This document shows, in pieces, positions 1 to 64,000 of a stretch of 64,000 nucleotides of DNA. The stretch is from Branchiostoma floridae (Eukaryota > Chordata > Leptocardii > Amphioxiformes > Branchiostomatidae): NCBI RefSeq assembly GCF_000003815.2, contig NC_049996.1, positions 9,326,715 through 9,390,714 on the forward strand. Direction: 5' to 3'. The translations under genes and the position numbers were made by a program. Under the pieces are notes generated by a model, which did no database searches, was not told the DNA's origin, and was given only the letters and a program-made list of their open reading frames with translations. Position 1 is the stretch's first letter. Every line of letters begins with the position of its first letter.

Positions 1-165
1 CATGATGTGCTCATCCATAGTCCAGTGCCCACGACACGCCTATGTATCAAAAGGTATTGGGAGCCAGCTAGTATCCCTCATATGCAAATTATTTAAGTAA
101 CAGAATGTTGCATATATGCAAATTTATTGGATGTATTTACTATCAATTATTAAAAGCAATGTTAG

Positions 166-330
166 ACATTTCCAAACTGGGGCCCGGCCGGAAGAAACGA
201 AAAATCAAAATGTATACCTAAAAATATACACAAATCATGCCTTTGAATCTTATTTTGATAATTTTTTTGTCTTTTATATCGTTCTTTTTGCTCTTAAAAG
301 CTGCCCGACTGGGCCCCTGTTTGGAAATGG
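166..330. mobile_element. MITE-like foldback, copy 1 of five
   Basis: The left end reads ACATTTCCAAACTGGGGCCC and the right end is its approximate reverse complement (GGGCCCCTGTTTGGAAATG), enclosing about 125 bases of AT-rich filler. The same ends recur near 2015, 58650, 58851 and 63222. Next to the left terminus the filler carries an AACGAAAAATCAAAATGTAT segment also seen in the copy at 58851. No transposase is encoded, so this is a non-autonomous element. Confidence 0.6.
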
Positions 331-346
331 GCCCTAAGCCAAACTC

Positions 347-2014
347 AGAAAGTAGATATGACTGTTGTTGAATGTGATTTAGGCGCTCTTCGTATGGTGG
401 CCTCTGCAAAAATATGGAATGATAAATCGTGTTGAATTCTTCCATTCATTTATTCGATTGGCTGATATTACAGTCAGCCAAAGGCCAAGGTCGCCCAACA
501 AGCTGTGGCTATTAGAAAGGGCTGGCACTAATTCCATTGATGGTGCATATTTTCATCATCAGCAGTACCCTCAACACTCGGTTTGAAATGCATGAAAAAT
601 ACACTTCTTTCCCACAGATGTCAAAATCCTGCTTCAGTGATGAAGTCTAGTGATTTACAAGTTGATTACGCTGCCGATTGGATTGAATCGTGCATCAAAG
701 TTGGCCAGACCGCCTATCTGCACGATTAACGGCAGCCCGCCCGTCCGCAGAATTGCCGAATCGTCGCATAGATTGCGACTGAGTGCTTTCACGACATTTA
801 TCATCTTGCGGCAGTCGTCGTAAAACGTCGTTCTCGTCCAGTGATGATGCCGTGGAAAGCCGAGGTCTATCTCTGCTTTGTAGCAGCAAACAGAGCCGTA
901 AATACAGCTAGCAGAGGCGTCTATACTACCACCAACTCACGGAACATGCACTACATGTGACATTTGACGATAATCCTTGTTTACGGGAAGCTGACAAAGC
1001 GTTTGACATGGTCACAGTTAGCCCTAGTCCATTAAACTCCATAGTGGCAGATAAATCTATCCTCCCGGTCATATCAATAAATAAGTAAGCCATCGGCAAA
1101 CAGTTGCAATATGTCTGCAGTATCTGTCATTTTTCTTTTCTTGTCAGTGGAACGCATTGTAGGAACATTACAATGCAACCGACATTGCCCACGACAGCTT
1201 ATAAAGGCCCTCAGGCGATGGGTGTATTTACTGAGCCATGGATGGTTATGTGGAAAACTTCCGAGTACTTGAAAGTTTGCCTCCACATTCATCCTCCGCG
1301 CAATGGCGTCCTTGGTTGCAATACAAAATAGTCGGCAGTATATTCGAACGTCTCCGAAGGGCATTCACGTACACACAGAGAGTTTTAGAATCCTCGTGAG
1401 CCGGCCATTACTCGAAATGTCTTACTGGCCGGGTGGACTGGTAAGCGCATACATTGTAGGCGCGATAGGCATCTTTGAGAGCGACATTCATCTGGCTTCA
1501 TGCATCTCGGATGTCGTTAAGTATAGAGAAACTCCATTTCAGGGCTCATCTGTTGGCGGAACTGGCGGTCACGTCACTGCTAGCGCTGATCGGGAGTATC
1601 CAGGGATCTCCTCGGTACTGGAAGGGTTGTCTGACCGCCTAATTCTATAGCTAGCGCATCTGGGGAATTTTTACCGGAGTCCGGATTCTTCGCGGTGCTC
1701 AGAAAGTTTGGTTGTCAGAAAACAGAAAATAGGCGTAATGCTTGGAAGAAGGGGCCTCTTCGGGTAGTTTACGGGCACCCCTTCATGCGGGACCCCCACG
1801 TCGCCCCGTGATACACCATGCGGCTACAGGCTATTTTTGGGCACGGCCGGCCCCTGGCAGCTTGATTTTTTTAAACTCGCATTTAAAATCAACCCGGAAC
1901 CCGGTAACATATAGACGCCGGTAGTCCACCAGGATAACTTTGTGCCTTCAGACCGGGGTCTAATCCCCTGCGGGCACCGCTACAAATAAGACCGAAACAT
2001 ATGCTACGATCGCA
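347..2014. other. No gene supported; one GC-richer patch
   Basis: No exon pair or known protein was found. About 690 to 900 is GC-richer. It contains a 64-residue minus-strand frame rich in S, R, D and Q with no recognised motif and no convincing splice sites. A plus-strand frame at 1303 to 1650 (115 residues) is likewise unrecognised. Confidence 0.4.
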
Positions 2015-2190
2015 TCTCCAGACCGGGGCCCGGTCGGGCTGAGGGAACGAAAACTGAAGTGGTATATCATGAAATGCACATAATTATTTTTTCCTCTTTT
2101 TGTTGTCTTTTTGTTGTCTTTTTTTGTCTTTTACACAATATTCTCCGTTTATGCAAACTGCCCGGTAGTGCGCCGGTGTAGATATGTAAC
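2015..2190. mobile_element. MITE-like foldback, copy 2 (degenerate)
   Basis: The left end, CCAGACCGGGGCCCGGTCGG followed by GGGAACGAAAACT, matches the left end of the copy at 58650. The right end is decayed (AAACTGCCCGGTAGTGCGCC). The interior is T-rich with repeated TTTTTGTTGTC. The boundary on the right is uncertain. Confidence 0.4.
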
Positions 2191-5100
2191 CCTAACATTA
2201 GCGCCATTGAGCCCGTGAAACACCCTATGCTGCACCGCTGGAGGTACCAGGCTTCTTCATTCCTTTCAATGTGAACCCTAAGCACGCAGCTTGTCACCAG
2301 TTGAGCATGACAACTCATTTCATTGGAAGCTTTCATCTCGAATGCTTTTGAAGTCAACGAACATTAAACGACTGCCTAGACATAACACAATGATTTAATG
2401 TAACTATGTCTTCCTGTGAGGCAGACTTTGCATGGTGTTTTCTTCTGGGACGCATTAACGTTACTTAGATAGGAGATAAGAGGGATTCTCTGACAATTGG
2501 AGAATGGCTCGTTAAAACTAGCTATGGTTTGTGATGAATTTTGTCTTCACTGTACACTACTTATCAACCACGTCAGGCCCAATGACTCTATAGCATTAAG
2601 ACACCAGATTTGTTACCCCTAGCCGGTAGCGTGCGTGCAAGCTGCGTAGCGAACGTAATATATCTAAGGTCAGTGTCACAAAGCTAGAATCGTGTTTTTT
2701 AAGTTTGACACTTCTAAAATTCTATAGTTTGAATGAAAATATTTACTGAATAGACAAATTTAAATTTTGTTACATACCTCCATACATACGTACATACAGC
2801 ATATCTTATGTCGTAGAACAATTGCTGTATGGACAATGTCGAATCATAAATTTTAGAGATACTCAATGCAATATTTATTGATCTGGGATATGGCAATTTT
2901 CAGTGATGGAAAAGCTTGAAAGTAATCAGAAATCTATCTGTAGCAAAAAGCATGATCTAAACAGGACGACCAAATATCACACGACTAAAAACTCTTCACA
3001 AATTAACTCAAAGCTCATGTTCTTCGATGCTTAATTTGAGACCATTGCCGACACTACCACGGTGTTGAAATAACTGCTCGAATGAAGCTGTAAAACTTGA
3101 CACCTGCAGACAATCGATGGCGAAAGAAAGGGACGCACACAGCGGCCATCTGTGCCCGGCATCGGACCTTATTGGGCTGTAACTTTAACGTATTGTTCCC
3201 CTTTGTATAGGGCAGTGGCAGGTCAATACTCTGTCCTTGTTGAAAACAATGACTTTATGTCGACAACTGTTGCTCAATTTTGCATTAGCTTCGGAAAATC
3301 GGTAGATGGTCTGTACATTGATTATAACCAAAATTTCATAGCGTTCAGTGAGCGATGCAGGTTAGATGATTATAGAATATGTAGACATTCACATATTCTA
3401 CTCTTAGTTGGTTTACGTTAGAACTTTCTATTTATGGTGACATATGCTTTTTGTTGTCATGATTTGTTGAATCCATTCGGCATAGTTGCCAACATCGCAG
3501 TTGAACGTTTCTGGCAGCTTGGTCTTTAACAGTCAACCATGGTCTACTACAATATTAATGAAGTTATCTGATATCTTGTCCTTGACACCTTCACAGGGAT
3601 TCTGCACCGCACCTTCAACAGACTCGCAATGAATAGATTTGAATAGTATATCAAGGATGGCTGCTCTTAACGGTCACAATCCAAGGTCAAGTTCCTGATG
3701 AATTTCCTGTCCTTGCCTTTCCAATAACACCCTTCTTCTCTTAACAGCCTGTTTGGTAAATCATTATCACTGCACAGAAATCCAGCCTTAAAGCACACCT
3801 TAACTTATGCGCAAAGGCTGCGTTTTTTTAAATGAAAGTCTGCTGTACGAATTCTTTCCGACCCGTGTCCTGAAATATCAGAGTGCAGGTAGTGATGCAG
3901 TAGGTAATGCCCCTGGAGACACGCCGTGTTCGCATTCCTGGCACAAAATTAAGCGTACATAAGAACTCATTGAAAATTCGCTTCCAATCCCTTCTCGGTT
4001 CGGCTGGCGACTAGGTACACAGGTACATTACGTATCGACATAACATGGTCTGCTAAAGGCAGAACGACTTCCCCGGCGTTTAACGACTTTGAATCCGTCC
4101 GCTGCCTGTGTGTGGAAATGGAAAGGTTTCCAAATGGAAGTGACCTTACGCCACTTGAGTGAGCCATACATCGCAATGTTAAAGAGATAGCGATCAAACC
4201 TCTCCTACCCCCGGGCGCAGATGGTACCAGTTGTGGACCAGATGGGTTCGGTTTAAGTCGTCACTGACGGTAAATCTCCGTCGGTTATCCTCGATAGGAA
4301 TCGCCAAATGCTGTAGAAACACAAGATGGTGAACTTGATGCACTGAGACTGAGAAGTCATCCGTTGTTGAGTCGTAAAGAAAGTCACTCCGAGCGCAGAA
4401 CTTTTTTTGTCGTGCTCATCTGTAGGAACTTGATCCTACTAATTACTTCCATTGTTTTCTTAATTAATCTGGCAATCAATATCGATCGTACCGATACATC
4501 ACGAGCTCGGTAATATAATTTCAACCCTCCGCCGATCCGCCACACCGTCTGCGTTATACATCTTACTTAAGGGATCTTAAGTTACTGTCTGTTGACTGTT
4601 TCAAACTTAGACCAAGGACATCATATTTAGACAATGTACATTACCATCACTGAACAAGGAGATAGGAGAGACATCGAAACAATCGATGTTGGCATAGAAT
4701 CCAAATTAGTGAATCAAATGTATAGTATTTTAGCGAAATGTGTACAATTATCATTTATAATATTAAAATCCACCTATACTGTAAACGCATGAATTGTTGG
4801 ATATCTCTTCTTAATCTTACCTTAAATTGTAAGCATGTAAATATGTAAGTAAGCAAAGTAGGTACAAAGTGGTTGTGTACAAGAATAGTCCATATCCTAT
4901 ATTCTACCAATCTGACGAAATTCTTTTCGGACATAAGTTTTAAAACTTATTGCAAGTGTCCAAAATGATTTCTCAATCATTCACAATAAATCACACGTGA
5001 AAGACTGCCTCTATATGAAAGTTATTGCTCACATAGCTTTCTACCCTTGGGCCTTATAGAGCTCTTGCAGTGAATATGTGTGAACATATTTGTTCTCCAA

Positions 5101-8070
5101 GGCCCGGATGATGGCAATATCTTCATGGCCATCGCTCAAGGTCAAGCCTGGAGCCCAACACTGCCCTTTCCATCGATATCAGTCTGCTGTAGGTCATAAC
5201 ACATCGGCATATTGCCGAGTACGTTCTCACAAACCGGGCTTTAATCAATTATTCAGCACCTTTGTGTGCAATAAAGAGGCAATAAGGAGCCCAGATGGAC
5301 AAAGGGGCATGATCTTGTAAACCTACGGTAAAGGTAAAGTAATAGGCAAATATTGCAGACAAGATTCTCTCCACAAACCCTCACAGGTTTGACGTAATTG
5401 TGTGTAGAACTCTTGACGAAAAGTTTTGAGGAATTTTCATACAAATTACACTGTAGTAGCATAGACAACGTTGATTGAAAGACCTAATATCCGTCAACCA
5501 AACAAATTTATTCCCCTTTGAATGTTTCCAATCAGCTAGTGGGTGTTCGATATTGCCGAGAGGATTGTTAAACTGTCTCCTTTATTTACAGCTCGGGAGA
5601 AACCGATGGTTTCTATTCCTCGTTTTGAGTGACGCTGGTTATGGCACGTCATGCTTTTCTTCTTCTTTCTATTCCGTAATTATCGAATATTATCACATAC
5701 GATGCAATCTTGAACTTTGTTATTCCTCTAATCATAGGTGATTTTATTCTACTCCAGCGCAACGATTTTTGGCAATTTCTGCGTAATCCCCGTCGTTTGC
5801 CTGATTCCCCAAGAGGTAGATGTAAAAGTGCATGGGGGACTATTTCTCGTCCCAGGAGAGGCGCGGAAAGATTAAGTCGTAACCTACCGCCTGTCACATA
5901 TGTTTTTGCATTTACGAAAAACCGTATCAATCCTCGTATACCCAAAAGGGCGGCGCCGTCATTAAGAGCATTGAAATTCGACATGTCATGATGAAATAGT
6001 AGCTCATGTTCACCATCGACCCATCCCAGCAGCTGGTAATTAGCAAACTGAAGGTTACCATTGTCAAAGCAAATAACTCTTAAGAGCCATTTCATTAGCA
6101 AGTTTGATTAAGTGAAACATTTTATTGCCGTGAATTTCCTTCCACAAATCAACACAAATATGCTTAATCCGTCGATACTCGTCAACATGGTCACGGACAT
6201 CACTATACATTCTTTCAAAAAAGGAATGGTTGAAAATTCTCAATTAGGCCATGTTGATTGGATTATAGGGATGACATCCGCGCATCAATTTTCGAGCATC
6301 TTAAAATGAGTTTTTTATCATACTGTAAATCGTATAAGGCGCAAAGCTGAAAAATAAGCAGACATATGCAAAAAAATGTATTACTTAAAGTACTAGTGTC
6401 ATAGAATATTCCAAAGTCAAAGAAGATGTAAAAGAACACAAATGAAGAATCTAACACAACTATTTCTGTTTATCAGTTAATTCCAACGTTATATTCTATA
6501 GTTGTCTTTGAGGGGGGGGGGCAACCACTTTGAAAATACACACAGGATTGACAACTATCTGCTGATATCCCAATTGATGTGTCGAAAAAGAAAGATCTAG
6601 AAATGGATTGAGTGATTTACCTAGACGCAATGGTATCATTTGGTAAAGACTGTGGTATACAAGAAACCCTGTGGCTGAATAGCCTCACATCCTTCATGAG
6701 ATATCCATCCGCCCACGTAGACAGCATGTCTCTGAATCATGAACAGCATGGAATAACCATGTCTTTATCGCCTCCGCCTCTTTGCAGCAGGCTGTGGAAG
6801 AACACGTCACGACCGGAAGGCGCTGTTGTACTGTAATCCCATCCCGGCACACTCAGAACGATAACACACCCGACGTGTTTACCTAACTCCCTATTCTTAA
6901 CAACTGGCTCAGGAAACTGATGTTGAGTTTTAGAGAATTCCTCAACATGCATACATCACTGAGCCAGCATCAAACAAATGATTTACCTTTTCATAACTTT
7001 GTATCAAGCGGTTTATAAGGCTAGGCATAGATGATATCTTAACGTTTCAATTTTCATGCGATGTAGTCTACACTGCCTTAAGTATGCAGATGACGGAGGA
7101 TGGTAATCTAAGCACGTGTCGACTGTCTATAAGAGCGCCACCAGGGACTAAATTACCGTGATATTCGTACAGATAAGCCAGGCTGGCCTCGGCAACGGGT
7201 TAACGTGCCATATTTTCGGGTATACGCGGCATTACGTGGGAAGAAAACGGGTGTAAAGTAGCTGTGGGATCACCCACGTTTGGGCCACAGATCTCTTAGA
7301 ATTGTTCCCCTGAAATTGCCCCTCGCTCACAGTGCACATTCTAACCTAAAAATGGGCAATTTTGCTGGCTTGAAAACCATCGACATGGTCGGGAATTGGT
7401 GAACTGTAAACATATGGCCGCGGCAAGAAGAGTTATGGTATATTCATGCACGTTATAATGGGTATTGTCTTCCTCCGGTGTATCTGCTTCGCCCCCACAA
7501 AAATCGAAGAAACTTTACGGCACTACGAAGAGCTGTCCCGTGCCCAATTCCTACCGTTTCACAGACAGTCGTTTTAATGCCTTGATACATGGATCGTTCG
7601 AAAAGAAACGGGCCCTGACGGTGATATTGCAGGTCAGTTTGCGACACACAAGACGTTTTGCGGATGTTTCTTTAATCAATATTAAAAGTAGTAGGGTCAT
7701 CGCTAAGGGAACGCACGGATACTACATTTATCATTCGCTCATCTTCTCTATTGTATGAAGCACTATTGAGTGCAATTTGTTCGGAATGGGCAGGTTCTAG
7801 CAGAGGTTCAGACAGGTGTCCCTTTAGCAAATACAATTAGGGGACTGCTGACATTTCACTACACCATAAAGATATGGGTTTTCTCCCTACGTTCAAATAT
7901 CAAAAGTCTAGACGTTTTCTGGTTGTTGGAAATCATCCCCGTCATAATTTGTCTTACAAAGACGAAATAAATGTTATCACATATCAAAGCACAATATAGG
8001 TCTTGGTAAAGTGTCTCCAGTGCAGAGCTAACTTCAACTGGATCATCGTCAATACACACACCCACTGACA
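2191..8070. other. Intergenic stretch without a supported gene
   Basis: I see no recognisable protein. The longest open frame is 150 codons on the minus strand (5649 to 6101). It overlaps a 93-codon plus-strand frame in a locally GC-richer stretch (5760 to 6000) and matches no family I know. A short G-run lies near 6511. At 7453 to 7647 a minus-strand frame has protein-like composition but no convincing splice boundaries. A small hairpin (TAGAATATGT and its complement) sits near 3375. Confidence 0.4.
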
Positions 8071-8076
8071 TTTATT
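8071..8076 (-). terminator. Poly(A) signal AATAAA of the microprotein candidate
   Basis: AATAAA on the minus strand, about 10 bases after the TAA at 8086 and just upstream of a GT-rich run (GTGGGTGTGTGTATTG). This is the usual layout of a cleavage site. Confidence 0.45.
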
Positions 8077-8629
8077 CTTGCAATCTTACCCCTGCAAAAT
8101 CAGTTATGTTCAGCCAATGCAAGTCCAGTAAAAAGAAAGTATCGACAAGTATAAACGATTACATCAGTTACACTACCAATAGCAACCACAGCTCAACTTA
8201 CATCATGGCCCTCAAACGTTGCATACTCAAAAAACGCTTTAGCAACATAAAGGTATATTGGAAAGGAAACTAGTGAATTGAGCAATATAAATTCATAAGC
8301 CTTGTGTTCCTTGTTTTTAGGGTTAGCATTCTTCCGTACTGTTATCAGACATCTCAGTTCTGCCCTCTCCACAATGAAAACTGAAACCATCAAATAATTA
8401 CCTCCCAACCGATCCCCAAGGCTGTAAGGCCAAATACGTTTCTGTGGATTGATTGAAAAAACAATGAGCTTTAGGGGTTGTGTACGATATTAGCCCCTGA
8501 TTGAACGAATTCCATGCGGAGCAGGTTTGAGAGGACATAATACCTTGTCCATTGTCCCGTCAATCATTCAATCGGGTCAGAGAACTCATAAAAACCGGTT
8601 GGAGCAAGTGTCGACGGGATTGCTGCCAT
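8071..8629 (-). CDS. Candidate four-exon microprotein gene (unrecognised single-pass membrane protein)
   Basis: Four minus-strand segments join in frame: 8552-8544 (MDK), 8441-8402, 8380-8202 and 8091-8086 (Gly then TAA). Phases at the junctions are 0, 1 and 0, and all introns are GT-AG. The product would be about 77 aa: a basic N-terminal half (SLGDRLG, then FIVERAELRC, then a KNANPKNKEHK stretch), one hydrophobic segment at residues ~47-66 (FILLNSLVSFPIYLYVAKAF) and a short acidic tail. The chosen ATG has a strong context (ACAATGG). An AATAAA follows the stop within about 10 bases, with a GT-rich stretch after it, which fits a real 3' end. A second acceptor at about 8066 would replace the last residue with a longer tail. 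I do not recognise the family. The evidence is gene structure only, so coincidence remains possible. Confidence 0.42.
8202..8380 (-). CDS. Microprotein candidate, exon 3 (membrane segment)
   Basis: 179 bases between GGTTTCAG and GAT|GTAAGT, open throughout only in the frame set by exon 2. It carries the basic stretch and the hydrophobic segment. The donor matches consensus, which makes this the most convincing single exon of the locus. Confidence 0.48.
8402..8441 (-). CDS. Microprotein candidate, exon 2 (40 nt)
   Basis: A strong acceptor (T-rich tract ending CCACAG) and a GGGAG|GTAATT donor define a 40-base exon encoding KRIWPYSLGDRLG plus one base. Confidence 0.42.
8544..8552 (-). CDS. Microprotein candidate, coding part of exon 1
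   Basis: ATG GAC AAG, then a GTATTA donor. The 5' leader upstream holds a 21-codon uORF beginning AAAATGGCAGC at 8629. Its TGA overlaps a second in-frame ATG of the main frame (ATGA), five codons before the chosen start. Confidence 0.38.
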
Positions 8630-8705
8630 TTTGGTGGCAAATATCGCGAAATCTCGCGGGAGTTCCCTGGCGACGTGATGACGTCTCAGACGGCAGAGCT
8701 GGATC
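8627..8705 (-). promoter_or_regulatory. Housekeeping-type promoter (YY1-, TCTCGCG- and CRE-like motifs)
   Basis: Within about 75 bases on the minus strand come a TGACGT half-CRE (GAGACGTCATCACGTC), a GCGAGATTTCGCGA stretch like the TCTCGCGAGA element, and CCAAAATGGCAGC, which fits the YY1 core AANATGGC. YY1 sites often sit at or just past the start site of TATA-less genes. The GC content here is clearly above its flanks. The motifs support a start site feeding the candidate gene at 8.6 to 8.07 kb; bidirectional use is possible. Confidence 0.4.
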
Positions 8706-11060
8706 CCACAGTTGAATAAATGGTGTCTTTTTGTATGGATGTTGATCGGACCCATTGCTGAGAGACAGCACGGTACCAATATCACCATCGTTTTCTTTCC
8801 ATGACGCTAACTTTGTTATCTACCTGGAGAGCAGTTGACATTTCTTCTTCATTATCCACCAGAACTATCATACTAGCTTTGCAGAATATTACATCAATTG
8901 TCTGTTGTATATATAAGCTGATTCGGCGTATTAGAATATAACATTCGGAATGATGCAGTTCCATGTGAATTTTGTCATGGAATTTTCAATGTTATACTCA
9001 GCAGTATATGGTAATCATTTCACTTTTAGAGTTCTATGAAATATAATGGCCGTAATTTTACACGAATTTGATCTACGTCCAATAACGCAATATCAATTGT
9101 AAGTGCGATGGTTTACTAGTTTTAACTTAAAAGCAAAGTAGAAAGATACGACTTGGATAATTCCCATGGTCTGTCAGATGGTGTCCAATTGCAGAGGCTG
9201 CTATCATGATGATAATCAATACCTGGATGAACGGAGGCAGCAATGTATCTGTCTGGCACTACTTGCTAATGTTTCTCCATTGTTCACACTTTGGTAATAC
9301 ATTAGGCCTCCAAACACGTTATTTACGATACATGTCAAACGAAAGGAACTCATTGAAAGAGAATCTAGTACAAAATGTGTCCCTAGCGAGGCGTTCAGGT
9401 CTTATTAAAGAAGAGGGTAAGAGCTCCCAACGTAATGGGTACTGTTAACGTTTGTTGTGTCGACGTCTTGTTTGACCCGAACATTCGATTTTTACATTAC
9501 TCAGGTTTTGTGCCACAGGAGTAGTTAATACGCAGCGACACGCCGACGTTTTATCCATAAACAAGGCACGGTATTGATACCAGCCAAACGATATATCACA
9601 ACTTGGTAGGTAAATTGGAAAATCTCTGGACAAAGTACAAAGACGTTCTTTGCAGGGAAGGTCGTTAAGAGTTCGTGCAAGGGCTAGATGGGATGGGCAG
9701 CTCAGTCCTAACGACCTGTCAGTCTGTATGAAACTGCACAAAAAGACGTCGGCAAGATTATCTATGGAAGCTATTAGGAAACCCACAGAAACGTCAGTCG
9801 GACAAATTGTTGTGAACTGTTGAAGAACTACTGGGGAAATGTCGATGTCTAAGCGGAATAAAAGGAATAGACCAGTCCGTGCCAAAAAGTAATACAGCGC
9901 TCATCATGAAAATAGTCTGCTAAATGATTTTGTGCTCTATTAGGATGCAGGCTATAGTGTACTCTGCACTGTAATTGGAAGTCCATTCCGTTATTGGAGA
10001 GATGCCCGCATCAAGCTGTGTAAAGGGCAATTACATGCGAGTCAATGGCGGCAAGGTGTGGGTGTCGTACAGGTTCTTAATGTTTTCATTCAGACGGATG
10101 TTCCGGGAAAATTGGTTGATTACGGCGATCTCTATTCCTCCGCGTCATTTACGATGATTGATGATGTGGTCCCGATGGATAGCTTTATTATCGAGGCAGG
10201 TTCCGTCTGCGATTTGTTTGCTGACGGAACTGCCACTAAGGACACAGCAAGGAAATTCTATGGATGACATCAGAGCGCTAATTAATCTCCACCTGATTTC
10301 AGAAAAAACAAGTATTTTTTTTCCTCTTCGGGAATGGTCGGATATACCAAAATACGCAAACATGTTCTGTAATAGCCTAATAATCATACTTGTAGAAATG
10401 GCACTAGCGAGGTAGTCATGACAATAGTTGCAGAAGTGAAACTTGTTGGATAGTTGTAAAAGTGCCACCAATACAGAAGCTATGAATGTAGTTTTCAGCT
10501 TGGCAAGTGATACCAGTGTACCACATTAGTATCAATTTTACTACTAACACTATTTCACTTCTTTAATGCAGGAATGAATGCCTTGTTAATTGTGATGTCA
10601 CGTTTTGTGACTTCATATCTTGTTACGACGTTTTTGAAAATTTAGCCAGTTTTTTACCCATCTTGTTTTTTTTGCGCTAACTCATTATTTCTGCACTATG
10701 CATAGGATGTCATCCATGAAATTTACTTGCTGTGGCCTAATGTAATTGCCTTGAACCTCCCCCACATCTATTTGCCAATCATAGATTCCATTGGATTAAT
10801 AGAGAAAACCGCAGCAATCTCTTTATCGATTCTTGGGCGTATTGACGATGAAGTTGATATTTTGGGCTACCGTGGTGGATTTAAAGATTTATAAAATTGG
10901 TCCCCCAGAGAGCCAAGTGGGTCATAGTTTAATTCTGTTGCACACTCATCAAGGGTTTCAAAATGGGATGTTGGATTGTGACGTCATGGCCGCGTTGTTG
11001 TTTGGATGAATCCATCTAATCAATCCTGCGCATGCGCATGTATATAATGCCATAATTGCG
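8706..11060. other. No supported gene
   Basis: A 146-codon minus-strand frame (9445-9885) and a plus-strand frame running from about 9945 to 10267 (roughly 107 codons, opposite a 108-codon minus frame) are the only long ones. Neither matches a family I know, and splice sites are not convincing. Confidence 0.35.
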
Positions 11061-11061
11061 A

Positions 11062-11310
11062 CGGCTAGGTGGTCTTGTGGGCAGAGTTGCCGACTAAACG
11101 GCCTTGGTTCGAGTCCCTAACAGGTCCGAATGCTGTGCCTATTTCCTCACTCCACTAAAGTGAAAATGATTACAGATCTTTGGTTATTGGAGTCCTCTTG
11201 GATGGGACATAAAGATGGAGGTTCCGTTTTTGAGGACAGTCAAATATACTTCGCTAGCCACGAGCATTTAACGACGCTCTAATAACAAAAACTTCCCAGC
11301 TCTCCCAGCC
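11062..11310 (+). mobile_element. tRNA-derived SINE
   Basis: The head is tRNA-like, with an A-box region (GGTGGTCTTGTGGGCAG) and a good B box (GGTTCGAGTCC at about 11108). It continues into a body with TTGGATGGGACATAAAG and GGAGGTTCCGT, a 3' module common to many invertebrate tRNA SINEs, then GAGCATTTAACGACGCTC. The lack of a foldable acceptor stem and the attached body argue against a functional tRNA gene. Confidence 0.65.
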
Positions 11311-14300
11311 ACATATGTCGGTAGACCGATTGTTGTTACCGTTGACTAGTTAGTTTGTGCTGAACGATTTTCTACAGGAAATTCAATACGTCTTGATAAC
11401 ATATTTTATCGCCATTATACCTACAAGATTGACGTCCTTGCTTGTTTACAATGTCAAAACAAAATTTATGACAACATTCAATTTTTTAGTAGGAGTGCAG
11501 GCATGGCCAAATGTAGTAGGCATCCTTCCATCATCTCCACAGATCTACCATTGAAGATCATTGAAGAGTTGAGTAAAAATGTAAACTTTTGTTATGCTGG
11601 TAGAGGGTGCGTCTTCTAATATGTCTAGCTGATCAAATTGGACAACCGTCTTCAAACGTAAGAAGGAAAACGTAATCTCAGAAGTAAATGTAGTAAATTT
11701 AAGGTACGGACATCAAAGTCCGGGCTTTAATTTCAAATCGTTCACCAGGTCATTATACGGTAGGTGTTTATGCCTGGTCAGGAAAGCACTCAGCTATAAT
11801 TCCTCGTCGGTGGCGCTATCGATTGAGAGAAATCCTAGGAGCACAGCTTAATAACCATATGAAGTGTAGCGGACCCCTTAGAGACCAAGGGTGCAGGACA
11901 TCTGACAGAATGAGAGCGTACAACCTTAATATCAGGGTAAATGCGTCATATTGCAATATGTCAGAGTTAGTCCACAGAGGGAGTAGAACGTTTGGCTGAC
12001 ATGTTCCTAAATCCCCTCCTTTTTTCGATGTTTTTAGTCTGTTCACAGTAATTTTAAAGACTCCATTCGCAGCAATTTTAGACGCTCTCTACACTACAAT
12101 CAGCTATTGGGTCTCATCTACTATAAGCGATTGAATCATTCCCTTAGAGAAACGTAAAAGGATGCCGAAAACAATCTACCTTATGACTGACAGGGGGATC
12201 GAACAGGATTACGTTGAGAAGATATATAGAAATATCACCCCTTTCAACTATAGGACTTCAGTAAAGAAATTCCTCACTTAGGGAGTTTTGGAAATATAAG
12301 GCGTATATTTGACAGGAGTGGTCAATCGTTCCACTGGCGCCAAAAAGATCAATATCACATAATCAAATTACCAGGTATCGATCCTGCGGTGCTATAAGGG
12401 AGAGGTGGGTCCCTGTTGGAGGGATCAGCGCGGGAAACTGTTCCCAACCCACTCCCCTGCGCCTGTTCACCCGGCTGCTACTTACGTCGGTATCGATAGC
12501 CCAGTCAAGTGGATGTAATTAACGATTTGAAAGCAATCCGGATACACAAGGGGCGTTACAAGCTATCCTTTCAGGGATCGTCTACAAACTTTTCCCGATC
12601 TCCCCCAGAAATCATTTTTGTACAGCTTTAGTGGTAATCATCATCAGGTATGGTATATTCTAAATTTATGTTTCTCTATTACCTCCTTGGAAATGAAATT
12701 GTAATCAGTTGGTGTGTTTGTTTGTTAATTTGTGTCAGTGTGTGTCCGCGGTTATGAATGATAATATGAGCTACAGATTGTCAACATGACAAAACGTAAT
12801 GCCATAATGGTGTAAAAGAATACTTTGAGAATTCTAGCCTGATTAAATCTCGCTTATAGCAGCCCGCCCAACATCCGCCTGCGGGGAGGGGCCAGTTACA
12901 TCCCCGGACAGCAAACGGTTTGTGTTACACAGACTAGGAGATTCTAAAACGGTGGTTTGGCTTTGGTCCAATGTTGTAGACAGGAAGGATGGCTCATGGC
13001 TACACCCACGTGGGTTCTCAGACGTACCTACTTAGAGCTTGTATAGAATATTCAAAGATATCTAAGTGCTTGGGATTTTCATACTGTAAATTTCCTGCTG
13101 AAAATACACACGTATTTTGCGCAACGCACATGTATCTTCGTGTTCTAAATTTATATACATCTGATTAATAATAGACACTAAAACAATACCAGTACAAAGG
13201 TAGTTTGCCCTGGGTCCCCATGGTAAAGCATTCCCTTCCGATATATAGATGGTTGAAGTTTCCTGAATATATCGTGCCTTGACATTGATGTTGAGTACCA
13301 CCTTAAGCTAGAATGATGGCGCTCACAGATGAAGCTACGGTGACGTCTGCACTGACAGGTGTTCTGTTGTTGCCTTAAGGTGCGGTGGAACGACGAATGA
13401 CGTCAGTCCTTATCATTCCCGTCCGTGAGCCCGCAGATTACGCACATCGCTGTACGTTACGTTTCTCAGCTGAGTGCCTACATATCAACGAGATAGGGCT
13501 GTTTAGGAAGAACGAATGGGCATGAGATAGAATGTGTACAGTAGAGCTGGCTGTTTATCTCATTTCGTTGTACTTGAAAAGCGTTGTAGCTACATTTTCA
13601 TGCGATAGTGACATGTAGAAAATGTGTGGCATTATTTTGGCTGCAAACATTCTTCTGGTGAAAAATACCCTGTGAGATTTTTAAAATAGTTTTTTTGGTA
13701 AACAAGTGATAGAGGGGTGAAATCACATGTTTTAACGAACAGAAGATTCATGAGTTCCTTTTCTTGTATACATGTAAGAAAAATATAACACCCAGTCCCC
13801 CTATCTCATTTTTAGGAGAATCTTGATGGATGTTTTTAAAGAATTCTTCAATACCTCCTCTAGTAAAAAGAAATAAACCATAAAAATACCAGTGAGACTA
13901 GAAGAATGTGATGGATAATCTGGCACAGACCAATGGCCTACGGAATGTTTTTACATCCTTTCATCCTTCAATCACCAGTTTGGAGAACCCGATTCAAGCC
14001 ATATAAATCTTAATGCCGCCCAGAACTGTCGATTTGTTTCTAGATGCGAGGAAAAAATGATGGGTTGGCCACAACGCTGAGAGCTCTCTCGTTTGTCTTG
14101 TCTCTGTCGCTTGTCTTGCAAGAATACCACAGAATTGATCGATCATCTCATTGACTACAGTCGTTTCTTAAGTAATGTCGTCTCCTTACTGTTGTATGCC
14201 TACAAGTAATCATGTCATCAAAGACAATATCTGTGCATATCTAAGTAAAACATCCGTATGATTTGTTAGTAATGTAAGAAGGATGAATAGCAAGACTAAC

Positions 14301-14679
14301 CGTTACATACTGAGCAACCATTATATTTGAAAATTGTGTATTGTCTGTTTCTATTGAAATGCTTTCTCATCTGTCATATTAAAACCGATATTTCTAAGCT
14401 GTTTTTCGTATTTCTTTTTATTGAAGGTTGTTCAGCGACTAGTATCACACTTCCCTTGTTTCTTTCTCTGTTACCTTCTCAATGCTTGTGAACCTATTAG
14501 TCCCCTGCCAGTCAATCACATTTTGCACGCTGAAATACAATTTTCATAGTCAGGTTGGCAGCTTAACGACCATATTTGTCATAGATGCTCTAGCATCAGC
14601 GGTAAACCCTCACACCTATGACAGGCATGCTTCACATGCCAAGGAGATAAATGAGTTAGCCCGGTGGTGTAGACAAGCT
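11311..14679. other. No supported gene
   Basis: AT-rich sequence with short frames only. A B-box-like GTTCGATCCCC on the minus strand near 12195 may be a SINE scrap, but no body could be traced. Confidence 0.35.
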
Positions 14680-14950
14680 CATCATCATCATCATTAATTA
14701 TCCTCTATGAGGTGCAGCAAGAAAAGTTTGACTTCCAGAACAGTCTGTCTTTCATCGCTGTGAGAAGTCCAATTCTAGACCAGTTTCTGACACAATAAGT
14801 TTCTGTCAACTTAGTCTTGGGCGACCAACATGTTTCTTACAGAAATCAGGTGTCCAGAACAAGAGTTTTCCGGCTGGCTCTATACTACGAGCCACATGGC
14901 CGTCAAGGAGTAGTCGGCGGTGTTTAACAACAGATGTAACATGAAATGTA
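14680..14950 (-). mobile_element. Decayed non-LTR retrotransposon 3' end (reverse-transcriptase tail)
   Basis: Read on the minus strand, 14945 to 14806 gives RRLLLDGHVAR ... KLLF ... KKHVGRPRLS. This is a degraded form of the GHV.R ... GRP...W C-terminal signature of many LINE polymerases. Past an in-frame stop, other frames give a DFSQR-like and a TFLAAPHRG-like segment, as in LINE tails, and the element ends in an ATGATG microsatellite near 14685. The open frame continues upstream to 15132, but that part has no LINE similarity. It is a broken pseudogene fragment. Confidence 0.55.
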
Positions 14951-17320
14951 CATGAAACTCCATATGCATTACTCACGTTTTCAGTACATGCGAAGGACGG
15001 CAACAAACAATGATGTCCGCTTTCAACCATAAAACTTATATCCATCGTGTACAACTGTATATTTGCTGTCTGCACTTGCAGTGAATTGTAACTAACCATC
15101 GGTGGAAAACAACTGATTCGTACGTAGGACATAGGGGCAGAAAAATTACAATGAAAGCTTTTCGGAACTTGTGGTTAGTTTTATCTTTTACGACTTTTTA
15201 TTTGGCCGAACTAATATCCTACTAATCATTAAACAAATAGCCAACTTTAAACTTGATATTTCAAACTACAGGGAATTATACTTTGAAATCATTCTTGCTT
15301 TCCACACAATTTTGACACCAAGAAAACCATTAAAAAGAGTAGATTTCAATTTTCCTCCTGGGTAAACGCATGCACGATCATCAAGACCATGCTTAGTGCC
15401 ACAAGGGAATTTTGTGGGATTGAAAATCCATGTTAGCCACAAACTACCGGTCACTGAAGGATATAATTCCGATTCTCTTCAATCCCCCGTTTCTACCACC
15501 ATTGATTTCCTTCCTCCTGAATCACGGGGGTTGAACATACCTCTTACAGATGAACACAGTTTTGACTGATCTGGGTCAAACGGAAGGGTTGGAATTAGCC
15601 TCAAATGGAGAACGGCATCAAGAAATACGAGCCAATAAGTCAATCGAAGCTGTCGAACGGACGTACAGAAGGGATATATAACAGCGTGGTTCTATTGTCA
15701 CCAACGTTAAAATGATATACAGAACAGAGGGGATATTACGGCGTAGGTTTATGGTTACCAACGTTGAAATGAAGTATTGAAAAATTCTCTAGCATCAGGT
15801 GAACTTTATTAACAACCTTACAGTAATGTAAGAGAGTATACCATCATCCTGCAGTTTCAACCAGCCTCAAGCTAGGCAAACGTGGGTGAAACAGTTGCTG
15901 GAAGTGACCCTTTCCCTGACCAGGCCCGCTGCTTGTACGTAATACAAGATGTAATAAGAAGCAACGGCAATGGTCTATCATCCTTCTGCCTGATCAGCCG
16001 CCATCCTATCAGATACTCTCTCCCTCTAGGTGTTGGAGGGAAAGTTTTTTTATCAGCCAATCACACCTGCCAGACGAGGAATGGTTGTGATGTTCACCAG
16101 GCGTGTTGTATACCCAAAGGTAATTACACTGCCTGGATGTTTCCTGTAGTTTTTGTGAGATGATATCGAACAAGGCTACCCTTGAATCTTATACGTATAG
16201 GAAGCAGAATTCATCATTACATGTATCTAGTTGTACAAGCTTAACTACTACTTAACATAAATCCAGATCGATACTGTTCAACATGAGCTGAATTAAAAAG
16301 ATAATTCGGTTAAAAATTCGTTTGGGCAAGACTAAAATTCCTGAGCCAAAATTTAGTGTTAAGATGCAAAATTGACGTTGCTTTATCCCAATAAAGACAT
16401 CTGAAACATCCCCATTATATTGCGCAAAGACATTGTGCAATTTCCTCATTGAAAGGGATTTCTTACATCTACTGACACATTGTAACCAATACTGACTTGA
16501 TACTAGTTTATCTATTTGCATCACGTCCGTGGTATGCACGGATCTATGTATACCCAGCTAATTTCATTTGGCACAAATGTTACTCTAGCTTCACACGTAA
16601 TTGGTGAAAGATGGAAGATCATGCTCCAGCCCTTTAGACATGAGAAACACCGTCACAGATCTGTCCTAAGGTGACAAGATGTCCATTTTGATCTTGACAA
16701 TGAGATAGATGCTTCCATCGGCATAAGTGCAGATGAGAAGTGATTCTATCACAGCAAAGTACCTTGGACTCAAATTGAAGCTCGAGCTCAGGTTCTCAAG
16801 AGAAGAACATGAATTTTTGCCCAGGAGGGTTTTAGACAGTACTCTATCTTTATCACTGTATGATAGCAGAAGGTCTGGGAGTGGGAAGGTAAAATGAAAT
16901 ACATCTTTTCATGTTCTTCTTATCTAAAAACCCTTATCGCAGAAATAGCTTATGCGCTTAGTTTGATTGCTGGTTTGCTTTGGCTCGGTGCAACCAAACG
17001 TTGATCTCACAATCCAGCATATATGTATATACAGCAAGACATGGAAACGCAAATAAATAGTGTGTCTGCTTAGCTTGACATGGGATCTGAAATATCTGAT
17101 ACTCATGTGCAAATGATCAATAACTCTCTCATAAGAAGGTCAGTAAAAATCTTAGGTGATTACTTTTCGGTCCTATCTTTGAAAAAAAAATGTTATACAA
17201 AAAAATTAGAAACTGAATATTTTGCTGTGAAGTGTACAAATATATGATATTATCAAATTCAACTTAAGGGGATTTTCTTGGTTTTTTTTTCAACACAACT
17301 ATGCGTTTCTGTCATTCTGG
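14951..17320. other. No supported gene
   Basis: Nothing recognisable. A 93-codon plus-strand frame at 15882-16163 opposes a 62-codon minus frame, both unassigned. Near 15670 and 15725 there is an imperfect direct repeat (GGGATAT ... ACCAACGTTRAAATGA). Confidence 0.35.
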
Positions 17321-17324
17321 CAGG

Positions 17325-17375
17325 TGAAAAAGCAGGTGGCGAACGTTCTTGGCACCCTGGACAGGTTTGAATAAT
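17325..17375 (+). CDS. Possible short terminal exon (unassigned)
   Basis: A strong pyrimidine tract ending CTGGCAG precedes a helical-looking frame, VKKQVANVLGTLDRFE, then TAA; an internal GGACAG|GTTTGA could instead be a donor. No upstream exon was found, so this is only a splice-site-supported fragment. Confidence 0.2.
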
Positions 17376-18333
17376 GGGTGTCTCAGAGGTTTCGGCAGCG
17401 GATTTTATCGGGCCGGTACGGTGATGGAACTGAGCCCTCTCCTCCTGATCGAAAGGCATGTAAATGGCTGCAGTGCCGGTGACAAGGTGATCAATTACCC
17501 GCTAGATGAAAGCAGCTTCTCCTTCCTGAGGTGGAAACGTCCCAAGGTGAAATTCACGGCAGCTTGCTTCCAAGGATCTCCTCAGACAGCTCCAAAGAGG
17601 CAGTCTCCAATTCATTTGGTGAAAATTGCTTCTCGCCCGTCTGGCACGCCACCGATATTTGACAGGCTCTGGTTTCCAAGAGTTCACAGGTCTATGACTG
17701 TCATGAATGTCGTGTTTGGTTCAGTAGGCTCTCAGGCAATTCAACGTGAACATATCAAAAAGTTCTCACAATGTCGAGATTGCCATAACAAGTATCAAAA
17801 GAATTTATGGTACCAAATACAATTTGGGAACAGTGAAATCTGGAGGGTCAGTAACAATGAATTTTTTTACATCTGATGTCCATAAACATGATCATTAACA
17901 ACCTTACTGGCTATAGGCAATTCGGTCGTTAGACAGACAATGATGATTTTACATATACTGTGAATTTGATGTTGTTGAATCGGAAGAGGTGACGACACTA
18001 TACTGATGTTAACGGATCTAGGACGAGCAGCTCCGGATAATGGTTATCCAGGAAAAAAGTTAAATCAATAATACTGGCCATCAATTGCACACAGCCTTTA
18101 GCTAATAGCTACCGAGGGTCGATATCGCATTGAAGAGGTTTTATTGCAATTCCGTTCGGCAATGGAATCAGATAGCCATTATGCGGTCAACGACTTACAT
18201 GGATTCCAAGTCAGTCTCAATATGTTCAAAGACACCCTTATGATTTCAAAACATAAAACTCATTATCATTTTTTTAAAACAACGTCCCACCATCATACCT
18301 TTCAATATCGCATATATAGATATGTATGTACAT
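17376..18333. other. GC-richer stretch with long but unassigned frames
   Basis: A 175-codon plus-strand frame (17349-17876) is the longest in the window. All three minus frames under it also have long open parts; one contains TGEKQFSPNELETASLELSEE, which looks protein-like. No domain could be named on either strand. The higher GC here (about 17300-17700) probably lengthens the frames. Confidence 0.25.
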
Positions 18334-18460
18334 GCATGATTTACAAGTTAGAAAGTGCACCATATGTACCTTTTTATAATTAGGTGTGACTTGCGGCGAT
18401 GCATGATTTACAACATACAACGTGCACCACATGTACCTTTTAGGTGTGACTTGCGGCGAT
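18334..18460. repeat. Tandem duplication, ~60-67 bp unit
   Basis: Two adjacent copies, 18334-18400 and 18401-18460, each run from GCATGATTTACAA to TAGGTGTGACTTGCGGCGAT. The first carries a 7-base insertion in the middle. Confidence 0.75.
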
Positions 18461-21400
18461 ATTCTACCTTTGTCTGATACTTCTGTGTGGGTTCGTGAAA
18501 TTGAACACGTCATATCTTTGTCTCGTCTAGGTACTAGCACATTTTTCACGGTGTTTGATGAATAGAAGTTTTGCAACCAACTCCCACATGGACCTTCTAA
18601 TGAGCAATTAGCACATTGGTAGGTTCCATGATCTTAGCAAAAAAGACATTTGGTAGTTAAAAAAGAGCTTACGTTAAACAATGATGTATGACTATGACAG
18701 TATCAGCCCACAGAATATACAATGCACATTAATCACACAATTGTAACGTCTTTTTGCAGAGCCATACAAATGTGTGTGAGATTTCAGTAGAACAGCCAAT
18801 ATTCAATCAGACAACATGCGGAAATATTTCGAAAATAACTTGACATGATAAAGAATAAAGCATTGTTGTTGATTCTCCATACACCGTTTGTCAGTGGTAA
18901 TGAATATCCTCTCTCAATGGGCATTTGGGATGGTTAATGGGGATTGGTCAGTAAACGAAGAAAACAACAAATTATAAATAACGTAAGGAAGTTCGTACCT
19001 TTTTGCATGTAGAAAATCAAGCTCGACAGTTCGAATGTTTGGCCCAGCTGGCGTTGTGGCCACAAGTTCCTGTTGTGATGTAAAAAGATTCAGAGTTACC
19101 TATCTTGAAGACTTGTTCTTTAAAAAAAAATAACCAACGGAAACGATCTTTTGGAACTATACATATTTCAATGGCATATATCACGTATGCATGGGACGCT
19201 TAAATCTATTTTTGCAGTGGGCTTATAACGTTATTTTTTCAACTGTGAGCCATGTTAGACTAGTATTGCAAACTACGAACTTTTATGATCGATAACTAGA
19301 CATAGTTCATAGCTAATTAACTACATCGTCCTCGTAATTTCTACCTTCGATAGTCTGACCTTGGAGGATGATCTTTGTAACCTCAGCTCAGTGCTGGCAT
19401 GCGTATGTATCAAGCATTGTCAAGGAAATAATCCACCAATTTGTCTTAAACGAAATCAATAGAAACGTCCTGTAACTTCGGCCATGATCTTGAACTTGGC
19501 TCAGCATCGACGTCAGCTCGAAAAGTTTACCCCGCTAAAGCTGATTAGAAGACACATGCCGAAACCGCCAGCTATAGCACTATGAAGAGAGTAATACATC
19601 AGTAGCCTCTACTACTAGGCCTTCCTACGGGGGTGCGGGATCGTAGTATTCCGAAAAAAATAACGGGAAATTAACCAGGGGAGTCAGTCCACGCTAAGGT
19701 TCATGTTACCATCCGGCCAAAACCTCTGGTAGCAAAAACTCCTTTGGCAAACTATTCTCCCTATAATAGCCAGCGTAGTCAGTCTGGTGGAGACTTTTAC
19801 ATTAGATCTGTGCCCTCAGTCTAAAGCAACAGAAGAATAATGTGTCAGGAAAAGAGACTTTGAACCACAGGCAAGTGAGCAATTCCGTCCGAGAACCAAT
19901 TAAAGAGACTGCTTTCAAATGCTTAAAGCAGCCCATCTTTGCAGTCAATTTATTTCAGGCTTCTCGGTCCGCCTTTAATTCAGGCTGCTCTGTCTGCCAA
20001 GGTTATGTGCTTTGCCAAATAGGTTTCGATACAGTAAATCCTATAAGTCGACCAGGTTAAATCCTGTACCGCCAAGTTGAGTGGAGGGATTTCAAGCTTT
20101 GCTTCTGAATATGGATCATGTCTACTTTTTTCTACCCGAATAATACTTTCCAACTTTCGTGAACGCTGTAAGATCAATGATCGAAATGCTCGAAAAGTGG
20201 TCAGTATGGATCGACTTCTCGTTTAAAAGTTCTTATTGATGCAGTACTCTGTCGCTATATTCAGACTCTGTTGAAAGCTGTGGCAAAGCAAGGGCAAGTT
20301 ATGGGCGACGTTATGACTCGATGTACATTTGTACTTATTGACCATCAAATTCTCAAACGTTGGACTGTAGTAAAATGTGTCCTTATTATGTGTGTTCAGA
20401 CAGCTTATAAAAGGCAAAATTTTGATATACTTTTAACAGGTAGCCTGGGCACCATGCATGTAATTAGTTTATGGTCGCTTCTACACTTTCTGACGCCATA
20501 GTGATATCCAGGCTATGCAGCATTTCCACTCGAAATAGATTATTTTCACCTAGTCCATTACATTATAAGAGGAATCAAACTAACTCAAATGTGGTTACAA
20601 AACTTTGAAGACCGCCAGTGGGCACAATTTAACATACACTACTATAAGTAACAACCCTGGCTAAGAAGTCGAACTGGGTCATTGGAGTGGTTGTAGATTG
20701 GACAATCGATATGTAGAAAGTGAAGGGAAGGAACTGCCTATTCAGAACATTTCAGAGTAGTGGCACAGTCTTTTATCTTTAAATAGATACTGTATCAATT
20801 TTACTCAACTCACAACCGCCTTGCAGTTTAAACGTTCTAAACAGGTAACCAGGAGTTTATTACATATAAGTAATTAAAGGTGCTCACTCTGTTGTTGGCC
20901 TCCACACAAAAGGTAACGCGACTCAAAGATGCATTTATGTATGAAACAGATAGATTTGAAGCAGATTCTAAACAGAGCGGCATTTCTATAAAGAATTTGG
21001 AACCTGCAGAAAACACGCATAACTTTCAATTTGTATAACTCTAGCAACGGGACATTATATAGCTCGACGTCAGTGTAGAGCTTCAGTGTCCAACTAAGAA
21101 TAATAAGTATGCTCCATTTCTTCTTCTCCAAACAACTAAGGTCAATGCTTTTACCAGGCGACTGTCGCTGCTGTTACTGGTAAAATAGCTGACACCATGT
21201 AAAGCAAGCAAGTGGCAGGACAGAGCTGGTCACCATATAAATGTTATATTAATGCATATGATTAAGAATAAACAGAGCAGTAGTTTGTTACGCTAGACTA
21301 TGTAGATGCAAACATTATGAATCTGCTTGCAAAAAATGTTACCTTTCTAGTCTCGAACATGCTCTTGGTCTTGTACATCACTGATGCGTACCACAGCCCC

Positions 21401-23500
21401 ACATTCCCACATCTATTCAACATCGATTCCACAAAACAAACGTCTTGCCCACCTCGAGGTCACACGTCAACCTTTTGTGCCAAAGGTCACGTCAAGGGGA
21501 ATTTTCTGAGCTCTGGATCGTTCAGAGACATCTAAGGAAAATGCAGCAAGGAAACAGGAAGAATTGATAATAACTTTGAGGTCTCAGGACTCGTAGTCGT
21601 AGGACATCTATTTTAAAACTAGATGAGTAACTGCTGTCTCTATCTACAGATGGACGGCTCATTTGTTTGGGAATACTACAAATGCACTCCGTTTGAACTC
21701 CTAGTCCCGGAAAAAGATGCTTCCAGTTCTCCGACCGACCCTTGCTAAAACCTGTCTACCTAAACTTTTTTTGGCATTGACCACCGGCAAGAGGTTTCGA
21801 TGTAACATATGTGTGATGGAAATTTCACACGCTGATTAAGGCTTTGGACATAAAGTGCAGTAAACATTGTAGATTCTACTTCTTTGTTTAGTTATTTGAT
21901 GCTGATGTTTATACGGTGTGTATCAGTAAAATGTTATTGAAAATATACCAGTGTTCCGATACATTTCAGTTCTATATTGTATTGCATTTGTTGGATTACT
22001 TCGGCCAGAATCTACAAAAAGAGAAGCCTTATAGCTACCTTCCAACACTATTTTTCATGACCGTAATAGAAAACACGACATCGATTTCCAAGACCCTATG
22101 ACTTTTAGTCTCCACGTTTCAATATTTTTCCTTCCTTCAGTACAATTTCTCCCTACTTGTTCCTACATGACCTGTACCAATCCATTTTTGTATGCCGCTG
22201 ACTAAGATTTCTTTTTTGTCACTTATGAGCTTACGCTACGTGTACGTGTAAGTTTAGAAAGATAGCATTTCCTCCTCAATAAATTAGTCAAAGGCTTTTC
22301 TGATTGGTAGCCATCAGCCTCACAAGTTCAATGTCCCATCATAAAGTCTACATTCTCCATCCAGAGTCTACGCCATGGCCATTACCACAGCCAATGTAAT
22401 TCAATTACCAGGCACGTCTTACGACCGTCTTGTTCATGCAGGAGTCAGATAGGGGATCCCACAGTAATCATAACTACATACAAGAGGGATGGCTGGGCCC
22501 CGGGCAGTGCATGGAGATGCAATGGCTCTCACCCTATATAATCCTACTGGAAATTCTACCGTCACAACTACAGGCTGGGGTAATAACGGTAGTCCGGGCT
22601 GGGACCTGATGAGACACGATACGTCTTCTAATGACTGGAGGTCATGACCTTTTGACAGGTATCCCGGATGTTGGATATGAACGGTGCTTTGGAAAATACA
22701 GAAACTTTGAGAAAGGCATATTATTCTATCGATGTATTGCATTCGACAGGCACTACACAGAAGATTATTCTAGTTCATTCAAAGGGGCAAATCAAAAACA
22801 AAATCCTAGTATAATGACATAATGTACATGTAGATATGACAACCTGCTACAACTTATGTACAAAACTGTTCGTATTGCCACCATGAGACGTTTTCACAGG
22901 GCCGGCCGGATAAGTATCATTTTCATGATTCTCCCTGACGTACTATCTAATATCATCAAGAGTTCAAAAATACATGCAAGATGACCTATGGAAACAAACC
23001 ATAGTTTAACAACCCCCCTCCCCATGCAAATTTTGAAATTCCCGCCAATAAGTCTCGCTACTAACAAAGACATTCAAAGAGATGTTAAAACCTTTCACCA
23101 GCTTCACCACCACAACAACTGTAGGTAATGACTAACCTGACCTCCTGACACGTTCGGTAGCTGTTCGATTGGTATCTTTATTTAGAAACACGACCATTCA
23201 GCCTCAATAGTTGGTGGTAGTGACGATCAATGATGGTCATCAGGCGAAGAGGTCATAGGTCATAGGTTAGATGGCTCTTACCTCATTACCCACATAATGA
23301 TAGTTGTTTTGGAATGACGCGTAATTACTTAGTGCAGATGAATATATGATGTTTCAGATGTAGACGAATCCAGATAATTGGGTGTTTACTACATTCTAAT
23401 CACATTTAGATTATTACATAATAATACCATATGAAATTTCCGATAACACCAAAGGGGCTGATCCTGTGTGGTAAACAACAGAAAACTCTTATAAACATCT
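18461..23500. other. No supported gene
   Basis: AT-rich spacer. Frames of 60 to 102 codons are scattered on both strands without splice support or recognisable motifs. A small GC-richer patch at 22440 to 22660 has a 102-codon minus frame of unknown nature. Confidence 0.35.
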
Positions 23501-23503
23501 TAG

Positions 23504-23632
23504 AAACTTCTCTCAAGTGTATGAAGACAAAAGCTTGTGGTTCACAAAAATGGTACCAACTAATAAAAATTCTCAGTCTAGCTACTCTAGCAGTAGATTT
23601 ATTACATTCACTAGCAACAAAATGTGATTTAA
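23504..23632. repeat. Dispersed repeat, copy A (partner at 29500)
   Basis: About 125 bases from CTTCTCTCAAGTGTATG to TAGCAACAAAATRTGAT recur in the same orientation at 29500-29622 with a modest number of substitutions. No coding potential is evident. Confidence 0.6.
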
Positions 23633-23989
23633 GATTCAATATTTCATATACTACACATATTTCATGAAGGCACAAGTCAGCTCTGATCTACACAAGCTTA
23701 CCGTGGTGACTGGGCTTTCCGCAAAATTTGAAAATATTTCAAGCGTCAAATATCATTTTGATGAAATGAAGTTTATTGATCAGTTTTTATGAGGTTACGA
23801 GGGCTGTGCTGTGCGCTCGTTTGATACCTTAGCCAGGGGCACGTAATATAAAGTTTATTTTTTCATCAGTGGGGATATAAGAGTAAAGCCGTGTAAGTTC
23901 GCAAATATAAATGACACAGTTGTAAGGTAGGTCAACGCATCAATTGCTTGGTCAGTTAAGCCCGGGTTAGGCCTATACACTAGACGAAA

Positions 23990-24575
23990 AGACCGAATAT
24001 GTAGACGGATGCTGACGGATTCCAATTTGCAACACCTGACGGATGTTGACGTATGCTGACAAATGCTGACGGATCCCAAAAACCAGCACGGATCCCAAAA
24101 AATGACGGATCCCACTTGCATCCGCAACGCATTCGTAGGTATCCGTAACTCTCATCGGTGGATACAAACACAGAACCCGTATACTCAGTACTTCGTGACG
24201 GATGCTAACACTGCAATCGTATGGATACTTACTTATAATCACGGATTCGTTAGTATCTGTAAGCCACTAACTGATTCAAACATTGTATTCGTATGGATAC
24301 TTACTTTTAACGCAAACGAAAGAATACGTGGTCAGGATTCTTGTTTATCAGCGAAAAGTCTTCAGATGCAGACGAATACCAAGGATACGAATTTGCAACA
24401 TCCTGACGGATGCTGACGGATACCAAAGATTACCAAAAATCACGGATCCCATTCACATCCGTAACGCATTCGTTGGTATCCGAAACCCACGGTGGATACA
24501 AACACGGAATTCGTTTGCTTACTTACTTCGTGGCGGATGCTAACACAGCTTCCGTAAGAATACTTACTTTTTATG
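23990..24575. repeat. Complex tandem repeat rich in ACGGAT / GGATCC / GGATAC
   Basis: ACGGAT occurs at least ten times. A larger unit (ACGGATCCCA ... ATCCG.AACGCATTCGTNGG ... GGTGGATACAAACAC ... GGATGCTAACAC ... ATACTTACTT) is present at about 24105 and 24442, with a diverged partial copy near 24241. Spacing between the two full copies is about 337 bases. Local frames are repeat translations and are not genes. Confidence 0.65.
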
Positions 24576-24768
24576 TATGCGTGGCTAGCACTCTTGTTTT
24601 TGAGCATATATTTTATTTTTTTAGATTGGTCATATCTTTCCCCCTTTTTGTACCTCGGATACCACAGTTTGTAACGTCAATACAAGTAAGACAATCCACG
24701 TTACGCTAGATACCAGAATACTCGGATTCGTAAGGATGCGAAATGGGTTTTTTCTGCATTCGTGGCAA

Positions 24769-24847
24769 GATTACCAACAATGCACTGCTCCAGTGGATTG
24801 CTCCAGTGGAGGGGATTCCATTGGAGCAGTGCATTGTTGGTAATCTT
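24769..24847. repeat. Foldback hairpin with long arms
   Basis: Left arm GATTACCAACAATGCACTGC... and right arm ...GCAGTGCATTGTTGGTAATC are near-perfect inverted repeats of about 28 bases around a short loop that repeats part of the arm. A third diverged arm lies at 24892-24918 (GGGGCGGTGTATTGTGGGTA). Confidence 0.75.
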
Positions 24848-24929
24848 GGGATATCTTAAATATGCGACTCTGTATTTTTTTGCATCCGTACATTGGGGCG
24901 GTGTATTGTGGGTAATCCAATCGTTGTCT

Positions 24930-25228
24930 CTCTGACCAATCAGACTGCACATCAGTCAGTTTAAAAATAAAGCGGAGATATTCAGCGTTGTCCGTGAGGA
25001 CCGCAATCTTTTTGTACCTCAAACTTTGAGTTTTGAAACGTTGAACTCGGGATATGGATTTGTACACACGTGTGTGAACTTCTGTAGTAGGGTGATGTTG
25101 AGGCGGTGACCAAACTCAAGTGGCAGTCGACGGACGGGACGGCGAGGGACTGAAACAGCCAGCCCTGTTTTGTAGTTCGGCGTCCTGGAGCTATTTTACA
25201 TCACTGTCCTGCGGATCTCACGGCGAGG
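24930..25228 (+). promoter_or_regulatory. Possible promoter and non-coding first exon
   Basis: A consensus CCAAT box (GACCAATCAG, about 24936) precedes a GC-richer segment ending in a good donor, CACGGCGAG|GTATGT, at 25228. No useful ATG is present (the one found gives a 4-codon frame), so it would be a 5'-UTR or lncRNA exon. A possible second exon begins after CTCTTTTTCAG at about 25832. Confidence 0.3.
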
Positions 25229-26540
25229 TATGTTTTATACAATGATTGTTTCCAAACAATACCCGCTTTGAATTCGTCTTTGTGACTACATTCCTTGTTG
25301 GCTAGTAGTTAGTAGCGCTTTTGGTATGCTTGGGCTGAACAGAAACTTATCAGAAAACGACATAACGGAGCCTTACAAAACACAAGTCACAAGCATGATA
25401 CTTGCTGAGTAACTGTTGACTTATTTGGGAAAAATTTGAATCATCATCAAAACAGTACTTGTATACAAATATGTTTGTCTCAAGCCTGGTATTTATTCGC
25501 ATAGGAACATTCTGTTCCAACGGTGTTTACGTGTTTGTTTATATGCGACGTCTCGTACACAATGCAAAGTCCGGCCGGGGAAGCAGATCACACCTTGTCA
25601 CTAATTATGCAACGCTAGACTGTTTCTGCCGCGCCCTCCCGGGGGACTTTTTTGGTATGATAATGCGGAATGTAACGGTGATAATGGCGATACCACAATC
25701 AGATGCATTTGCTCCTGTTGTATAACAAGCCAATCACCATTTCTTTTCATATACATCCTAATTACTTTGACGGACGCATCCATCAAACATCTATCTCAAA
25801 ATTTGATGGGATTATTCTTTCTCTTTTTCAGAAGGCGGGTCGACATTCTCTGGCCGTGTCAACAGCTGGGAGAACACTGGATTACAGGAAAGGCACAGAA
25901 GGAATTGAGCTGGGAGGGATCAGGGCGTAACTAGCCTGAAAAGAAGCGAAGCACTGTCACTAGTAGAAAGGAGACTTTGTGCTGTTGCGAGAAGCTGTAC
26001 ATACTGATACTAGAAGTCATGTTAGTTGTACTTTACAAGCTGGATTCACTATCTGTATCCTGTAGCCGGATGTGGAAATTCCTTAGAGTTGGACATCGCG
26101 AAGACTTTGATTTGTAATAGAAACAGATATTCGTAGAAGCAAGATTAGCCACAGACTCCCATGTCAGCTTTACATAAAAGTCAAATTGTATTCACGTTTG
26201 ATCCTATATTCTATTTGGAAGTATAAGAAGTCATGTGATATTGGCGGTTAAAGGATTCAACTTTCCCTTAACATAATTAGATAACAGGGACTCTCTGTAC
26301 ATACCTGGTATAACCCATTCTTGTTGCAATATTGTATCTGTATACATATCATGTGGCAGACAGGATTCGGCCTCGATGACATTACGTCGTTTAGTTCTTC
26401 TAAGACTGGTTTAGAATAAGATTATTCTGTGCATTCTTTTCCATTTCAAATCGTGTTAGCCTTTTATAAGAAAGTAATTGGGCACACATGATATTGTGAT
26501 TTGTCAAATGTGCGGAAAATTCATTAAAGTGACTTTGTAT

Positions 26541-26970
26541 CTGCAGAAAATCCCGTTTTGGATTCTTTATGATCTGATCATACGAAGAAATCCCTAAAAA
26601 ACGACTTCGCATCCGCGGCAAATGCCGCATTGGGATTTCTTAGGATCCGACCATGCCAAATATACGAGGAAAATCCTATAAAAACGACTTCGCATCCACA
26701 GCAAATTCCGTATTGGGATTCTTTAGGATCCGACCATGACAAATATACGAGGAAAATCCTATAAAAACGACTTCGCATCCGCGGCAAAGGCCGTTTTGGG
26801 ACCCGTTCATTCCAGGTATTCGAAGAAATCCTTTGAAAAACGACTTCGCATCCGAGGGAAATACCGTTTGGGGATTCTTTGCGATCCGATCATTCCAGGT
26901 ATTCGAAGAAATCCCTAAAAAAACGACTTCGCATCCGTGGAAAATCCCATTTTGGGATATGTTTGAGTCT
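26541..26970. repeat. Minisatellite, ~83-bp unit
   Basis: The core ACGACTTCGCATCCG starts at 26601, 26684, 26767, 26840 and 26923 (spacings 83, 83, 73, 83). Each is followed by a GGGATTC..T...GATCCGA block and then CGARGAAATCC. A partial unit begins the array near 26541, and the pattern decays past 26970 into GGATCCC/GGATAT-rich sequence up to about 27100. Confidence 0.8.
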
Positions 26971-27100
26971 TTTCATTCCGGATCCCAAAAATCCAAATTT
27001 CGGATATTTTAGGGATCCAACTCGAATCCGTTTGCATTCGCTAGCATTTGTTACAAATACGCAAATATCCCTGCTCGGATATGGCTACATCCGACACCCT

Positions 27101-28735
27101 TTCCCCCTGTGTATAGACCGCCTGTCTTGGAGCATGTGCAAAATACGGTCTCCATGTCATGTAAGCTGCCTATATGTAGCCTTCAAAGTTCCAAAGTTTT
27201 TTTTCCGACAATGGTTGATAAGGAGTTTGGGAATGCTGAGATAGGCTTGATTCTTGTCATGTAGGAAAGCTGAATAAGATCGACAGCGATTTAGACATCG
27301 AATTATATTTTTGATTAATCAGGTCCTGATAGAGTGACCTGTTTGACCTAAGGGGTCCAAGGTGGATTCTTCCATATTCTCTGCTACGTAATGGTCTTTG
27401 TTCCTTGAAAACAAACTGACAGGTATTGACTACAAAAAAGGCTTTAAATGTGGATTTTGATGATAGGTATCATCATCGATAATAAATGTAGGATTTATGT
27501 CAGGTAAGCTCTAGATAGGCATGTAAGTAGGCATAACCGAAGGGCACTTTATTTCATGTTTGTCTTTCTTGTCAGTAGAGCTATATACGTCAAAAGTCAT
27601 GTTAAGGTCGGGAGTACAACACATGCCACAGCATCATAGTTCAAAGCATCGATCACTTGGTGAGTGAAGGCTCAAGTTAAGCCTTGCAAACTCACAGCCG
27701 CAAATACATACTTAAATGGCCGTCGTTATAAGAGAAGTCATCAGTCTAAGAAGACCTAGAAAGAGACTTACTTACTTTGAACGTTGCCAGACGTAGCGCA
27801 AAGTTAGCAGGTAATAACTTTAAAAGTTCGGCAAGTTTCTGATTAACTTGGACAGACGTATAATGATGTTCCGTTGTACTGACTTGACCAATATCAAACA
27901 GACGCCCGGACATCCATCAGGTCATAAACTGCAAGAAAAGGTATTAGATTCCTGTACAGTCTAATGACTTTAACGTCCCGTACGTGGGTGTGCTAAGCAC
28001 AATTAGCACAAGGGTAGTAGGCTATAATGAATGCAAGGTTATGCTACGCATTGCAATGTTATGAACGGCACAATAAGCCCCGACCCCTGACGGAAATATG
28101 TGATTACTGCAAATACGTATTTCCACACCTTTCCATGCTTTTACATGTCAATACTATTCCTGGTTTTTAGCCTATGATGATAACTGTGTAAGATTTGAAA
28201 TACTCTAAAAGTACAAGAGAAACACAGGACCATTGCTAGCTACTGGACGGTTTAATCTCTAATTTTCAGTCGTGTGCAAAAAAACAACAGGACTGTCCGT
28301 TATCTTGTCATTTTGTGTCCCGCTGCCTTGATTAAGTGCCAGTCTGTCTGGTAAGGATAATTATTGAGTAAATATGCCCACAGTGCAGTTCGAGATGGAT
28401 GGTATCATGTCCACATCCAATGCGTCATTGCCATAATGGACGCCATTTTGAAAACTATTCAATAAATCTCCATCGCGACTTTTTTCAAGTACATATTATG
28501 AATACACATCATAAATCATAGTGAGAAAGTTCTTCGATGAAGGAGCCAGATCTTTTGTGTCAAAAGCTTCATTTTTCAGCCCAGAGTTCAACGTCTCATA
28601 CGTAGGAGATATTGAAAATTCCATATGCTGATGGGAGAGAAGAAGAAGTGGAATTCTAATCTTCTTGTTCAACAGATGCCTCGAGCAAGAGGGATCTCTG
28701 CTCGCCGGGGAAATGATGTCATGACACTGCCTGAC
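27101..28735. other. No supported gene
   Basis: AT-rich spacer with short frames only; I see no element boundaries in it. Confidence 0.35.
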
Positions 28736-28737
28736 GA

Positions 28738-29061
28738 GATTTATATTCTGTGAACCACTGTAAGACAGAGCTCTCCATCAGTGGTGCGGTGTCCTTGCTT
28801 AACCTTGTCTGTTTTACAAGTTTATGCAAGCAACAGCATTGCTTTGCTTCAGATATTAGGTTAAGATTTTACCAGCAGAAAAGCTCAGATACAACTTTTT
28901 GGCTGAGCTCATCAGATTATATTCTATGAACCAGTGTAAGACAGACTTCTCCATCAGTCCTTGCTTAACCTTGTCTGCTTTGCAACTTCATGCAGCCAAC
29001 ATCATTTTTACTTCGCTTTAGATATTAAGTTAAAGATTTTTCCAGCAGAAAAGCTCAGAGA
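28738..29061. repeat. Tandem direct repeat, ~150-bp unit
   Basis: Two copies, about 28738-28892 and 28913-29061, share ATTATATTCTRTGAACCA, GTAAGACAG, CTCCATCAGT, CCTTGCTTAACCTTGTCTG and CCAGCAGAAAAGCTCAGA. They differ by small indels. Confidence 0.7.
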
Positions 29062-29499
29062 TGATCAGCTTATTTATCTATTTCGGACAGCGCTAGCTGC
29101 TCTAGGGAAGAGGGGGTAGATAATCACCCTCTGCAGATGAATATGAATGATTTTTTACAAATAATAAAAATCGGACGAAGAATAGGAATGCAAAACTTCA
29201 TCCAAGCTTCTTGAAATTTAGTTGGGTAGTGACATTTTGTAGCACCGTCCCAAGAGCACAATAAAGTGGATCTGTTTCGAGGTGTAAGTCACGTATGTGA
29301 ATAGAGATCACACGGCCTATGACTTCCCTGGTGCCAAAAGTCTCGACAGCAACCCTGTTGTCGCGAACCCGCCTCAGGCGATGCCATTACGCTGAATCCT
29401 GATGGGGGCGTGCGAGGAGAGATAAGGCCGGCGCCTATACTTCAACAGGGCCTACTTAGTACTCTCCATCTTCCTGGTAATGCCTGACAGCACTCAACT

Positions 29500-29622
29500 T
29501 CTCTCAAGTGTATGTCGAGAAAAGCTTGTGGTTCGCAAAAAAAGGTACCAACTATTAAGCATTCTCAGTCTAGCTACTCTGGCAGAAGATTTATTACATT
29601 CGCTAGCAACAAAATATGATAA
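29500..29622. repeat. Dispersed repeat, copy B (partner at 23504)
   Basis: Same orientation as the copy at 23504-23632. Shared blocks include AAAGCTTGTGGTTC, GGTACCAACTA and TTCTCAGTCTAGCTACTCT. Confidence 0.6.
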
Positions 29623-30340
29623 ATATCGTCGTCTAACATACATATGTAATATGAAATTCTCACGAGTCTACATTGCTACGTCCAGCACTGATAATGCTTA
29701 CTGCTCGGGTAAGACTTTGATCAATAGGACATGTTGAAAATGCATTGCAAGCTGAAGCGTATATATTTTTTAGCCTCCACACTATTTGCCCAGTTAAAAC
29801 ACGTTATTCAAACAATACTTATTCGCCAAAAGAGTATTATCCTACAGGGCTATTCCAAGTAATGTTAACAGCCATCTTTAATCCCCTCCTACTTCTAAAA
29901 CAGTGGGAATAGTCCTACTGCCAATAGTATGAGCGTGGGCGTAAGCTGATAACTAAGTCCTGATTTTCCAGGAAAAGCCATCTAGCGTTACCACAGTACG
30001 CTGGAAGTAGTAAAAAATCACCAAAGAACCTAAGACAGTAAATGGTGCCGCCTCACTGACTCAGTCTATAAACACATGTTTAGGAAAGATAAGACAGAGT
30101 CTCCGGATTTCTTTTAAAGACTAAATTCGCACAACAGTGCTGCTAAGATACGATCCTCCATGATTCTCTAAGTCAGATCATGAATACTAATTGGATAATT
30201 GCCTCCACGTAATCCCTTCCAGTTCTTTGAAAGACGGGGAAATGATTACTACTTCTCATCTAGAGGGATTAGGTAGGAAGGAAGTAACAGTGTTGGTGAT
30301 TAAGTCTTAAGAATTTTCTGTAGTGTGTCTTAAATTTTAG

Positions 30341-31533
30341 GTTTGAGACGTTGCTGTCTGACAGAGTCAGACAGACCCAACTAAATTTAGAGCTTGACAG
30401 ATCACGGACAATGGTTAAACAGTCTACAAGTGATGTTACCAGTCAATGGATCTCTTATTTGTTTTTTAAAGCTTTTTTCCATTCTATTATTGACAAGGGG
30501 ACTTTAGAACTGACAAGTTTGAGTCTGATCCAACCAAGGAGGTTAAAAATCCTCCTTGATCCAACCAACCGATCACATTTGATTTCAATATGCAAGTTGA
30601 ATATCTGCTTCAGTGTACACGACTACGTTCTTGTGCATTATTCGAGTCATCAGGTTAGCGTGACCCTGTGATCACTTCCGGGTCATATCTAGTTTGACCT
30701 TGGCTCGTAAGTTCTTTCTGTTAGTGACTTCACGAAAAATAAACGATCTATGATGTTTTTGTGTTTGAATAGGTACGCTGGAGTTGTCGAGGACGTTTTG
30801 CTGGTCCGGAGACGGAGACTGGATGGAACACTACTACTGATTTCAGTGTCCCTGGTGAGGAAATGTCCAATGATATTCTCACATTCAAGTTCAATAAGCT
30901 GAAATGATATCTAAATAACTTGAGATAAAGATGTCTTTGCGATGCTTAAGTATGTTGTTATGTCTGATTCTACTTGGTTCCCATGTTTTCTACTACTTAA
31001 CTGTGTGAACCTGTGTGTTACAGATGGTGCAAAGGATAAAGCAAAGTCAAGGTTTGTATATCATGTGTATAATGTACACAGTCTGACGAAATGCCCCGTA
31101 CTGTTTTGTGTGGCGTCTTTTGAGTAACGTTATATAGTCGGTGTATTTTGACAACATTATCATGTGAATTGGACTCAGTAAACCATGGTGTGCCATATTT
31201 TGTATAAAAGTATTTTGCATTGCAAACTTTGATGGCGACCATACAATTCCACATTGTAAATAGAGATTCAAATTGTTATAATGAAAATATTATGTTACCT
31301 TATTCCTCAAAGGAGATAACTTAACTAATACATGATTTGAAGCCCTGTAACTGTACAGATGAATTCAATTGACAAATACACATTTTGCACGGCATGCCAC
31401 TAATATCGTATCTATCATTTCTTATTTCCAGGAACTTTGGTCAGTATATTCGCCCTGAACAATTTGTTTGCATCTTACTACTTTGCCAACCTTTTCTACG
31501 AGTATTGTACTATATATTTTCATCACAATGATA
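30341..31533 (+). CDS. Candidate spliced locus, product unknown
   Basis: Four segments have plausible sites: 30341 onward (after AAATTTTAG; a coiled-coil-like frame with LLSDRVRQTQLNLELDRSR), about 30773-30861 (after GTTTGAATAG, donor CCTG|GTGAGG), 31023-31050 (after GTGTTACAG, donor TCAAG|GTTTGT) and 31432 onward (after TTTCCAG). The last three join in frame in two different readings. One gives ...NTTTDFSVPDGAKDKAKSRNFG... to a stop near 31533; the other gives a more hydrophobic product. The first segment has no donor that clearly fits either. Direction seems plausible, but identity and even coding status are open. Confidence 0.22.
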
Positions 31534-32540
31534 CATTTTACTTAAAGGTTGCCCAAAAGGGCATAGTGCGTAGCGTTTTGTAACACGTCGCTTTATAACC
31601 AGGTTGAATATGTACAATTCATTGACATTTGCCAATATCAATGTTGTTCCAATAGCGACTAGAAAATGGTGATGCATGTCAAGCTTACCAGCTCACTTTC
31701 CTGTTGAACCTTACTTAAGCTACCCTCAAAGGGTACATCAAACATTCCAAGATAAAGGACAGGGCTATAGGGTAGCAAGAAAATACATTTGCAAATAATC
31801 CTGTAGGATTTGGCAAAGTGATTTTGGACAGGTTATCAAACTTTGAGATCACCTACGAGGATACTTTTCCCTGTCTAAAAACATAATCCAACTTGTTATG
31901 TTAAAAGAAGGGCGAACAGTGGCCGAGAAAACATTAGAACAAGGACCGTTGCCTGTACCACGTCTGTGCATGCGCTGTGGAAGCTAGCTGTCCGTGACCT
32001 CACATGACCGAATAACATCGTAAGTTCATAACGAAACCGTGACCTTTGAGCCGCCATGTTTGCACGCACCATTTCACTGTTACCCGCTTATTATTACAGT
32101 GGGCCCTGGAGTCGAACCGCTATTGGAGATTATTTGCGCTACCAATATTCACTGTAATGGATGGTCTCCCCAAAGGCCTGCATTCCATTTTACTCCTCAC
32201 TCATCAGATATTAGTCAGCGCACAGTGCATCACATATCTTCAACAGGGGCACGCGTTTGTAATGATTAGTAGTGCAGCAGAATTACATTGTATCAATTTA
32301 AGAATTCATCTCTATGCTGACTACTAGTACAAGACCTCACTGTACTCAGTAATTATGACAATATGAGTATGCATGCTTATATCTAAGTATGTGCATGAAA
32401 GCTCGCTTTAATTGGTAAGCAATATGAATTTAGATCATGAAAATATTGCTGGATAAGTGCATGTGTACTAAGATCTCATTTTGGAGATGAAAGCATCAAA
32501 TCTTCATTGGATTACATTTTAAAAGATTCGAATAAGTATC
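31534..32540. other. No supported gene
   Basis: AT-rich spacer. The 93- and 76-codon plus-strand frames at 32039-32327 overlap each other and are unassigned. Confidence 0.35.
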
Positions 32541-32570
32541 TAGATAGATAGATAGATAGATAGATATAGA
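32541..32570. repeat. (TAGA)n microsatellite
   Basis: About six to seven uninterrupted TAGA units. Confidence 0.9.
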
Positions 32571-35500
32571 TAAATGTCATGACCTAACTTCAACTATATA
32601 TTCTAACCTAACTGCAACTACTGAATTTGGGTCAGGGTATGTATATATCTTGAGGCAATTGCTCCTGACGGTAATAAAATGGAAGCGTTTTTTCGGCAAT
32701 TCCCTAGCGTGGTTGAGTGGTAAGAAACAATGCATTTCCTTCTGTGATTTAAACTTCACAAGGTTTATAAGAATTTTGATTTATTGCATGCCATGCAAAG
32801 AGACGTCGACAGGGAGTCAGCATCCGATTCATATTTCAGATAACACTGTCTTCGGGCATCTCTAGAGAATATACTACGAGTGTACATTTTATGTTTTCAC
32901 AGGCGCAATGTCACAAAAGTACAGGTAATAAGAAATAGGTGGTATTTGGAAAATCATGAGCGTTGCTGTGTAGAGAGAGCAGGGAAGAGTCTTTTGTTGG
33001 TAGTTAAGAGTGTTACTTACTTCCCAAGAGTAGAACTACTAGTAGTTAAAACTGAAAAATCGACAAATATCTGTCGACGGGATCTACAGCGTCCGAAGTT
33101 CCTTCTAGACGTAATTTGTAACGATATGTGGATACCCGCCATCTGTCGTCGGACGGATTGTCACGTATTTACTATCAGTTCGTCAGGGATTCTTCACCTA
33201 ATGATATCTACAAAATTGCAAGCTGTCCTGTTTAGGAGTTAAACGGGGAAATTTGAGAAAAAACATTTATCGAAAACTACATTAACTCATAGGTAATTCA
33301 TATTTTCAGAATATAATTTGCTCTCTCAAACTGCTGGGGGATAATACACGTGCATGAAGAAAAAAAATCTTGATAAGAAACTATATGTATATTTTAAAAA
33401 AAGGGTATTTTCGTACAGAGATATTCTTCAGAAGAACACATTTATGTTGTATAATCACAGAATGATTAGAATGCGACATCCATGGTACTCTTGAACTGTT
33501 TGTACGTTTGACCGAACACAATATCTGGTGCTCAGAACCCACGCCCCCTTCCTTCAGCCACGTCGCTACATATCGTGTACGTGACTATGCATAACTTAAT
33601 AGTACACCTATTCCAGGCAGACAGCCAAGAAGCTGGCAACATTCTAATCAAATCAACTTAGGAGAGGGATTCAGTTGCCCTTCCTCTTTGTTCCTAAAGT
33701 AAACGAATATAAATGGAAAGCAAACTACTGAGATTATTCTATCATCCTTTTGTTTACTATAATTATTTTGTAACAAATTTATTGATTATTTTTCAACAAA
33801 TCTATTGATATATTACTGTTGGCTATAGCCAGTCGATGGCGAAATGACTTGCTGTGCCCCAAATGATTTAAATAGACATTCATACTCACAGAAACCTCAC
33901 TATTGTCTATCAATCAACATACCATGAATGTATGAATTATAGTAAACTCTGCCGTTCCACCCCTAGCATTGATAATGGTCAAACCCACTGGGGGCCATTG
34001 TGAATAGGGACATAAACGATGATTTGGCTTGAAGCAGTTGTTACACGTACATGAATTTCTACCCATATATACAAGAGCAAAACGTACTGAAGCATAAGTA
34101 ATGGCAGCCAACATCTAATAGTCCAGTTACAGTGCATCAATTCGAAATCTCTCTTAAACTGACACACTTATTCGTATCGAGTCAGCTGGGAGTTCCTATG
34201 GCCCCGAAATGGCTACTTGCAAAAGGACAATGTATATTTGATCATGACACTCATGTACCGACATACGCACAACTTAACCCATGTCCTTGTAAGAATTTTT
34301 TGGCCAATTTACATCCCCCCCTAAGCAAAATTAATCAGATCAGTAAAACCTGACATATTCTGTGCTGATGCAGATTGACGTCCCCGGTGGATGCGGTTTA
34401 ATATGCCGTAGGCTACATATAAGTCAGAAATGCCCCCAACGTCTAAAGATACAGACATTAAATGTGTAAATGTGTACAACCCGTGTATATATACTGGTTC
34501 AGCAGGACAAAGTAAATGCATATCAGTGTGTGTGTGTTACATTTTCATTATCATCTCGGACGAGTTGTTGGGACCTATTAAGTCCATCATCTCTCCCCAA
34601 CATTTCATTCCAGCGGAAAACAAACGTATGTGGAGAGTTTATATCACTGAATACAACGTCGGTTGCTTGTTTTAATGCATGTATATCTATTAAGAATGAC
34701 CTTTTGTGCGGTGTATGTCTGTTCAAACCTGACATGTCACACCAAAGCTGGGATGAAAGCCCGTTAGCCAGTCAAACGGTTGGCTACATCCCGTCTTCAT
34801 TTGCGTTCTGAACGAATCCTTTGATAGATGCTCCTGCCACAGCTCTCCTTTAATGAGCCAAACGGGGCGTGAATCAAAACGCTACACAGCTACCATTCAT
34901 CTGTCATAGGCCGTTAACGTTACAGGCCAACAGGGCGCCAATAAGGGCCTTCAAATTAGAGGATAATGGACAAAATTGCGTCATTACTATTACATTCCTA
35001 CTTTTCTGTATTGAATATTATTCTTCAATTGAAATTGTATATTCGGATTGTAAAGAGACGGGATCGTAGAATAAGCCACCTTTTAATAGTTTCTGGCTGG
35101 GTGAAAAGGGGTCACCATCCGAATGCCATTCCATAATAGAAATATAAAAACACTGTTTAAATTTTACAAATGGTCGGATGTAACTATAACGGACACAAAC
35201 CCGCCATGATGACGGCTCCGTATGAAAGCACGTTAACGTGATGCACCTTTCTTTCAATGAGACTTGACAGCTGACGTCGTATTTTTGGTCATTATCCCAT
35301 AACAAGTACTGAAACGTATATTCTAAAGGTCATGATTCATGTCAATGCTAATATCTAGTCTTGGACATGAACGGACGTTTCAATAGAGAGCTAACATTAG
35401 CTTGTGTAATGCGCGTTTTGTATCTACTGCCACATGACGAGGGCACGTAGCACTTTTACAATGCATTTTCATGGGTCCAATTACAACAAGAGTTGAACTA

Positions 35501-36690
35501 CAAATGTACAGCACAGCTATCTTCGGAAAGGTCAATACTTATGTCTTTCAAAGGGGCATACATACAAGTAACGTTACGGTGATATTGATAAGTCTACATT
35601 TAATTTCTCCAATATATATCTAACTTGCTATGGTAAAGTGGTCTTCATAACACATAAAACTATTATTCCCGAGACACCTATTTGTATAACAAATACAGTA
35701 CAACTACATTGCATATTCCTCTGCCTAAGAATTTTTTTGACAAAATAGATGTGGTTTTACAAGGGATACTACATGACAAACTCTAGGCCTCCCTCTACCC
35801 ACCTGGCAATACCCCATCCCGACTGTACTCCTAATCTTCATGTAAACTTAACCATAACCCAACCCACACCGGATCTGTTCATGACCTGTACCTAAGACAA
35901 TGATGAGTTACCGACGAAGACCTTACGCCCATTCCTTATTGGTATCTCACTCTCTGCGCCAGCGCTGACGCACATGTAAAGCAACGCAATATAGCTGACG
36001 TTTTATCGGCGAAAACATCTTGAAATGTGCGTAGCATAGATAAACGTTACACGTATTTCCCACACCAGTAAAAATCACCTTGGATAATACCTGTCGTTTG
36101 GTTGTAACTGTAATGCATTATGGGCAATAAGCGTGAAGATTGCACCGCAGAGGTCGGACTTGCGGTTAATTTGACTTATGAATTATTTAATGCAGTTCGG
36201 GAGAGCCAACCAACTTTTCAATTTCAATTTTTACTGAGAGCCAATTTATAGTATAAGCATGAATTGTGTAAAGCTTTTTTTCCCCTTTATTTCTTCCTGA
36301 CGGTTTCAATATGCCATTAGTAGTAAAACTTTGGACATAAAAATGTGAGGATTGACGGCTTATAGAAATACAAGAGAAATCTTTTTCTTGTTTTAAAACG
36401 TTTCTATGTATTTTATACTGTAGTACAGATAATGTGTTGTATATTTTTCATGTAGTATTGGCATCATAAAGTATCTTGATTACTCTTTAATTGCTTAAAG
36501 ACAAGTATTTCATATACTGTGCCACATGTGCGCAATGCGTGTTCTTAATGAAAACCTTAGAAGAAAACATACACAACAACACTCAAGTCTCCTAGATATG
36601 ATGTACATATAGACTCCTAAGAGAGATACAGAATAGTTTTTTTCGTCACAATGACGCAAAAGAAGTCAAACGCAGTACGAAAGCCCAATC
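32571..36690. other. No supported gene
   Basis: Short frames only. A 22-base segment at 32905-32926 lies between a good acceptor (TGTTTTCACAG) and a donor (TACAG|GTAATA) and could be a microexon, but nothing joins to it convincingly. Confidence 0.35.
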
Positions 36691-37840
36691 CCCGCGCATG
36701 TTATCCAAGTGTTTCCCACAGACGATACCAGAGGTGCGTCCCAACAGGGGCCTCCTTGGCAGAAATTCCAATCCGTCTTGCGTAATGAATTTTTATTTCC
36801 TGCCAGCTGTGAAAGCGCAGTTAAAGACAGTGGACTGCGCAGGACCGGAAATGACTCGAGTCAATTATCAGCGGTTGTTCCACAAACCACGGCCATGTTG
36901 GCGATACCTGCACATGGAACGGACCAATTGGTCATAGCAGCGGCTCCTTCCCGCATGCCTAGGCGATAACAAGGCAACGCCCCCTCCCCTAACTCTCAGC
37001 TAAACGCTTCAGAACAAATCTCGCCACCATCTGTGGCCTCCTGGCTCGTGGATATCACAGGTTAACGTAAATAATGAATACCCTTATCATGCCCAAAATG
37101 TGGGGCAAGTGATCAAATGGTTGATAGACCCACCTGCCTGGAGGCGCCGATGCGGCAATTCCACGCGCCGCGGTGCCTCTTGACGCGGAGAGAGTGGCGA
37201 TTACGCCGGCAATGTTCCTCGTGTGTGCCGATGGGTCTATCTCTCTCTCTCTGCGACTCTTCTTACCGCTTCCTGTGGCCGAGAATGAAATATAAGTCCT
37301 TGCCCGGAGCAATCGCAGGAGTTAGCTCATCACAAAGATGACGCTAACGTGATATCCCGATCGTCAGTCTTCCTCAGTCCGCGGTCTGGTGATGCGGCCA
37401 AATCTTCCTGATCCGCAGGCTTGATGTGCCTGGTAACCACCGGGAGACGTCTCAGCGGTGGGGGATTTACGCTGGAACAGAAGCACGGAGTCAAGCGTTC
37501 AACACACGGAGGAGCGGGATTCCATCACATCCCGTGGCCGAGCGTGATTGGTTGTAACCCTGACGGTACGGGAGGGGGTACAACGCCCACGTCCTACGCG
37601 TCTCAAGCAACAAAAAACGTCACAGACGAACGTCAAAATCACCCCAAAAGTGCAATTAAACCGAGCATGTCATCAACGCGGCACGAATCGAAGAATGGAG
37701 TCGGGAGAAAGATGAAGGTGAATGGGACAGGTGGATGCTGCAGACAGTGTTCCTCAGTACCGGCCTCACCTGTACCTCCGCCGCTGCCCTTTCATTATGA
37801 TAATCCATTAAATGCACCACTGATTCGATAGACTGTAGGG
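36690..37840. other. GC-rich island with unassigned frames
   Basis: GC is clearly above the surrounding AT-rich DNA for more than 1 kb. Frames of 79, 86 and 136 codons (plus) and 85 codons (minus) are open but unrecognised. The 86-codon frame (36709-36969) begins inside TTTCCCACAG, an acceptor-like site. Also present are a CT-rich run near 37231 and a GTGATTGGTTG (inverted CCAAT) near 37547. It could be a promoter island, an old gene, or simply compositional. Confidence 0.25.
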
Positions 37841-38275
37841 ATGGAATTATTCATTTTCAATTGCAGTTACGCTTAAGTATTCTTCACATCTTTTAAGAGA
37901 ACCTTATGCAATAAGTAGCACCATGATACTATGAAAGTGATTTGGTCAGAAATAAAGAGATGTGCAAAACAGTTTCCAGTTTAAAGTTAATAAAACGTCA
38001 TATTGCAAGAAATAACGTTTTTTCATGTCCCAATTAAACATTTATGGTCAAAGTCCAGTGTTTAAAAGATTACTCATTTTCATTATCAGTAAGATACCAA
38101 CGTTGATCTGAACGCCAAAATATTATCCATGTGGCTAAAATTGTCCATTACAACTTAGTGTAGAACATGTGGAATGGTATATGTAAAACAATTCATTGCC
38201 CATAGGCAAAATCAACGTATATTGATGCATATATACCTTTCATAGTTGCCCCCCTCCTTTCGAAAGAAAATCAGT

Positions 38276-38880
38276 GAAATGAAAGTGACACTTTAAGATT
38301 GTACAACTGTTCAGTGTAATACAGCAAACTGTTTGATATTCCACGTTCCTTCCTGGCGGCAGGTAGAGGAAGTGTGGGTTATTACATCCCCCTTTTAATT
38401 ATCAAGATATTCCACTTGTCTAAGCGCCAAAAGTTGCCTCTCTACCTTTATAACGAAATGAAAGAGACACTTTAAGATTGTGCAACTGAACTGTTCAGTG
38501 TAATATATCAATGCCCATACTCTTTACAGTTGCCTCTCTACCTTTATAACGAAATGAAAGAGATGCCGAGACTTTAAGATTGTACAACTGTTCAGTGTAA
38601 TACAGCAAACTGTTTTATATTCCACGTTCCTTCCTGGCGGCAGGTAGAGGAAGTGTACAGGGATGCCGAGACTTTAAGATTGTGCAACTGAACTGTTCAG
38701 TATAATATAGCAAACTGTTTTATATTCCACGTTCCTTCCTGGCGGCAGGTAGAGGAAGTGTACAGGGATGCCGAGACTTTAAGATTGTGCAACTGAACTG
38801 TTCAGTATAATATAGCAAACTGCTTTGTATTCCGTGTTCCTTCCTGGCGGCAGGTAGAGGAAGTGTACAGGGATGCCGAG
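38276..38880. repeat. Tandem repeat array, 105-bp unit
   Basis: Clean 105-base units start at 38661 and 38766, with a partial unit at 38871. Each begins GGATGCCGAGAC and contains ACTTTAAGATTGTGCAACTG, TTCAGTATAATATAGCAAAC and TTCCTTCCTGGCGGCAGGTA. More diverged units start near 38276, 38455 (truncated) and 38551, with an ACGAAATGAAAG head. Confidence 0.85.
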
Positions 38881-40507
38881 ACGCGATGATTACATCGTGA
38901 GGAGGGAACCTGACAGGACATCCGTCATAGCACCACTGTGCCGGGAGAATAAATTGCCTGCCTGAAGTTACAATGTACATTTTGTATCTACCAATTTTCA
39001 CATAAACCGTGTGGACTTTGAAATGTACCGATACGTTTTGACTATTTATTTTTTTATTTATCAATCTTGTAGGGGTGTCCCTAGTTTTCGAGAAACTGAT
39101 TTCCAAGGGAGCCTTTCAACCAGGTAAATATGAATAATCGAACATGATATGAGCAATAACGTATATGATTAACTCAAAATAAAATAAGTTAAACCTAGAC
39201 TACAACTTGCTATGACACCCAAGATTAAAAACAGTATCTTGTCTTTGTTGAAGAATCTAAATTTAAGTATTTAGAGAAAAACTCAATAAAAAATATTCAG
39301 AAGATGAACAGAATGACGAACTTCAAGATGTCAAATTTTGCAGCTTTGTAAAGGAAAATGATTTACTCATTGGCGTCTAATTGGTATTTTAAAAAATGGA
39401 AAATATATGATATATGTAGGTTTTGAGATCTTCATAAATGCAATGATGTTCGCACGTCAAAGAGGTTTGTTAGTTTGCAAAGATGTGTACACATCAAAGA
39501 GTCGAATCTTGCATATGTGGTTACTCTCATTCTGTACGCTCTATTAGATGTTTATAATGCACACATGGGACGCCATAGATCAAAGACTGCTCGTTAATTG
39601 AATCATACCTAAATGAATAGGGTGGCACCCGGTAATTTAGTATACACACAATACAACTCACAAAAACGTGTAATTTTTATGGACCTGCTGTAGTTCAGAG
39701 ATAGGCGAGGTAATGAACACAGTGTAAACCCCTGTTGGGCCAAAACGTGCAACTGTAGCTATTTGTTGAAAACGTACACCTCTGTCCAATGAGATTTGAA
39801 TAACATGAAAGAAGGGAACATTTATATTTTACGGACATTTGCTTGAAAAAGGCCGAGCATCTACATGACGAAACTGTCCTATTTTCATGATTATATGCTG
39901 TTGATTTACAGCATACTAACATTACCGCACATTGCCATTAGTCATACCATCACTACAGTTGGGTTTATACCTGTTCGTTAATTATTAAATTCAATATGCA
40001 ATATTTGTCTTATTTGAATCCGTAACCCCAGGAAGTCTAAAAACCTAAACGTTTTTACCACAGAGCGCGCCGTTAACCTCATGAGGTATATCCAAGCTGC
40101 GATGGCCGGCAAGCATTGGTTTTGGGTCGTATATAACAGAAACAATTTTCTTATATGCATGTAAACGATTGATTGTAAAAATGCCTCGACGATTCTATTT
40201 TATAGGTGCTTCGGTCTTCTGTGGTATGTATTGTGAAAATTGCAGATAAACCAAAAAAGCACCATGTATGCGTAGTAATTTTATGACAAGGCTGCAACTA
40301 CTAAGTATACTGTGAAGGGCAAAACGGTATATGTTACGGCTTTTTCAAGTTTAAATCAACTAAATATGGTGCAGCATAAGTTGCCCACTACATACTATGC
40401 ACGCTGAGGGTCTAAAGCGTCATCTATCGAGTTTATCCGGCGTTGCATCTTTTAAAACGCTTTCAACTCGTCATGAGAGCAGAGGATAGAGTCAGTGTTA
40501 CTACTAC
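38881..40507. other. No supported gene
   Basis: AT-rich spacer. The 128-codon minus frame ending at 38720 runs through the repeat array and is a repeat translation. Confidence 0.4.
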
Positions 40508-40580
40508 TAACAATAATGACAATGACAATGAAGTTTATTGCATATTCATGCCCCATTGGGGCTAAATGCAGTCAGTTTGG
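40508..40580 (-). mobile_element. Retroposon 3' tail fragment
   Basis: On the minus strand: GCCCCAATGGGGCATGAA, then ATGCAATAAACTTCATTGTC and further CATTGT repeats. A poly(A)-signal-like AATAAA followed by a short tandem tail is typical of LINE/SINE 3' ends. A similar AACTTTATTGCAC piece lies near 52358. Confidence 0.45.
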
Positions 40581-41047
40581 TACATAGTAAGTAATCGGAA
40601 AGCTATACATATATATTACAGTTTACATGCTTCTTCTCTCTTCTTAAAACATGCGTGGACGAGCTTACAGAGTTTTTCCAGTATATCGTAGTTAGATGAT
40701 GACATAAGGTATTTGAACAGATCTTCTTTATTGCAAATTCATGAGGTGGTCCATGTTGAAACGTTTCGTAGAAATCACCATGGAAACGGTAATGATTTCA
40801 CTTTCTTAACTCAAAGTATAAAAACATGATTCTATGTTATCTTTGATCTTAGTACATTTTTTTATCAACAAATACAGGGTTGATATACATATATTCGACT
40901 TCTCGAAACGTAAAGTTGTAAAGTATCTCTACTTGTTTATAGTTTTATTTATAAAGTCCGTAAGATATTTTTAATACAGTAAAAACGTTAAATACCATCC
41001 AATAACTCCCATATTAACTTGGGAATATTTCTGAGGGTATCCGCAAC

Positions 41048-41053
41048 TTTATT
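41048..41053 (-). terminator. Poly(A) signal of the sialyltransferase gene
   Basis: AATAAA on the minus strand, about 70 bases beyond the stop codon. It is the nearest canonical signal and gives a very short 3' UTR. Confidence 0.6.
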
Positions 41054-41123
41054 TCTTGCAAAGTTGCATAATAGTAGATACAGTATTTATATTGAGAAAT
41101 CTTAACATGAGGTGGTTAGTTGA

Positions 41124-41359
41124 TTATGAAATACATTTATCTGTCACTAATCTCAAAACGCCTTTCTTGTACAGATCCAGGAGTTTGGTGAACTCTCGCG
41201 GCATCTTGTGGCCACGCGTGGTTAGGCCCCTCCCATAATGGTTGTCGTCAGTGTAGTGGTAGCCTATCCGGTTTCCTCGCCGGTCCTCCAAGTATGGCCA
41301 GAACCCGTACACGTGAAGTTCATCACAAACTTCCAAAGCAAAGCTGACGAAGGTGAAAC
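41124..41359 (-). CDS. ST8SIA: Sialyltransferase exon 7 (motifs S, III, VS; stop)
   Basis: 236 bases after CCCCCTAG, ending in TAA... the coding part closes DKCIS-stop. It carries the catalytic motif VS His and all of the motif S cysteine region. Confidence 0.94.
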
Positions 41360-44300
41360 CTAGGGGGAAACAAGAGTTAGAAAATTGTCGCAAGCTTCTT
41401 CTTTGCTGCCCCCCTCCCAAACCACCTCGCGATGATATCAGAGAATTATCGTCGTGCCTACTATGTGTTGTAGTTGTGGGTATTGCAAGCCCAAATCAGA
41501 TACATGTATCTTTCCTAAAACGTCAAATTCATACAATGCATTGACTTTATTTGTCCTTAACGAAACAACCTGTAAATTGATTCCGTACTTAAATGTTGAT
41601 GAATCATTATTAGTCAGCTCTTTGCCATGTTGTGAGAAAAGTGTGAAACTTTTTACTTACCAGAGGTCATTATCTTCTCTTTCACTCCATTTTTCTCCCA
41701 GAATCTGTGGCTACGAATGATGTACCTCGGATTGCTGAAGACGGCCTTGACGGGAGACTCGATTTTCTTCAGTACATCGGGAAATGATAAAATATTTCTC
41801 ACGTCGCGAAGTATGGAGAAGGGGTGGAGCCAAATATATGACAAAGTCGGAAACTGTCCATTCAAGATTCCTTTGAAAAGTTTTCTGTCCTTCGATGAGT
41901 CCAGATTGGACAGTCTAGAATCAAAAGAAGAATGAATAGATTTAATTGCACGTTTACAAAGAAAGTTCTTGATTTCCTGGCAAGTTGCAAATTGAATAAA
42001 GTGATGTTATTCCCCAGCTTTCCCACATTTACGGGCGAACAGAAAGACATTTTTCTCTTGAAATCACAAAACCACAAATTATAGAAAAAAATGGGGCTCT
42101 TTGTCGTCCTCTGCTTCCAAGAAAAGAAGTCAAACCTGCCTTACATAGATATAGTCAACACTAGTATTAGAGTAGTCTCTTTGTACAATACTGTTCATTG
42201 TTACATGTATATCCCCTATCTTTTTCTACCATGTACTTGCAATTAGCATACGGGCATGAACTTGCAAAAATACACTCATCCTTTTAACTAACCTCTTGTT
42301 AAACCTATGCCGGTTACATGTTACAAGATCCGTTCTTTTCCCTACGTCATCAGTGTACTGTCCAACCAGAGGCGGGATATTGAACCTGAAACGACAAGAA
42401 GGATTTAGAAAGATTAACTTCAGTTTGAAAGTTCGCGTTGGCAAAAGACATTGTGAATCGACAAAGACTTGAGCTGGTTAGTCGACACTTTGTGAAAGTC
42501 ACTTTTTTGTGATGTTGGAAGTAACAATTAGACTCCGATTCAAATGTTGTAATTCAAACGCCTGTGCCACCAACAGTGAAATTAGCAGAACTTAGTTAGA
42601 AAACAAAACATTTCAGTTCTTTGCCTGATAACATTTATAGTACATAAACATTCTAACAGCAATCTGTTGCCTCAAAATGATACATGAGAATAGTATGAGG
42701 TATTGATCATGATTTCTATTGATTATCATATTGATACACCGCAATGATCAATGCTGTCTCATCATATTTATACCATACGTTAACTACAACATCCTATTAA
42801 CTTGAAAGTTTATCTGAGTTGGTAGAAGTCATTCTTGAACTAGTTTAACAAACTATCCAACACAAAAATGGGACTCACCCAAATTTTCACGTTACACATG
42901 TTCTATCTGCTAAACGTGACGTCATGACAGCAGTGGATTGTTCTTTCCTTGACAAATACTGGTGCTGTTCAGTCGAAAATTTGGGTGGGTCCAATTTTTG
43001 TGTTGAATATTGCAGTTAAACTAGTTCAAGTACAACATCGTATTGTTATTGTATAAAGAAGAATGTCCACATACCGGAATATAAACTCAGAGGAGTCAAT
43101 TTGAGGACCACACCCGCTTCTCGATAAGATCCCACTACTCCCGACTATACTGCAGTTCTTGAAGCGCTTTGTCTGAAAATCTGGTGGTCCCTGCAATCCA
43201 ATCACATGATAACCATGCCTAAATATTGCAATGATATACACAACATTGTATGTCAATTATCATATACATTCAATAGGCTTATTTGAAAAGCTACATCCTA
43301 GTGTTAGCCTTAGATGTTTTGAAATAGCAATGACAATGGTTTTAGAATGCAACTATTTCCATTAGTTTAGCTTAGACATTGGTCAATCTATCATGATGCA
43401 ACAGTCTACATACTCAAGCAGAATCCAATGTACAAAGACAAATGTAACGCTCTATAATTCTAAGCATTTTTCTAAAAGGAAATTTATTTCTGATTACGTG
43501 AACTCTTTCGAGATAAAAAAAAAAAACAAAGACGGATTGCCTTTATGTGGCTATTTTCTTTACCTGGGGTAGCCTGTTATACAGGAGTTCTGAGACGTTG
43601 TACCTCCGCCTCTCTGACGTGAACGGCACCTGGGAGTGTAGAGGCGTGTTGTTGCGGGTCATGGTGAAGTCTTCTCTCGTGTGGATTGTAGATAACTTCG
43701 TTCTGTAAAACCATTATACATGTATTTGCATATATTATCATTGACATATCACTCCTCTGCATCGACCCCGAATAGAATACCACAACTAACGAGTAGCTTC
43801 ACACAAAATATTGAAAAAAAATTAGAGTTGAAATGCTAATTGCGGAAATGTGGACACACACCACTGTTGCAAACAAACAAACAAACGAACAAACACACCA
43901 AGTGACTTCAATACCTCCATTTACTTCGTTCTGCAAAACCATATATATGAATTACTTTCAGCAGGGACGACGGTGGTGACTGGGCAATTTTGTATATAGC
44001 TTTATTTGGTATAAATCTACAAGAGGTATTAAGTTTTACGGTAGCGATCTCCGCGATATCAACAATTATTCTGTAAGCATTGTATCTTTTAATGATTCAT
44101 TATCATTTTCAGTAACCGGTCAGGCGTTTCAACAAGCATCCACTAATTTTCGTCAGTGACACTGTACAACTACAATACTTAGGGGTTTTGCTTTGTAAAA
44201 CGTCTACTTATTCTTTTATCAATATATGTATTTGCATGTATTATGATAGGCATACACGACTGTAACTACAATACCTCCGTTTACGGTGGTAAATAGAAAA

Positions 44301-45628
44301 ATTGTAAATTACAAATATATATGTACTTGTAATTAGACAAATTGTAAATTACAAATATGTATGTACTTATCATTATAAACAAACTTGATCTCACCTCAGC
44401 CTTATCAATTCTGAGTGGTCGAAGACCCAACCATGTTCAATTGATGAAAGACGTTTTCCCATTTCTGTTTCCGTTGCATTCGTGCTGTAATTCATGTTCC
44501 CATCGGCGTGTGGCGCTTCTACAAACTGTGGGACTGACTGCAGCTGGGCCCGGCTCATTCTGTCCAGCATATTTTGTCTCAGTGTATTTCTGAAGTACAA
44601 ATAACATGCGCTCAAAAACTAGAAAATGTAAATAATATACATATACACAACAGGTTTAACGTAATTGTTTGAAAACAATTTCTGCAAATATTTTTTTACT
44701 TGAATTTATGATTAGCGCGATAAAAAAGATGAATGCCATCCCTGTATGGAAGTAGGCCAAGTATACAATAGCACTATATCTTTGTGTAAATTGTGCACGG
44801 GTGAATGATTTTCTATGTGTATTGTCCTCCTGTCAATAACGACCTGCTTTAGCTTTATCTCGAAGACTGAAGCATTATATTGGGAAACCATTTGCACCGC
44901 CTGTCAGTATTGTGATACTGACAGGCGGTCAGTAAGCTTCAAAACACAATGGTACAAAGGTATCGTTTTTCAAAGTACACATCCTTCGATCGTCATGTAT
45001 ATCAAATCATACCTGGAAATGTACAAAATTTTGAAAGCTTTTCACACCTCACCAACCAACAAAAACAATCTTCTTTCTTAAGTCGTCAAACCCAAGTGTT
45101 GGACGTAACAGGGAAAAGGGCTTCAAATAGCTTAATAGAAATAGATTTAGAATAGATGTCATTTAATTTCTAATTCATCTATATACTTCGTTCTCATTAT
45201 CTACAAAATATACAACTCTGTATTCAACTGTTTTGCTTTGTTTACAAATTAGCCTTCGGGAAAGTTATTAAATTCTATAATCAACTTCGAAGACATAGAA
45301 TTGATTCCGCTGCCTATCCCTGTATAGATCACCCGTCTGTTGCCCCACCCTTCTTTGTCCTTTGTTGGTCACAGAGCTGAATAGAAGCCATCTTCAAATC
45401 TACCTGGAGGCACATGTGGCCTTGGGAGAGGACGACAACGCAAGGGACAATACAATGTATTTTACATGCCTATTGTGTTCACATGATACTATCTATATCT
45501 TGTCTTATCTTTATCTTGTTTACGTCCCTTGAGAATCTGTGTCCTTACCTTAATTTCAGTAACATGAAGACAGTGGTGAATCCCACGAAACAGGATAGAA
45601 TGAGGTACATCTTGAAGATAGGTCTCAT
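41124..45628 (-). CDS. ST8SIA: ST8Sia-family alpha-2,8-sialyltransferase (complete, seven exons)
   Basis: The predicted enzyme transfers sialic acid from CMP-sialic acid to a terminal sialylated glycan, in the Golgi lumen. Exons 45628-45549, 44589-44395, 43702-43564, 43190-43075, 42385-42293, 41914-41661 and 41359-41124 total 1113 nt (370 aa). Every junction is GT-AG with matching phase. Layout is classic type II: a cytoplasmic stub, an anchor at residues ~8-24, then a stem with NYS, NAT, NNT and NVS glycosylation sites. Sialylmotif L spans about 148-194 (FKNCSIVGSSGIL, SGCGPQID). Motif S spans about 291-314 (CDELHVYGFWP), motif III is YHYTDD at 326-331, and motif VS is H343 ... E348. C151 and C304 are the expected disulfide pair, and a C-terminal Cys sits at 368, as in the ST8 group. 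Length is typical. The linkage subtype cannot be set by eye. The first Met before the anchor was taken as the start. Confidence 0.93.
41661..41914 (-). CDS. ST8SIA: Sialyltransferase exon 6
   Basis: 254 bases between TTCTAG and TCTG|GTAAGT. It bridges motifs L and S and ends IMTS plus one base of the Gly codon that opens motif S. Confidence 0.92.
42293..42385 (-). CDS. ST8SIA: Sialyltransferase exon 5 (second half of motif L)
   Basis: 93 bases, acceptor CGTTTCAG, donor AAGAG|GTTAGT. Encodes FNIPPL, DDVGKRTDLVTCN and RHRFNKR. Confidence 0.92.
42834..43030. mobile_element. Foldback (MITE-like) element in sialyltransferase intron 4
   Basis: Termini CTTGAACTAGTTTAAC and GTTAAACTAGTTCAAG are inverted repeats. 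The inner arms (CAACACAAAAATGGGACTCA / GGGTCCAATTTTTGTGTTGA) also pair, giving arms of about 55 bases. No coding capacity. Confidence 0.75.
43075..43190 (-). CDS. ST8SIA: Sialyltransferase exon 4 (first half of sialylmotif L)
   Basis: 116 bases, acceptor GATTGCAG, donor TTCCG|GTATGT. Encodes NCSIVGSSGILSRSGCGPQ, the CMP-sialic-acid-binding core. An upstream AG at the TTTAG is out of phase with exon 3. Confidence 0.93.
43564..43702 (-). CDS. ST8SIA: Sialyltransferase exon 3
   Basis: 139 bases, acceptor GGTTTTACAG, donor CCCCAG|GTAAAG. Contains NNT and ends VSELLYNRLPQ, matching the segment that precedes motif L in ST8 enzymes. Confidence 0.85.
44395..44589 (-). CDS. ST8SIA: Sialyltransferase exon 2 (stem region)
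   Basis: 195 bases, phase 2 on both sides (GTACTTCAG acceptor, GCTGAG|GTGAGA donor). It encodes the variable lumenal stem with two N-glycosylation sequons. Confidence 0.8.
44897..44928. repeat. Perfect 14-bp stem hairpin
   Basis: CCGCCTGTCAGTAT, loop TGTG, ATACTGACAGGCGG. It lies in intron 1 of the sialyltransferase gene. Confidence 0.85.
45549..45628 (-). CDS. ST8SIA: Sialyltransferase exon 1 (signal anchor)
   Basis: Encodes MRPIFK followed by the hydrophobic anchor (MYLILSCFVGFTTVFMLL), then KL and AG of a split Arg codon. The donor is AAG|GTAAGG. Low similarity is expected here, so this exon rests on phase, hydrophobicity and position. Confidence 0.75.
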
Positions 45629-45789
45629 CCTCAGTGCCCGTATGTGAGACAGTCCGCCTTGTGGGTGGGAACCAATGACAATGTCAGATGGCCTTCGCGC
45701 CGTTGAGTCACAAATGTTACGCCCTTTATCAACTTCTCTTCGCTCTTACATTCCCAAACATAAAACAAAAGGAAGAAACTGACTTAAAC

Positions 45790-45872
45790 AGTGGGATTCA
45801 AGTCTAGTGCTGGTTCGGATTTGGCGCTCTCACCACCAAGACCTGGGTTCGATTCCCGGTGTGGGAACCACT
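45790..45872 (+). mobile_element. tRNA-derived SINE head (plus orientation)
   Basis: GGCGCTCTCACCACCAAGAC then a perfect B box, GGTTCGATTCC, and CGGTGTGGGAACCA. This arrangement is typical of tRNA SINE heads. It lies about 170 bases upstream of the sialyltransferase ATG. Confidence 0.55.
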
Positions 45873-45899
45873 GAAACACAAGAGGCGAGTAGTACAGTC

Positions 45900-46015
45900 T
45901 CAAGGCTACTGAGATTCGAACTAGCACCGTCAGCTCCCCAACCCAACCTGCTAACCGCAAGGCTATTAAAAGATCCGGACTTGTTAGACTTGTCAGTTGT
46001 TGGCGCTTGAACCCC
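45900..46015 (-). mobile_element. tRNA-derived SINE head (minus orientation)
   Basis: On the minus strand, GCCTTGCGGTTAGCAGG (A-box region) and GCTAGTTCGAATCTC (B box) lie about 45 bases apart, in opposite orientation to the neighbouring SINE head. Confidence 0.5.
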
Positions 46016-47447
46016 ACTGTTGCAGAACGTAAGAGAGATACATTTGAAGCTAGAGACGCCAGGGTTGGAATGTAGTAGATATAGTACGTACCTGTATTAT
46101 CGTCAGGACACTGATGGCCGTCGGCAAGGTTAATGACCTGACACGTAAGACCCAGAGATAATGTTTGCCTCCCCACTAAGGTCATCACGACTCCAAGCGG
46201 AAACGTGGCGCTGATTCATGAGGTCAAAGTGTCACCTGAGAGATCCACTAAAACCTTTCATTCTTACAGAACCTAAATCTACCTGTACAAGTCTGGCGTA
46301 CAGTACGTCAGTGTAAACAATCGTGAGGTGTGTTTGAGGGAGCCATCTTTAGTGGTGTACGTTAATAGTTGAGGACTGGCAAAACCGGTTACGCTTGCGC
46401 GTGTTATGGGTTATACTGGCGTGTGTTGTTTGTCTTTACATGTACAGACATACCCGGTAACCATGCGTGACTTTATCTTATATTCTACAATATTTTCTAT
46501 AAGTGCTGTAATTATAACTCGCATTCAAGAGGTTGGGCTTTTCGTGCCAGTTTGGGTTCGCTCACTGACAAGACGTGGTATCGTGCAGTTCAAACATTTA
46601 GACTTCGTCGCCCGATTGATTTTCGCCAAATGTGACAGAGGTATTATAATGCTGTATAGCGACGGATTTGCGAGCTGCAAATGTGTTGATTGAGCTGCCC
46701 GAGTCGTAATCATGTGGTTAGCCCTTTTTGTGATTGAATTTGCGAACAAATCTTAAAGAGATCTGTACTGTACATTTGTCCAAAATTGTTGATGACAATT
46801 ACCTCCGATATCAAGACAGTTACATATTCAAACACATACATGTCTTGTGACTACAGTGAATAAGTAAGCCTAAAAATCTTTGATCATCAATCCCCTTTCT
46901 TGTCAAACAATATTTGTATCTCATGATCGTGTATCTCATGATCGAAAAACACTGGACGTTGTAGTAACTCAACCAATCTGTACAAGAAGGTACATTGCTG
47001 GCACCAGAAATACACGTAAGTGTACCTTATAGTTATGGCCAAGGAACATAGCACAGATGTATAGTAACATAAGATCAGGACTCACCATGGCTTACGATGT
47101 AGTGCTACTGATGTACAATGCTGTTAAGGAGTAAAATACAAGTATCCGATATAGGGAACGTTTGCACTCTGCAACTCTTTCATTTATTATACACGAAAGG
47201 ATTCTCAAAGCCTAATAGCGGCTCAAGTATTCTGGCCCAAACCATTGAGGACACTGAATTATTCAGTATACCTTAGGGATAAGCTAATAGTCACCCGTTT
47301 GAAGGATGATGCGCTTCTTTCCAGACATCTTGCAGTTTATCCCTCGCTTGTCTATAAACGCCCATTTTCTGCCTTTTTGGTACATATCTGGCATCACTTG
47401 GAGGTTTAAATCCCAACTGACGAGCTGCTAAAAACTCGCCTGAAATC
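46016..47447. other. Spacer with one dispersed-repeat copy
   Basis: 46605-46652 (CGTCGCCCGATTGATTTTCGCCAAATGTGACAG...) matches 47627-47674. No supported gene; the 95-codon frame at 46406-46693 runs through the repeat. Confidence 0.45.
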
Positions 47448-47680
47448 CTAGTACCCCTGTCACATTATCCACGATCTTCTCGTATCGATGGAAGATCGGT
47501 AATATTTAAGAGTGATGAAAACCGTCCGTGTCACATATAAGCCATACTCTGTACCATGTATATACTCTGTACCATGTATAATTGTTGTGCAATAAAGTTA
47601 TCATTATAAGCGAGGCTCGGGCGGTTGCCGCAGAATCGTCGTCCGATCGATCTTCGCCAAAATGTGACAGGGGTATGATA
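47448..47680. mobile_element. Foldback element with CCCCTGTCACATT ends
   Basis: TAGTACCCCTGTCACATT at about 47450 and AATGTGACAGGGGTATGATA at about 47656 are inverted. CGATCTTC-containing sequence is also mirrored inside. A diverged single arm lies at 46605-46652. Confidence 0.5.
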
Positions 47681-48545
47681 GCCAGAACGCCGGCCATTTG
47701 GAGCTCTCCAGTAAGTCGGCCAAGCTCAGTTCTTGATTTTTGACGGGGGTTTTCAGACAGGTGCGTCTTTGAAGTTGGCTTTTGGTCTTTCCGGCCACAG
47801 CTTCCGCTCCCTTTTGTAGGCTCCCATAGTACCTGTTTCGACGCTAAATGTCGGTGGTAAGTGTGCCTGACGCAGTGAGCTGCCAGTTTCCATGTATAGT
47901 GTTCCGGAAATCGTATTCTATATCCATTTAGGAGATATTCTTAAACGCATGACTGCATACACAGATTCCATGTTTTCTTGCATTATCAAGCCAGATTGAT
48001 TCCTAGCGATGATAATAATGGCTATTTTGTATGTCATTACTTTTGAATTATCGTTGTTTCCAAGGAGGTGCCACGAATGCCAACATTTCATTGAGGTGGA
48101 GTTCCCACAGTTGTCGGTAGATGTCACCAGTGTACTGCTGTATGTATGTGCGTGTATGATCGTGGACATGTATGTTTAAGGGCACTGTACTGCAGGAATA
48201 TGAGAAAGACTAGAGAATTCTCTAGAATTTGTATGCACTGAAGTCTTGCTGTATTTATGTTGCCATGGCTCCTGTTATATCAGACTTAATCTTAATACGC
48301 ATTCCCTATTGGTTAAGGGTAAATGAATGTGCTCCTAATAATCAAAGATAAGTAACTTGGTTATCCACAAGATAACAGTTACTCAGGCAACTGGATAAAT
48401 TTCTTTGGAAACGGGCTGACGTTCCAGGTAGCATCCACTATATTTTCGTCATTGACTGAACAGGATCAGTATATGTGGCGCCTTCCGTAAGTATTTGATG
48501 GTAAAATCCTAGTTAGTACAGCTTTGGCTATGGCTAAACACCTAC
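47681..48545. other. No supported gene
   Basis: AT-rich spacer with short frames only. Confidence 0.35.
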
Positions 48546-48547
48546 AG

Positions 48548-48668
48548 GTGTGACGGATCGTTCAGTGTAATATAACCAGCTGCTGCCGCACGGCGTGCCT
48601 GCGAAGTTGGTGTATACGCCGAAGGGCGGTTATACCGGCTATATAGATACAGATACAGATACACGAGA
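48548..48668. mobile_element. Probable retroposon with (GATACA)n tail
   Basis: GTTCAGTGTAATATAACCAG, a GC-rich middle and a terminal GATACAGATACAGATACA run. Its first part resembles the GTTCAGTGTAATA block in the 38.3 kb array, suggesting one repeat family. Confidence 0.4.
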
Positions 48669-50650
48669 ATGTCTGTCTCTGCCACATAGACCACATCTGT
48701 AGGCTGACTCAGGTCTGTTGTTAAGTTCTTTAATTAGGATAGGCTTTTTTTACAGTTACTCAACTGAAAATATGATTTGAGATTTCATTGAGGTAAAGAC
48801 AAAAATCCAAAGGTTCTGTACACCAGCATTTCTATAACAAAGTTGTCTTTTCTTTGAATTTTTGCCAAACACACGTAAGATCATACCAAGACTTCACCGG
48901 TGAAAGGTAGTAGTTGCCAACTGAAAAGTCTTGGCGTTTCCAAAATCCTATCAAGTTGCTTGAGTTACTGTTATTTTGCATATCATATTACCTGGATATA
49001 TAGCCTCTATTGACGGAATTAGGTTTGTTTGTACAAACATTCCCACGGGAATTTAGTCTCCGATGTAAACAGAACAGGTGAAGACAGTCCGAGTGGAACT
49101 TCTAGGCACACAAGATGGTATCTACAGGTTTACAGTCACCTTTCGCAATTTGAAGCATCAGAAGACGTAAGATAATGATAGAATTACATCTTGGACATTC
49201 ATATACCAATCAAATTCAGATGCATTGTGTTTTACATAGCCAGATGTACAGTGTATTATACAATGTAATACGTTGTATTCCATATCACAGTGTAGTAGAC
49301 AACAGATTGTGTACAGCCAAATACATTGTACTGTGCCTTAGGACATATTGTCAAGGACAGATGTGGTTTCAACTATGCACCTAACTTACGACAATGGCGG
49401 TTTAAGATGGTAGAAAGTACTAGAACCTAAAAAAAATTAAAAAAGCCTACTTGTGGTCTTTCATATTTCCTATTTGCAACGTCAAAAATCGCAGACACTA
49501 CCAGCATAACCCGTGAACAATAATGGCACCAGCATGTCAGAGGTGAAGTTTGGCATTTCAAATACGTAACCGTACGACTAACAGTATATAGTGGCGTCCG
49601 CACGCGCGTCGATTTCCGTTCGTTTCCAAAGCAAAAGTTTGCGACCTCAATCCGAATCGTGCAAAGAAGCTGCATAATGAGCAAATATATGCCGTATATT
49701 GAAAAAAAAAATTGAAATCTACACTAATGAATGAAGACTTACGAAGTCCTTTAAACCAAAGTATGTAAAGAATTTCTTATCTGGCATACCACGTTCTGTG
49801 TTCAGACATTTGTTCAACCTTGTTCAACCACTTCATTATTCATATTCATGAAAACTATTCTACTCTGCGCAGTTTCTATTAACTTTGTACGCTGGAATAA
49901 TTTTCGTGTGCCCAGAGGATGTCGACGTCATCATGCAAATCAAATCAGTGCGGCCTAATCAAACAAGTTCGACAACAGTTCGGTAACAGCTGACCCATAA
50001 CTAACCAGTACTACGAGGTGATTGCAAGTTCGCTGTCGCCCATTTTGTTCCACAGGTGGGTATATATATGTACTGTAAAAAGTGGCGAATTTAGGGCCCC
50101 CTCCGTTACAGATTCTAGATCTTTGAGGAGTAGAAGAAGGAAGGTATGAGCTGCATTTTGTCGCTGTGAAGTGTTTGAAAATCTATGTAGAATATTTCTG
50201 CATATTGTTCTTATTGTATCATAGAAAACATGTGTTGACGGTGGGCAATTCTGTTCAAATGAATGCATAATGAATGTGCTTTTTTGCTCGACAATCTCAC
50301 AGTTTATAGCAATATAGCTGTTAAACATGTAAAACAATATATTACCAGGCTAGCATATCGTACATGTATATTTATAACAACAAAATATGGTATATGTGTA
50401 TGTGTTACATGTATACAATTTGTTACATGCATATTGTCACATGTGAAAAATGATATCACTTTTAAATGAAGCGCAAAGAAACTGCAGGGGGTATAGGACT
50501 TGACAGTAACAGTACATGGAAATGCCTGTTTGTATACCAGATAGGGTGAATTGTGCTTATTGGCAGCAGTGTAAAAGTCTGTTAAAATAAATAGAACTGT
50601 TTTCCACAGCAAGCTAGTGGTAGGGGCATGTGATCAATGAGTGTTCATAA
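48669..50650. other. No supported gene
   Basis: AT-rich spacer. Overlapping 102- and 108-codon minus frames at 50011-50612 are unassigned and lack splice support. Confidence 0.35.
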
Positions 50651-50653
50651 GCC

Positions 50654-50965
50654 GGGTTCACACGTGCGTATATATTCAAGGTCGTATATGGTCCGCATAC
50701 ATGGGAGTTCTAAGCCTCTACCGGGCTCCTCAGGTCACTGAAAAATTGGTAAAGATTGGAGAAATGTCGAACATGCCCAGGGGAGTTAGCTGGCCGAGAA
50801 GTATGGTTTGCGACCAGTTAACTCCGCTGGCATATTATTAGTATCTGGCTATATACTAAAAAAAAAAATATTTGTCTAATTTCTATTATTTTTCTAGCGA
50901 CCTGTGGAGCCTGATAAATGCTAAAACCTTCATACGGACTAAAACGTACGCTCACGTGTGAACCC
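50654..50965. mobile_element. Foldback (MITE-like) element upstream of the PAQR gene
   Basis: GGGTTCACACGTGCGTA at the left and TACGCTCACGTGTGAACCC at the right are inverted. Pairing continues imperfectly for about 100 bases (CTCCTCAGGTCACTG against CGACCTGTGGAG). It ends about 320 bases before the first PAQR ATG. Confidence 0.65.
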
Positions 50966-51283
50966 ACCTTTACTCGGGGTTTCAAATACGTCGCGTTACA
51001 CTCCAAAGTTACTCAGAAATCATGTTCCCAAAGTGCATTTTGTTAATACTCAGTCTGGCGGAATACATGTGAATGAGAAGGTGAGATAATTAGTCGCATA
51101 GTGGCAGACGTGACCAGAGTACCAACTACAGTCGATACATTTATTGTGTTACACTAGTTTTCCTACGTTAGGGTGCAACGTATTGCATTATCGATTTTTG
51201 CCATTTTCCTCTGTAGTTTACAAAGGACGTGTCAAGCTAGATCAGCGTGGTTCAATACGTTCATTATAGACGCCGGCACACCC

Positions 51284-51458
51284 ATGGACGGGTGGGCGCA
51301 CGACGGGCTCGGCGATGGGGCCACCACCGCACGGAAGAGGGAAGCTGGGCGGGACAATGTTCAACATCTGCCGCCCAGTAACGGACCTCACTACGGTAGT
51401 ACACCGCCAGCTAGGAACGACTATACAGGTGTTAGGGGACGGGTGTCGGCTCTACCAG
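51284..51458 (+). CDS. PAQR3: PAQR exon 1 (N-terminal, low conservation)
   Basis: First ATG in the frame (CCCATGG). Hydrophilic and Gly-rich; ends VSALP plus G at donor CCAG|GTGAGC. Assigned by phase match with exon 2 and open frame. Confidence 0.65.
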
Positions 51459-53920
51459 GTGAGCTAGCTAGACACGTGCTTGTATATGGTTGGGTTGGTA
51501 AGATATATATGACAGGCATTGCCACATAGCTTATGCGATATTAGACACACTACTCTACTTTCATTCAGTAGCTTAAAAAACGAAGAGACATTTGAAAGAT
51601 ATATTGATGGTGTTTGAATTAGAATTGCAGTGGAATTAACAGACACGTCAATAGGAATCTTATTTTAAGGTCAACTGAAGGTTGGAAATATGTAATATAT
51701 ACGCACAGCATGTTCTTATCATGGCAACGCAAGTTTCGTGGATTGTTACTGTCATTTTGTTAAGGTATATATACTATTTAGGTTTATGAATGACACCATG
51801 GTATGGTCTATGAATGTACTCTGGCTATGATACAAAAATTTGACGTGTGGAAACAGGCTTCGAATGGCCCCATGTGAACCAACGATGTCTATTTTAAGAT
51901 TATCTATTGCGTCATCTTCTTCGACTTATGTAATATTTCTAAACCATAAGGGGAAACTAAAACATAGGGCTGTAATAGAATTATGAATCATTGCAATGGT
52001 AAATTCGTGCCAATACGAAGCAAATGATTGAATGGGGCCCAGAAATAGCGTGCCTATATCAGATATGCCAGACTCAGAAATGAATAATTTAGAGCGTAGA
52101 TTACCCCATAGTCACATTGGTACATTGTTTGTTGGAAGCACAATGATAAACACACAAAAAAACATTATTGGGGTATTTTGTATATTCTGAATCTAATTAT
52201 TTCGCATTCACTCCAGCTGAGTTTAGTTCCAATGTTGTTTGAATATTAGACAGGCGCCATGTTGTGCGTAGTGAGTGATGGAGATGTCAATAACGCCGCT
52301 GGTAGGGACTGTACGCGCGTGACGCGGGGGGTTAATGGCCATGAGGTGGTAGAGAAGTAGAACTTTATTGCACGACAATTGTTAAGGATCGATATAATAT
52401 GTGGCAACGTGTACATACAAAACAGTTGAACTACATTGAGTTGCTAGTATCCAACATTTCTAAAGAACTAACCTATCTTATGAATGATGATAGTTTAAAC
52501 AATCAAGATAGCGTTATGTGTGCTATATTCTGGAACATTATGTTAAATGACAGTGTGCTGCTGATAGAGATGAGTTCGTGTATAGTGGGAGGAGTGGGGT
52601 TGTGTGAGCAGTGTGTGTGTGTGTGGGGGGGGGGGGGTAACAGCAGTTACGAACAAGAGTATGGAAACCAAGGAGGTTATATCCTCCTTGACGGAAACTA
52701 ATTCTACCCTTCTATCCAGACCACATATAGCTGTTTTATCTAGGAGTCTGTAGGCTCAAAAAAAGTAAAAAGTCATCAATACAAAAAGTAAGATCATCAA
52801 TGCAAACAAACACACGCCCTCACGCAATGTTAATATTTCATCATATAGTGAACACAAGGCAAAGTAGAGATGGGGGGTGACTAGCTGCTAACATTCATAA
52901 TTAATCCGAGACAAGCACATGCCTTTTTACTATTCATTGATGATTGCACATGTGTGATACCTCTTACATGTGTCTACCCATTTGGTCCATGGGTGCCTGC
53001 CGCGAAAACGACGAAAAAAGTTTTTGGACACTCGGAAAAAGTCGAGATGAATGTGTAATTACTCCCCCTATAATAGCCTCCCTTATTTGGGACAGCGCAT
53101 TATAAAACAAACCATAAACAACTGCTCCCCATATCGTATCTGAAATGAACTGTCCCTGAAAGAACCCTGCTCTACGGTCTATCGGGTTGTGGATTGCCAT
53201 ATTGCACTATATCGAGCGTCCCGAAGAACCCGGATGTAGAACGGCTCACCACCAACTAGTACATTTATACAGGCTTTCAGGGAATTCATGACCTCATTGT
53301 AGTATCTATAAATAGAAACATCGGATATTGATATGGCTATGAATAATGTATGTAAAACATGATCCGGTCCTATTTTTTTCCATATATAATGTTCATGTCG
53401 GCTAGCTTTCTAATACGGTGTAGTGATATCAACTATTGCCTTGGTAGACTTTGAATACATTGATCTGATCTACATCTAATCACGTCATCATCTCTTAAAA
53501 GCTTGCTTTCTCAGTTAACCCTAAAATTACATTGACTACATTGATGTCAACACTAATTCCAAATGCTGTCTCGGCGAAAAAGGTGAAAACTACACGTAAA
53601 GAAGTCTCAAACCAAGATTTAACTCCTTCAGTCCTTGCTTAAACATAATCACCACCTGCAGTTCCAAAACATTCCGCTGGGCGGCACAAACCTACGTACT
53701 CTTTGTTCGAAGAGCTATCTACCACGCAAATATTACGACCATAACAAGTCCACAACACGAGATGTCAAACTGCACAGTCCACTGTAGTACCTCAAGACTT
53801 GACCCAGCAACCAAATATCAATAGGATCCATCCACAGCTTCTCGACTTTCGCTGTTCACACACAAATGTGCGCGCACACACACACAGACAGACAGACAGA
53901 CACACAAACACATAGACACA

Positions 53921-53968
<48 letters not shown>

Positions 53969-56900
53969 ACAAACAAACACACACAAACATTACAAAGACA
54001 CACACATAGACACACGCACACCACACACAGACTCACACAAACACACACACAGCACCTAACCGAAGGGCTTATCAACTTCTTTCCTTCCCAGTCCGCCCTG
54101 GCCTGCTGACTGCAGACGAACTGAGCCCGACGTTACGTGAGGAGGTACAGAGAGCCTACATCTACTACGGGTACAGAGTCAACCTCACCACATGGGAGTG
54201 TATTAAAGGGTACGTTACATCAAGCATTTGTTACTTTCTTCGTTTTAATAAACAGGACAAGTTGGCCACTTTCTTTGATTTTGTTTCAGTGCTATAGTCG
54301 AATATACCTAGATATACAATGACACTGTGACTTTCGTTTAAGTTCTATCGATTACACTCTGGTTACAAAACTACAAAGCACATCAATGTAATCCTAGTCA
54401 CTTACCGTATTAGCATTAAAAGACTACGTATAAAAACATAGTGATGTAGGACAGTGATAGACACTTCTTTTTAAACCTTTAAAGCAACCCAAGCTTAAAT
54501 GTAGATATTCATATCCATAGATATTCAAACCACTAGGCTATTGGCAGATGTCATCAACATAGATATATAGGAAACGTAATACATATGAATCGATAAATCG
54601 ATTGACCAAAACACTGTCCCCTCCCATGCCCCACCTGTCATAATTACCGAGGTTTCACCCCTTTTCCCATTTTGAGTTTATATGGATAGATGTATACATA
54701 ACGTTACAGATGTTTCAGTCCAACTAACCTATGCCAATAGAACGCTTGTGATCATGGAGGTTGAAAAAGGGACCCTCTTTCAACCTTTTTGGTGTAATGA
54801 ATGGAAAACAACCAACGTAGTTACCTTTCTCGTAATGCCCCCCTCCTCCCCCATCAAGTGTGTGATAATAAAGCCAGAATTCTACTCCTCAGCCTGTTTG
54901 CCCTGTCCAACGAAACTGTAAACATATGGAGCCACCTCCTCCCAACCGTCTACTTCGTCGTTCTCTTGGCAAAAGAAGGAAGCCAAGAGGAAGGATATGC
55001 TCGCAACGTCCGACTAGCACAAGAGATATGCGCTATAGTAAGTAGAGCCGCTAGGGGGCGTTCTTGCATGGCTGACAAGCACCTGAGAACACCAGTTTGT
55101 TCTACCTGAAAACGCAGGCTGAAAACCTGTCATAGATATTGAATCCATGTAAATCATACCTTTAAACACAAAGAGAATGACGAGTTGATAACAATATGAT
55201 CTCTTAAATTCTTTTGAAGTAGCATATAGAAATTTCATCTTTGTCATATTTCACTCTAGATTGGCTTATTTGGCTCCACGCTGTGCCATCTGATGTGGGG
55301 ACATAAGTGCGACAAAGTTCGCCGTGCGTTCCTGGCCACGGATGTCGCCACATTCTGCATTGCTGTGATGGGCTCATACATAGTTTTCCTGCACTATGGC
55401 TTCTATTGTATTCCGGTAAGTATTACGTAATTTCCGGTTTGGTCGATGTATGACTTGTCTTATCATCATAAGAGCAACATCTACCAAATGTTTGCCTTTA
55501 TCATTAAAGATACCCCTGCTCACATAAGTAAAAAATTTAAGCATAGAAATACAAATATTTTCCGGCATGCAGCCACTCTCTCATTGGTCAAGTGGCCAAT
55601 TGACATGCGCTATCAATGGTTGAACTGCTTATTGTGATTGACAGAATTGTTCTATTGCAGGGTTGGAGAAACTTCTACCTGTCTATATTTGTCGTTTTCC
55701 TGCTTGCAAACGTCATTTCTATCTACCGATATGCGTTTGAGCCGGAGAGCGACAAGAAGAGGGAGGAAAGGCTTGTACAGGTAACTGTTACGATCTAGCA
55801 GGTCATCTCTGCAAAGTGACATTATAAGGCCAATCCTTACATTGATAGTTTACGTTCAGAAATTAACAATATTCACATATGCGACCTTGACATCCAGGTG
55901 ACAGGTGACTAACCTCAGAGATGAAGACAGATGGCGGATGCCTTCTGAACGTTTCTCCATGGTTTCTTACCATAGCTTTTACTCACCGTGTGTAACAGTT
56001 TGATTCTGTATGTTCAAATCAAATTGCAGTACCATGTTCTTCCCACAGGCGGCGTGTGTGGGCTCGTTCCCCTTCATCTCCATCTTCCACCTGTTCCTGG
56101 TGCTGTGTACGGATTGGGACACGCTCCACATGACGGTAAGTCGGCAATGGGCTGATAAGCCTTCTCACACTAGTTACCACACACGCGCGGGTGTCAGGAA
56201 CTCTAGGTAATATTTCAAAGTTGAAGGCCCCCAGAAAATCAACATTCCGTCATATTCCGCCATTTTGCAGGCGCCATTACGTACCTGGCATTGTTACACA
56301 AATCGAAACAATGGTAAAGATATCAGACTGTTGACGTCCGCGAGGGCCTTCAACTTTGACATATTACCAAGAGTTCCGTCCACCCGCGCATGCGTGGTAT
56401 CTAGTGTGAGAAGGCTTATCTAACATCATTAACTTATACATGAAATAAAAGGATATGGTGTTTTGCATAAGCTCTTTCTCAGAAATCAGAACACATGTGC
56501 GGCGACAGGAATTCTAGGTAATATGTCAAATGTGAAGGCCCCGAAAAAGTGTACAGTCCTTATCTCGACCATTGACTCGATTTGCATAACAACGTCTAGA
56601 CCGGTTTTGTTAACTTTTTCGGGGCCTTGCCCTTTAACATATTACCTAGAATTCCTGTTACCGCACATGCGCCCTGATCTCTGTGAACGGGCTTATTGAC
56701 GGATAGCATTATATACATACATATATTGGCCTAGGTAGACAGATATAGTCAATCCATGAAATATAACTTAATTGAAGTACGCTGTATATTTTTCTAATTT
56801 TTCATGTAATGTTGTTTTGTTGTTACATCATACATGTGATATCACTTTGAAATATGAGTCTCCCAATGTGATTCATTGGATAGATAGAAGAGAATGTTAC

Positions 56901-57390
56901 TGCATAAGAATGATAATTCTGGTAGTTTCTATAACATGAATGAGAATTATCTATTTGTAACACATGTTTTTGTGTGGATGTATCTCCAGACCTTACTGAG
57001 GATCTTAGTGAATGCCTACCTCGCCGGTGTAGTCGCCATGGCGTTTTATGGTCTTCATATTCCGGAAAGATTCTTCCCAGGTAAGAAAGCTATTTCGGAA
57101 ATGTTTTACCAGTGTATCTGAATTCGCTTGCAATTATCAAATACGTCAATTTGTCAAAATAAAGACAGTCTACTATGTGTGCTACCCAGTAGGGAGTACA
57201 TGCACAGTTATAATCAGATATTAATGTTACTTGTATTTCACCTCTTTCCACCCCAGGGAAACTGTGGTTTGCAGGCTACAGTCATCACTGGTGGCACCTT
57301 GTCGCCACCTTGTACCAGCTGGGCTGGTACTATGCATGCTGGGAGTTAGATGACGTCATCCAGAGGGAGTCGCCATGTTTAGAGTCTTAA
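51284..57390 (+). CDS. PAQR3: PAQR-family seven-pass membrane protein, PAQR3-like (complete, eight exons)
   Basis: Exons 51284-51458, 54092-54209, 54893-55037, 55260-55415, 55661-55780, 56049-56135, 56990-57080 and 57257-57390 total 1026 nt (341 aa). All introns are GT-AG and in phase. A ~60-residue soluble N-terminus is followed by GYRVNLTTWECIKGLFALSN and ETVNIWSHLL (residues ~103-114), the PAQR signature in its PAQR3-like form. Seven hydrophobic segments follow to residue ~325. The presumed metal and catalytic residues of this fold are present: S152 and H156 (SxxxH), D174, H307 and H311 (HxxxH). The C-terminus has IPERFFPGK, then GYSHHWWH. Vertebrate PAQR3 is a Golgi protein that tethers Raf kinase; that role here is inference. 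The reading frame is open upstream of the chosen ATG to a TAG near 51155, and an acceptor-like CTCTGTAG ends at 51216, so a longer N-terminus or 5'-UTR exon is possible. Confidence 0.92.
52605..52637. repeat. GT microsatellite with poly-G end
   Basis: (GT)n passing into a run of about 14 G, in PAQR intron 1. Confidence 0.85.
52964..53200 (-). CDS. Hypothetical 78-codon ORF in PAQR intron 1, opposite strand
   Basis: An ATG-initiated frame with a favourable start context (CAATATGG). It encodes a polar N-terminus (IHNPIDRRAGFF), one hydrophobic segment (ISDTIWGAVVYGLFYNAL) and a basic C-terminal part. No stops or frameshifts, no clear promoter, and no AATAAA close by. I do not recognise it. One short membrane segment near the N-terminus is the only structural hint. 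It may be a young or intron-nested microprotein gene, or chance. Confidence 0.28.
   Translation of the reverse strand: MAIHNPIDRRAGFFQGQFISDTIWGAVVYGLFYNALSQIREAIIGGVITHSSRLFPSVQKLFSSFSRQAPMDQMGRHM
53855..54054. repeat. Long CA-rich microsatellite
   Basis: About 200 bases of (CA)n with CAGA and CAAA interruptions. It ends about 40 bases before the acceptor of PAQR exon 2. Confidence 0.95.
54092..54209 (+). CDS. PAQR3: PAQR exon 2
   Basis: Acceptor CCTTCCCAG, donor AAAGG|GTACGT. Encodes PGLLTADELSP ... YIYYGYRVNLTTWECIK, leading into TM1. Confidence 0.9.
54893..55037 (+). CDS. PAQR3: PAQR exon 3 (signature motif, TM1)
   Basis: Acceptor CTCCTCAG, donor GCTATA|GTAAGT. Contains LSNETVNIWSHLL and the first membrane segment. 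Confidence 0.94.
55260..55415 (+). CDS. PAQR3: PAQR exon 4 (TM2-TM3)
   Basis: Phase 0 on both sides, 52 codons. Carries the SxxxH pair (STLCH) and the TM3 Asp (ATDVATF). Confidence 0.94.
55661..55780 (+). CDS. PAQR3: PAQR exon 5 (TM4 and basic loop)
   Basis: 40 codons, phase 0 on both sides, acceptor TATTGCAG, donor GTACAG|GTAACT. The loop is charged (ESDKKREERL). Confidence 0.92.
56049..56135 (+). CDS. PAQR3: PAQR exon 6 (TM5)
   Basis: 29 codons, phase 0 on both sides, acceptor TTCCCACAG, donor ACG|GTAAGT. Confidence 0.92.
56154..56420. mobile_element. Foldback (MITE-like) element in PAQR intron 6, copy 1
   Basis: Ends GATAAGCCTTCTCACACTAG and CTAGTGTGAGAAGGCTTATC are perfect inverted repeats. 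Pairing continues inward over about 75 bases (AACTCTAGGTAATA / TATTACCAAGAGTT; TTGAAGGCCC / GGGCCTTCAA). Confidence 0.85.
56465..56697. mobile_element. Foldback element in PAQR intron 6, copy 2 (same family)
   Basis: The arms share GGAATTCTAGGTAATATGTC and AAGGCCCC with their inverse, and match the arm interior of the element at 56154. The outer 20 bases are more diverged. Confidence 0.8.
56990..57080 (+). CDS. PAQR3: PAQR exon 7 (TM6)
   Basis: 91 bases, acceptor ATCTCCAG, donor CCCAG|GTAAGA. Ends HIPERFFP plus G, a stretch typical before TM7 in the PAQR family. Confidence 0.93.
57257..57390 (+). CDS. PAQR3: PAQR exon 8 (TM7 with HxxxH, stop)
   Basis: Acceptor TTCCACCCCAG. Encodes GYSHHWWHLV and a short acidic tail ending LES, then TAA at 57388-57390. 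Confidence 0.94.
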
Positions 57391-58029
57391 TCTCAGGGAA
57401 ATTTCGATTAGAATTTACAGTTATGATTAACACGATAGGTGTGACATATAACGCACATATGCACATCGTTTTTTTAGAAAATATATACCACAAAGTGGAA
57501 CGTGTTGTTTCTTGTCCTATCACACAAAAAAGACAAAAGCAATACGAACGTACAGAGTATATTCAATCCACTGACAAGCGTACCAATTGCATGGACCTTG
57601 CACTGACAACGCAATAACCATCGCTGCACAGCTAAATATACAAAAATACTATATACCACATTAGGCAAGTAATATCTGAGGTACAGGCATAAATACTTAT
57701 ATACATGCCTTCTTAAATCATATCTCAATACAATACTGTAGTACTATAACAACATATCTAACAGCTATGTATACCTCATCAAAACAGTCTAACGAATAGA
57801 TTAAGAAGGACCGTCCGTGAGTCGTCCAGAAAATAGAATAGTATGGTAAATATTTCCTTCATACACATATAAACAGCAACAGTTTAGATATTACAAAGTA
57901 ATGACCTTGCGTTATAAACTTCATACTAGTGCAATCCAATACAATGACGATATGGTAAACAAAAATGAATAATGAAAATTTCACTAGTACATCCAAACAA
58001 TACTTAAGAAATGTACTTCTCTTAAAAGC

Positions 58030-58035
58030 AATAAA
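58030..58035 (+). terminator. Likely poly(A) signal of the PAQR gene
   Basis: First AATAAA found downstream of the PAQR stop, giving a 3' UTR of about 640 bases. Confidence 0.4.
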
Positions 58036-58405
58036 AGTGTAACATCTAGACAAATGAAGAAGGTGTCTATGGCTGACCACATTGCGCTGGCTCCCTACAG
58101 TACATAGTCTGTGTAAATATGTAGAAAAATGGTCCCTGGAGTATATAATCTAATTGAAATACACAACTATACTGTTTATGATATGTTTTCTCAAATAATA
58201 TCTTGCAAGGTATCTGACCTATATGAATGTTCACGATTCTAAGTACGCATGTGGAGCGAAATGCATTGCAGGTTATAAGTCAAAGATAGAGACCCCTGAA
58301 AGAAGAAAACCATGTCTGGAAAATGGCCAAGACAAGGTTTTTAGGGGATGCATTTGTCTGCGCATGCGTACTTAGTACGCGGGCCTCCTTTAATTTTTGA
58401 CAATT

Positions 58406-58411
58406 TTTATT
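58406..58411 (-). terminator. Likely poly(A) signal of the GPCR gene
   Basis: AATAAA on the minus strand about 660 bases past the GPCR stop; an ATTAAA variant lies at 58389-58394. If used, the 3' UTR contains two MITE copies. Confidence 0.35.
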
Positions 58412-58649
58412 TCTGAAATCAACTCTTTGGCTCAACCTGAACAGTTCTCCATTGTTTGCCAAACAGCAACTGTGAAGTTGTTGTTCGAAGATTTAACTGA
58501 TCTTCCAAAAGTCTGAAATGATATATTTCAGATTGCAATCATCTAGTATTTCATCATTTGACCGTGACATCCAAAAGCAAAAGTCGCGCACGGTCCGCAG
58601 TATGCAGAGTCGCTAGTCCCGCGCGCTTCCGTAACCTTCTAACCCATAG

Positions 58650-58838
58650 TCACACTTCCAAACTGCGGGGGCCCGACCGGGCAGCTTGCGGGAACGAAAA
58701 CTACGGTACAAAAGACACCAAAGTACACAAGACGTAAAGAGAATAGTCGTGGGAGTTATTTGTGTATATTTTTACGTATACATTTCGATTTTTCGTTTCC
58801 ACAAACAGCCCGACCGGGCCCCGGTTTGGAAATGTGAC
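58650..58838. mobile_element. MITE-like foldback, copy 3
   Basis: TCACACTTCCAAACTGCGGG and GCCCCGGTTTGGAAATGTGA ends, with GGGAACGAAAAC inside the left arm and a mirrored TTTTCGTTTCC inside the right. Confidence 0.8.
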
Positions 58839-58850
58839 GTTAGCCTAAGG

Positions 58851-59053
58851 TCACATTTCCAAACCTGGGCCCGGCCGGGCAGCTTTCGGGAGCAAAATGA
58901 ATGATATGTCATGCCTATGTATATTATTTTGACATTTGTGTATTTTGATATCTTGATGTCTTTATGATAAAACGAAAATCAAAATGTATACCTAGAAATT
59001 TGATTTTTCGTTTCTTAAAACATCCCGGCCGGGCCCCGGTTTGGAACTGTGAC
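58851..59053. mobile_element. MITE-like foldback, copy 4, abutting the GPCR stop codon
   Basis: TCACATTTCCAAACCTGGGC left end and GGGCCCCGGTTTGGAACTGT right end. The repeat's outer TGACGTCAGCCTGAGG reaches to within a few bases of the GPCR TAA at 59068. It sits head to tail next to copy 3. Confidence 0.85.
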
Positions 59054-59067
59054 GTCAGCCTGAGGAG

Positions 59068-59238
59068 TTACACCACGCTGGAGCGCTCACTGCGCTGTAT
59101 CCGTACATCCGGGTCCCGGCCGGGGGTGCAGGTGGTGGACTGAGCGCTGCGCCGATGGCAGTTAGTGGCCGAGAGAACCGTTTTGTTGGTCAATGGCTGC
59201 TTCTGGCGGTTCATCCGATCCCTGATCACGGATTTCAC
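59068..59238 (-). CDS. GPCR terminal exon: cytoplasmic tail and stop
   Basis: Acceptor GTCTAG; VKSVIRDRMNRQ continues helix 8, then a Ser/Thr/Arg-rich tail ends ERSSVV-stop at 59070-59068. The last residues resemble a PDZ-type end only loosely. Confidence 0.9.
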   Translation of the reverse strand: MKSVIRDRMNRQKQPLTNKTVLSATNCHRRSAQSTTCTPGRDPDVRIQRSERSSVV

Positions 59239-62200
59239 CTAGACATATTACAAAAGCAGATCTTAATGCAATAATCCATCCTTAAATTCAAATCTTAATC
59301 GCTGCATTTCTTCCAGAGGGGAGGTAGGTAAATATCTATTAACATACAGTCCTTGCGAATTTCATACATACTGAATTTGAATTTTCTTCAATTTTCTACA
59401 TTTCTTATTACTTGAAATGACTTTATATTGAAATATGAAATATCTATTGACATACTGTCCTTGCGAATTTCATACTGAATGTGAATTTTCCTCAATTGTC
59501 TACATTTCTTATTACTTGAAATGACAGTATTACATCTACTGCGAATAAATCAGTTGTGAAAATGTAGGCCTACCTCGTCGTTGGTGAAACAGTAGATTAT
59601 GGACACGACCAGACCCTGTGAAGACATGATATACGATATGCGTAAAAATTCGTATGTGATTAGATATTTTTTCCATTAATCAAAAGTACAAATAGAAGGT
59701 TAAAAAAATAGTGACGCTGTATTTGTGTGATCATCGCAAAAATCATTATTTTATGTCGATGTAAAGTTTGTGCACCTGTGTTGACTGCAACAGTGCGTTG
59801 AAGATCTGAAAGATGTTCTCGCCAACACCGCCATCTTGCGGATCGACGAAGAACAGCAGGTTAGTCAGGCCCAGCAAAGGCAACAGCACGAACAGGGCCC
59901 GAAGAGCCTTCCTGTAGTCGCCATCAACAAAGACAAATTGCACTTCAGATTTAAGCATAGTGAGCAGTTGAAATGCAGAGTTGTACCAAGAACATGGTTA
60001 CTTTTACAGCACATGGGTATATCCGTGTCATACCAATTTGAAAAGGTCCAAATTAAAGGCCTCGTCACGTCGATGAAGGTTAGAAATCAAGGTAAAATTA
60101 AAGATACGCCAAACAGCAATTATTTAAGCAACTAGATGTGATTTTGGAAACAGTTTTAGATAATATACGTTATTCTAGAGTTAGTTTTATTAGGCTAAAG
60201 AAGGCGCTTGCTATTTTGGTTTAACATTGGACCCTTTAATGTTACCTGCAATTAGCCCACGAGCAAGAATTTGCAATAAACTGATTTGCTATCTTTCGTC
60301 AGCTCTCTTACAATCTATCTTCAGTGTCAAGGACGATAGATAACGGGTGTTATCTGAAACGTCTGACCGTTTCCATAAACCATTTCCAGTTGCTTGAGTA
60401 ATTTGGCGTTAATTAAGGCCTAGTCGTTGCTATGAAGTCCTACTAACAATACTTACCCGTTGAAAATGAAATGAAATATTGATTCCAAAACGCATGTACT
60501 AACGCAAAACACCAGTAGAACATGAAAGTCCATCTGAGTCTTCAACTAAGGCGATGCTGATTTGATTATATGGATGACCTCGTCTAGAAAGCCGATGTGA
60601 ACGTGCGAATCAGAAAAGTTTGGCAAAGTGTATAGCATGAATGGGCAGGAAGGTTGAACAAATGACTGAACACACAGAGAATGGAATACGTTACAATAGA
60701 TTCTTCATTTTTGTACTTTCACACTTTCTTCTTAATTAGACCTTGGAATAGACTCTGGCATTGCATGACACTAGTATACTTATTTTGCAATGTACGGCAT
60801 GTATTTCATCAGTTTGCAGCTGCTTTGTACAATTTACAATATAGTTGAAAACTTTTCTTCTTAGAAACGGCCGATTTGCTTGGAGATAATGTAATGCAGA
60901 CAATCAAACAGTGGTGACCTCTCCAATAACTGACCTTATTCTCTCCATCTCTCCGGGTTTCTTGGGGACGGCAGCGGCCGCCATGTTGGACGTGCCGTCC
61001 TTCAGGTCCAGTTTGAAGCCCAGGGTCAGCTCGTGCCATGGCTCCGTGGCGTGGGGGGTCTTCTGGTCATCCTTAATCTTCGTTACCAGGACGGCCAAGA
61101 TGTGGAACAGGAAGTACAGGTTGACCTATAGGGGGAGGTGGGGTGGGGGGTCGTTGTAAATACAATCATGTCTGTTATGTTATGTTATTTAAAAAATTAC
61201 CTTCATGGAAAATGGTTGTATAGTTTTGGGCTCCGTGTGTCAGTACATGCATGCGTTTCCATGGCAATAGCTTTGGATGGACTTTGATGATATTTGATAT
61301 GTGGGTAAGTGTTGTACAGCAAAGGTCAATGTTTTGTGTGGGCCCTCTGGTGGCAACTGCAGCACAAGTTCTGGTTTTTGTATCTTTTATCCTGGACATT
61401 CTATGGTGTTGTTAGTTTTTATAAATATAGTCAGGCACAGAAAATTTATCCCTTGTTAGGACAATTTGGCTATATGCCTTATTATGGGAATTTTTTATCT
61501 ATCTGTTAGGACCAAGAAAGCTAAGGAAATATCAACTAAGTCAATAGCTTGAAAATTTGTCTATCTTATCTTTTGGTCATTCACTGTTAAGTAAATCGTT
61601 TAGCCAATAAAAATGACAACAGCAAAGAGAGGCACTCTTAGGATCTAGCAATCAACATGATGTAATAAATTATGTTTGAATTACCAGAAGAGCACCGACG
61701 ATTGGTCCAGAGATGATCCACACGTACTTCAGGCGCCCATAGTGGTGCCAGCAAGGTTTGGTGTCGTAAACACTCATAACCACTGTCCACACCGCAACGA
61801 ACACCACCGGGGCACCTGAAACAATAGTTCCGTTAGGATCATTCTCAACTACTGAATAATTACACTATTGGATAATGCATTTATTAATTTATTTATTAGG
61901 AAATGTCAATGTGTATTCTATCCACAGATCGTAGACACTCATCATCACCGTCCAGACCACAACAAACACCACCGGGGCACCTGAAACAATAGTTCCGTTA
62001 GGATCATTCTCAACTACTGAATAATTACACTATTGGATAATGCATTTATTAATTTATTTATTAGGAAATGTCAATGTGTATTCTATCCACAGAACGTAGA
62101 CACTCATCACCACTGTCCACACCGCAACGAACACCACCGGGGCACCTGAAACAATAGTTCCGTTAGGATCATTCTCAACTACTGAATAATTACACTATTG

Positions 62201-63654
62201 GATAATGCATTTATTAATTTATTTATTAGGAAATGTCAACGTGTATTCTATCCACAGATCGTAGACACTCATCATCACCGTCCAGACCACAACAAACACC
62301 ACCGGGGCACCTGAAACAATATGTCCTTTAGGATCACTGTTAACTACTAAAAAAAAATAAAATGTTGGACAAGTATGTTCTATTCACAGATCGTACACAC
62401 TCATAAGTTCATAACCACCGTCCAGACCACAACGAACACCACCGGGGCACCTGAAACAATATGTCCTTACTAATAGAATCACTGTTAACTACTAAAAAAA
62501 TAGAATGTTGGACAAGTATGTTCTATCCACAGATCGTACACACTCATAACCACTGTCCATACCGCAACGAACACCATCGGGGCACCTGAAACAATATGTC
62601 CGTTAGGATCACTGTCGACATGTCAAGTACTACAAAGATAGAATGTTGGACAATGTATATTCTATCCACAGTTATATAACAGCACGATTACACTTTTGCC
62701 TTCGGGAGTAAGCTTCAACTCCGATGGGGGGTTTGTTTTTGGCCGAAGTATGTGTGTTTTTGTGTGTTTGCCCCTGCATGTACTAGTATATCTCAAGATA
62801 CTTTTGATCGATTTGTTTGAATGACCCTGTGGTATTGATGTCTGCCATACATGTAGTTCATGTTCAATGACATCAATTTGAAACACCTGGCGCAGCTTAA
62901 AACTTGTTGAGCATGAACTGTTATATTACCTTGTAGTCATGTCTACCGTGGATTAGCCTCTTCGCGGGGGCATACTATATGATGCTTTTTGCTGCCGGGG
63001 TGATCTTTCGCACCCGGTAGGAATTTTGCGCGGAGGAGTTTCAGCCAGTCGGATTTTAATTAGCCATCTAATCAATAACTCCTACCAGATGAAACTCCTC
63101 CGCACAAAATTTCTACCGGGTTCGAACGATTAATCCAGGGGCAGAAGTTACTATTAAAGGGTGATAAAACTATGGTTAAGACATTAAGAAATTTAGAAAA
63201 CTCCTTCTGTAATAACCTCAGATTTCTAAACTTAGGGCCGGGTTTTGTGGTAACAAAAATAGAAATGTGTACGTAAAACTATACAAAAATATTAATAGTC
63301 TCTTTACGTCTTATGTAGTTTGGCGTCTTCTATATCATACTTTTCGTTCCCGAAAGCTGCCCGGCCGGGCCTCGGTTTGGACGGTGACTATATCTGCATG
63401 AGACCTTCCATGTTCACGTTACATATCGTACTTAGGCATGGTAGGTACTGCTTACCCCAGCCGATCACATAAAAGACAGTGAGACTGGAGATGTGTCTCA
63501 TCACAGCCACCACACAGCGCACGTAGAGGAACAGCCCCTCAATCAGCATCCAGAAGATGTTCGTCAGGCTGAAGTACTGCAGCAGGACAACCAGGCCTCG
63601 GCACACTGCGGGCTGGGGAGGGCAGAGATCCGTAGTGTTCATGTGGCAAGACAC
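59068..63654 (-). CDS. Class B1 (secretin-family) GPCR, CRF/DH44-receptor-like, 3' part
   Basis: A G-protein-coupled plasma-membrane receptor for a peptide hormone. Six exons in the window (63654-63456, 61815-61685, 61125-60935, 59911-59776, 59615-59574, 59238-59068; 870 nt) join in phase to 289 residues plus stop. The hormone-binding domain, TM1 and TM2 lie beyond the right edge. Visible are ECL1; the TM3 Cys (AVCRG) and NIFWMLIEGLFLY; TM4 GWG; the ECL2 CW pair; TM5; TM6 LLPLLGLT; TM7 QGLVVSIIYCF then TNDEV; and a 56-residue tail. The VLLPLLG, LLFFVDP and YCF..NDEV stretches most resemble CRF/diuretic-hormone-44 receptors, but subfamily is not settled by eye. The third intracellular loop is unusually long, with roughly 35-40 extra residues. 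The intron before the TM4 exon holds five partial copies of that exon. Confidence 0.9.
59330..59530. repeat. Tandem duplication in the last GPCR intron
   Basis: AATATCTATT ... CCTTGCGAATTTCATAC ... TCTACATTTCTTATTACTTG occurs at 59331 and again at 59439 (unit about 108 bases), with small indels. Confidence 0.75.
59574..59615 (-). CDS. GPCR exon: 42-nt TM7 exon
   Basis: GLVVSIIYCFTNDE, flanked by TTCACAG and GAG|GTAGGC. A 42-base TM7 exon is a hallmark of class B GPCR genes and strengthens the family call. Confidence 0.93.
59776..59911 (-). CDS. GPCR exon: TM6, ECL3, TM7 start
   Basis: Acceptor CGACTACAG, donor ACACAG|GTGCAC; reads KALRALFVLLPLLGLTNLLF and ends STQ. Confidence 0.93.
60935..61125 (-). 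CDS. GPCR exon: TM5 end and long ICL3
   Basis: Acceptor CCTATAG, donor ATAAG|GTCAGT; 63 codons. After VTKIKDD, where class B receptors normally pass quickly to RKA...TLVLLPLLG, it has a long hydrophilic insert including LKDGTSNMAAAAVPKKPGEM. Confidence 0.88.
61685..61815 (-). CDS. GPCR exon: TM4, ECL2, TM5 start (the functional copy)
   Basis: Acceptor GTTTCAG, donor CTTCTG|GTAATT; completes the Gly of GWG and reads APVVFVAVW ... KPCWHH ... ISGPIVGALL. Only this copy of the repeated acceptor region continues through ECL2 to a donor. Confidence 0.92.
61767..62680 (-). repeat. Tandem array of partial GPCR exons (acceptor plus TM4 start), six copies
   Basis: GGCACCTGAAAC (reverse of the acceptor and first codons) occurs at 61811, 61976, 62141, 62306, 62446 and 62581, spacings 165, 165, 165, 140 and 135. 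Each copy carries GTTTCAG and the first ~45 coding bases of the TM4 exon, then diverges into unit-specific AT-rich sequence. Copies 1 and 3 share one variant and copies 2 and 4 another, so a 330-base dimer duplicated. The intronic parts of the three 165-base units are nearly identical. Confidence 0.92.
62992..63144. mobile_element. Foldback (MITE-like) element in a GPCR intron
   Basis: CTGCCGGGGTGATCTTTCGC and GGTTCGAACGATTAATCCAG...GGCAG are inverted. Inner arms ACCCGGTAGGAATTTTGCGC / ACAAAATTTCTACCGGGT and GGAGGAGTTTCA / TGAAACTCCTCC pair closely, giving arms of about 52 bases. Confidence 0.85.
63222..63388. mobile_element. MITE-like foldback, copy 5
   Basis: The right end is intact (CCGGCCGGGCCTCGGTTTGG after TTTTCGTTCCCGAAAGCTGC). 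The left end is truncated or decayed (CTAAACTTAGGGCCGGGTTT). It is in the GPCR intron just downstream of the TM3 exon. Confidence 0.65.
63456..63654 (-). CDS. GPCR exon: ECL1, TM3, start of TM4
   Basis: Acceptor GATTTTAG, donor TGGG|GTAAGC. Contains the glycosylation sequon NTT, the conserved Cys at the top of TM3, the TM3 Glu of the class B core (LIEGLFLY) and VIGW. Confidence 0.9.
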
Positions 63655-64000
63655 CTAAAATCTTAGCCACAATATTCATGATAAGAATAGCATTACTTTA
63701 AATATCCGATCTGAAAGCACAGGTAAAGCATACATAGAGCGTACTTTCATGAAAAAATATCATGCTTTAAAGTGTATTTAAAGACTGGAAGGAGCCCTAC
63801 TCTTTTCGATAAGACAAGCAATATTTCAAAAATCTTAATTTAAAGCTCACATAAAACATTCGTTAAGCACATTCTCATAAAAACCACCACCTTTTCGCAT
63901 GATCTAATGCGTGCTTAACGACTGGATATCGTTTAGTGTATAGACTCTTCAGTACTGTCACAATGATTATCAATTGCATCGATGAGCAAGTTCTTTTCTA

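Follow-up and report, generated by a model that had tools for sequence, protein, structure and literature searches.

The window analyzed here is a 64,000-nucleotide stretch of the Branchiostoma floridae genome, and its minus strand carries a class B1 GPCR gene in which six tandem copies of one segment, each an intron 3' end followed by about 50 coding bases, lie at 62671-61766. The host exons match 7tm_2 (E 2.2e-29), which bears out an earlier sequence-only reading that had called the gene a class B GPCR with a TM4 exon. Judged from sequence and frame, the true TM4 exon is entered in phase 1 and left in phase 0, into a TM5 exon that would start near 61125. The acceptors of the five extra copies, or decoys (D1 to D5), lie at 62585, 62450, 62310, 62145 and 61980 and that of the true copy (E) at 61815, exactly where the earlier reading had placed them, with acceptor-to-acceptor spacings of 135, 140, 165, 165 and 165 bp. 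TRF scored the array at 1030 for 61764-62348 (period 165) and at 529 for 62246-62671 (period 135), compared to a maximum of 47 in 200 dinucleotide shuffles of 61600-62760. In a search of its own genome (513 Mb), the array region gave a single match.

Table 1. Features of the TM4-acceptor array and its flanking exons, in window coordinates
Feature	Position (strand)	Description
Upstream exon (TM3 to TM4 start, ...VFYVIGW G|)	63456..63612 (-)	Donor GGG|GTAAGC at 63455, score 4.8 (generic tables); 7tm_2 match; 5' end at 63612 placed by eye from CCCCAG
Decoy unit D1	62533..62671 (-)	Alpha intron part 62671-62586, exon fragment 62585-62533; branch-point-like TCCTAAC present
Decoy unit D2	62390..62532 (-)	Alpha intron part 62532-62451, exon fragment 62450-62390; 8-bp insertion, early stop; branch-point-like motif absent
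Decoy unit D3	62258..62389 (-)	Alpha intron part 62389-62311, type A exon fragment 62310-62258; branch-point-like motif altered (TCCTAAA)
Decoy unit D4	62093..62257 (-)	Beta intron part 62257-62146 (1/112 different from true site), type B exon fragment 62145-62093
Decoy unit D5	61928..62092 (-)	Beta intron part 62092-61981 (0/112 different from true site), type A exon fragment 61980-61928 (same as D3's)
Beta intron 3' end preceding true exon	61816..61927 (-)	112 bp identical to D5's
True TM4 exon, 131 nt	61685..61815 (-)	Donor CTG|GTAATT at 61684; boundaries predicted from sequence and frame
Best conceivable tail-donor cassette (not a called exon)	62471..62585 (-)	D1 acceptor to weak donor TTA|GTAAGG at 62470; 115 nt, in-frame stop

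The acceptor core TATTGTTTCAG|GTGCCCCG is identical in all six copies, so every decoy has kept its acceptor, as the earlier reading had held. The exon stretch that it described is likewise present, at about 50 to 53 bp rather than about 45. Its statement that the decoys stay in frame through TM4 applies to D1, D3, D4 and D5, whose tails continue with YD (YV in D4) and LWIE... to a stop, D3 to D5 terminating as WIEYTLTFPNK-stop; D2 is the exception, an 8-bp insertion shifting its frame to ...TVVMNL-stop. All five extra copies thus reach a stop codon.

Comparison of the units revealed a mosaic. At an offset of 330, 212 of 215 bases are identical, and at an offset of 165 the counts are 158/165 and 159/165; the 330-bp higher-order repeat noted earlier is therefore real, but it extends for only about 1.65 copies. 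The intron parts fall into two subfamilies: beta parts differ from one another at 0 to 1 of 112 positions, and alpha differs from beta at 15 to 16 of 77 to 78. Homogenization of the intron parts is accordingly found inside the array, with the outer units excluded, as in the lancelet repeats known as mirages. The exon fragments depart from this pattern, with 6/53 differences between D4 and D5 and 7/50 between D5 and E, the latter pair having 0/112 differences in the intron (p = 0.0002). Seven of the 11 unique changes before the joint are silent (p ~0.01), one is Ala/Val, and the others are Val/Met, comprising a single change and a double one; the earlier description of the changes as mostly silent or Ala/Val is right about the silent ones and overstates Ala/Val. 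A silent bias would be expected if each unit preserves a past state of an exon under constraint. We also considered gene conversion from a paralog as the source of the type A fragments and rejected it on one comparison: at this site type A encodes GAPVVFVVVWTVMMSVYD, as against GMPAVFVAAWTVVMYLFD in L041, the closest paralog found.

Minisatellites are difficult to assemble, and one BflGb6 haplotype was apparently misassembled in the draft genome (PMC3087553), so the number of units reported here could be wrong. That the array as a whole is an assembly error or a false expansion is nonetheless very unlikely, because the units diverge by up to ~20% and carry distinct indels, which stutter does not produce, and because arrays of the same design occur independently elsewhere in the genome.

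Mirages have been described in the amphioxus globin genes BflGb6 and BflGb9 (PMC3087553), in Adh3 (Canestro et al. 2002, as cited in PMC3087553), and in PGBD5, Adh and TnC (PMC3902484). What the receptor array shares with these published cases, as they are presented there, is a tandem unit of minisatellite size that spans an intron/exon boundary in a Branchiostoma genome, a retained splice signal, and partial homogenization. The class is further defined by length polymorphism between haplotypes, somatic instability and normal mRNA splicing; our assignment draws on the sequence of one assembly. Relative to the mirages described in these sources, the receptor array differs in its class B1 GPCR host, in sharing this gene with another array on the donor side, in its alpha and beta unit subfamilies, and in the two exon types within a 330-bp partial dimer. 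We conclude that it is very probably a passive mirage and a new case of this lancelet repeat type. The earlier reading had listed a passive duplication among its alternatives, and we judge that alternative to be right.

Splice signals were scored with generic frequency tables not trained on B. floridae, by which the true acceptor ranks 26th among 179 AGs, the true TM4 donor scores 2.0 bits, and the sole tail GT within the best 30 of 234 GTs scores -0.1 bits. On the same tables, two GTs outside the tails reach 2.4 bits (GCG|GTGTGG in the D4 exon fragment, with the same site and score in the true exon) and 2.0 bits (GCG|GTATGG in D1); either would produce an exon of only 23 nt behind the acceptor of its unit, and neither was counted as a tail donor. 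Recursive splicing (CAG|GT) at the decoy acceptors was rejected as well, as the first exon bases of each unit, CAG|GTGCCC, score 1.1 bits as a donor by these tables, less than the donor of the true exon.

The earlier reading had proposed that the decoys act as poison exons, such that use of a decoy acceptor would place a stop after TM4 and lead to decay of the message or a truncated receptor, with copy number tuning output. We consider this quite unlikely. The polymerase does meet the decoys first, their acceptors are intact, and a stop ends every decoy frame. Moreover, the sequence preceding the acceptor is nearly that of the true site in D4 and exactly that in D5, and the branch-point-like motif TCCTAAC is retained by three decoys (D1, D4 and D5), which implies no local bar to decoy use. 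Against regulation, the single donor in the tails is weak, which leaves no clean cassette; the branch-point-like motif is lost in D2 and D3; the paralog L041 lacks the array; and the comparable arrays in globin, Adh3, TnC and PGBD5 have been reported or suggested to leave splicing undisturbed (PMC3087553, PMC3902484). Together with the silent bias, these features of the sequence and of the published cases leave the proposal unsupported.

Another possibility is that a decoy fragment is becoming a real exon, a model put forward for the globin mirages (PMC3087553). The weak donor after D1 does give an interval of 115 nt, but this interval contains an in-frame stop and is not a multiple of 3, and the other notable GTs lie inside exon fragments or at the first exon base of a unit and yield no readable coding exon, so that nascent intron or exon gain is extremely unlikely here. 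Intron gain through tandem duplication with proto-splice sites has been described, for example in potato RdRp (PMC4974935), and like the receptor array it involves a tandem duplication in which a splice site may be carried along. Unlike that case as described there, the receptor array shows no evident new intron or exon; its copies all sit within a pre-existing intron, and no good donor is present in their tails.

Under the passive mirage interpretation, the array would have originated by tandem duplication of a segment straddling the intron/exon boundary, comprising the intron 3' end and ~50 bp of TM4 exon sequence. Its growth and partial homogenization may then have been driven by slippage, by unequal exchange or by conversion among the units, with the beta units adjoining the true exon, including the 330-bp dimer, probably being recent copies and the outer alpha units having been left behind. 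The decoy fragments would record past states of an exon that is held under purifying selection, and presumably they have no function of their own. By exon definition, the TM3 exon is most likely spliced to the last acceptor, because only that copy precedes the exon's own donor, and splicing across the array would then be normal.

We surveyed 47 loci (L001 included), picked by homology rather than at random, at E <= 1e-3 and over the matched exon +/-150 bp only, with up to six repeats per locus; L053-L072 were scanned by self-BLAST rather than TRF, and for L034-L043 (10 loci) the sequence covered included little upstream of the exon, so that mainly one exon edge was covered. The count leaves out 23 of the 30 loci of one added batch, mostly long open frames, which were TRF-scanned. 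At least 2 of the 37 other class B loci in this sample carry a mirage. One is L072, a related receptor in which 13 decoy donors accompany the true one at the same intron as the TM4-acceptor array; in another class B locus, L055, the TM3 acceptor is duplicated. Within the receptor gene itself, beyond the window (65153-65411 in window numbering), the TM1 exon has four CTTCCG|GTGAG donors in the donor-side array. L041, the closest paralog found, has a single TM4 acceptor and no array, implying that the array is not common to this intron generally. A 22-bp repeat in L037 is internal to an exon, not boundary-spanning, and was excluded from the mirage count. Among the 25 longest plus-strand ORFs listed, nothing nameable emerged as the host of a second array in the window, at 38.4-38.9 kb.

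The earlier reading had called the TM4 array unusual; for this genome that is wrong, as it belongs to a described lancelet repeat class with several further cases in a small survey. The receptor array is a clear and well-resolved addition to a repeat class that has been little followed, and the class B counts suggest that mirages are no rarity in the lancelet genome. They raise two questions: how splicing picks out the true site among decoys almost identical to it, and whether arrays of this kind contribute to intron gain. Use of decoy acceptors is conceivable because they are intact and the 112 bp before those of D4 and D5 differ from the true site at only 1 and 0 positions. Were some transcripts to use them, the length of the array could act as a heritable dial on receptor dose, given that it probably differs among haplotypes and perhaps also from cell to cell. 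More broadly, the independent arrays at one intron in related receptors, acceptor-side here and donor-side in L072, could indicate that tandem duplication favors splice junctions in lancelets. We regard these ideas as improbable.

Among the globin loci, which were included because published mirages sit there, at least 2 of 9 carry a mirage. L052 holds a 158-bp x 4.2 array with 3 decoys that resembles the BflGb6 type, and in L048 the 3' boundary of a globin exon is copied once at an offset of 157 bp, the offset published for BflGb9, which this locus resembles. Our globin search gave 9 matches, one of them on C18, compared to 15 published genes with BflGb6 and BflGb12 8 Mbp apart on one scaffold (PMC3087553). 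L048 lies head-to-head with L047 at a distance of 42 kb, which is the layout of BflGb5 and BflGb9 in the draft annotation, an order that trace data contradict (PMC3087553).

The sequence-only reading had claimed an array of decoy exon starts ahead of the TM4 exon of a class B GPCR gene, and both the array and its placement, down to the acceptor positions, held up: six copies of TATTGTTTCAG/GTGCCCCG (a slash marks the splice boundary throughout) lie on the minus strand. We call the decoy units D1 to D5 in transcription order. TRF resolved the region into two overlapping arrays with periods of 165 (score, 1030) and 135 (score, 529), compared to a maximum score of 47 in 200 dinucleotide shuffles. 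Each unit joins 79 to 112 bp of intron 3' end to 53 bp of exon start (61 bp in D2), and 212 of 215 bases are identical at an offset of 330, forming a higher-order repeat. Only the last copy extends into a full exon, of 131 nt with its donor at 61684. A genome search matched the array region once across the 513-Mb assembly.

Coordinates of the focal array and related arrays (window positions unless a locus is named)
Feature	Coordinates	Strand	Detail
Coding starts of the six focal copies	62585, 62450, 62310, 62145, 61980, 61815	-	TATTGTTTCAG/GTGCCCCG in sequence
Intron containing the focal array	63455-61816	-	1,640 bp
Donor-side mirage, TM1 exon, focal receptor gene	L002 1868-2126 (window frame, 65153-65411)	-	four CTTCCG/GTGAG
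Donor-side array, related class B receptor L072	1405-2329		14 donors (13 decoys, one true) spaced by 70-77 bp
Acceptor side, class B locus L055	about 1021 and 1185		TM3 acceptor and exon start duplicated once

The joined TM3-TM4-TM5 exon products match 7tm_2 (E = 2.2e-29), and the top solved structures among the best 60 of 92 matches are secretin, calcitonin, PACAP, and VIP receptors. Stretches resembling a hormone-binding domain, TM1, and TM2 were recognized by eye upstream, outside the window, and we interpret the minus-strand host gene as a class B1 receptor. The gene's last intron holds a 104-bp repeat in 1.9 copies (59330-59525), purely intronic by eye.

The focal array adds a well-preserved case to a kind of repeat already described, the mirage, a minisatellite whose unit spans an exon-intron boundary. 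Excerpts of PMC3087553 report mirages in amphioxus globin genes and name Adh3 as an earlier case. There, BflGb6 carries tandem duplications of an intron 3' end plus exon 5' part in 150- to 160-bp units (six versus three units between haplotypes; identity, 81 to 100%), and in BflGb9 an exon 3' boundary is duplicated at 157 bp. The same excerpts state that Adh3 data and globin RT-PCR suggest undisturbed regular splicing, with cryptic use still possible. PGBD5 is added in an excerpt of PMC3902484, which also cites TnC. Our literature search, judged by titles and the start of abstracts, found neither a genome-wide mirage count nor a mirage in a class B receptor.

Globin loci served as positive controls. 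Searching this genome for globins yielded 9 matches, against 15 genes named in the PMC3087553 excerpts. Locus L052 has a 158-bp array of four acceptors, the last leading to the true exon, and in L048 the 3' boundary of a globin exon is repeated once, at an offset of 157 bp. L047 and L048 lie head-to-head, 42 kb apart; the excerpts place BflGb5 and BflGb9 head-to-head, 40 kbp apart, in the draft annotation, with trace data indicating head-to-tail. They also assign BflGb6 and BflGb12 to a single scaffold with 8 Mbp between them; contig C18 held just one of our matches. Our reading of the genome is that it belongs to Branchiostoma floridae.

To survey recurrence, we probed 47 loci at the matched exon (the focal locus, 37 other class B, and 9 globin). 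Boundary-spanning copies were found at the focal locus, 2 of the 37 (L055 and L072), and 2 of the 9 (L048 and L052). The L072 array of 14 donors shares its intron position with the focal array, and the TM3 exon product of L072 is identical to the focal one at 36 of 50 positions. The L055 copies lie about 162 to 164 bp apart, and L041 (35 of 45 identical to focal) has a single TM4 acceptor preceded by a 619-bp intron. Within the focal gene itself, the TM1 donors (65411, 65310, 65209, and 65153; spacing, 101, 101, and 56 bp) lie 1.2 to 1.4 kb past the window end. From one paralog to another, the arrays at this intron thus differ, a pattern that favors turnover over a conserved device.

The units are mosaic. 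The intron parts fall into two types, with alpha in D1 to D3 and beta in D4, in D5, and ahead of the true exon; the beta copies show 0 to 1 differences over 112 positions, and alpha differs from beta at 15 to 16 of 77 to 78 aligned positions plus a 34-bp indel. Exon fragments sort otherwise: D3 and D5 are identical (type A), D4 groups with the true exon (type B), D1 is near type B, and D2 looks like a mixture. Intron and exon parts were compared post hoc for three pairs. D5 matches the true copy throughout the intron part yet departs from it at 7 of 50 exon positions (Fisher P = 0.0002). For D4 against D5, the differences number 1 of 112 in the intron part and 6 of 53 in the exon part (P = 0.005); for D4 against the true copy they number 1 of 112 and 2 of 50, with no contrast (P = 0.23). 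Judging from these patterns, the units seem to have been broken up by exchange.

Ahead of the joint, 7 of 11 unique changes are silent (one double change entered as two), compared to an expectation of about 27% (P = 0.010 to 0.014). Because D2 has a frame-shifting insertion, this excess is no proof of selection on the decoys; the simplest reading is that the fragments would be copies, made at separate times, of an exon subject to purifying selection.

The branch-point-like TCCTAAC, 18 nt ahead of the acceptor, is kept in D1, D4, D5, and the true site and is absent in D2 and D3. Under a generic donor table, the TM3 donor scores 4.8 bits and the true TM4 donor 2.0. When the 234 GTs are ranked, the top 30 include fragment-internal sites of 2.4 bits in D4 (with an equal counterpart in the true exon), 2.0 in D1, and 1.2 in D3 and D5, showing that scores by themselves do not decide splice choice; CAG/GTGCCC, which opens every unit's exon part, scores 1.1. 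The only decoy-tail GT among those 30 is the weak TTA/GTAAGG at 62470 (-0.1 bits), so exon definition likely tells the true site from the decoys. Paired with the D1 acceptor, this donor gives a 115-nt interval with a stop inside; a decoy acceptor used without its own donor would lengthen the exon across the remaining array and run into a stop.

Elsewhere in the window, a second candidate acceptor-side mirage lies on the plus strand (38363-38890), with GGCGGCAG/GTAGAGGAAGTG copies at 38363, 38644, 38749, and 38854. The last opens a putative exon that reads VEEVYRDAETR-stop, with AATAAA shortly downstream. Plus-strand stretches at 54676-57390 (SNETVNIWSHLLP...) resemble what we take to be a progestin/adipoQ-receptor gene, and an 83-bp tandem repeat in 4.7 copies occupies 26580-26979.
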